Below the pieces are notes generated by a model. That model was not told the origin of the DNA. It ran no database searches and worked only from the letters and a program-made list of their open reading frames with translations. The position numbers and the translations under genes were made by a program. A DNA stretch of 37,347 nt, from assembly GCA_029782135.1 (NCBI GenBank), contig JAKOVI010000121.1, forward strand, positions 1-37,347, given 5' to 3'. The DNA is from Bacillota bacterium. GTDB lineage: Bacteria; Bacillota; UBA4882; UBA10575. This document shows positions 1 to 37,347 of the stretch, one piece after another (position 1 is the first letter of the stretch; each line of letters opens with the position of its first letter).

Positions 1-23
1 ACTTCGTATATTGCCGACGGATC

Positions 24-54
24 AAAAAAAGAAGCTATCCACGGGGATAGCTTC
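24..54 (-). terminator. Intrinsic terminator of rnpB
   Basis: Perfect 10-bp inverted repeat (GAAGCTATCC / GGATAGCTTC) with a 4-nt loop. On the minus strand it is followed by a run of seven T. It lies just after the 3' end of the RNase P RNA. Confidence 0.9.
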
Positions 55-66
55 TTTTCTACTGTT

Positions 67-470
67 ACCAACCGGACCTATAAGCCGAGTTCTGTACCGA
101 CTGCGGAGGCAGTCGGCGGTAACCATTTATCTGGGACGACAGTTACCTGCCGCCTCATGCGACCGTACCCGAGGGAAGAACGGGCCATTCTTGCGTCTGC
201 CCGGCAGACGCCCCCTCCTATTCGGTCTTGCTCCGGGTGGGGTTTACCAAGCCGGTTGATCGCTCAACCGCTGGTGCGCTCTTACCGCACCTTTTCAGCT
301 TTGCCATGGACCAGCCTGACGGCTGCCAGTAGGCGTTTCCTTTTCTGTGGCACTTTCCTTAAGGTCACCCTCACTGGACGTTATCCAGCACCCTGCCCTC
401 TGGAGCTCGGACTTTCCTCAGGCGCTGCCTTTGCGGCCGGCACCCGCGGTTACCCGGTTCGGTTAGTCCC
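67..470 (-). ncRNA. rnpB: RNase P RNA, class A
   Basis: Catalytic RNA subunit of RNase P, which matures tRNA 5' ends. Read on the minus strand it has the conserved 5' block GAGGAAAGTCCGAGCTCC, then CAGGGTGCTGGATAACGTCC. Near the 3' end are the conserved core ACAGAA and the segment CTCGGCTTATAGG. The ends pair as helix P1: the reverse complement of 461-467 and beyond pairs with 67-78, with one mismatch and one G-U pair. The architecture fits the ancestral class A form rather than the Bacillus class B form. The reading frames across this stretch are not genes. Confidence 0.96.
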
Positions 471-480
471 AGGAAAAATA

Positions 481-509
481 ATTTTATCATAGTCCGGGAT
501 GGATTGCAA
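481..509 (-). promoter_or_regulatory. rnpB promoter (sigma-A type)
   Basis: On the minus strand: -35 TTGCAA (504-509), 17-nt spacer, -10 TAAAAT (481-486). Transcription would start about 7 nt further on, close to the 5' end of the P1 helix near 470. Confidence 0.75.
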
Positions 510-644
510 TGTTAATTGGTTCCAAGCGGCCGCCGGTAACCGCCTGGACCGGGCTGTTACGGGAAAACGGAAAACCGGAAGCACTTCCTTCAATCTTTAA
601 CCGAAATGTTATCATCCCCCGCCGGTTCCGCGGGCGGCGGTTCC

Positions 645-673
645 TTGACTTTGGACTGTCAATCAGCTAAACT
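645..673 (+). promoter_or_regulatory. Candidate azlCD promoter
   Basis: TTGACT (645-650), 17-nt spacer, TAAACT (668-673), about 110 nt before azlC. The -35 is good and the -10 moderate. No riboswitch or T-box features were recognised in the 490-784 gap between rnpB and azlC. Confidence 0.45.
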
Positions 674-784
674 CAATTTTAAGATCGAACAAAAATTGCG
701 CTAACACTTCGTAATTTTATTCCCGGACTGTAAGCTTTATGAATTTCAATAGCCCAAAAGAACAGTACAAAAGGCGGGAAATGA

Positions 785-1540
785 ATGAGTACACCCGTTG
801 TCTCACCGGAAATTGATAAGGCGATCCGGCCGCAACCAAAACAATGGCAAGCTGATTTTACCCTCGGTCTCCGCCGCGGATTACCCATCGCTTTAGGGTA
901 TATCCCCGTCTCCTTCACCTTTGGGTTGGTGGCGGTCCGGGGCGGGTTGCCGGCCTGGATCGCGATCTTTATTTCCTTAACCAATCTCACTTCCGCCGGT
1001 CAATTTGCCGGGACCAGCCTGATCATCGCCGGAGCTACCCTGTTTGAAATCACCATTACCACCTTGGTCATTAATCTCCGTTACTTATTGATGTCCCTCT
1101 CCCTCTCGCAAAGGCTTTCACCCCTGCTCCCCTTGGCCCAGCGGGCGGTCATGGCCTTCGGAATCACGGATGAGACCTTTAGTGTCGCTTCGCTCGAAGC
1201 CCAGGAGATTACCTTTCCTTACATGTTGGGGTTAATCAGCGGGCCTTACTGTGGCTGGGGGCTCGGCACCGCACTCGGCGCGCTGATCTGTTCTGTTCTC
1301 CCCGGCCAGCTCCAGGAAGCGCTGGGGATCACTTTATATGCAATGTTCATCGCCTTACTGGTGCCGAATGCCAAACGTTCCCGTGCCGCGCTGGTCGTGG
1401 CGCTTGTCGCCATCGGAATCAGCTCCTGTTTCGCCTGGCTGCCCGCTTTACATCAAATCTCGGACGGATGGGGCATTATCGTGGCGACCGTCACGGCCTG
1501 CCTGGTCGGTGCCGCCTTCTTCCCCAGAAAGGATGTCTAA
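785..1540 (+). CDS. azlC: AzlC family branched-chain amino acid exporter, large subunit
   Basis: Membrane permease of 251 aa, the usual AzlC size. With AzlD it forms an exporter of branched-chain amino acids or their analogues. The N-terminus has the family pattern GLRRGLPIALGYIPVSFTFG, followed by several hydrophobic segments and the conserved region around ITDETF. AzlD starts one base after its stop, so the two form one operon. A weak purine-rich site (AGGCGGG) lies just upstream; ATG at 781 is out of frame, so 785 is used. The exact substrate cannot be told from sequence. Confidence 0.9.
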   Translation: MSTPVVSPEIDKAIRPQPKQWQADFTLGLRRGLPIALGYIPVSFTFGLVAVRGGLPAWIAIFISLTNLTSAGQFAGTSLIIAGATLFEITITTLVINLRYLLMSLSLSQRLSPLLPLAQRAVMAFGITDETFSVASLEAQEITFPYMLGLISGPYCGWGLGTALGALICSVLPGQLQEALGITLYAMFIALLVPNAKRSRAALVVALVAIGISSCFAWLPALHQISDGWGIIVATVTACLVGAAFFPRKDV

Positions 1541-1541
1541 A

Positions 1542-1844
1542 ATGAACAGAATTCTCCTGGCCGTCCTCTGCATGGCCTTTGTTTCATACCTGCCACGGGT
1601 CTTGCCCATGGCTTTGCGGAAAAAGATTGAATCGCCGTTTCTCCGTTCTTTTCTTTATTATGTCCCCTTTGCCGCCCTCGGGGCGTTGACCTTCCCCCAC
1701 ATTCTCTACTCCACCGGTCATCTTGCCTCGGCGGTCGTGGGGATGGTCGTCGCTTTCACCCTTGCCTTCCGGGGAAAAGGGTTGCTCACCGTCGCCGTTG
1801 CGGCTGCAATCGCCGTTTACCTTTGTCAGTTGTTTTTGGTCTGA
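1542..1844 (+). CDS. azlD: AzlD family amino acid transport small subunit
   Basis: Small membrane protein of 100 aa, the partner of AzlC. It shows the family pattern of about four hydrophobic segments, with the motif YLPRVLPMALRKKIESPF near residues 14-31 and an alanine-rich last helix. An in-frame extension upstream would overlap azlC, so the ATG at 1542 was chosen. It is preceded by AGAAAGGA inside the end of azlC, and only one base separates the genes, which suggests translational coupling. Family assignment is firm; the transported compound is inferred. Confidence 0.88.
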   Translation: MNRILLAVLCMAFVSYLPRVLPMALRKKIESPFLRSFLYYVPFAALGALTFPHILYSTGHLASAVVGMVVAFTLAFRGKGLLTVAVAAAIAVYLCQLFLV

Positions 1845-2077
1845 TCAATCCGGCGTCCCCATCAAGCTACGCCCTTTCCCCGGAACCAACGCCGCTTAAT
1901 CCTTGTTCTTTTCATTTCCCACGTTCCGTAGAGTTTTAAATAAATAAAACCCGCCAACGTTACCCCGGCGGTATCTACGCTGTTCTTTCATTTGTGTATA
2001 ACTTAAAAGAGATGGCGATAGCCCTTTAATCCCGGGTTTTTCGCCGGCCGCATCTGTGAGAAGGGAGGACAAAACAG

Positions 2078-3874
2078 TTGACGAAAAAACAGCATAATTT
2101 CTGGCGATTTTTGCGGTATGTCCGTCCTTACTGGAAATACGTGCTCGTGGGGGCGATCGGCGGGGTCGTCAAATTCACCCTGCCCCTCCTGATTCCGCTG
2201 GTTACCCAGCACTTACTAGACAATGTCTACCTCAACTCCGCGCTTACCCTTGAGCAAAAGTTGCATGAGTCCTTCTTGCTGCTCGGCGGTTTAATCTTCA
2301 TCTTTATCTTCATTTATGCCCCGTTCACTTACTATCGCCATTATTGCGCGGGCAAAGCCGGTTACCAGTCGGTTTTCGACCTCCGGTGCGACCTGTATTA
2401 CCAAATCCTGCGCATGTCCGCCTCCTTCTTTCAAAGGCATAAATCAGGGGGGATTGTCGCACGGTTGATCAATGACGTCGCCCAGGCGCAAAACCTGGTG
2501 GGTAATGCTTTAACCAACGTCTGGATGGACTCGGCGGCGATCGTGGTCGTCCTCTATTTTCTCTTCCGGATTAATGTACCCCTGACCTTTGTCGCCCTGT
2601 CGACCTTCCCCCTCTATCTTTATCTCTTCAAGAAACTGGGGCGGGCCATTAAGGCCTCAAGCCACCGGGTGCAGGAGGAACTGGAGAACATCTCCGGCAA
2701 TGTCCAGGAAAAAGTCGCCGGCAGTCTCATTGTCCAAGCCTTCAACCAGGAAGAAAAAGAGATGCGCAATTTCAACCACGATTCTGGTCGGTTGCTCGGC
2801 ACCTCGATCCGCAGCCTCGTTCTCCATAGCCTGAATATGACAATGACCGGCACTTTAACGAAGATCGCACCCTTACTGGTGACTTTGTTTGGGGGGTACC
2901 AGGTGATCATGGGCCGGATGACGGTCGGCGGGTTAATAGCCGCCGGGATGTATCTCAACCATCTTTACTTCCCCTTGGAACGCTTCTCCGAATTGAACGT
3001 CGTCTTTGCCAACTCGATGGCCGCCCTCGACCGGATCTTTGAGATTATGGACCAACAGCCGGAGATCACCAGTAAGCCGGATGCCCCGGCCCTTCCGGAA
3101 CTGGCCGGCGAAGTACGCTTCGAAAATGTGAGTTTCGCCTATAATTCCGACCGTCCGGTCTTACATAACATCAGTTTCACCGCCCGCCCCGGCGAGCAGA
3201 TCGCCCTGGTCGGGCCGAGCGGTTCCGGGAAAACCACGATCGTCAATCTGATTCCCCGCTTCTACGATGTCACCTCCGGCGCCATTTACGTCGACGGGTA
3301 CGATATCCGGGAGGTTAATCTGCACTCCCTCCGGCGCCAGGTGGGAATGGTGCTGCAAGACCCGGTCCTCTTCAGCGGGACGATCCGTGACAATATCCTG
3401 TACGGCAATCCCCAGGCGACCGAGGAAGACCTCATCCAGGCAGCCACCGCCGCCAATGCCATGGAATTTATCAACACGCTTCCCCATGGCTTTAACACCG
3501 AGGTTGGGGAGCGCGGAACGATGCTCTCTGGCGGCCAGAAACAGCGCTTGACGATCGCCCGGGCCTTTCTGAAGAACCCGCGGATTTTAATCCTGGATGA
3601 AGCAACCTCGGCACTGGACTCCGAATCTGAACACCTGATCCAGGAGGCGCTTGAGCGGTTAATGGTCGGGCGGACCACCTTTATCATCGCCCACCGCCTC
3701 TCAACCATTATGAATGCCGACCGGATCCTGGTGGTTAGCCACGGCCGGATCATCGAACACGGTACGCATGCCGAATTAATCGCCCTGCGGGGCGCTTATT
3801 ACCACCTTTTCACCCAGCAGTTCAGGGCGGATGAGCCGCTCATCCCCTCTTATTCCCGGACATTACTCTCATAA
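2078..3874 (+). CDS. ABC exporter half-transporter (MsbA/BmrA-like, TMD-NBD fusion)
   Basis: A 598-aa protein with an N-terminal six-helix exporter domain (about residues 15-320) and a C-terminal ATPase domain. The ATPase domain carries Walker A GPSGSGKTT near residue 378, a Q-loop region, signature LSGGQKQR near 483, Walker B ILILDEATSALD near 505 and the H-loop in IAHRLST near 537. Such half-transporters act as dimers in the membrane, exporting lipids, drugs or peptides; no neighbour reveals the substrate. The start is TTG, supported by GGGAGG 8 nt upstream. The last 25 bases overlap the end of the convergent galE gene, and no terminator is seen between them. Confidence 0.9.
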   Translation: MTKKQHNFWRFLRYVRPYWKYVLVGAIGGVVKFTLPLLIPLVTQHLLDNVYLNSALTLEQKLHESFLLLGGLIFIFIFIYAPFTYYRHYCAGKAGYQSVFDLRCDLYYQILRMSASFFQRHKSGGIVARLINDVAQAQNLVGNALTNVWMDSAAIVVVLYFLFRINVPLTFVALSTFPLYLYLFKKLGRAIKASSHRVQEELENISGNVQEKVAGSLIVQAFNQEEKEMRNFNHDSGRLLGTSIRSLVLHSLNMTMTGTLTKIAPLLVTLFGGYQVIMGRMTVGGLIAAGMYLNHLYFPLERFSELNVVFANSMAALDRIFEIMDQQPEITSKPDAPALPELAGEVRFENVSFAYNSDRPVLHNISFTARPGEQIALVGPSGSGKTTIVNLIPRFYDVTSGAIYVDGYDIREVNLHSLRRQVGMVLQDPVLFSGTIRDNILYGNPQATEEDLIQAATAANAMEFINTLPHGFNTEVGERGTMLSGGQKQRLTIARAFLKNPRILILDEATSALDSESEHLIQEALERLMVGRTTFIIAHRLSTIMNADRILVVSHGRIIEHGTHAELIALRGAYYHLFTQQFRADEPLIPSYSRTLLS

Positions 3875-4848
3875 CCGTGCGGATGGCTTTTATGCCAGCG
3901 CCAGGCCGTCGCGATGATCGTCTCGAGGTCAGGATACTCCGGACGCCAACCCAACTCCCGCTGGATTTTGGCGGAGGAAGCAACCAGCACGGCCGGATCG
4001 CCCGGGCGCCGCGGCCCCTCCTCCACCGGAATTTCCTGGCCGGTCACCCGGCGGGCCACCTCGATCACCTGCCGGTTCGAGTACCCTTGCCCATTTCCCA
4101 AATTATAAACCGCCGGCGCACAACCCCGGGCAAGGGCTTCGATCGCCAGCAGATGGGCGCGGGCCAAGTCGGTGACATGGATATAATCCCGGATACAAGT
4201 CCCGTCCGCCGTCGGGTAATCCGTCCCGAACAGTTGCAAGCTTGGTCTTAACCCGAGCGCCACCTGGAGGGTAATCGGTATCAAATGCGACTCCGGCCGG
4301 TGATCTTCACCGATCGCAGCCTCCGGATCGGCACCGGCGGCGTTGAAGTAACGGAGCGCGATATAATTTAACCCGTAAGCCTTGGCATAGGCGTCAAGGA
4401 TCCCCTCATATGTCAGTTTGGAAAAACCATAAGGGTTCAGCGGCCGGCAAGGATGTTCCTCCGTCAGCGGGATCGTCTCCGGTTCGCCGTAAACTGCGGC
4501 CGTCGAGGAGAAGACCATCTTTTTGACGCCGCAGGCAAGCATGGCATCGAGTAGGCGGAGACTGTTCGCAATGTTATTCCGGAAATACTTCCCCGGGTCA
4601 GTCACCGACTCCCCAACCAGACTGTAGGCCGAAAGATGGACAACAACCTCGATCCGCTCCTCGGTGAGGAGCTCCTGGACCAACGGCACGTCGCCCATAT
4701 TCCCCACAATCAACTTTCCCGCCAGTACCGCCTGACGGTGGCCTTTGCTTAAATCATCCAGGATAACCGGTTCCCAACCCCGCCGGCTTAACGCCAGGGC
4801 AACATGGCTGCCGATATAACCGGCGCCACCCACCACCAGTACTTTCAT
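3850..4848 (-). CDS. galE: UDP-glucose 4-epimerase
   Basis: A 332-aa short-chain dehydrogenase-type epimerase interconverting UDP-glucose and UDP-galactose, for surface polysaccharide or galactose use. The N-terminus has the Rossmann motif GGAGYIGSH (residues 7-15). The catalytic YGFSK motif (Tyr-x-x-x-Lys) follows near residue 148, with the typical ALRYFNAAGAD after it and a C-terminal substrate region around GWRPEYPDL. The frame stays open upstream, but the start at 4848 fits the family and has AAAGGAG 8-9 nt upstream. The gene stands alone here; its 3' end overlaps the convergent ABC exporter gene by 25 bp. Confidence 0.95.
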   Translation of the reverse strand: MKVLVVGGAGYIGSHVALALSRRGWEPVILDDLSKGHRQAVLAGKLIVGNMGDVPLVQELLTEERIEVVVHLSAYSLVGESVTDPGKYFRNNIANSLRLLDAMLACGVKKMVFSSTAAVYGEPETIPLTEEHPCRPLNPYGFSKLTYEGILDAYAKAYGLNYIALRYFNAAGADPEAAIGEDHRPESHLIPITLQVALGLRPSLQLFGTDYPTADGTCIRDYIHVTDLARAHLLAIEALARGCAPAVYNLGNGQGYSNRQVIEVARRVTGQEIPVEEGPRRPGDPAVLVASSAKIQRELGWRPEYPDLETIIATAWRWHKSHPHGYESNVRE

Positions 4849-4997
4849 CCCACATCTCTCCTTTGATCGAGAATCATTATGAGATTCGTGGTTCAAAATA
4901 TGACCGCTCCTCCACTTCGCCATCCCGACTGCGGCTTCCTTTCGTTGCGCGCCATCCGGGCATGTTTTGGCGGCAAACAAGCGTCTTGCCGAAAACG

Positions 4998-5034
4998 AAA
5001 AGAAAACGGCGGGGCAAAGATGCCCTACCGTTTT
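4998..5034 (-). terminator. Terminator after the rubredoxin-like gene
   Basis: Inverted repeat AAAACGGYRGGGCA around the loop TCTT, with two G-U pairs. On the minus strand the T-rich stretch TTTTCTTTT follows. It separates the marR-rubredoxin unit from galE. Confidence 0.7.
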
Positions 5035-5071
5035 CATCCTTCAGAAACGGAACCTTTCTTGCCGCCCGTTC

Positions 5072-5407
5072 TTAACCCCATTTCCCTTTACTGATATGGG
5101 TAGCGATCTCCGCCCGGATCGACTGGCCAAGTTCGGTGGCAGCCTGGATTGCTTTCTGGAAGATCGCGACGCACCCCGGATCGAGGCCGTCTTCACGCCC
5201 CAACACCGAAATCTCCTTCACCTGCTCCAGCAGGCTAAGCAGTTCAACATGATACTGGTTGGACTCCCGTGAACGCTCGACCAGTTTTCTTTGTTCCTCC
5301 GATAATTCCACAAATTTCTCCGCCGGTGCTCCACACTTCGGACAGGATGACGGTGGTTCCACCCCGTCGTGCTGGTACCCGCAGACTGAACACTTCCAAA
5401 TTTTCAT
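5072..5407 (-). CDS. Rubredoxin-like zinc-ribbon protein
   Basis: A 111-aa protein. The N-terminal 30 residues form a rubredoxin/rubrerythrin-type metal site: CSVCGY at residues 6-11 and CPKCGAP at 22-28, so two CxxC pairs bind one Fe or Zn. The rest (residues 30-105) is helical and resembles a small rubrerythrin-like or helical-bundle tail; it lacks the paired ExxH motifs expected of a complete di-iron rubrerythrin. It probably acts in electron transfer or oxidative-stress defence. It lies 19 nt downstream of a MarR-family gene, which suggests one redox-responsive operon. The start ATG has AGGAGAAG upstream. Confidence 0.75.
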   Translation of the reverse strand: MKIWKCSVCGYQHDGVEPPSSCPKCGAPAEKFVELSEEQRKLVERSRESNQYHVELLSLLEQVKEISVLGREDGLDPGCVAIFQKAIQAATELGQSIRAEIATHISKGKWG

Positions 5408-5426
5408 TTCTTCTCCTCCCTTTCCA

Positions 5427-5960
5427 TTATTTTTCTCTATCTTTTCCTGTTAAACTCCGGTAGGTTAGATTTCCCGGGCAGTCGGTAATATGCCCCCGCC
5501 CGCACCGCAGACAGATCTGATCAATATATTCCGTATTGATTAATGCTGCATCGAGAAAACCCAGTAAACCCCGCTCCAGATCCGCCTGCGCCTCCGGAGC
5601 CATCCGCTCGATAATCGCCGTTAACCGTTCCTTTACTCTCCGGCGGGAGGTTTCCACCAGTTCAAGCCCGGTTGGGGTCAATTCCAAAATAACTTGCCGC
5701 CGGTCGGTGCGTGGATATCTTCGCACCACCAACCCCCGCTTCTCCAGGCGATCTATTAATTTCGTCACCGCCGCATTACTAATCTGCAGGCCTTCCGCCA
5801 CCTCTTTGGCTAAAGGTCGATCATGATAATAAATAAAACGCAGGCAATCTTCCTGAACGCCGGTTAAAGACTGTCCCCCCTGCTCCAGTGGTTCGTAGAC
5901 CAGCTTATCCAAAGCACAGCAGAATAATTTAAGAGTTAGATCCAACAGTTCGATCTTCAT
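5427..5960 (-). CDS. MarR family regulator with a C-terminal cysteine cluster
   Basis: A 177-aa winged-helix repressor. The DNA-binding part spans about residues 40-115, with recognition helix NAAVTKLIDRLEKRGLV and the wing YPRTDRRQVILELT. Normal MarR proteins end near residue 150; this one adds a tail with CLRCGRGHITDC, giving three cysteines and a histidine that could bind a metal or sense redox state. It is transcribed together with the rubredoxin-like gene. Its own promoter carries an AT-rich inverted repeat over the -10 box, so autorepression is likely. There is no strong Shine-Dalgarno site directly before the ATG. Confidence 0.85.
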   Translation of the reverse strand: MKIELLDLTLKLFCCALDKLVYEPLEQGGQSLTGVQEDCLRFIYYHDRPLAKEVAEGLQISNAAVTKLIDRLEKRGLVVRRYPRTDRRQVILELTPTGLELVETSRRRVKERLTAIIERMAPEAQADLERGLLGFLDAALINTEYIDQICLRCGRGHITDCPGNLTYRSLTGKDREK

Positions 5961-5982
5961 CTTTGGCGGACACGCCCTTTTA

Positions 5983-6025
5983 TTTAATATGGTTTAATAT
6001 TATCATATTTAACTATTCCCGTCAA
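5983..6025 (-). promoter_or_regulatory. marR promoter with overlapping operator-like palindrome
   Basis: Minus strand: -35 TTGACG (6020-6025), 17-nt spacer, -10 TAATAT (5997-6002). An inverted repeat, TTTAATATG (5983-5991) and CATATTTAA (6004-6012), 8 of 9 pairs, spans the -10. AT-rich palindromes of this kind are typical MarR-family operators; autoregulation is inferred. Confidence 0.7.
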
Positions 6026-6069
6026 TTCCTTTCCCGTTCATTTTCCTCCGAAAAGTCCGATCGTAACCC

Positions 6070-6092
6070 AAAAAAAAGAGGCTTTTCGCCTC
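6070..6092 (-). terminator. Terminator of the LysM gene
   Basis: On the minus strand GAGGC-GAAAA-GCCTC is followed by eight T, 8 nt after the LysM gene stop. Confidence 0.85.
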
Positions 6093-6099
6093 CTTCTGC

Positions 6100-6684
6100 T
6101 TAAGCTCTCCTTCTCCGCAAACTCAGGCGCCGTCTCCGGCGGCGACGGGCATACGGACACTCATCCCAATTCACCGGCGGCGAAGCATAGATAAAGGAGC
6201 CCAAGTAATAGGGTTCCGGCATCGGGACGCCCAGCGGCGCCGGGTATGGCCCTTGTTCTTGTGCCGGACAAGGAACTGGCCCCGGCATGATCGGCATTAC
6301 CGGTTCCGGGTAAGGCATGGGTGGGGCGACCGGCATCCCAGGGCATGGCATCGGCGGGGAAACCGGCATCTCCGGACAAGGCATGTACGGGGGAGCCGGC
6401 ATCTCCGGACAAGGCATCGGATGGGGCGTTGGCACCAGCGGTTCCCCCGGGAAAGGTTGTACAACAACCGGGATGCAGATCAGCTCTCCCGGGAAGATCA
6501 AATCGGGGTTGGTAATCTGCGGGTTCGCCGCGACCAACTCCTGCAAACTGATCCCAAACCGTTGCGCGATCGAAAACAACGAGTCACCGGCCATTACGGT
6601 ATATATCTGTCCATGGGGACAAAAAGGTTGGGCTGGAGGGGTATGTTCCGTCTGAACCTCCATTCCATCCATCTCCGTGTACAT
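6100..6684 (-). CDS. LysM protein with Pro/Met/Cys repeats and poly-arginine tail
   Basis: A 194-aa protein with three parts. Residues 27-73 form one LysM domain (YTVMAGDSLFSIAQRFGIS... NPDLIFPGELICIP), which binds peptidoglycan glycans. Residues 75-145 are low-complexity proline-rich repeats of the form MPCPEMPxxPP, about four copies with several Cys and Met. The C-terminus holds two arginine runs (seven and four residues). No signal peptide is visible, so it may be made inside the mother cell, as are LysM-containing spore coat or cortex-interface proteins such as SafA; this role is inferred from the organism type. A strong GAGGAGGG site lies 7 nt before the ATG, and the gene has its own terminator. 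Confidence 0.8.
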   Translation of the reverse strand: MYTEMDGMEVQTEHTPPAQPFCPHGQIYTVMAGDSLFSIAQRFGISLQELVAANPQITNPDLIFPGELICIPVVVQPFPGEPLVPTPHPMPCPEMPAPPYMPCPEMPVSPPMPCPGMPVAPPMPYPEPVMPIMPGPVPCPAQEQGPYPAPLGVPMPEPYYLGSFIYASPPVNWDECPYARRRRRRRLSLRRRRA

Positions 6685-6847
6685 TTTTTTCCCTCCTCAA
6701 CACATTAGACCTCAAGTTCAAGCAAAAAGCTTTCTTTCCGCGTTTCATTCGTGAACCGGACTCAAAGATTAACGCCTTCAATTTAGCATATTCGAAGGGA
6801 AGTCTGGCTGTCCCGGGCAGAAGGTACAAGTGTGGCTTGATCCTCTG

Positions 6848-6856
6848 TGTTATAAT
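6848..6856 (+). promoter_or_regulatory. Candidate extended -10 promoter for rluA-type gene
   Basis: TGTTATAAT, an extended -10 element, 35 nt before the start codon of the pseudouridine synthase. No good -35 box lies at the expected distance. Confidence 0.45.
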
Positions 6857-6890
6857 AAGGAATAGCACCGAAGCGCAAGGAGGTCTGTTT

Positions 6891-7790
6891 ATGCTTAACC
6901 CGCCTCCGTTACGGATCGCAATCAATCCCGCTTGGAAAGGACGGACGATTGAATCCATCCTCCGGCACGAACTCCGGTTCTCCCGCAAACAGATCATCAC
7001 CTTAAAAAAGCGGAACGGGGTCTTCCTCGACGGGCGGAGTGTTCTGGTCAAAGAACGGCTGGAGAGCACAGGCGGGGAATTATTAATCCTGATTCCGCCC
7101 ACCCCCCAGGATATTCTCCCGGAGAAGATCCCCTTGACCATTTTATATGAAGATCCGGACCTGATTGTCATCGACAAGCCGGCCGGTTTACTCGTCCATC
7201 CGGTCCGTTTCCACCTGACCGGTACCCTGGCCAACGCCCTCACCTATCACTGGCAGCAAACCGGGGAAACTGCCTCGTTTCACCCGGTCCACCGTTTGGA
7301 CAAACAGACTTCCGGCTTACTCTTAATCGCGAAAAGCTCCTGGTCTCATCAACAGTTGTCCCTGCAATTGCGGGCGCATGAAATCCACCGGACCTACCTG
7401 GCGTTCACCGACGGGAACCCGCCCCGGAACAGCGGCCTCCTCTCCGCCCCGATTAAACGGGCCGGCACCGGCATGCGGCGGATTGTCGCCGCCGACGGGC
7501 AAACTGCCCTCACCCGTTACCGCGTCCTGCGCCGCTCCCCCACTTCAGCTTTACTGCTCTTGCAGATCATCACCGGCCGGACGCATCAGATCAGGGTTCA
7601 CCTTTCACACCTCGGCACCGCCTTAATCGGCGATCCCTTGTACGGACAACCCAGCGCCTGGCTCGACCGCCCGGCCTTACATGCCGCCGCTTTACGGTTC
7701 AGGCATCCCCGGAGCCGGCAACTGTTAAAGTTCCGTGCCCCTCTCCCGCCGGACCTGGAAACCTTGGGCGAATTGTTAAATCTCCTTTAA
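6891..7790 (+). CDS. RluA family RNA pseudouridine synthase
   Basis: A 299-aa enzyme that isomerises uridine to pseudouridine in rRNA or tRNA. It has an N-terminal S4-like RNA-binding region (about residues 14-70) and a catalytic domain with HRLDKQTSGLLL near residue 140, in which the aspartate is the nucleophile. The family motifs DKPAGLLVHP and GRTHQIRVHLSHLG are also present. The size and S4 domain match RluD-type enzymes; the exact target uridines cannot be told. The start at 6891 has AAGGAGG 7-8 nt upstream. The gene seems to be transcribed alone, with tkt 140 nt downstream. Confidence 0.92.
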   Translation: MLNPPPLRIAINPAWKGRTIESILRHELRFSRKQIITLKKRNGVFLDGRSVLVKERLESTGGELLILIPPTPQDILPEKIPLTILYEDPDLIVIDKPAGLLVHPVRFHLTGTLANALTYHWQQTGETASFHPVHRLDKQTSGLLLIAKSSWSHQQLSLQLRAHEIHRTYLAFTDGNPPRNSGLLSAPIKRAGTGMRRIVAADGQTALTRYRVLRRSPTSALLLLQIITGRTHQIRVHLSHLGTALIGDPLYGQPSAWLDRPALHAAALRFRHPRSRQLLKFRAPLPPDLETLGELLNLL

Positions 7791-7930
7791 AATTGCGTTT
7801 TTTCCGGAAGATTTCCGCCGATAATAAACTTATCTTAACATAGCGGATAAAGGATTCCCGGAAAAAAGAAAGAAATTTTAAGGTTGGAATCTTTATCCCA
7901 TGATCTTAATCAGGAAAGGAGTTTTGTGTT

Positions 7931-9898
7931 TTGATTAAAAAGATCGCCAATACCATTCGTGGCTTGGTAGCCGATATCGTTGAAAAAGCAAACTCCGGCC
8001 ATCCAGGGATGCCGCTTGGTACGGCGGAAATTGCCGCCATCCTCTATTCCGAAGTATTGAAACACGACCCCACCGCCCCGGACTGGGCCGATCGGGATCG
8101 TTTCGTCCTCTCCGCCGGACACGGTTCCCCTCTGCTCTATACCCTTCTCCATCTCGCTGGTTACCAGATGCCGATGGACGAGCTGAAACGTTTCCGGCAG
8201 TTACACTCAAAAACCCCCGGTCATCCGGAGTACTGGGATACCCCAGGGGTTGAGACAACCACCGGTCCGCTCGGACAAGGGATCTCCAATGCGGTCGGGA
8301 TGGCCCTCGCCGAACGGATGCTGGCCGCCCGCTTCAACCGGCCGGGTTACGAAATTGTCGATCATTATACCTATGTAATTGCCGGCGATGGCTGTTTGAT
8401 GGAAGGGGTTAGCTCTGAGGCCTGCTCCCTGGCCGGTGATCTCAAACTTGGCAAGTTAATTGTCTTTTATGATGATAACGGGATTACGATTGAAGGCTCC
8501 ACGGAGCTGGCTTTCCGCGAGGATGTCCTAAAACGTTATGAAGCTTACGGTTGGCAAGTCTTGGCGATCGACGGTCATAATCCGGAGCAAATCCTCAAGG
8601 CAATCGAGGAAGCGAAAGCCGATACCGTCCGCCCGACCCTGATCGCCGCCAAAACGAAAATCGGGAAATGCAGCCCCTTGGAAGGAGACCCCGAATGCCA
8701 CGGCGCACCTTTGGGCAAGGAAAATGTCGCCGCCCTGAAACAGGCGCTTGGTCTACCGGCCGATGAATTTTATGTCCCGGCCGAAGTTTATGACCACTTC
8801 GCCGCCAAGCGTACCGGTTGGACGGCCGCCCGGAAAGCCTGGGAAGAGAAATTTGCCGCTTGGTCAAAAACATACCCAGAGCTCCGGGCCTTATGGGACC
8901 GGGTGATGAAGCGAGAGCTTCCCGCGGACCTCGCCGCCGCCCTCCCTGCCTTTGAAGTAGGTTCCCAAGTAGCGACCCGTGATGCCGGCGGGAAGATTTT
9001 ATCCGCCCTTTCTCCGCACCTTCCGGAACTGGTTGGCGGCTCGGCCGACCTTTCGCCTTCGACCAAAACTTACGTCAAAGGCGCCGGTGATGTGGGCAAC
9101 GGCCAATTCGACGGGAAGAACTTCCACTTTGGCGTGCGGGAACATGCAATGGGTTCGATCCTGAACGGACTGTCGCTCCATGGCGGCTTCCGCGTCTACG
9201 GTTCAACCTTCTTTGTCTTCTCCGATTACATGCGTCCACCCATCCGGCTGGCCGCCTTAATGCACCAACCGGTAATTTACGTCTTTACCCACGACTCCTT
9301 CTATGTCGGGGAAGACGGCCCGACCCACCAACCGGTGGAACATATTGAAGCCTTACGGCTCATTCCGGGGATGCGTACCATCCGCCCGGCCGATGCCAAC
9401 GAAACCGCCTGGGCTTGGTTGCTCGCCCTTGAGCGCACGGACGGCCCAACGGCAATTCTCCTGACTAGACAGAAAGTTCCGACCCTGGCGGGTACCAACT
9501 TCGAAGGTTTTGCCCGCGGCGGTTATATCATCAGAGAGCCGGAAGGCCAACCGGATCTGGTCCTCATTGCCACCGGGAGTGAAGTCTCCCTTGCGATTGA
9601 AGCCGCCGAACAACTGGCGCAGGAAGGGAAAAAAGCCCGCGTCGTCTCGATGCCCTGCCGGGAACTCTTCATGGCCCAGGATCCTTCCTATATCAGTAAA
9701 GTTTTAGGCCCCGATCTTCCGCGAGTGGCGATCGAAGCCGGTGTCGGTTCTGGCTGGTATCAACTGACCGGTCCTTTAGGGTTAGTGATCGGGCTAGATC
9801 GTTTTGGCGTTAGTGGACCATACAAGGATTTGGCCAAATATTTCGGGTTCACCGCCGACGCCGTCGTAGCGAAGATCAAATCCTTCCTCAAGTGGTAA
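7931..9898 (+). CDS. tkt: Transketolase
   Basis: A full-length 655-aa thiamine-diphosphate enzyme that transfers two-carbon units in the pentose phosphate pathway. Evidence includes the N-terminal [10 protein letters not shown], the ThDP-binding stretch starting GDGCLMEG (near residue 154) and ending in DDNGITIEG, the pyrimidine-domain block with [10 protein letters not shown], and [16 protein letters not shown]. All three domains are on one chain, unlike the split form of some anaerobes. Translation starts at TTG, with AAAGGAG 9 nt upstream. A strong terminator follows. I recognised no good sigma-A promoter in the 140 bases upstream. Confidence 0.96.
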
Positions 9899-9913
9899 AC
9901 GGTTCGTCTAAAC

Positions 9914-9955
9914 AAACAGAACCCTAAGCTGAGCCTTAGGGTTCTGTTTTACTGT
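9914..9955 (+). terminator. Terminator of tkt
   Basis: Long hairpin with arms AACAGAACCCTAAG and CTTAGGGTTCTGTT and a short loop. It is followed on the plus strand by TTTTACTGTTTT. The arms are nearly symmetrical, so it could also work on the other strand. Confidence 0.9.
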
Positions 9956-10010
9956 TTTAAGGGTGACAGTTTTCACATTACAAAATTCAGTAACAAGCGA
10001 GGTTAAGTCA

Positions 10011-10562
10011 ATGCAAGCAACCATCCTTTGGGATCTTTTCCTCACTTTTTTTAAGATCGGCGCCTTTACCTTCGGTGGCGGCTACGCGATGCTCCCTTTG
10101 ATTCAAAAGGAGGTCGTTGAGGTGAAAAAATGGCTTTCGGACGAGGAATTCGGTGATGTGCTGGCCGTAACCCAATCGTCACCGGGCGCCCTGGCGGTGA
10201 ATGCTTCGTGCTTCATCGGTTACCACCGCGCCGGTTTTCCGGGAGCAATCGTTGCCGTTTTAGGAACTATCCTCCCTTCCTTCCTGATCATCCTGATCAT
10301 TGCCACCTTCTTTACGCAGTTCTCCTCCGTACCGGCCGTCCAGCGTATGTTTAATGGGATCCGGCCGGCCGTTGTGGCCTTAATCGCCTACGCAGTGGTG
10401 AAACTGGGCCGCAAGATTCTTGTCAACCGTTTCGCTTTCCTGATTGCGGCTGCCGTTCTCCTACTCAACCTTCTCCTCGGTGTCAGCCCGATCCAGAATC
10501 TAATCATGGCCGCGCTCGCCGGCGTCGCTTACCACCTTTACCACCAAAAAACAAAGGAATAG
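10011..10562 (+). CDS. Chromate transporter family protein, single CHR domain (first of pair)
   Basis: A 183-aa membrane protein with one CHR domain. The N-terminus has FFKIGAFTFGGGYAMLPLI, the hallmark of the family, followed by LAVTQSSPGALAVN and about five or six hydrophobic segments. Single-domain (short-chain) CHR proteins usually occur as tandem pairs that work together, as here. The family exports chromate, or in many anaerobes probably another anion. A GTG at 9963 would extend it by 16 residues, but the ATG at 10011 has GAGGT 7 nt upstream and puts the CHR motif at the usual distance. Confidence 0.85.
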   Translation: MQATILWDLFLTFFKIGAFTFGGGYAMLPLIQKEVVEVKKWLSDEEFGDVLAVTQSSPGALAVNASCFIGYHRAGFPGAIVAVLGTILPSFLIILIIATFFTQFSSVPAVQRMFNGIRPAVVALIAYAVVKLGRKILVNRFAFLIAAAVLLLNLLLGVSPIQNLIMAALAGVAYHLYHQKTKE

Positions 10563-10584
10563 GAGCAGAAAGAGGGAAAGAACA

Positions 10585-11109
10585 ATGTCAACCTTATGGC
10601 AACTCTTTACGACTTTTTTTAAGATCGGCGCTTTTACCTTCGGCGGCGGTTACGCCATGCTTCCGCTGCTGCAAATAGAGACGATTACGAACCACCATTG
10701 GCTTACCCAGAAAGAATTCATGGAGATCATCGCCATTGCGGAGATGACGCCGGGTCCGGTCGCGATCAATTCGGCCACCTTCATTGGTTTCCGGACCGCC
10801 GGGATCTTGGGTTCGGCCGTTGCAACCTTGGGGGTGATTATGCCCTCGGTGATTGTCGTTTTGCTGATCACAATTTTATTCAAACAATTTCAGAACTCTT
10901 CCTGGACCAAAGCGATCCTCGCCGGAATTAAACCGGCAATCATCGGCTTAATCCTGATCGCCCTCTTCGGCCTGGGGCAGGCCACGCTAACCGATCTCCG
11001 GTCAATCCTGGTCGCTCTCCTCGCTTTCTACTTATTGGCCAGGGTCAAACTCCATCCCATTTTGGTGATTGCCCTCTCCGCCGTCTACGGCTTAATCTTT
11101 ATGCCTTAA
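10585..11109 (+). CDS. Chromate transporter family protein, single CHR domain (second of pair)
   Basis: A 174-aa membrane protein, clearly homologous to the gene just upstream: it repeats TTFFKIGAFTFGGGYAMLP at the N-terminus and EMTPGPVAINSATFIG after it. The gap between the two genes is 22 nt, so they form one operon and probably a heterodimer with opposite membrane orientation, as described for paired short CHR proteins. It has an AGAGGGA site upstream. No metal-response or sulfate gene lies next to it, so the substrate remains open. Confidence 0.85.
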   Translation: MSTLWQLFTTFFKIGAFTFGGGYAMLPLLQIETITNHHWLTQKEFMEIIAIAEMTPGPVAINSATFIGFRTAGILGSAVATLGVIMPSVIVVLLITILFKQFQNSSWTKAILAGIKPAIIGLILIALFGLGQATLTDLRSILVALLAFYLLARVKLHPILVIALSAVYGLIFMP

Positions 11110-11112
11110 AAG

Positions 11113-11143
11113 ATAGGAAGCGTGGTGACGCCCACGCTTCCAC
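11113..11143 (+). terminator. Hairpin after the CHR pair
   Basis: Inverted repeat GGAAGCGTGG / CCACGCTTCC just after the second CHR gene. There is no clear T-run on either side, so it may be a processing or 3'-protecting hairpin rather than a classical terminator. Confidence 0.45.
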
Positions 11144-11192
11144 CCAAACCTGCGGGAGGATAAAAGATGGAGATTCAAAAGAGTCCGCCGGT

Positions 11193-11220
11193 AAAAAAAT
11201 AAAGCCCCCTCTTGCGAGGG
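11193..11220 (-). terminator. Minus-facing terminator-like hairpin
   Basis: CCCCTC-TTGC-GAGGGG stem (11205-11220). On the minus strand it is followed by GCTTTATTTTTTT. Confidence 0.55.
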
Positions 11221-11294
11221 GAAGTATATAAAAGGAGGTGTTACTTGATACAACGTTCTTCTGCCCCGCTTGTTCCCGGTTTTTTGCTTTTAGG

Positions 11295-11317
11295 CAAAAA
11301 AAAGCGCCTTTCGGCGC
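11295..11317 (-). terminator. Minus-facing terminator
   Basis: GCGCC-GAAA-GGCGC followed by eight T on the minus strand. It lies 240 nt downstream of the small gene at 11557-11748 and is a plausible end for its transcript. Confidence 0.7.
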
Positions 11318-11321
11318 GACT

Positions 11322-11350
11322 CCTTAAGTTTAATAACTTAAGGTTTTTTT
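11322..11350 (+). terminator. Plus-facing terminator
   Basis: Perfect 9-bp stem CCTTAAGTT / AACTTAAGG with a TAAT loop, then seven T on the plus strand. It may end read-through from the CHR operon. It lies back to back with the minus-facing terminator at 11295. Confidence 0.75.
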
Positions 11351-11425
11351 GTGGGTTCGATTCCCACCCCACATCATCAGCGGGTATTAACGCCCCCGCT
11401 TACTAGGCGTCTTGGGTTATGTGGG
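11351..11425 (+). other. tRNA T-arm-like element with an acceptor-like inverted repeat
   Basis: GTGGG-TTCGATT-CCCAC (11351-11367) has the sequence and size of a tRNA T-arm. The next seven bases, CCCACAT (11368-11374), are exactly complementary to ATGTGGG at 11419-11425. No D-arm or anticodon arm is found on either side, so this is not a normal tRNA gene. It may be a tRNA remnant, an attachment-site relic or chance. Confidence 0.35.
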
Positions 11426-11458
11426 CCAGCCCCAATCTATATATAAAAAAGGAGGAAA

Positions 11459-11488
11459 ATGAAAAAAGGTTGTTCTTCGCTATTATAA
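11459..11488 (+). other. Possible mini-ORF (9 codons)
   Basis: ATG AAA AAA GGT TGT TCT TCG CTA TTA TAA with a strong GGAGG just upstream. It is too short to identify and may be a chance ORF or a leader peptide. A similar 11-codon ORF with GGGAGG lies at 11167-11202. Apart from these, the hairpins and the T-arm-like element, nothing recognisable is seen between 11110 and 11556. Confidence 0.2.
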
Positions 11489-11556
11489 TACCAAACGGTG
11501 GTTAATTTCACTTTGCAGAGAAGAAAAGAGAAGGTAAAAAATTGTATAAGTTCAAC

Positions 11557-11748
11557 TCAACCTTTTATATCATCAACAATAGCTTTAACCGCTTGTTCAA
11601 GGCTGCTGAAGTTCAATTCTTGATAAAATTTTTCCAGGTCCGACTCAGAATATTTTGCTTTCAGTTGCGTGATAAAATCAGCAATCGACAGCGATGCCCC
11701 ATGCTTTTCGAGCAACTCGCCAATGGTGTTACTAATCTGATGGTTCAT
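11557..11748 (-). CDS. Small protein of unknown function (63 aa)
   Basis: A 63-aa acidic, probably all-helical soluble protein (MNHQISNTIGELLEKHG at the N-terminus; EQAVKAIVDDIKG at the C-terminus). It has no cysteines, no membrane segment and no motif I recognise. The ribosome site GGGAGAGG lies about 8 nt before the ATG, which supports a real gene. It is the first gene downstream of the c-di-GMP riboswitch and tmRNA on the same strand, after a leader of about 265 nt beyond the riboswitch terminator. It may therefore be controlled by read-through, though a possible promoter of its own lies at 11790-11817. Confidence 0.65.
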   Translation of the reverse strand: MNHQISNTIGELLEKHGASLSIADFITQLKAKYSESDLEKFYQELNFSSLEQAVKAIVDDIKG

Positions 11749-11789
11749 CTCACATACCTCTCCCTTCTGATCTATTCGCGGTCTGTTTA

Positions 11790-11817
11790 CTTATATCATA
11801 ATCGTCAATTCAGGCAA
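11790..11817 (-). promoter_or_regulatory. Candidate promoter of the 63-aa gene
   Basis: Minus strand: TTGCCT (11812-11817), 16-nt spacer, TATAAG (11790-11795), about 40 nt before the start codon. If active, the gene would not depend only on read-through from the riboswitch. Confidence 0.4.
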
Positions 11818-11927
11818 CGTCTTTAAATGCATTAAGTATATTTCGACAAGGAATCAAATATTTCCTACCAAAAAGCGTTTTTTCTTGTTGCACCTTAAGA
11901 TATTTTTGTAAACATTTCTGAAGAGCA

Positions 11928-11977
11928 AAGACCCCTCCATCAGCAGGAGGGAGTCATATAGAAAGAGGGGGGTCTTC
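11928..11977 (-). other. Nested hairpin in the leader
   Basis: AAGACCCC / GGGGTCTT form an outer stem, and CCTCC-TGCTGAT-GGAGG an alternative inner stem sharing some bases. It lies between the riboswitch terminator and the 63-aa gene. A second small stem CAGTGAA / TTCACTG follows at about 11977-11997. The T-rich tail is weak, so it may be an attenuator or only RNA structure. Confidence 0.4.
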
Positions 11978-12013
11978 AGTGAAAACCTCTTCACTGCAAG
12001 CGGAAAGCGAAGT

Positions 12014-12045
12014 AAAAAAACCTCGCTACGCAAAGCATCGAGGTT
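12014..12045 (-). terminator. Riboswitch-controlled terminator
   Basis: On the minus strand AACCTCG pairs with CGAGGTT, followed by seven T in all. The 5' arm and loop of this hairpin (12028-12044) are complementary to the riboswitch core at 12092-12107: nine perfect pairs plus five, separated by a 3/2-nt internal loop. The terminator and this antiterminator pairing are mutually exclusive. Confidence 0.9.
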
Positions 12046-12050
12046 CTTTC

Positions 12051-12137
12051 AACATGGCAACCGAGCTATCTTGGCAGTCAACCTGCTTTAGACCTCTGGC
12101 TTTGCGTCCTTACCTTTCGGTAAGTTTGCCGTTTTCA
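12051..12137 (-). promoter_or_regulatory. Cyclic-di-GMP-I (GEMM-I) riboswitch aptamer
   Basis: The minus strand reads GGCAAACTTACC-GAAA-GGTAAGGACGCAAAGCC, then AGAGGTCTAAAGC, and closes with GGTTGCC. This matches the class I c-di-GMP aptamer: the GCAAAC strand, the P2 hairpin capped by a GAAA tetraloop that docks on P3, the invariant GGACGCAAAGCC core and the CCTAA-like segment before P3. P1 is GGCAA / TTGCC. Ligand binding should hold the core in the aptamer and free the downstream terminator, giving an OFF switch. The aptamer starts about 20 nt after the CCA end of tmRNA on the same strand. Confidence 0.93.
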
Positions 12138-12155
12138 TCTGATCAATATTTAATT

Positions 12156-12508
12156 TGGTGGAGGCGGGGGGAATCGAACCCCCGTCCGAAAAGATGACCA
12201 TAGGAGTCTCTCCGGGTGCAGTCCGCACTTAAAATTTAACCACAGCCCGGTCTGCGGACGGACCGGAGGCTTTGGCGATCTCGATCAGCTTAGCACCGGC
12301 CTCCGAGAATTGACCGGTGAGCGTCCTGGTTTAGGTGACGCCCGCACTAAACTCCCAGGCTAAGTTTAGTTTGGACGGCTACTTGTAATTAAGCAGCTAA
12401 AGCGTAATTATTGTTGGCACTTAATGTGCTTGCTGCAGTTTAACGAGGCCACAGCACCTCGACCCGCTACCCCTATCATCATACTCCCCGTCGAAACCAG
12501 TCGCCCCC
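12156..12508 (-). ncRNA. ssrA: Transfer-messenger RNA
   Basis: One-piece tmRNA of about 353 nt that rescues stalled ribosomes together with SmpB. The acceptor stem GGGGGCG (5') pairs with CGCCTCC (3') and is followed by ACCA encoded in the DNA. The 3' T-arm GGGGGTTCGATTCCCCC and the 5' block GACTGGTTTCGACGGGG are typical. The tag reading frame is at 12389-12418. smpB lies just upstream on the same strand, but ssrA has a strong promoter of its own. No intrinsic terminator follows the CCA end; the first one downstream is the riboswitch-controlled terminator at 12014-12045. Confidence 0.97.
12389..12418 (-). other. tmRNA proteolysis tag reading frame
   Basis: GCC AAC AAT AAT TAC GCT TTA GCT GCT TAA encodes ANNNYALAA and a stop. 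It ends in the ALAA-type degron seen in Firmicute tags; the resume codon is GCC. Confidence 0.93.
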
Positions 12509-12535
12509 AGAAGGTGTAGACTAGTTGACAATAAT

Positions 12536-12564
12536 ATTATACTCCAAACCGGCATTTTTGACAA
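12536..12564 (-). promoter_or_regulatory. ssrA promoter
   Basis: Minus strand: -35 TTGTCA (12559-12564), exactly 17 nt, -10 TATAAT (12536-12541). The mature 5' end at 12508 lies about 20 nt after the expected start site. Confidence 0.85.
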
Positions 12565-12628
12565 ATAAAAAAGAAGTTACTTCTGTTCCGTACCATTCAA
12601 CCGCACGAAAAAAGGGCGCGGTGCTTCC

Positions 12629-13090
12629 TTATCCCCGGTCTTTCCCCTTGAAAGCCCGGGCCATTTCCCGCTCGGCGTCTTTTTTGGCGATTGTTTCCCG
12701 TTTATCATAGAGTTTCTTTCCGCGGGCCAACGCCAGTTCAACCTTTACCCGGTTCTTCTGGTCAAAATAGAGGGCGAGGGGGACTAACGTGTAACCTCTC
12801 TCCTTCGTTTTACTGGCCAATCGCCGGATCTGTTCCCTGTGCAACAGCAGTTTCCGGGGGCGCAAGGGATCATGGTTAAAACGGTTGCCAAAGTCGTAGG
12901 GACTGATATGACAATTATAAAGATAGACTTCCATCTCTTTCAACTGGGCGTAGCTGTCGTTCAAACTCCCTTTACCCCGGCGTAAGGATTTAACCTCGGT
13001 CCCGGTTAAAACAATCCCTGCTTCCAGGGTATCCTCGATGAAATATTCATAGCGCGCCCGGCGGTTCGTCGCGATCGTTTTGTTCTCCAC
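12629..13090 (-). CDS. smpB: SsrA-binding protein SmpB
   Basis: A 153-aa RNA-binding protein that brings tmRNA to stalled ribosomes. Its OB-fold begins with the typical [20 protein letters not shown] and [14 protein letters not shown]. The C-terminal tail (about residues 125-153; [14 protein letters not shown] at the end) is basic and enters the decoding centre in known structures. Length is normal. The start is GTG; AAGG lies 7 nt upstream, with AAGGAGAG a little further. The adjacent ssrA gene on the same strand supports the assignment. Confidence 0.97.
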
Positions 13091-13221
13091 CGTTCAACCT
13101 TCTCTCCTTAAGCACCAACCGGGTTCACCGTGTTACGAACCAGCGGTTCCCGGATTTATTCAGAAATTTATAAGGTTTTAAGCTTATGAAAGCCTCAGAT
13201 GCCTAAAGTTAATTATATAGC

Positions 13222-13252
13222 AAAGGAGCCCGTTTTGTAAACCGGCTCCTTT
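13222..13252 (-). terminator. Hairpin after ackA
   Basis: AAAGGAGCC / GGCTCCTTT inverted repeat about 30 nt after the ackA stop. The tail on the minus strand (TTTGCTATATAATT) is only moderately T-rich. It separates ackA from smpB. Confidence 0.6.
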
Positions 13253-13280
13253 CCGCTTTTAAAATTCCGGCCAGCCGTTC

Positions 13281-14480
13281 TTAACTGATTAAAGCCAGCG
13301 TGTCGCGGACAATCATCAACTCTTCATTCGTTGGGATCAGCATGACGGTGATCTTCGACTCCGGCAAGCTTAAAATCGCTTCCTGGCCGCGCAGGTTCTC
13401 ATTCTTGGCGTAATCCATCTTTACCCCCAAGAATTCCAGTTCACGACAGATATCCTGCCGGGCCAGCCAATCGTTCTCGCCGATCCCCGCCGTAAAGACC
13501 AGGACATCCAGTCCTTGTAAGGCGACATAATAGGAGCCGATATACTTGGTAATCCGGTAAACAAACAGTTCATAGGCTTCTTGCGCCCGCTGGTTACCGG
13601 CCGCCCGTTCCCGCTGAATATCCCGCATATCCGAATAGCCGGTCAACCCCAAAAAGCCACTCTTTTTGTTCAGGTAATTATCAGCCTCGTTCGGTGTCAG
13701 TTTTAACTTGTTACTGATAAAAGGCACAATCGCCGGATCAAGATCCCCGGAACGGGTCCCCATTACCAGACCTTCCAACGGGGTTAGACCCATTGAAGTG
13801 TCGATGACTTTGCCATCCTTAATCGCCGCCAGGCTGCTGCCATTCCCTAAATGGGCGGTAATGATCTTTAACCCCTCAAGCGGACGCCCAAGAATCTGAC
13901 CGGCACGGGCGGAAACATAGCGATGCGATGTCCCGTGAAAACCGTACCGCCGTACCCGGTGTTGCTCATACAACTCATAAGGAACGGCATAAAGAAACGC
14001 CCTCCGCGGCATTGTTTGGTGGAAAGCCGTGTCAAAGACCGCCACCTGGGGTATCCCCGGCATAAGATCTTGACAGGCTCTGATTCCCATGATATTGGCC
14101 GGCATATGTAACGGCCCAAGCTCCTTTAATGACTCCAACTTCTCTAAAGTATCACCGGTCACGAGCACCGATTCCTTAAAGATCTCCCCGCCATGGAGAA
14201 CACGGTGGCCGACGCCATTAATCTCGCTTAAATCCTTAATCACGCCCCACTCGGCGTCGAGCAACAAGTCCAATACCATCTGTAACGCCTGTTGATGGTT
14301 TGTGATCTCACTTTCGGCCTCATATTTTTTCTTATCCTGTCTTTGGTGGTTAATCTTACCTAGTCCACCAGGCATTCCGATTCTTTCGACTAATCCTTGG
14401 GCCAATACTTCTTCGGTTTCAGCGGCAAATAGTCTGTATTTAAGAGAAGAACTTCCGCTATTGATAACTAAAATATTCAT
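13281..14480 (-). CDS. ackA: Acetate kinase
   Basis: A 399-aa cytoplasmic enzyme that makes ATP and acetate from acetyl phosphate, the final step of fermentative acetate formation. It has the N-terminal NSGSSSLKYRLF (residues 6-17), the motifs GHRVLHGG and VFDTAFHQTMP, the phosphate-binding AHLGNGSSLAAI, and GTRSGDLDP. The start ATG has AAAGGAG upstream, and a good promoter lies at 14571-14600. Phosphotransacetylase, its usual partner, is not in this window. Confidence 0.97.
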   Translation of the reverse strand: MNILVINSGSSSLKYRLFAAETEEVLAQGLVERIGMPGGLGKINHQRQDKKKYEAESEITNHQQALQMVLDLLLDAEWGVIKDLSEINGVGHRVLHGGEIFKESVLVTGDTLEKLESLKELGPLHMPANIMGIRACQDLMPGIPQVAVFDTAFHQTMPRRAFLYAVPYELYEQHRVRRYGFHGTSHRYVSARAGQILGRPLEGLKIITAHLGNGSSLAAIKDGKVIDTSMGLTPLEGLVMGTRSGDLDPAIVPFISNKLKLTPNEADNYLNKKSGFLGLTGYSDMRDIQRERAAGNQRAQEAYELFVYRITKYIGSYYVALQGLDVLVFTAGIGENDWLARQDICRELEFLGVKMDYAKNENLRGQEAILSLPESKITVMLIPTNEELMIVRDTLALIS

Positions 14481-14570
14481 TAGTGTTACTCCTTTCTATA
14501 ATGATAATGATGTAATGTGGTTCGACGACAGGATAGATAACATAAATACTGTATACATCGCACCTTCCCT

Positions 14571-14600
14571 ATTATAAACCTTTTTCCCCGCTTTTGGCAA
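14571..14600 (-). promoter_or_regulatory. ackA promoter
   Basis: Minus strand: TTGCCA (14595-14600), 18-nt spacer, TATAAT (14571-14576), about 90 nt before the ackA start. Confidence 0.7.
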
Positions 14601-14621
14601 GCAGTTTACCTGCCTTCCAAT

Positions 14622-14648
14622 AAAAAAAGCCAGTTTACACTGGCTTTT
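14622..14648 (-). terminator. Terminator of the chemoreceptor gene
   Basis: AAAAGCCAGT-GTAA-ACTGGCTTTTTTT on the minus strand, 4 nt after the stop codon. Confidence 0.9.
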
Positions 14649-14652
14649 ATTC

Positions 14653-16176
14653 TTAATCGGAGTCGCCGTTCCCGGAACCGCAGCCGGGGCAACCGTGATG
14701 ATGATTGTCACTGTCATTGCCGCCCGCGCTACTGAAATCCAAAGTATTACGCTTAAAGACTTCACACTGATGACACTTGGCCCGCTTCTCCATGACCGAG
14801 CCGGCCGGAATCCCTTCCCGTTGCAAGGTATTCGGAATCAGCCAACATTTTTCTTCCCTCGACTGGTAGGCCGGGCAATCAACCCAGTTACAGTCAAACA
14901 CCCGCCAGCAGCGTTCGAAATTGGAGATCACCTTAAACCGGCCAACCATCGATGTTAAGTGTTCAGCCATCTTCACCAGTTCGCTGGAGGACTTGGCGAG
15001 TTCTTCCATCGTCGCCCTTTGCTGCTCGGTCGCCGCCGCTACTTGTTGAGCGGCAGTGGCATTGCGCTGGGCGATCTCCTCCACGCCAGCCATCGTGCTG
15101 GTCATCTCCTCGCTACTGGCCGCTTGTTGCTGGGCGGCCGCCGCAATCTCCTGAATGGTCTGCACGGTTTGGGTGACCGAATCCATAATCGCCTTAAAGG
15201 CTTCGCTCGCCTGGTTGGCCAGCGCGGCACCTTCATCAACGACGATTTTCCCGGATTCCATCGCTTCCACCGCTGCCTTTGTCTCTTTTTGAATCTCGTC
15301 GATCATCTCAACGATCTGAATCGCCGATTCGGTCGTCTGCTCGGCCAGCGCCCGGACTTCGTCGGCGACCACGGAAAAGCCACGCCCGTGTTCACCGGCC
15401 CGCGCCGCCTCAATCGCCGCATTTAAGGCGAGCAGGTTGGTCTGGCGGGAGATCCCACGGATCACGTCGGTGATCTTCCCAATCTGTTGGGACTTGACGC
15501 CTAGGCGCCGGACCGTATCGGCGGAGGCGTCCACGGTGTCTTTCACGTTGAGGATCTTTTCCCGCACATTTTGGATGATATCTTCACCGGCTTTCGCCCG
15601 TTCGGAGGCTTTGGTTGAATGCGACGCCGCGCGTTGCGACTCCGCGGCGACCTCTTGCGCGGTAGAAGCCATCTGTTGCGCCGCCAGCGAGGACTGTTGC
15701 ACATGGTGGGATTGCTCCTCGGTTCCCTTGGCAATGATATCAATCGTACTGCTTACTTCTTGCGAGGAGAGGTTTGCTTCCTCCGCCATCGCCGACATAT
15801 TGTGGGCAGCCATCGCCAGTTTTTCGGCAGCATCGAGGTTTTCTTGGAGAATCCGCCGTAAATTTTCAATCATGTGATTGATATTATTGCCGAGGATCGT
15901 GAACTCATCACCGGTATTGAGCTCTACCTTCCCGCTGAGGTTATTCTCGGCAAGCTGTTCCGCGATTTTATTCAGGAAATAAATCGGTTTCAAGACTCTC
16001 TTGTTGAAAGAAGCATCGACCAATTTTATGTAAATAAGAAGGAATGCGATCTTAAATAAATATTGCAAAAAGGTACTTGCAATATAACGTTCAGTCAAAG
16101 CACTTAATACTAAGAGCCCTACACATGAGAAAAAGATCCGAATAAGAATGCGCTTCTTAATACTTGTAAACTTCAA
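14653..16176 (-). CDS. Methyl-accepting chemotaxis protein with a C-terminal two-CW cysteine domain
   Basis: A 507-aa chemoreceptor. Two hydrophobic segments lie close together (about residues 10-30 and 33-50), so there is almost no extracellular sensor domain. A HAMP-like linker follows (about 50-105), then a long coiled-coil signalling domain whose hairpin tip contains [31 protein letters not shown]. After it, residues about 420-480 carry [15 protein letters not shown], a further CW and CHQC. This pattern (two CW pairs plus extra cysteines) is found at the C-terminus of some receptors and may bind a metal or cofactor. The tail ends with HHH and CPGC. It starts at TTG with AGGAGGGG upstream and has a sigma-28 type promoter. 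Confidence 0.92.
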
Positions 16177-16221
16177 GCGATCCCCTCCTAGTCGGCTTAT
16201 AAATCGATAATTCGAGAGAGA

Positions 16222-16292
16222 AATCTAGTTTCCTTCTTTTTCTAACGAGGAAACCACTTCGCGCCATTCTCGAACCGGGCGGTTTCCCTTCT
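16222..16292 (-). other. Structured chemoreceptor leader with competing hairpins
   Basis: In the roughly 180-nt 5' leader, GTGGTTTCC (reverse complement of the segment near 16249-16257) can pair either with the earlier GGGAAACC or with the later AGGAAACT. The two pairings exclude each other. It matches no riboswitch class I know. Confidence 0.35.
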
Positions 16293-16365
16293 ACCCGCTT
16301 TCCCCGGCTATCATTGAACTTGTTGGCCGAAGCTGCTTAAAGCAATTATCTCATTCCTTAAGTTG

Positions 16366-16392
16366 CTATCGGCAGAACAATCTGTTTTCTTA
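16366..16392 (-). promoter_or_regulatory. Sigma-28 (SigD/FliA) type promoter of the chemoreceptor gene
   Basis: Minus strand: TAAG (16389-16392), 15-nt spacer, GCCGATAG (16366-16373). The known motility consensus is TAAA-N15-GCCGATAA, so each half has one mismatch. This ties the receptor to the flagellar regulon. Confidence 0.75.
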
Positions 16393-16418
16393 ATAACAAT
16401 TTAAACCAAATAAATAAA

Positions 16419-16439
16419 AAACTCCCGATTGGGAGTTAG
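16419..16439 (-). terminator. Terminator of the glycolytic operon (after secG)
   Basis: AACTCCC-AATC-GGGAGTT followed by TTTTATTT on the minus strand. The 5' arm overlaps the secG stop codon. Confidence 0.88.
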
Positions 16440-16651
16440 ACCAGGTTTGCGATGATCGCCAGCAGGAAAAAGGCTACAGCCAAGCCGGCAGTCACTTTCT
16501 CTAAAAGAACCTCCAGCCCTTTATTTCTTCCGAAGAACGATTGCGAGCCTCCACCGATTGCCCCCAATCCTTCACCTTTACTTGGTTGGATCAGAACCAC
16601 GGCGATCAGCGCCAGCGATACGAGCAATAATAAAACTGAGAGAAAATTCAC
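16436..16651 (-). CDS. secG: Protein translocase subunit SecG
   Basis: A 71-aa membrane protein of the SecYEG channel. Two hydrophobic helices (about residues 3-20 and 50-70) flank a conserved loop with VLIQPSKGEGLGAIGGGSQSFFG. The start is GTG with GGGGGTG 5 nt upstream. secG commonly follows eno in Firmicutes, and here it ends the glycolytic operon. Confidence 0.95.
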   Translation of the reverse strand: MNFLSVLLLLVSLALIAVVLIQPSKGEGLGAIGGGSQSFFGRNKGLEVLLEKVTAGLAVAFFLLAIIANLV

Positions 16652-16765
16652 GTTTTCACCCCCGCTGGGTTTAATTACTTTTCTATTGTATCAGACTTTA
16701 CTTTCCCGCACAAGGACTTTGTAAGAAGAAACCCGCCCCCGCTAATGACGCTGGAGAAGAAAGGA

Positions 16766-16796
16766 CGGAAGGTTGACGAAGTCAACCTTCCGTATC
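16766..16796 (-). terminator. Strong hairpin between eno and secG
   Basis: Perfect 13-bp inverted repeat (ACGGAAGGTTGAC / GTCAACCTTCCGT) with a 3-nt loop. The minus-strand tail CCTTTCTTCT is only partly T-rich. It may cause partial termination or protect the eno mRNA 3' end. Confidence 0.55.
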
Positions 16797-16809
16797 GTAG
16801 TGCTAGGCA

Positions 16810-18135
<1,326 letters not shown>

Positions 18136-18164
18136 TTAAAAATGGATCTTTATTAGGTCAACGG

Positions 18165-19724
18165 TTAATTTGACTCGTGAACGATTAAGGATTCCCCGGT
18201 CATCTCCGCCGGCTTCTCTAAGCCCAACAGTTCGAGGACGGTCGGGGCGAGGTCAGCAAGGATCCCGTTGCGCAGGCTGACCTTATCCGGGCCGCGGTAC
18301 CCAATCAGCACCACCGGGGTGGGGAAAGTCGTATGCGCGGTCCAGGGCTGGCGGGTTCCGGGTTCAACCATCTGCTCCGCGTTCCCATGGTCGGCGGTGA
18401 CCAACACTGCGCCCCCGCGTTCGACAATCGCCGGGATCACCCGGGCCAGACAGGCATCGATCGTCTCAACCGCTTTAATCGCCGCCGCTTTGTTTCCGGT
18501 ATGCCCCACCATATCACAGTTGGCATAATTCATGATGATGACATCCAGTTCGCCGGTGGCAATCTCCTCCAAGGCCTTCTCCGTGACCTCCGGGGCGCTC
18601 ATCTCCGGTTGCATGTCGTAAGTAGGAACTTTCGGCGAAGGGACCAGAATCCGTTTTTCCCCCGGGAACGGCACCTCTTCGCCCCCGTTAAAGAAGTAAG
18701 TAACATGGGCATATTTCTCGGTTTCCGCGATCCGCAGCTGTTTCAAACCGAGCTTGCTCAGATACTCCCCAAGGATATTCCGCATCGCCTCTTCCGGCGG
18801 GAAGAGAAGCGGAACATCGAGCGTCTCATCATACTGGGTGAGACAGGCAAATTTTACCCCCAAAAAGCCCTGTTTCCGCTCGAACCCGGCGAACTCCGGA
18901 TCGACAAAAGCTCTCGTCAGTTCGCGCGCCCGGTCGGGCCGGAAATTAAAGAAAATAACCCCGTCACCCGGTTGCACCGTAGCGACCGGTTTTCCACCCT
19001 CCAGGAGCACGGTCGGGAGGACAAACTCATCGGTGATCCCGTTGGCGTAGGAAGCCTTGATCGCTGCCAACGCCGATTCAGCCGTTTCACCCTCCCCGTC
19101 GACCAGGGCGCGGTACGCCTTCTCCACCCGTTCCCAGCGTTTATCACGGTCCATCGCGTAGTAACGCCCCGCGATCGAGGCAATTTTACCGACGCCGATC
19201 TTTTTCAGCTCGGCCTCCAGTTCTTCCAGGTACTCGACGGCGCTCGCCGGCGGAGTATCCCGCCCGTCCAAAAAGGCATGGACAAAGATCTGCGCAATCC
19301 CCATCTCTTTGGCAATCCGGATAAACTGGTATAAGTGATCGGTATGACTATGCACGCCGCCCGGGGAGACCAGACCCATGAAGTGGAGGGGACGACCGCT
19401 CTCCTTTAAATAATTGATCAGTTCCAAAAAGACCGGGTTCTTTTTGATCTCCCCACTCTCCAGGGCTTTACTGATCCGCACCAAACTCTGGTAGACGACC
19501 CGCCCGGCGCCGATGTTCAGGTGTCCAACTTCGGAGGTCCCCATCTGCCCGGCAGGCAGGCCAACCGCCTCGCCTGAGGTTTCGACCAGCGCGCGCGGGT
19601 TTTCGTTCATCATCCGATCGAGAAAAGGAGTATTCGCTTCAAAAACAGCATTATCGCTAGTGTCGGGGTTGTAACCCCAACCGTCAAGGATGATTAAACC
19701 GACCGGCCTGTGTTTCAGCTCCAT
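18165..19724 (-). CDS. gpmI: 2,3-bisphosphoglycerate-independent phosphoglycerate mutase
   Basis: A 519-aa Mn-dependent enzyme converting 3-phosphoglycerate to 2-phosphoglycerate. The N-terminal LIILDGWGYN holds the first metal aspartate. GQMGTSEVGHLNIGAGR contains the phosphorylated serine. The FNFRPDRARELTRA and VTADHGNAEQM motifs give further substrate and metal ligands. Two ATGs compete: the one at 19730 touches the GGAGAG site, whereas the one at 19724 is 6 nt from it, so 19724 was chosen. It sits between tpiA and eno as in other Firmicutes. Confidence 0.96.
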   Translation of the reverse strand: MELKHRPVGLIILDGWGYNPDTSDNAVFEANTPFLDRMMNENPRALVETSGEAVGLPAGQMGTSEVGHLNIGAGRVVYQSLVRISKALESGEIKKNPVFLELINYLKESGRPLHFMGLVSPGGVHSHTDHLYQFIRIAKEMGIAQIFVHAFLDGRDTPPASAVEYLEELEAELKKIGVGKIASIAGRYYAMDRDKRWERVEKAYRALVDGEGETAESALAAIKASYANGITDEFVLPTVLLEGGKPVATVQPGDGVIFFNFRPDRARELTRAFVDPEFAGFERKQGFLGVKFACLTQYDETLDVPLLFPPEEAMRNILGEYLSKLGLKQLRIAETEKYAHVTYFFNGGEEVPFPGEKRILVPSPKVPTYDMQPEMSAPEVTEKALEEIATGELDVIIMNYANCDMVGHTGNKAAAIKAVETIDACLARVIPAIVERGGAVLVTADHGNAEQMVEPGTRQPWTAHTTFPTPVVLIGYRGPDKVSLRNGILADLAPTVLELLGLEKPAEMTGESLIVHESN

Positions 19725-19820
19725 TTCCATCTCTCCGTCCCATAAATTTCAGTGTCTCCAACCAAACCGGTTTAGTCTATGTTTTATGGCAAAAGAATGT
19801 CCGTCCCCGGATCGGTTTGC

Positions 19821-20579
19821 TCAAAAACCGGCAATCGCCAGAAACGAATCGACCTTGAGACTGGCGCCGCCGACCAGGGCGCCGTCAATCTCCGGTTGCG
19901 TCATAAACTCTTTAATATTCTCCGGCTTGACGCTTCCGCCGTATTGGATTCTCACCTGATCAGCCAGTTCTTGCCGGTATAACCGGGCAATCGTCTTCCG
20001 GATTAACCCAATCACCTGATTGGCATCCTCTCCGGTCGAGGAACGGCCGGTCCCAATAGCCCAGATCGGTTCATACGCGATCACAATCTGCGGGATCTCG
20101 GTAGCTTCCACCCCGGCCAGTGCCTTTTCCACCTGGGTGGCGACCAGGGTCTCGGTCTCCCCAGCCTCCCGCTGGGCCAAACTCTCCCCGACACAGATGA
20201 TCGGGCGCAGCCCATGAGCTAACGCGGCTTTCACTTTCTTGTTCACCGTTTCATCGGTCTCGCCGAAATACTGCCGACGCTCGGAATGGCCGATAATCAC
20301 ATACTGACAGCCCAAATCCCGGAGCATGACCGGAGAAACCTCCCCGGTATAGGCACCTTCCTCCTCCCAGAAAAGATCCTGGGCGCCAAGGCCGATCCCG
20401 CTCCCTTTCAGCACCTCGGCGACGGGTGCCAGCGCGGTAAACGGCGGGCAAACCACCACTTCCACCTGGCCGGTCGCTTTCAGTTTTTCTTTGATGCCGG
20501 TCACCAGTTCCCGCGCCTCCGGGATCGTTTTATACATCTTCCAGTTGCCGGCGATAATCGGTATGCGCACTTTTACCAC
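19821..20579 (-). CDS. tpiA: Triosephosphate isomerase
   Basis: A 252-aa TIM-barrel enzyme interconverting dihydroxyacetone phosphate and glyceraldehyde 3-phosphate. It has GNWKMYK near the N-terminus (catalytic lysine), IGHSERR (catalytic histidine), AYEPIWAIGTG (catalytic glutamate) and the phosphate-binding YGGSVKPEN followed by GALVGGASL. It starts at GTG only 3 nt after the pgk stop, so the two are tightly coupled. Confidence 0.97.
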   Translation of the reverse strand: MVKVRIPIIAGNWKMYKTIPEARELVTGIKEKLKATGQVEVVVCPPFTALAPVAEVLKGSGIGLGAQDLFWEEEGAYTGEVSPVMLRDLGCQYVIIGHSERRQYFGETDETVNKKVKAALAHGLRPIICVGESLAQREAGETETLVATQVEKALAGVEATEIPQIVIAYEPIWAIGTGRSSTGEDANQVIGLIRKTIARLYRQELADQVRIQYGGSVKPENIKEFMTQPEIDGALVGGASLKVDSFLAIAGF

Positions 20580-20582
20580 CTC

Positions 20583-21770
20583 TTAATTTTTCTCAGTGAG
20601 AGCTACCACGCCGGGCAACTGCTTCCCTTCGAGGAATTCCAGCGAAGCGCCGCCGCCGGTTGAAATATGGGTCATCTTTTCGGCAAAGCCCAATTGTTCG
20701 ACCGCCGCCGCCGAATCGCCGCCACCGACGATGGTAATGGCATCTGCTTCCGCCATCGCCTGCGCGATCCCATTGGTCCCCACCGCAAAGTCGGGGTTCT
20801 CAAAGACGCCCATCGGCCCGTTCCAGATCACCGTTTTCGCCTCTTTAATCGCCGCGGCAAACAGCTTCACCGTCTCCGGCCCGATATCAACGCCCATCAA
20901 GTCGGCCGGGATCGCATCAACCGGCACCATCTTCTTAACCGTCGGGTTCTTCAGATCATCGGTGACAACCACGTCAACCGGGAGTAACAGTTTGACGCCT
21001 TTCGCTCCCGCCTGGTCAATCATCTCTTTGGCAAACTCAATCCGTTCCGCATCGAGGAGCGATTTCCCGATCTCCAGGCCTTTCGCTTTAAGGAAGGTAA
21101 ATGCCATCCCCCCGCCGATGATGAGGGTATCAACTTTATTCAAGAGATTGGTAATGACGCCCAGTTTATCCTCGACCTTGGCGCCGCCCAGGATCGCGAC
21201 CAGCGGCCGCTCCGGATTGCTGATCGCTTTCCCCATGATCTCGAGTTCCTTCTCGATCAAATACCCGGCCGCCGCCGTCTTCAGGTATTTCGTTACCCCT
21301 TCGGTCGAAGCATGCGCCCGGTGGGCCGTGCCAAACGCGTCGTTCACATAAAGGTCGGCCAGTTCCGCCAGTTGCCGGGCAAACTCGGGATCATTCGCCG
21401 TTTCCTCTTTATAGAAGCGGACGTTTTCGAGGAGGAGAATATCGCCGTCAGTCATCGCCGCAACGGCCTTTTTAACCTCTTCCCCGATACAGTCATTGAC
21501 CTTGACTACCTTTTTCCCGATTAATTCTTCGAGCCGCCGAGCGATCGGGTCCATCCGCAGCCGGTCGTCAACCCCTTTCGGCCGGCCAAAATGGGAGACC
21601 AGGATCACCCGGCCGCCTTTCTCCGCCAGGTCTCTGATCGTCGGCAGCGCCGCTTTGATCCGGCGGTCATCGGTGATCTGCCCGGATGCATCGACCGGGA
21701 CATTAAAGTCTACCCGGACTAAGACTCGCTTTCCCTTAACCTCCAGGTCCTTAATGGTCATCTTTGCCAT
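20583..21770 (-). CDS. pgk: Phosphoglycerate kinase
   Basis: A 395-aa enzyme transferring phosphate from 1,3-bisphosphoglycerate to ADP. It has [10 protein letters not shown] near the N-terminus, HFGRPKG, the hinge region and the nucleotide loop [11 protein letters not shown], then [15 protein letters not shown]. The frame extends 6 codons upstream, but the ATG at 21770 has AAGGAG 9 nt before it and gives the normal protein start. It lies between gap and tpiA in the operon. Confidence 0.98.
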
Positions 21771-21906
21771 CGTTCCACACTCCTTCATTCAATTATGTAC
21801 AGAGTCAAACAATGCTTTTTAAGGAGACATCAGGCCAGGGTGACCGGGGTCTTGCGCCCCGCCACCTTACAGTTTTTTATTTGCCGCCGCCTCCGGTCAG
21901 CCGTAA

Positions 21907-22956
21907 TTATAGTCCCTTCGCCGCCATGAAAGCTGCCAGATCGGCGACGCGGCACGAATAACCCCATTCATTGTCATACCAGGCAACAACTTTGATCAGG
22001 TTATCTTCGATCACCATCGTCGATAAACCGTCGACAATGGTAGAACGGGGATCACCGTTATAATCCGATGAAACCAGCGGCAATTCGTTATACCCCATGA
22101 TCCCTTTCATCGGTCCTTCACTGGCTTCCTTCAGGCCCTGATTGATCTCTTCCACGGTCACCGGCGACTTCGCCACCTCGGCCACGAAATCAACGACCGA
22201 AACATTCGGGGTCGGGACGCGCATCGCAAAACCGTTCAGTTTCCCCTTTAACTCGGGGAGCACCAGCGCCACCGCTTTTGCGGCACCGGTCGTTGTCGGA
22301 ATGATCGACAGCGCCGCCGCCCGCGCCCGCCGCAGATCACTGTGGGGGAGATCAAGTATCTGCTGGTCGTTGGTGTAACTGTGGACCGTCGTCATCAAGC
22401 CCCGCTTAATCCCGAACTTCTGGTGGAGAACCTTCGCTACCGGGGCCAGGCAGTTGGTCGTACAGGAAGCATTGGATACGACATGGTGGTTTGCCGGATC
22501 ATACTTGTCCTCATTGACACCCATGACAATCGTCAAGTCTTCGCCCTGGGCCGGTGCGGTAATAATCACCTTCTTGGCCCCGCCGCCGGTGATATGATTG
22601 ACCGCGCCCTTCACCGGCTTCCCTTTTTTATTGACGCCATCGTCTTTCACGGTAAAAATTCCTGTCGATTCGACCACAATTTCCACACCGTACTCGGACC
22701 AGGGGATGGCGGCGGGATCCTGGACGGAGAAGACTTTCACCTTCCGCCCGTCCACCACAATCTGATCCTCCGCGGCGCCAACCTCGGCCGCCAAGGGGCC
22801 ATGGACGGAGTCATACTTTAAGAGATGGGCTAAAGTCTTGGCATTGGTTAGATCATTCACCGCCACGACTTCCAGTTCCGGGTGGTACTGCTTAATCGCC
22901 CGGAAAACATTCCGCCCAATCCGTCCGAAGCCGTTAATTCCTATTTTAACACTCAT
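21907..22956 (-). CDS. gap: Glyceraldehyde-3-phosphate dehydrogenase, NAD type
   Basis: A 349-aa enzyme oxidising glyceraldehyde 3-phosphate to 1,3-bisphosphoglycerate. It has [14 protein letters not shown] at the N-terminus, the aspartate in VNDLTN that favours NAD, the active-site [13 protein letters not shown] and the C-terminal [12 protein letters not shown]. It is slightly longer than most bacterial versions because of an insertion around residues 105-120 ([13 protein letters not shown]). AGGGAGG lies just before the ATG. The genes downstream are pgk, tpiA, gpmI and eno. Confidence 0.97.
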
Positions 22957-23206
22957 CGGTATCCTCCCTTTCCTTTGTTCATCAAACTCGTTTGCGCTGT
23001 CCTCTCAACCGGAAAAGCTTACGCCCAAGGATTATCTCCTCCCTTCGCCCAAAGAATACCAAGGCGGGTAATGGAAGAGAGCAACTGATCTTATCATTCC
23101 TTTCGCGTGAACGAGTTATTACGGCTAGGAAGGATTAAATCGCGCCTTCACAGCGGCAACAATTAAGAACCGCCCTGCGGGAAATCCTCTTTTCCAGAGA
23201 TTTCAT

Positions 23207-24187
23207 TTAGTAATCGTTCAGCTTAGGAGATTTTTTTCCTTCTCGCCCCAAAAATTGTTCGGCAAGATTTAACAATTTTCGCATCCGGTGATTAACTGCG
23301 GATTTACTAAGTGGAGGCGTCGAGAGCTCGCCCAACTCCCGCAAACTGACCTCCGGATGATCGAGGCGTAAATAAGCCAGCTCCTGCAGGGGAGCGGGGA
23401 GTTTTTCCAATACCCCCTTCGCCTTCAGCTCATTAATCACTTCAACCTGCTCCATCGCCGCCCGGACCGTCTTCCCCAGGTTCGCCGTCTCACAATTGAC
23501 CAACCGGTTGACTTCATTCCGCATCCCTTTAATGATCCGCACTTCCTCCATCTCCAAAAAAGCGGAATGGGCGCCGGTAAACGTGAGGAATTGGCCGATC
23601 GCATCAGCCTCTTTCAAGTAAACAAGGTATTCTTTCTCTTCTTTGCGCTGGGTTAGGCCGACTTTAAAACGGCAGAGATTCATCAGATAGTACAGGCCCA
23701 GGGCAAACTCTTCGTTCTCCGTCACAATCTCCAAGTGGTAACTGTTTTTCTGGGGATCGGTCACCGAACCGCGCGCCAAAAAGGCCCCCCGCAAAAAAGC
23801 GGCCCGGCAACAATCGCTCCGCACCAACTCGGAAGGAATACCGCTTTCCAAAGCGAGCCCGGGTGATAAGACATCCAACTCCGTCAACACTCTTTTCACT
23901 TCTTTACCGCCAAATAACTGTAATTTATAATAACGCCGGTTTAAACGCCCGGTCTCCTCGATGATAATCCGGCTGGGGATTTGAAAGTAATTCTTCAACA
24001 GCAGGTGAACTTTGCGCATAATCGCCGCGCTTTCACTCGTCACCGCGAGCACCACCACCCGGTTGGCCCGCAGATGGAGACTCCCGCTGGCGCGGATGAT
24101 CGCGGCCAATTCCGCTTTCATGCAACACCTTTTCTTTGGAAACCGGCGGGCCAGTTCTGCTTTGGTTCTCTGCGAAAAACTGTCCAT
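23207..24187 (-). CDS. whiA: WhiA sporulation/cell-division DNA-binding protein
   Basis: A 326-aa protein with an N-terminal LAGLIDADG-endonuclease-like fold without nuclease function (two halves; CCRAAFLRGAFLARGSV at about residues 125-141) and a C-terminal helix-turn-helix (LRELGELSTPPLSKSAVNHRM). WhiA controls cell division and sporulation in Gram-positive bacteria. The frame is open for 39 more codons upstream, but the ATG at 24187 has GGAGAG 7 nt upstream and gives the family length. It precedes gap by 250 nt, a common gene order. In that gap I see only weak hairpins and no confident promoter. Confidence 0.94.
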   Translation of the reverse strand: MDSFSQRTKAELARRFPKKRCCMKAELAAIIRASGSLHLRANRVVVLAVTSESAAIMRKVHLLLKNYFQIPSRIIIEETGRLNRRYYKLQLFGGKEVKRVLTELDVLSPGLALESGIPSELVRSDCCRAAFLRGAFLARGSVTDPQKNSYHLEIVTENEEFALGLYYLMNLCRFKVGLTQRKEEKEYLVYLKEADAIGQFLTFTGAHSAFLEMEEVRIIKGMRNEVNRLVNCETANLGKTVRAAMEQVEVINELKAKGVLEKLPAPLQELAYLRLDHPEVSLRELGELSTPPLSKSAVNHRMRKLLNLAEQFLGREGKKSPKLNDY

Positions 24188-24329
24188 TACTTTCTCTCCA
24201 CAATAATTATTAAAAGCCGGGTCCAGTTCCCGGTCAGGGGTTTCGACGATACCGGCGGGCATAATCCCGAAGCCGTTAAGTATATATATTTTAAAGATAA
24301 TCAACTATTCTTACAATCAGCCGGAGGGG

Positions 24330-24923
24330 GTGTTTGCGATCATCAACAAACTCTGGTTGGCCCTTTTTTTCCTCGGCTACCTCGTCGCCGGAGCGACCGG
24401 ACGGGTCGAAGAAACGACCATGGCTTTACTCCGTTCGATGGAGGGAAGTGTCAAGTTCAGCATCGGTATCATCGGCTTCCTGGCTTTCTGGTCCGGCATC
24501 CTCCGGATCGCCGAAGAGGCCGGGATGACGCGCTGGCTTGGCCGCGTCCTGCACCCCCTGCTCGCCCGCCTCTTTCCCAGGCTTCCCAAAGGGAGTCCCG
24601 CGCTGGGGTGCATCACCCTCAGCCTGGCCGCCAATCTCCTCGGCCTCAGCCATGCCGCCACCCCTTTGGGCATCAAGGCGATGTATGAATTGGAAAAGAT
24701 AAATCCCACCCCCGGGGAGATCTCGGACGAGATCGCCGTCTATCTTGGCCTCATCCTGGGGGGAATCTCCCTTATCCCCTCGACGATCATCGCCGTTCGG
24801 GCCCAGGCCGGTTCACAGTCCCCGTCATCGATTATCTTCCCCATGTTCCTGGCGACCCTGGTCGGAACCGGCGTCGCGCTCCTGGTCCATTTTATCATAA
24901 AAAAAACCCGAAAGGCGGGTTAG
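24330..24923 (+). CDS. spmA: Spore maturation protein A
   Basis: A membrane protein of about 197 aa in the nucleoside-recognition/gate domain family. SpmA and SpmB are needed for spore core dehydration in Bacillus and Clostridium. Motifs include SVKFSIGIIGFLAFWSGILRI, then SLAANLLGLSHAATPLG and GLILGGISLIPSTIIAVRA; four or so hydrophobic segments are visible. The start is uncertain: GTG at 24330 is only 2 nt from GGAGG, and no better ATG/GTG/TTG lies nearby in frame. It is divergent from whiA, with 142 nt between. spmB follows directly. Confidence 0.93.
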   Translation: MFAIINKLWLALFFLGYLVAGATGRVEETTMALLRSMEGSVKFSIGIIGFLAFWSGILRIAEEAGMTRWLGRVLHPLLARLFPRLPKGSPALGCITLSLAANLLGLSHAATPLGIKAMYELEKINPTPGEISDEIAVYLGLILGGISLIPSTIIAVRAQAGSQSPSSIIFPMFLATLVGTGVALLVHFIIKKTRKAG

Positions 24924-24929
24924 TAAAGC

Positions 24930-25451
24930 ATGAAGTTTCTCTCGGAATGGGCAATCCCCTTGTTCATCCTTTTAGTCCTGGCCGGCGGGGAGTATAAAGG
25001 CGTGAAAGTTTACGAAACCTTCCTCCAGGGCGCTGAGGAAGGTCTTAAAACCGGCATCCGTCTGCTCCCCATTTTCCTGGCGATCTTCGGCGGAATCGCC
25101 GTCTTCAGGGCTTCCGGGGCTTTGGATTTTCTCTGCCGGCTCTGCGCACCGCTCGGCAACCTGCTCCAGATACCCCAGGAGATTCTCCCCCTGGGACTGA
25201 TCAAACCGCTCTCCGGCTCCGGCACGCTCGGTCTGATGATCGACCTGGTGCAAAAACACGGCCCCGATTCCTTGATCGGGACAATGGCCGCCCTCGTCGC
25301 CGGCTGTTCGGAAACGACCTTTTATGTCTTAACCGTCTACCTGGGGGCGATAAAGATCAACCGCCCGAAACATCTGTTGCTGATGGGCTTACTGGGCGAC
25401 TTGGCCGCCTTTCTGACCGCGGTCTTTATAGCCCGGTGGATTCTAGGATAG
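24930..25451 (+). CDS. spmB: Spore maturation protein B
   Basis: A 173-aa membrane partner of SpmA with the same gate-type fold. It has GLKTGIRLLPIFLAIFGGIAVFRASGALD, then GLIKPLSGSGTLGLM and AGCSETTFYVLTVYLGAI, which are typical of the family. It starts 6 nt after spmA, so the two are co-transcribed. The last 26 bases overlap the 3' end of the convergent divIVA gene, and no terminator is seen. Confidence 0.94.
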   Translation: MKFLSEWAIPLFILLVLAGGEYKGVKVYETFLQGAEEGLKTGIRLLPIFLAIFGGIAVFRASGALDFLCRLCAPLGNLLQIPQEILPLGLIKPLSGSGTLGLMIDLVQKHGPDSLIGTMAALVAGCSETTFYVLTVYLGAIKINRPKHLLLMGLLGDLAAFLTAVFIARWILG

Positions 25452-25983
25452 ACGGTTTTTCCGCGGTTGCGGCCGCCTCCGCCCGTCCTTCCGCCTTCCC
25501 GCCCCGCGACAGTTCCTGCATGTGTTCCCAGATCCCGTCCAAATCCAGTTGCTGTTCGGCCATTTCGATTAAGGATTTCAAAAACCCGGTAAACTGGATG
25601 CGAAAGAGATCAACCTGTTGTTTCAGGTTGGCGAGTTGTTGGAGCTCGGCCTGGATCTCTTCCCGCACTTTTAACTTCATCTGCTCCGAACGGTTCTGGG
25701 CCTCGGAAAGAATAATCTCCGCCTGTTTCTCGGCCGCCGCCTTAATCTCCTCGGCTGTCCCCTGTGCCTGGCAGAGCGTATTCCGGAGGGTCTCCTCCAT
25801 CTGCTGGTATGTCTTGATGACCTCCATCTTTTCCTCGAGTTGTTCCCGGAGTTCAATATTTTCCTTATAAAGCCTCTCATAATCAACGGTCAATTTACGC
25901 ATAAATTCCTGAACCTCTTTTGTCCGGTACCCCCGTAAACCGCGCCGAAAGACCATGGTTTCCAGATCAATTGGTGTGAACAT
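25426..25983 (-). CDS. divIVA: DivIVA family cell-division/polarity protein
   Basis: A 185-aa cytoplasmic coiled-coil protein. The N-terminal membrane-curvature-binding domain reads FTPIDLETMVFRRGLRGYRTKEVQEFM (first 28 residues), followed by coiled coil at about residues 33-75 and 80-150. The C-terminus is alanine- and glutamate-rich. DivIVA marks poles and septa and recruits division or sporulation factors. The ATG at 25983 has AAGGAGG 8 nt upstream. It is the last gene of the ylm/sepF cluster, as in many Firmicutes, and overlaps spmB by 26 bp. Confidence 0.92.
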   Translation of the reverse strand: MFTPIDLETMVFRRGLRGYRTKEVQEFMRKLTVDYERLYKENIELREQLEEKMEVIKTYQQMEETLRNTLCQAQGTAEEIKAAAEKQAEIILSEAQNRSEQMKLKVREEIQAELQQLANLKQQVDLFRIQFTGFLKSLIEMAEQQLDLDGIWEHMQELSRGGKAEGRAEAAATAEKPSILESTGL

Positions 25984-26081
25984 TACTGACGCCTCCTTCA
26001 TTTCTGCTTTCCACTCAAGACGCTCACCTTTTTCCTGCCCTCTTGCCGCAACTCCGGAGAAATCACAACCGGCAGGGCCGC

Positions 26082-26897
26082 TTATGACAACAACCTTTTC
26101 ATGACGACGCGAATCCGGCCCTTTTTGGTCTCCCCTCCGACCTCCGCGACGATCACCCGGCCGCGGCCACGCATCGAGAGGACATCCCCGGCCGCTACTT
26201 TGTGGGCTGGATCGGTCACCACTTTCCAGTTCACCTTGACCTTTTCCGCTTTAATCTCCCTGGCCATGCGGGTCCGCGACTCGCCGTACCCGATGCCGGC
26301 CACCGCATCCAGGCGCAAGGAAGCAACCGTACTGCTGATCTCTTTGACCCTTTCCACCGGGACGTTCAATTGCTCGGGATCGATCGGCGCCACCTGCACC
26401 GCGACCGGCCCTACCTTCTGCAGGTGTGTCAGGATGTAGTCACTGATCTCCTCCGCCACAATCACTTGCGCTTCCTCTTCGCCCAGGAGAAGATCGCCGA
26501 TCTTCTCCCGTTTCAAACCCAAACCCAAAACACTGCCCAAAACGGCGCGGTGGGTAAAGAGCGGCGCGGAATCGGTTTTTCGTTTTCCGCCGTTCGCGAC
26601 CGGTTTGATCTCCAGGTAAGCCAGGGGTGCTTCCACCGCCTCCGTCAGGTAATAAGCCGGGACAATCACCATCCGTTGGCGTTCCGCCCCCCGGTAACCG
26701 CCATAATTCAACTTTTTCACTTCCGGGAGATAATGAAGGATCTCTTCGACCAACGCTCTTTCCCGGGGATCAAAAAAATCCGTGGCCACCGGTTCCGCTT
26801 TCTTGAGGGCCAGCTCCACCTGATCCAGGACCCTCGCCGCCAGAACCCGGTCATCCGCTTCAAGGGGGGCTAAAAATCTTTCACGGTCCATTCTCAT
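26082..26897 (-). CDS. ylmH: YlmH family S4-domain RNA-binding protein
   Basis: A 271-aa protein with the YlmH N-terminal region (FFDPRERALVEEIL near residue 40; LGLGLKREKIGDLLL near 128) and a C-terminal S4 RNA-binding domain from about residue 190 (RLDAVAGIGYGESRTRM). YlmH proteins bind ribosomal RNA or stalled ribosomal complexes and are encoded beside divIVA. Two start codons, at 26897 and 26891, are possible; the upstream AAAGG does not decide between them. Confidence 0.9.
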   Translation of the reverse strand: MRMDRERFLAPLEADDRVLAARVLDQVELALKKAEPVATDFFDPRERALVEEILHYLPEVKKLNYGGYRGAERQRMVIVPAYYLTEAVEAPLAYLEIKPVANGGKRKTDSAPLFTHRAVLGSVLGLGLKREKIGDLLLGEEEAQVIVAEEISDYILTHLQKVGPVAVQVAPIDPEQLNVPVERVKEISSTVASLRLDAVAGIGYGESRTRMAREIKAEKVKVNWKVVTDPAHKVAAGDVLSMRGRGRVIVAEVGGETKKGRIRVVMKRLLS

Positions 26898-26920
26898 CCT
26901 ACCTTTGTCCTGCTCTTGAG

Positions 26921-27724
26921 CTATTCGCCAATCTCCGCGGCTTTTTCCGCCGCCGCCAGCACCGCCTTCATCACCTGACCGGCGACCCCGGCCGCTTCCA
27001 GTTCCACCAGGCCGGTGATCGTCGTCCCGCCCGGCGAGGTTACCATATCGCGCAGGGCGGCCGGGTGCTCCTGAAGTTCCTGGAGCATCTTGATGCTCCC
27101 CGCCGCCGTCTGCACCGCCAGTTCACGCGCCAGGGGTCGGGGCAACCCGGCCAGCACCCCGCCGTCGATTAAAGCTTCGAGCAGAAAATAGAGAAAACCC
27201 GGCCCGCTTCCGGAGAGACCGGTGACGGCATTCATCAATCTTTCCGGGACAATGACCACCTTCCCCAAACTGCCCAGGACTTTCTCCGCCCACTTTTGAT
27301 CCGCTTCCCCGCACTTGGCGCCGGCGGACAACGCGGTAATCCCCGCCCCGACCAACGCCGGGGTATTGGGCATCGCCCGCAAAATCCGTACCTCGGCGGG
27401 GAGGAGTCGCGCCAACGCCGCCAGCGAATAACCAGCGACTATTGAGAGGACCGGCAGGAACGGGAAGGTCAAACCGGCGAGCGCCTCCTTGACGACCTGC
27501 GGTTTGACGGCCAAGACAACCCCTTCGCCTTCCCGCTTGCCCAGTTCCCACAGCATCTCCTGATTGTCTTGGAAGGGGAGGACATGCAGCGCGCCCAGGA
27601 TCTCCCGGCGCTTTGGATCAGGATCGGAGACCAGGATCTCCGTTGCCGGATAGCCCTGCTGCAACAGGCCTTTGATCATGGCGGTGGCCATCAATCCGCC
27701 GCCGATGAAACCAATACTGCCCAC
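26921..27724 (-). CDS. proC: Pyrroline-5-carboxylate reductase
   Basis: A 267-aa NAD(P)H-dependent enzyme for the last step of proline synthesis. The Rossmann start is IGFIGGGLMATAMIKGL. RAMPNTPALVGAGITAL and GLSGSGPGFLYFLLEALIDG follow, with DMVTSPGGTTITGL near the C-terminus. It starts at GTG with GGAGAGG upstream. It lies within the sepF-ylmH-divIVA cluster, between sepF and ylmH, where ylmG is usually found. Confidence 0.95.
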   Translation of the reverse strand: MGSIGFIGGGLMATAMIKGLLQQGYPATEILVSDPDPKRREILGALHVLPFQDNQEMLWELGKREGEGVVLAVKPQVVKEALAGLTFPFLPVLSIVAGYSLAALARLLPAEVRILRAMPNTPALVGAGITALSAGAKCGEADQKWAEKVLGSLGKVVIVPERLMNAVTGLSGSGPGFLYFLLEALIDGGVLAGLPRPLARELAVQTAAGSIKMLQELQEHPAALRDMVTSPGGTTITGLVELEAAGVAGQVMKAVLAAAEKAAEIGE

Positions 27725-27736
27725 TTTCCTCTCCTC

Positions 27737-28216
27737 CTACTGGTCAAATGGACCCGCCGTGAAGAGGTCATTTTTCGCCTCGGTCCGCAGGGGAAAAGTC
27801 ACTTCCACATTCGGCGGGGTAAACAGCACAATCGAAGGGCTGACCTTTTGTACCGCCCCGTCAATGGCGTAGACCGCACCCCCGACAAAATCGGTAATCC
27901 GCCGGGCAATCCCCTTCTCCGTCTCCTCCAGGTTCAAAATGACCGGCCGTTTATTTTTCAACTGATTCACAATCGACTGCACATCATCAAAACTGGTCGG
28001 CTCGTAGACCACTAACCGGGTCACTTTATTATGTTGACCGGCCAGGCTCACAACCTTTCCGCCGCGTCCTTTCTCCGGCCGGGCGGCCGTTTCGACCGCT
28101 TGCACCGGTTCGGCTTCCTCCTCGACCGGTTCAAACCCGAACAGGTTCATCAAACGTTCCAACAAACCTTTTTTCGGTTCTGGTTGCTCCCAAGTCTCAA
28201 TCTCCCGATTCCCCAT
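27737..28216 (-). CDS. sepF: Cell division protein SepF
   Basis: A 159-aa protein that tethers FtsZ to the membrane. The N-terminus has an amphipathic helix (KKGLLERLMNLFGF) that binds membrane, then an acidic linker. The C-terminal SepF domain starts near residue 66 with LVVYEPTSFDDVQSIVNQLKN and continues VILNLEETEKGIARRITDFVGGAVYAIDG. The start at 28216 is 7 nt from GGAGG; an ATG at 28222 would touch it. The gene begins 2 nt after the yggS stop. Confidence 0.96.
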   Translation of the reverse strand: MGNREIETWEQPEPKKGLLERLMNLFGFEPVEEEAEPVQAVETAARPEKGRGGKVVSLAGQHNKVTRLVVYEPTSFDDVQSIVNQLKNKRPVILNLEETEKGIARRITDFVGGAVYAIDGAVQKVSPSIVLFTPPNVEVTFPLRTEAKNDLFTAGPFDQ

Positions 28217-28218
28217 TA

Positions 28219-28920
28219 TCATCCCTCCTCCTCGGCACCGAAAATCGCACTGCCAATCCGGACAATGGTGGCTCCCTCTTCAATCGCGACCTCATAATCA
28301 TTGCTCATGCCCATCGATAGTTCCCGCCAATGGGGTCCGGGATTAAACTCTTCCTTAATCCGTTCAAACAACAAACGCAATCCCCGGAAGACCGGCCGCG
28401 TGGTTTCGGGTTCACTGGTGTACGGAGCCATCGTCATCAACCCGCAGGGAATCAGCCCCGGCAGCGTCTGCACTCGCGCATAGAAAGGAAGCACCGCATC
28501 CGGCGCGAGACCATGCTTGCTCACCTCGCCGGAGACATTGACCTGCAGGAGTACCGGCACTTTTACCTGCCGCGCCAGCGCCACCCGGTTTAGTTCCTCC
28601 GCCAGGGGCAGGCGGTCGAGCGAATGGATGAGCTGAAAGTTGCCCACCGCCAACCGTACTTTATTCGTCTGTAAACTGCCGATAAAGTGCCAGCGCACCG
28701 CGTCTGTTAATCCCGCTACTGCTTCCTGCTTCCGGCGCGCATCCTGGATCCGGTTTTCCCCAAACTCCCGGAGGCCGTAATCAACCAGTTGCTTAATCTC
28801 AGCGGCCGTAATATATTTTGTTACAACCAATAAAGTAATCTCTTCAGGGCAACGGCCTGCTCTGGCCGCCGCTTTCTCTATTTTATCCCGGACAACCGCC
28901 AGGTTTTCTTTCCAGCCCAA
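28219..28920 (-). CDS. ylmE: YggS/YlmE family pyridoxal-phosphate homeostasis protein
   Basis: A PLP-binding TIM-barrel protein of about 233 aa that controls free pyridoxal phosphate and amino acid balance. The PLP lysine is in LLVVTKYITAAEI; FGENRIQDA, WHFIGSLQTNKV and LSMGMSNDYEVAIEEGATIVRIGSAIFG are hallmarks. The frame is open to 29028, but that would overlap the upstream gene by 52 bp. The TTG at 28920 gives the usual start (GWKENLAVVRDKIE) and has a GGGGGCAGG-like site; this start is only moderately sure. Confidence 0.93.
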   Translation of the reverse strand: MGWKENLAVVRDKIEKAAARAGRCPEEITLLVVTKYITAAEIKQLVDYGLREFGENRIQDARRKQEAVAGLTDAVRWHFIGSLQTNKVRLAVGNFQLIHSLDRLPLAEELNRVALARQVKVPVLLQVNVSGEVSKHGLAPDAVLPFYARVQTLPGLIPCGLMTMAPYTSEPETTRPVFRGLRLLFERIKEEFNPGPHWRELSMGMSNDYEVAIEEGATIVRIGSAIFGAEEEG

Positions 28921-28976
28921 TGTCCTGCCCCCGATCTTTGAACGGCCAATCCGGTTCTCCCGATCCTTTGGCTTTG

Positions 28977-30140
28977 TTAGCGGTAAAAGACCATCGTCCC
29001 AATGGGCAATCCCTCGACAATCGCCCACTGGTCATTCTGCGCGATTACTTCCACCCCAAGCTTGGACCGGCTCCCCTTAATCGAAGTCGTTACGGTCCAG
29101 CCGGCCTGTTCATGGTAGTTTAAAGCCGCCGCCGGTACCCGCAAACCGGTCGTCCGTTTGAAAATCAGATATCCCGGGAAAAGCCTCTGTTCAAGGAGGG
29201 TTGGCGCGAGGGTTTTTTCCGTAAAAAACCAATGCCGGTTCGTATAGTCGGTCGCAAGAAAGGCCAATGGAAACCGTTCCCCGTTGACCACCAGGATTGC
29301 CTCCTCCGGCGGCTCCAGATTCGCCTCGGCCGGCAACCGGCAGATCAAGGTCTGCGCATAATCGGCAATAATCTTTCCCCAGGCCTTTCCCTGCTGTACT
29401 TTCTTCGGGACATTTTGCGTGGGTCGATAGGATTGGGTAAAGGGATCGCCGCTCATCTCGGACGCCACGAAAACATCGAGTTCCTCTCCACCGTCGAGGC
29501 GGGTGCTGAAAAACCCCGGCCGGTCCGCCACCACCAGCCGGTAATACTCGGTCCAGGCGGGAAAATTGTTCTCCAGATTCGCCAATAAGTGCGTCCTGGT
29601 ATCTTGGAGTAAGCTCAGCGCCGTTCTGAGCTGTTTGATCTGTTCCTGCGTCGCGGGCGGGCTCTGTTTTTGACTGAGCAAGAAAGCCAGATCTTTTTCC
29701 AACTGCGCCGTTTCCTGCTCAATCTGGTTTAAACGGCCGGCAAGCGCCCGCAGGGTCAAGCGTTGTTCCTGGTCTAAACCGGGGTTTAGATCGGCCCGGA
29801 TTAACTCGGCGAGCGTTTCCCCCACCCGGATCCGGGTCCCCTCTTCGGCCAGCAAGTGAAGTTCGGCCGGAAAAGGAGCGGTTAAGAGGTGCTCTTCCCG
29901 GATGGCCAGCACTTTCACCCATTGGCCAAGTTCAACCGTCCCCCAGTCCACCACCCGCGCCTGGGGGAAAAAATAGCCAATTGCCCCGAGAATCAGTTGC
30001 GAAAGCAAAAGAAAAAGCAGTAACAAGAGAGTGATGATGAAGAAAGGCCGGAAAAGATGTTTTTTCCTGAGCAACCGGGCTAATCGCGAATCAGGTCGCA
30101 ATACATACCGTTTCAAAATTAACCCCTGCCTTGTCTCCAT
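28977..30140 (-). CDS. HlyD-like membrane-anchored adaptor protein
   Basis: A 387-aa protein with a basic cytoplasmic N-terminus, one membrane helix (about residues 30-56) and a large external part. This contains a split lipoyl-like region (AELHLLAEEGTRIRVGETLAELIRA at about 91-115), a coiled-coil hairpin at about 120-175, and beta-rich segments with a C-terminal VEGLPIGTMVFYR. This matches HlyD/RND-type adaptors. No pump gene lies nearby; instead it is in the ylm division cluster, as in some other Clostridia. The function is unknown. The SD site before the ATG is weak and lies in a GC-rich hairpin. Confidence 0.75.
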   Translation of the reverse strand: METRQGLILKRYVLRPDSRLARLLRKKHLFRPFFIITLLLLLFLLLSQLILGAIGYFFPQARVVDWGTVELGQWVKVLAIREEHLLTAPFPAELHLLAEEGTRIRVGETLAELIRADLNPGLDQEQRLTLRALAGRLNQIEQETAQLEKDLAFLLSQKQSPPATQEQIKQLRTALSLLQDTRTHLLANLENNFPAWTEYYRLVVADRPGFFSTRLDGGEELDVFVASEMSGDPFTQSYRPTQNVPKKVQQGKAWGKIIADYAQTLICRLPAEANLEPPEEAILVVNGERFPLAFLATDYTNRHWFFTEKTLAPTLLEQRLFPGYLIFKRTTGLRVPAAALNYHEQAGWTVTTSIKGSRSKLGVEVIAQNDQWAIVEGLPIGTMVFYR

Positions 30141-30220
30141 CCCGCCGCCGGAGGGCGGGAAAAATCCCCTCGAAAGATAATAATTTCGTTGGTAGTCTGC
30201 TTTTTTCCTGCTTTTTCAGC

Positions 30221-30991
30221 TTACTCTTTTCCGTTTTCTTTGATTGCAATCAGCGAAAGCATCCGCCCGGTCGTTTGTTCCCGGCGGTAGGAGTAAAATA
30301 CCTCCGGATGACAGGCTGTGCATATGTTGGCCGGATCGATCCGTTCATCCGGCACCCCGAGCGCACGGAGGTAATGGCGGTTAATCGCCGCCAGATCCAA
30401 AGCGTAAATCCCGTCCTGTTCAATCAGGCCGGCCGCCAGTCCGCTTTCTTGAAACAGTTTATACCGCTCGGCACTGACGCGGTAACAACACGCCCCAACC
30501 GCCGGGCCAATCGCCGCCCAGCAGTCTTCCGGCACGGTTCCATACTCCCTCTCCATCTGCGCCAGGGTTTTGGGGACAATCTGGGCCAGGGTCCCCTTCC
30601 ACCCGGCATGGACCGCCGCGATCGCCCGCCGCACCGGATCGACAATCAGGACCGGCACACAGTCGGCATGGACGGTGGCCAGCCCCACGCCTGGCAAATT
30701 GGTAACCAGCGCATCGGCCTCCGGGGTTTGCTCCCCGCCGGCGGCTTTCGCCACGACATGCACGGCCGTCCCGTGCACCTGCTTCACCATCCGGACTTGG
30801 GCGGGGGACAACCGGAAAAGCGCGAAAAAGCGCCGCCGCTCTTCCGCCTGGTCCGTCCCGGCGTTCTCCTCCCCCTCCGGCGCCTTCCCCGTACCGCGGG
30901 TGGAGAAGGCATGCACCAGCCAGGGCAGGCCGGCCAGCAATGATGAACGGTAATACCTAATTCCCTGCTCCTCCTGTCGTTGCCAGGCCAT
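30221..30991 (-). CDS. pgeF: Laccase-domain protein PgeF/YlmD (YfiH family)
   Basis: A 256-aa metal-dependent purine-nucleoside-processing or peptidoglycan-editing factor of the multicopper-like YfiH family. Zinc/copper ligands are in KQVHGTAVHVV, TVHADCVPVLIVDP and AAVHAGWKGTL, with GPAVGACCYRV after them. The start at 30991 has AAAGGAGG 9 nt upstream and overlaps the 3' end of nrdG by 35 bp. As ylmD it is the usual first member of the ylmDEFGH-divIVA cluster. Confidence 0.93.
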   Translation of the reverse strand: MAWQRQEEQGIRYYRSSLLAGLPWLVHAFSTRGTGKAPEGEENAGTDQAEERRRFFALFRLSPAQVRMVKQVHGTAVHVVAKAAGGEQTPEADALVTNLPGVGLATVHADCVPVLIVDPVRRAIAAVHAGWKGTLAQIVPKTLAQMEREYGTVPEDCWAAIGPAVGACCYRVSAERYKLFQESGLAAGLIEQDGIYALDLAAINRHYLRALGVPDERIDPANICTACHPEVFYSYRREQTTGRMLSLIAIKENGKE

Positions 30992-31517
30992 CCCGGCCGT
31001 CCTCCTTTCCTGCCCACAACACCAGTTTTTGCTCGGCAAGCGTTCTTTGGACGTCAATAATCCGCTGGTTCGCCGAACCGCGGAACAACAGGTCCGGTTT
31101 CTTCTGGGCGAGCTGAAACGGCCCATCGACCAGCAGCGCCGTGAGCGCCAACAGTTCCTTCACCGCCGGCAAAGAAAAAGCCTGGACCTCCTCCCAGGTA
31201 TAACCGGTATAAATCATAACGTTGCCCCCGGCGGCCCGGACTTTTTTTGCCAGCGCTAACGCCCCCTCCGGCTGCGCCAAGGGTTCCCCCCCGCTGAAGG
31301 TGACGCCGGACAATAAAGGATTATAACGGAGACGGCGCCATACTTCATCAAGGGAGAGCTTTTCTCCGCCCTGCGGATCCCAGGTCTCCGGGTTATGACA
31401 GCCCGGGCAGTGGTGCGGACAACCCTGGAAGAAGACGACCGCCCGGAGGCCCGGCCCGTCAACCACGCTTTCCGCTACCACCCCGGCAATCTGGAGGAAT
31501 ACTGAATGATTCGCCAT
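30957..31517 (-). CDS. nrdG: Anaerobic ribonucleoside-triphosphate reductase activating protein
   Basis: A 186-aa radical-SAM enzyme that makes the glycyl radical on NrdD for anaerobic dNTP synthesis. It has VDGPGLRAVVFFQGC, the iron-sulfur motif CPHHCPGC (Cx3Cx2C), GVTFSGGEPL and the SAM-binding YTGYTWEE. The start at 31517 has GAGGGGGG 9 nt upstream; in-frame ATGs further upstream have no such site. nrdD, normally next to it, is not in this window. A cluster of DnaA-box-like repeats lies 120-280 nt upstream. Confidence 0.92.
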   Translation of the reverse strand: MANHSVFLQIAGVVAESVVDGPGLRAVVFFQGCPHHCPGCHNPETWDPQGGEKLSLDEVWRRLRYNPLLSGVTFSGGEPLAQPEGALALAKKVRAAGGNVMIYTGYTWEEVQAFSLPAVKELLALTALLVDGPFQLAQKKPDLLFRGSANQRIIDVQRTLAEQKLVLWAGKEDGRDGLATTGGAGN

Positions 31518-31637
31518 GCCCAAATACCCCCCTCGCTGAGCGTTTAACATAACGCCCGAAAGGTTCTTCGCCATTAAACCTGGTTAAGCAGGGTTTTCAT
31601 CTCTCCCCCACCCGGGCGGAAGGTGCCCACCGTCTTG

Positions 31638-31796
31638 TTCTCCACATCTTCCACAGAGTTATCCACAGATGAGTCCAGGTTTTGGTGATAAATACCGGTT
31701 TAATCCACAAAATCCACAGTAAAGTCGACAAAATAACTGTCTACAAAAAACCTGTTTTAATGGGGGATTTCATCAAGCAATCCACAACTGTCCACA
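31638..31796 (+). promoter_or_regulatory. Cluster of DnaA-box-like repeats
   Basis: Seven TCCACA-type 9-mers lie in the same orientation within 160 bp. One is a perfect DnaA box, TTATCCACA (31659-31667). TTCTCCACA (31638) and TAATCCACA (31701) have one mismatch. TCTTCCACA (31647), AAATCCACA (31710), CAATCCACA (31778) and CTGTCCACA (31788) have two. Several AT-rich stretches lie between them. The region is gene-free (31518-31848), between the 3' end of tsaD and the start of nrdG. Confidence 0.7.
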
Positions 31797-31848
31797 GCAA
31801 ATGAACAAATAATAACTTCTTGTGCTGGTAATAATATCCTGATCCGCC

Positions 31849-32850
31849 TCATGTCAGGCGGAGGCGGGGCGCCGCCGCAAGGTCCAAAGGGGAAGGACCT
31901 TCTTTGCGCCAGCGGAAATACCCGCAGGCCGCGACCATCGCGGCATTATCGGTGCAGAGGTCCAATGGCGGATAGTACAGATTTACTCCGCGCCGGGCGG
32001 CTTCTTCCGTAAACCGCGCCCGCAGTTCGGAGTTGGCGGCAACGCCCCCGGACAAGGCGAGGGTGTTCACCTGATATGCTTCGACCGCCCGCCAGGTCCG
32101 CTCCATTAAGGTTGAGACGACCTGCCCCTGAAAACTGGCGGCCAGATCCGCCGCCGGGACCGGCTCCCCTTTCTGTTCCAGCCGGTGCACCAAATTCACA
32201 ACGGCAGTCTTCAACCCGCTAAAACTGAAATCATAAGTGCCGGCCAGGCGGTCCTGTTGCACCAGGGTGATTTCCGGTTTTCCCTCCCGGGCCAGCCGGT
32301 CAACCGCCGGCCCGCCGGGGTAGCCCAACCCCAAGACCCGGGCGACTTTATCAAAAGCCTCCCCGGCCGCATCGTCACGGGTCTCCCCCAAAACCTGATA
32401 TACGCCGTGCTCCGCCATATAAATCAGGTTCGTATGCCCGCCGGAGACCGTCAGGCAGAGGAGCGGAGGCGTTAAACCCGGATGCGCAAGGAAATTGGCA
32501 TAGATATGACCCTCGACATGATTGACCCCGACAAACGGCACATTCCAGGCCAGGCTCAACGCTTTCGCCAGCGAGAGCCCGACCAATAGCCCGCCAATCA
32601 AGCCCGGCCCGTAAGTAGCCGCCACCAACCCAATCTCCTGCGGGCGGACACCCGCTTCCCGGAGGGCTGCTTCGAGCAGCGGCGTTATCGCCTCCAAGTG
32701 ACAGCGCGCCGCCAGTTCCGGGACGACCCCGCCAAACCGGCGGTGCCGGTCAACCTGGGACATAATCAGATTGCTCCGGATCTTACAACCATCCTCGACC
32801 ACGGCAACGGCTGTTTCATCACAAGAGGTTTCAACCCCCAAAATTAACAA
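31849..32850 (-). CDS. tsaD: tRNA threonylcarbamoyladenosine transferase TsaD
   Basis: A 333-aa ASKHA-fold enzyme that transfers the threonylcarbamoyl group to A37 of ANN-decoding tRNAs. It begins LGVETSCDETAVAVVEDG. The metal-binding HVEGH motif (near residue 109), the nucleotide-binding TVSGGHTNL, and GGVAANSELR near the C-terminus are present. It starts at TTG with AAAGGAGAG upstream. It ends the tsaE-tsaB-rimI-tsaD operon. Confidence 0.97.
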   Translation of the reverse strand: MLILGVETSCDETAVAVVEDGCKIRSNLIMSQVDRHRRFGGVVPELAARCHLEAITPLLEAALREAGVRPQEIGLVAATYGPGLIGGLLVGLSLAKALSLAWNVPFVGVNHVEGHIYANFLAHPGLTPPLLCLTVSGGHTNLIYMAEHGVYQVLGETRDDAAGEAFDKVARVLGLGYPGGPAVDRLAREGKPEITLVQQDRLAGTYDFSFSGLKTAVVNLVHRLEQKGEPVPAADLAASFQGQVVSTLMERTWRAVEAYQVNTLALSGGVAANSELRARFTEEAARRGVNLYYPPLDLCTDNAAMVAACGYFRWRKEGPSPLDLAAAPRLRLT

Positions 32851-32871
32851 GACGATCTCTCCTTTTCTTCC

Positions 32872-33318
32872 TTAGAGCGGCCCTTTCCACATGATGATCG
32901 CATCTTCCTGATTGTCCTGGTAATAACGCGGCCGGATTCCGGTCCGGACAAAACCCAGCTCTTCGTAGAGATTTTGGGCCGGGATGTTCGAACGCCGGAC
33001 CTCCAGGGTCAGATACCGGATCCCAAGCCTTTTACTGGCCCCCACCAAATACTGTAACAGGGCCCGTCCGATTCCGCGCCGCCGGTAGGCCGCCGCGACG
33101 GCAATATTCGTAATATGCCCCTCATCCAGGATCATCCACATCCCGATATAGCCGACGACCTTCCCGTCGGACCTCGCCACATAGTAAAAAGCCCGTTCAT
33201 TCTCCAACAACTCATAGAGAAAAGAAGCCTTTGACCAGGGGACGGGGAAAGACTCTTCCTCGATCGCCAGCACCTCTTCCAGGTCTTCCAGGCGCATCGG
33301 TGTTATCTCGAAGTTCAC
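32872..33318 (-). CDS. rimI: Ribosomal protein S18-alanine N-acetyltransferase RimI
   Basis: A 148-aa GNAT acetyltransferase. The acetyl-CoA-binding motif is YRRRGIGRALLQYL; LTLEVRRSNIPAQNLYEELGF and GIRPRYYQDNQEDAIIM are typical of RimI. The GTG start at 33318 overlaps the tsaB stop as GTGA and has AAAGGGG upstream, so it was preferred over the upstream extension. RimI commonly lies between tsaB and tsaD. Confidence 0.94.
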   Translation of the reverse strand: MNFEITPMRLEDLEEVLAIEEESFPVPWSKASFLYELLENERAFYYVARSDGKVVGYIGMWMILDEGHITNIAVAAAYRRRGIGRALLQYLVGASKRLGIRYLTLEVRRSNIPAQNLYEELGFVRTGIRPRYYQDNQEDAIIMWKGPL

Positions 33319-34019
33319 CCCGGGCAACCCCTTTCCGCCCACCGGACCTCGGCCTCGGTACGGCGTAAATATAAGGGGAGGGCAGTGTATAATTGATTTT
33401 CCTTATTTTTCTCCCATTCTGCCAACCCCAGCCGGGCGATGGCCGCCCCGTCCACCAGGTTTTCTTTCCCCTCTCCGAAACAAGCCTGCTCTGGCAAGCG
33501 GTCCGCCAGAAGGCCTCGGGCCTCGTCAAGTTCTTCTCCGAGAAAAACAACCTTTTCGCCCCGGGCTTTCAGCCTTGCAGCCAACTCTTCCAGCCCCCAG
33601 ATCCCCGGGGGATCGATCGCCACCAACTGCGCCCCTTGCCACCGGTAAAGCGCGGCGTAAACCTCACCCTTTCGCGACTTGACCAGGGGGCAAACCAACT
33701 GGCCGGTTTGACGGTTGGCGGCGAGCGCTTCCAGGGTTGGAACCCCCACCAGAGGAAGGTTTAGCCCGAAGGCCAACCCCTTCGCGATCGCCAGGCCGAC
33801 TCGCACCCCGGTATAAGAACCGGGTCCGACCCCGACCGCGATCAACGTCAACTCCTCCGGACTGACCGCCGTCGCCCGCAGGGCTTCGGCCAGTACGGCC
33901 GGGAGTTGCTCGCTGCCACCGGGCCTGATCACGGCCTGTTCCGACCAGACGACCCGCTCCCCGTCAAGGAGCGCTAAGGCGCCGGTCCTGGTTGCAGTAT
34001 CAATCCCTAAAACACGCAC
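33315..34019 (-). CDS. tsaB: t6A biosynthesis protein TsaB
   Basis: A 234-aa ASKHA-fold partner of TsaD; it carries no catalytic site itself but holds the complex with TsaE. It has VLGIDTATRTGALALLDG at the N-terminus and GVGPGSYTGVRVGLAIAKGLAFG (about residues 64-86), the family hallmark. It starts at GTG. The stop overlaps the rimI start by 4 bases, and tsaE ends 14 nt upstream. Confidence 0.96.
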   Translation of the reverse strand: MRVLGIDTATRTGALALLDGERVVWSEQAVIRPGGSEQLPAVLAEALRATAVSPEELTLIAVGVGPGSYTGVRVGLAIAKGLAFGLNLPLVGVPTLEALAANRQTGQLVCPLVKSRKGEVYAALYRWQGAQLVAIDPPGIWGLEELAARLKARGEKVVFLGEELDEARGLLADRLPEQACFGEGKENLVDGAAIARLGLAEWEKNKENQLYTALPLYLRRTEAEVRWAERGCPG

Positions 34020-34033
34020 ACGTATCCACTTCC

Positions 34034-34558
34034 CTATCTTTGCGCTTGCTTTTCCAGTTCTTCTGTTAGTAAATGATTGATCCTCCGATAGCGTTCCCCC
34101 GCCGGCCGGAAAGTGATCAGGCGCTCGTCTTCAGCCTCCCCCCGCCGGAATTCGACTTCCATGTAAGGAGCGGCCAAAACTTCTTTCGCCGGTTCGCCCC
34201 ACTCAATCGCGAGCGCCGCCTCTTCTTCGATCATCTCTTCCAGGGCGAGCGGTTCCAGTTCCTCCGGGCCGGTCAGCCGGTAAAGATCCAAATGGTAAAG
34301 GGGGAGCGGCCCGTCATAGCGGTGGACCAAAGCAAAAGTCGGGCTGGTCGCCAGCTCCGTACAGTTCATTCCCTGCGTGAGCCCGCGGACGAAAAGGGTC
34401 TTTCCACTCCCTAATTCCCCGGATAAAAAAAAGAGGTCACCTGGTTGCAGAATCCCCCCGAGCACTACACCAAGCTCCTCCGTCTCCGCCGGGTTTTCCG
34501 ACCAAATCCTGACCGTACCGTCGTGCTGTTTTTCCACCCGCACCGGGCAACACCCCAT
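34034..34558 (-). CDS. tsaE: t6A biosynthesis ATPase TsaE
   Basis: An ATPase of about 174 aa that drives the TsaBDE cycle. The P-loop is SGELGSGKTLF; SPTFALVHRY, LYHLDLYRL and AIEWGE are family motifs. The reading frame is open to 34663, but a good promoter at 34578-34606 lies inside that extension. The true start is therefore at or after 34558, where the ATG follows GGCAGG. A slightly later GTG cannot be excluded. Confidence 0.92.
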   Translation of the reverse strand: MGCCPVRVEKQHDGTVRIWSENPAETEELGVVLGGILQPGDLFFLSGELGSGKTLFVRGLTQGMNCTELATSPTFALVHRYDGPLPLYHLDLYRLTGPEELEPLALEEMIEEEAALAIEWGEPAKEVLAAPYMEVEFRRGEAEDERLITFRPAGERYRRINHLLTEELEKQAQR

Positions 34559-34577
34559 CCTGCCATATTTTTTCTTA

Positions 34578-34606
34578 AGATTAGCATAACCGGTAGGACG
34601 AGTCAA
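34578..34606 (-). promoter_or_regulatory. Promoter of the tsaE-tsaB-rimI-tsaD operon
   Basis: Minus strand: TTGACT (34601-34606), 17-nt spacer, TAATCT (34578-34583). The expected start site is only about 10-15 nt before the tsaE ATG. Confidence 0.7.
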
Positions 34607-34610
34607 GAGA

Positions 34611-34638
34611 GCGCCCGGAAAGGCAAATCCCCGGGCGC
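34611..34638 (-). terminator. Hairpin after the DUF362 gene
   Basis: Perfect 8-bp inverted repeat GCGCCCGG / CCGGGCGC, followed on the minus strand by TCTCTT. It lies just upstream of the tsaE promoter, so it probably separates the two units. Confidence 0.55.
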
Positions 34639-34687
34639 CACCCTCGACCCGTACCGTCATCACCCGTTTCTTTACGCAAGGAGGGGC

Positions 34688-35794
34688 TCACTTCCGGTTA
34701 CGTTTCCCGAGAAACTCCTTGATCGCCCGCGCCGTCGGCGGACAGCCGGGAACCGAAGACGCGAGGCCACGGGTGCAAACACCAACCCCCAAACCTTCGC
34801 CGGTCACCCCGCGGAAACCCTGCCCGATCTTGATTGCTTTCTCCCCGAGGCCCAACCGGTTGAGTTCACCTTCCTCCTCCAACCGGTGTAAGGCATGGAT
34901 CAGACTGCCGTAACAGGCGGAACAAGCCTCCCGCTCATCGACATACCTGGCCAGCGACTGCACCCGCCGGGACCACCGGAAAGGTTGCGCTGGTTTGGCC
35001 TCCGGATTAAACTCGATGATCTCCGCTTTCGCCAGATCATCCGCGCCGACTCCCAGCCCGGCCGCGATCCCGATATACGGAACCTCCTCCGCCGCCAGCC
35101 CCAGTAAAGCGGCGGCATAGGCATCGATCAGCACCGGATCGCGCCCGGCGATGACCCGGCCCATCGGTACCGGATTTCCCCCTTCCTCAAAGGTGAGATC
35201 ACCGCAGATCCCGTCGACGATGGTCAGGTGGGTGGGGAGCACCGCCGCCAGATGGGCGATCGGCTGGTGCAAGCCCATCCGGTGGTACCGGCGTTTCTCC
35301 GCATCCGGGATAAAACCCTTCAGGTTCTTCAGCGCGCAGGTCAGTTCGGTCTGACAATGCGCCTTGAGGACCGGCAGGTTGATCAGGTAGTCAACCTCCA
35401 GCGGCGACGCGCAGACCTCCAGGGCGAAAGTCCCCACCCGCTTCGTGACCGTGCGGTCCCGTTTCAGGTCAATCAACTGCACCTTGTACCTGGCGGCCAA
35501 CTCCTGATAACCGCAGACCTGAAATGCCCGCTCCGTCTGCGCGCCGACCCAGGAGCTTTCCATTATTCTTAAATCATGATACCCGCGGGCTTGAAAGTAT
35601 TTGATGATCCCCTCGACCAACTCCGGGTGGGTCGTCGCCCCCGAAGAAGCCGGCTTGTCAAGGACCAGATTGGGCTTTAAGCCGATCTTGGCCGTCCGGG
35701 GCAATCCCTCTTCCGGTTTGATCTTCTGCAAAAGCATCTCCACCATCGTATATGGGTCGTCACCATAGACGACCATAAGCTGATTCCGTTGCAA
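34688..35794 (-). CDS. DUF362 family protein
   Basis: A 368-aa protein of the DUF362 family, whose members often carry iron-sulfur sites and are of unknown role. Characteristic parts are KIGLKPNLVLDKPASSGATTHPELVEG, DYLINLPVLKAHCQTELTCALKNLKGFIPD and the metal-like ligands around KRRYHRMGLHQPI. The C-terminal third has ACSACYGSL, GVCTRG and PGCPP, cysteines that could hold a cluster, but there is no classical 4Fe-4S ferredoxin motif. It starts at TTG with AAGGAGG 8 nt upstream. It seems to stand alone. Confidence 0.82.
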   Translation of the reverse strand: MQRNQLMVVYGDDPYTMVEMLLQKIKPEEGLPRTAKIGLKPNLVLDKPASSGATTHPELVEGIIKYFQARGYHDLRIMESSWVGAQTERAFQVCGYQELAARYKVQLIDLKRDRTVTKRVGTFALEVCASPLEVDYLINLPVLKAHCQTELTCALKNLKGFIPDAEKRRYHRMGLHQPIAHLAAVLPTHLTIVDGICGDLTFEEGGNPVPMGRVIAGRDPVLIDAYAAALLGLAAEEVPYIGIAAGLGVGADDLAKAEIIEFNPEAKPAQPFRWSRRVQSLARYVDEREACSACYGSLIHALHRLEEEGELNRLGLGEKAIKIGQGFRGVTGEGLGVGVCTRGLASSVPGCPPTARAIKEFLGKRNRK

Positions 35795-35895
35795 CAGCGT
35801 ACCTCCTTCGCTTGTCGTATGTATAACTTAATTCCCGAGAGATGTCTTGGTCAGGCAGTGTCATAAAGATTTTACCACAAATACCGCCCAGCGAC

Positions 35896-35922
35896 AAAAA
35901 AGAGACCAAACGGTCTCTTTTA
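35896..35922 (-). terminator. Terminator of the lipoprotein gene
   Basis: AAAAGAGACC-GTTT-GGTCTCTTTTTT on the minus strand, about 35 nt after the stop codon. Confidence 0.85.
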
Positions 35923-35954
35923 CAAAGCAAAACAAATCTGTTTCGGCAATCTCT

Positions 35955-36935
35955 CTACCTGGGAAGCTCAACGCTTTTCTCGATCCCGGCGGCACTGGAT
36001 ATCTGTTTAGAGCTAAAGCCCATCGCCGTCAACTGGAAATCATCAAACCGGGCGGTATAGGAAGGGGATTCGGCGTAAGCATATAACCCAACCTTCACAT
36101 GGTTCCCCGCTTGCATATCTACAGCATCATAAAATACTTCAACCCCGTTGACAAACATTTTTGCAAAGTATACATTCTGTACCACTTTTAATCTGTTGAC
36201 CTGGCTACTGATAGTACTGTTATACTGGTTAATCTCACCATTTGTTTTAATTCCCAGAGTTGTGGTTTCGGTTCCAGTCAGCGTTTTTACAGCTTTTATA
36301 AACTCAGCTTCGCCTTTATCCGGGTTGACCCGGAAAATATAATAGAATTCACCTGCCGCAAGGTTTCCGGCATTAAAGATTAAGCCGTGCCACCCGCTAC
36401 CCGCTTGTGTATACATCGTTGCCTCGACCGTATAACTTTTCGGCACCGCCAAGGGAGCGGTGACATTAATCCAAGATGATGAGGGAGAAACCTTAATCTC
36501 GTATTCCTTTCCGCCAAGGACGGAAACATAATCATTCTGACCAGACTCTCTTTTCCACCCACTATTGACATTAGAGAAATCATCCGTCCATCCGGCGACC
36601 CGGAAATCGGCATCCCGCCGGTCACCCGTGACCTTAAAAGAGTAGAACGCCGGGTCAAACATATAATTATTATCCTTCTCCGCCCAAATGGTCAGATCGT
36701 CACCTTCATTAGCCCAGATCGTATATCTTCCATCGGGACCGCTGGGATACGCTGTCCTAATCGAAGAATAGTTGACTCGGTATTTAATTACTACTCCTTT
36801 AATCTCTTCTTCTGGATTTGCGCTGGTCACGCGTCCGGAAATCGCATATTGGCCAAAAAACTTACATCCCGACATCAACACGAATAAGACCAGTAATGCC
36901 CCCAGGGCAAAATAAGGAAATCTTCTTTTATTTAT
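35955..36935 (-). CDS. Secreted lipoprotein with carboxypeptidase-regulatory-like and LamG-like domains
   Basis: A protein of about 326 aa. From the proposed start it reads (M)NKRRFPYFALGALLVLF, then the lipobox LMSGC, so it is a membrane-anchored lipoprotein. Residues about 30-110 resemble a carboxypeptidase-regulatory/Ig-like beta domain (ISGRVTSANPEEEIKGVVI, GRYTIWA). Residues about 115-310 resemble a LamG/DUF1080-type jelly roll (DDFSNVNSGWKRE, HVKVGLYAY, ARFDDFQL). It probably binds a carbohydrate outside the cell. The start codon appears to be ATA at 36935, 6 nt from GGGAGGGG; the first normal start in frame, GTG at 36881, would cut off the signal peptide. The neighbours give no function. 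Confidence 0.7.
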   Translation of the reverse strand: MNKRRFPYFALGALLVLFVLMSGCKFFGQYAISGRVTSANPEEEIKGVVIKYRVNYSSIRTAYPSGPDGRYTIWANEGDDLTIWAEKDNNYMFDPAFYSFKVTGDRRDADFRVAGWTDDFSNVNSGWKRESGQNDYVSVLGGKEYEIKVSPSSSWINVTAPLAVPKSYTVEATMYTQAGSGWHGLIFNAGNLAAGEFYYIFRVNPDKGEAEFIKAVKTLTGTETTTLGIKTNGEINQYNSTISSQVNRLKVVQNVYFAKMFVNGVEVFYDAVDMQAGNHVKVGLYAYAESPSYTARFDDFQLTAMGFSSKQISSAAGIEKSVELPR

Positions 36936-37062
36936 CTTCTTCCCCTCCCAACTTAGTTTTGTGTTCTGTTGAATTACATCCGGTGTTATGTACCATACAC
37001 TACACTTCTATTACGATTGAATCATAATAATCCATCATTGTAAATAATTTTTTCCTACGCCG

Positions 37063-37347
37063 TTACAAACTTCCCTTCCCGGCTTCCTTCTCCTGGCAGG
37101 CCGCAATTAACCCGCCGAAAAGCTTCTCAGAGTCGGGCCCCGCCCACCGTTCGGGATGCCACTGGACCCCGATCAGCCATTGCCCGCCGCCCCCCTCAAT
37201 TCCCTCGATCACTTGATCCTCGCTCCAAGCGGAGATCCGAAGTCCCGGCGCCAAGCCTTTAACCGCCTGGTGATGGTAGGAATTGACCAAAACCGTGGTT
37301 TGTCCCAGTAAAAAGTGGAGCTTGCTCCCCTCCTTGATCCTGACCTG
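37063..37347 (-). CDS. Gamma-glutamyl-GABA hydrolase-like class I glutamine amidotransferase (3' part)
   Basis: Only the C-terminal 94 residues are in the window; the frame is open to the window edge. VNSYHHQAVKGLAPGL and GVQWHPERW match the PuuD/peptidase C26 family, where this histidine and glutamate complete the catalytic triad. Such enzymes hydrolyse gamma-glutamyl amides. The nucleophilic cysteine is beyond the window. The 37336-36950 side holds no other gene, only the leader of the lipoprotein gene. Confidence 0.88.
   Translation of the reverse strand, partial: QVRIKEGSKLHFLLGQTTVLVNSYHHQAVKGLAPGLRISAWSEDQVIEGIEGGGGQWLIGVQWHPERWAGPDSEKLFGGLIAACQEKEAGKGSL

Follow-up and report, generated by a model that had tools for sequence, protein, structure and literature searches.

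A c-di-GMP-I riboswitch located directly downstream of the tmRNA gene in a member of the Bacillota

Organization of the ssrA locus

Riboswitches commonly form part of the 5′ leaders of protein genes (PMC9943018). The window analysed here, a 37,347-nt stretch of a Bacillota draft assembly comprising 163 contigs, carries a c-di-GMP-I riboswitch behind ssrA, the gene for tmRNA, which is itself preceded by smpB (13090-12629). The elements of the locus are as follows:

12564-12536, minus strand: ssrA promoter, TTGTCA-17-TATAAT, agreeing with the consensus at 11 of 12 positions; the site is kept in the sister species G001
12508-12156, minus strand: tmRNA (ssrA), detected by ARAGORN and Rfam (RF00023, 196.2 bits, E = 9.6e-79)
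12155-12141, minus strand: A/T-rich linker of 15 nt from the tmRNA CCA to the aptamer, AATTAAATATTGATC
12140-12053, minus strand: c-di-GMP-I riboswitch aptamer (RF01051), 86.8 bits, full length
12107-12092, minus strand: aptamer core strand, consisting of ACGCAAAGC (12107-12099) and GAGGU (12096-12092), the predicted antiterminator strand
about 12051-12013, minus strand: stem of T1, the intrinsic terminator of the riboswitch and the first after ssrA, found by terminator scan (scored part, 12036-12020)
12044-12040 and 12036-12028, minus strand: T1 strands ACCUC and GCUUUGCGU, partners of the aptamer core in the predicted antiterminator
11955-11927, minus strand: T2, a second, terminator-like hairpin with a short U tract, GACTCCCTCC...GGAGGGGTCTTT, -15.8 kcal/mol
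11866-11842, minus strand: AGGAA-N-GTCGAA element upstream of orf63, resembling a Spo0A box and present in G001
11748-11557, minus strand: orf63, a small conserved gene, the next one after the switch, present in 12 of 61 relatives, every one in the same family

The tmRNA possesses the tRNA-like domain, a tag reading frame (encoding ANNNYALAA according to ARAGORN and Rfam) and an encoded CCA at 12156, which closes the molecule; its 3′ end reads ...CTCCACCA. The aptamer match exceeds the RF01051 cut-off of 35 bits and spans model positions 1-87, with core and helices present and no broken pairs marked. A preliminary description of this DNA had placed the aptamer on the same strand about 20 nt after the CCA at 12156. 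ARAGORN and Rfam confirm the order and the closeness, and the exact gap amounts to 15 nt to the aptamer model and 25 nt to the conserved GGCAAA. The same description held that no terminator and hardly any room for a promoter separate the two elements, and that the first terminator after tmRNA belongs to the riboswitch. Both statements stand: a terminator scan found none between tmRNA and aptamer, a promoter scan found no promoter-like site in the 15-nt linker or the tmRNA 3′ end, and T1 lies directly behind the aptamer. The locus thus departs from the standard ssrA unit, in which tmRNA is followed by its own terminator. The linker is probably the 3′ processing site of tmRNA.

A strong promoter is recognisable only upstream of ssrA. 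Because no sigma-70 fit near the aptamer exceeds 7 of 12 positions, and because the 30 nt preceding the linker are tmRNA sequence common to relatives without a riboswitch at that place, the simplest reading is that the ssrA promoter alone would feed the riboswitch. Only four c-di-GMP-I aptamers occur in the 2.38 Mb of the window genome; therefore, the adjacency to ssrA cannot be put down to chance among abundant aptamers. Two others lie on contig C62 (57510-57598 and 50451-50546, both minus strand, within L079), each preceding a response-regulator-like gene and one of them accompanied by a flagellar-sigma-like promoter, TAAA-N17-CCGATAT. Six GGDEF-domain matches in the genome indicate that c-di-GMP is probably synthesised in this organism.

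Behind the aptamer, the expression platform contains both T1 and a competing antiterminator. Taken alone, T1 is by its modelled fold a good terminator (-14.6 kcal/mol, seven U). Its 5′ half is complementary to the aptamer core, with which it is predicted to form a duplex of 9 bp + 5 bp, ACCUC pairing with GAGGU and GCUUUGCGU with ACGCAAAGC. In the window copy, the folding model gives -42.0 kcal/mol for the antiterminator and -42.6 kcal/mol for aptamer plus T1, so that the two states appear nearly equal in energy; in G001, the model prefers the terminator state by about 11 kcal/mol. Across the compared genomes, the seven platforms of this subtype all offer the core a downstream partner of 7-10 bp, vs 4-7 bp in 30 other platforms. 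The CTTTGC loop of T1 is invariant across the seven related platforms, and one position of the T1 stem is occupied by three pair types: G-C in the window, A-U in G001 and C-G in G010. In the predicted folds, the terminator is compatible with the folded aptamer and the antiterminator is built from aptamer sequence, as is characteristic of an OFF switch.

The hairpin T2, about 60 nt beyond T1, is a possible back-up terminator, and its arms are identical in G001. It was also considered as a repeated genomic element, which was rejected since it occurs as a single copy in the genome. The next gene, orf63, lies behind T2; it contains no known domain, and neither Pfam nor NCBIfam yields a family above cut-off. 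An element similar to the AGGAA...GTCGAA upstream of orf63 precedes the gene in two other genera (G005, G006), and the pattern occurs 36 times vs 11 for reversed controls in two genomes. This conserved element suggests that orf63 may be under separate control.

Two further non-coding elements were noted in the window. A conserved block after orf63 (11296-11511, minus strand), shared by genera g1 and g2, combines a promoter-like site, an invariant stretch complementary to a Shine-Dalgarno sequence (CATTTTCCTCCT), a long-range CCACAT/ATGTGG stem and an intrinsic terminator (11317-11304); it has no significant Rfam match and is a candidate for an unnamed small RNA gene. In addition, a complete class A RNase P RNA lies at 65-465 (minus strand).

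Conservation and history of the locus

The preliminary description proposed a comparison of ssrA downstream regions in related genomes, and this comparison finds the aptamer at the same place in G001, the one other genome of the genus compared, and absent there in other relatives. The series smpB, ssrA, aptamer, T1, T2, orf63 recurs in G001, where 146 nt separate ssrA from the aptamer. Since the order is shared, an assembly artefact is unlikely as its source. In genus g2, there is no riboswitch at the locus and orf63 follows ssrA after about 100-200 nt; by inspection, a hairpin with a T-run is seen only after orf63, none lying between the two genes. In G003, G005, G010 and G016, inspection likewise shows a T-run hairpin shortly behind ssrA. 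In G010 (genus g3), where ssrA ends in a terminator of its own, the same riboswitch subtype is found 547 nt after ssrA, ahead of a gene of 57 aa. In a tmRNA tree, g3 branches outside the remaining family, and the window genome (G000) and G001 are sisters.

In G010, G003 and G006, a riboswitch of this subtype is followed by a homologue of the small gene, which is 55-57 aa in length. The window genome itself holds such a pair on contig C37 (L078, 7142-7489), where a near-identical c-di-GMP-I riboswitch precedes a homologous 55-aa gene whose product displays the motif YNExTYxYSSGYRxCARDIL. The protein has no Pfam or NCBIfam family above cut-off. No copy of the gene was detected at the ssrA locus of the window genome, nor anywhere in G001. 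A likely history is that a riboswitch-small gene pair resided near ssrA and the small gene was then lost in the window genus; the window species likely underwent a further deletion, of about 130 nt, which brought the aptamer to 15 nt from tmRNA.

Between the window and G001, the aptamer is identical at 80 of 88 positions (91%) vs 441 of 735 fourfold-degenerate sites (60%) in four neighbouring genes (P about 6e-10). The identity of tmRNA is 94%, that of the segment from T1 to the end of T2 73% and that of the spacer between T2 and orf63 64%. The eight aptamer differences fall in loops, at ends or variable positions, or consist of one C-G to U-G change in P2. The excess over fourfold sites indicates that the aptamer is maintained, apparently by selection, rather than decaying as a relic. 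It is kept even though the 55-57 aa gene is missing from the locus in both genomes; the conservation speaks against a dead remnant, while leaving the output of the switch unnamed.

Proposed function and alternative explanations

The order of the elements, the absence of an intervening terminator, the complementarity between T1 and the antiterminator strand and the conservation can be read directly from the DNA. The reading that we consider best, at a probability of roughly 0.6, is a transcriptional OFF switch that would set the reach of ssrA transcripts, ending them at T1 or letting them proceed to T2 and orf63. In such an arrangement, ssrA and the riboswitch would form one transcription unit under the ssrA promoter, and RNA polymerase, having finished tmRNA, would go on through the aptamer. 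With c-di-GMP bound, the core would stay folded, T1 would form and transcription would stop, T1 serving as the ssrA terminator. With c-di-GMP absent, the core would pair with the 5′ half of T1 as antiterminator, permitting readthrough to T2 and partly into orf63. The direction follows from the expectation that the ligand, by stabilising the core, should favour T1. tmRNA would be trimmed to its CCA in both states, so that c-di-GMP would control the 3′ extension and its coding content, not tmRNA. Co-transcription, ligand binding, the direction of switching and orf63 as output are what we infer here.

The relatives support this OFF-switch reading, as those without the riboswitch have either an ordinary ssrA terminator or ssrA followed terminator-free by orf63. 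On the other side, T2 stands about 60 nt past T1, so that transcripts reading through T1 may end there, and orf63 has its own conserved upstream element, the sequence offering no positive sign that it depends on ssrA transcription in the window genus. The modelled preference of G001 for the terminator state, by about 11 kcal/mol, and its 146-nt linker, which could hold a promoter, likewise count against the reading. Gating of readthrough into orf63 by c-di-GMP is best regarded as possible.

What had been expected of the locus fits this picture in part. The preliminary description anticipated that ssrA transcripts carry the riboswitch, which is likewise predicted here, the ssrA promoter being the only recognisable one; it also anticipated that c-di-GMP decides between stopping and running on, a view backed by the antiterminator pairing and by how well the aptamer is conserved, the predicted direction being OFF. 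The suggested link between ribosome rescue and c-di-GMP is not supported: the switch comes only after mature tmRNA, which is expected in either state, and a direct effect on it has nothing beyond position to recommend it, because the mature molecule ends before the switch. A milder version, in which the tmRNA 3′ flank is tied to c-di-GMP, survives in part. Since mature tmRNA should be made in either state, the 3′ extension (T2, perhaps orf63) is the plausible target; T2 and the element belonging to orf63 weaken this version. It is rather improbable that c-di-GMP sets how long pre-tmRNA is and how it is processed, with consequences for its maturation or supply, or that it frees an abundant trailer RNA able to bind c-di-GMP.

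A more serious contender, though still an unlikely one, is that the riboswitch was recycled: its former 55-57 aa target disappeared, what was left became joined to ssrA through a deletion, and T1 today merely terminates ssrA transcription, sensing being inconsequential. This would be in keeping with G010, where the same subtype is kept 547 nt after ssrA ahead of the small gene, with the failure to detect that gene at the window locus or anywhere in G001, and with the near-identical riboswitch and small gene on contig C37. However, mere termination accounts poorly for an aptamer that is 91% identical, against 60% at fourfold sites, across two species that both lack the small gene here, or for an antiterminator strand and a T2 that are conserved as well. 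The riboswitch could also escape ssrA altogether, if an alternative sigma factor used a promoter hidden in the tmRNA 3′ end or the linker. Flagellar-sigma-like TAAA-N17-CCGATAW sites occur at two other riboswitches, one per genome of the genus, and the 146-nt linker of G001 could hold its own promoter, since it contains a similar weak site, TAAC-N17-CTGATAT, recognised by eye. Yet the flagellar-sigma-like consensus pattern is only modestly enriched, and in the window the linker is only 15 nt long, the 30 nt upstream are tmRNA sequence shared with riboswitch-free relatives, and sigma-70 fits stop at 7/12; we thus hold an independent promoter to be quite improbable.

Least probable of all, in our estimation, is that the trailer itself is the product, the piece from aptamer to T1 being freed by the tmRNA 3′ cut and persisting as an abundant small RNA, a sponge or trans-acting RNA with c-di-GMP or some other molecule as its partner. 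Such an RNA would be compatible with the compact, structured nature of the 3′ trailer and the strong promoter ahead of it, with an A/T-rich single-stranded linker suited to cleavage, and with conservation of the aptamer despite the lack of an obvious target gene, but the conserved antiterminator strand argues for a switch acting in cis.

Rarity, significance and relation to known systems

A pattern scan for CTCCACCA followed by the aptamer core within 36 nt revealed no other tight tmRNA-aptamer fusion in 84,980 species genomes, a scan that misses linkers longer than 36 nt and perhaps left out the window genome and its near relatives. Of the 87 stretches that it returned, not one had a tmRNA at the matching site, and nearly all resemble chance hits; viral contigs gave one stretch, likewise without tmRNA. 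Searches of the literature brought up no relevant account of a riboswitch behind tmRNA. Thus, as far as could be found, the placement after tmRNA is new, the aptamer class and the switching logic being already known.

At this locus, a housekeeping non-coding RNA carries as its 3′ tail a riboswitch that appears intact and selected, and no protein target can be recognised immediately beyond it. Should the switch function, the strong promoter of a non-coding RNA has been reused for readthrough gated by a second messenger, and it becomes a testable question whether c-di-GMP affects orf63 or the 3′ processing of tmRNA. If instead the pre-tmRNA or trailer reading were true, ribosome rescue would be coupled to the signal that governs the motile and sessile states. 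The relatives further provide an evolutionary series, from a genus in which the switch lies near ssrA and still has a target of its own to one in which it follows ssrA and that target is missing.

Riboswitches within small RNAs include Rli55 of Listeria and EutX of Enterococcus, both of which sequester a regulator protein. The window locus is similar in that a riboswitch would set the length of a non-coding transcript; it differs in that the upstream RNA is tmRNA, without a known sequestration site. Closer in sequence are the copies that accompany the 55-57 aa gene (contig C37, G010, G003 and G006), which have a nearly identical aptamer, T1 and antiterminator strand and, in G010, also lie downstream of ssrA; these copies keep the small gene just after T1, whereas the window locus does not. 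Transcription units that carry a riboswitch at their 3′ end are known from antisense-acting examples, namely the SAM riboswitch of ubiG-mccB-mccA and the cobalamin riboswitch of pocR (PMC9943018). These riboswitches share the position on the 3′ rather than the 5′ side of the gene, but are antisense to their targets, whereas the window switch is in sense orientation and co-directional with ssrA. In another instance, the Cd1 c-di-GMP-I riboswitch of Clostridioides difficile acts as a transcriptional OFF switch before flagellar genes (PMC9262584). The two have in common the aptamer class, a mutually exclusive terminator and antiterminator, and a ligand predicted to favour the terminator. Unlike Cd1, which resides in the 5′ leader of protein genes, the window switch comes after the gene for a non-coding RNA, and its T1 is not directly followed by a protein gene.
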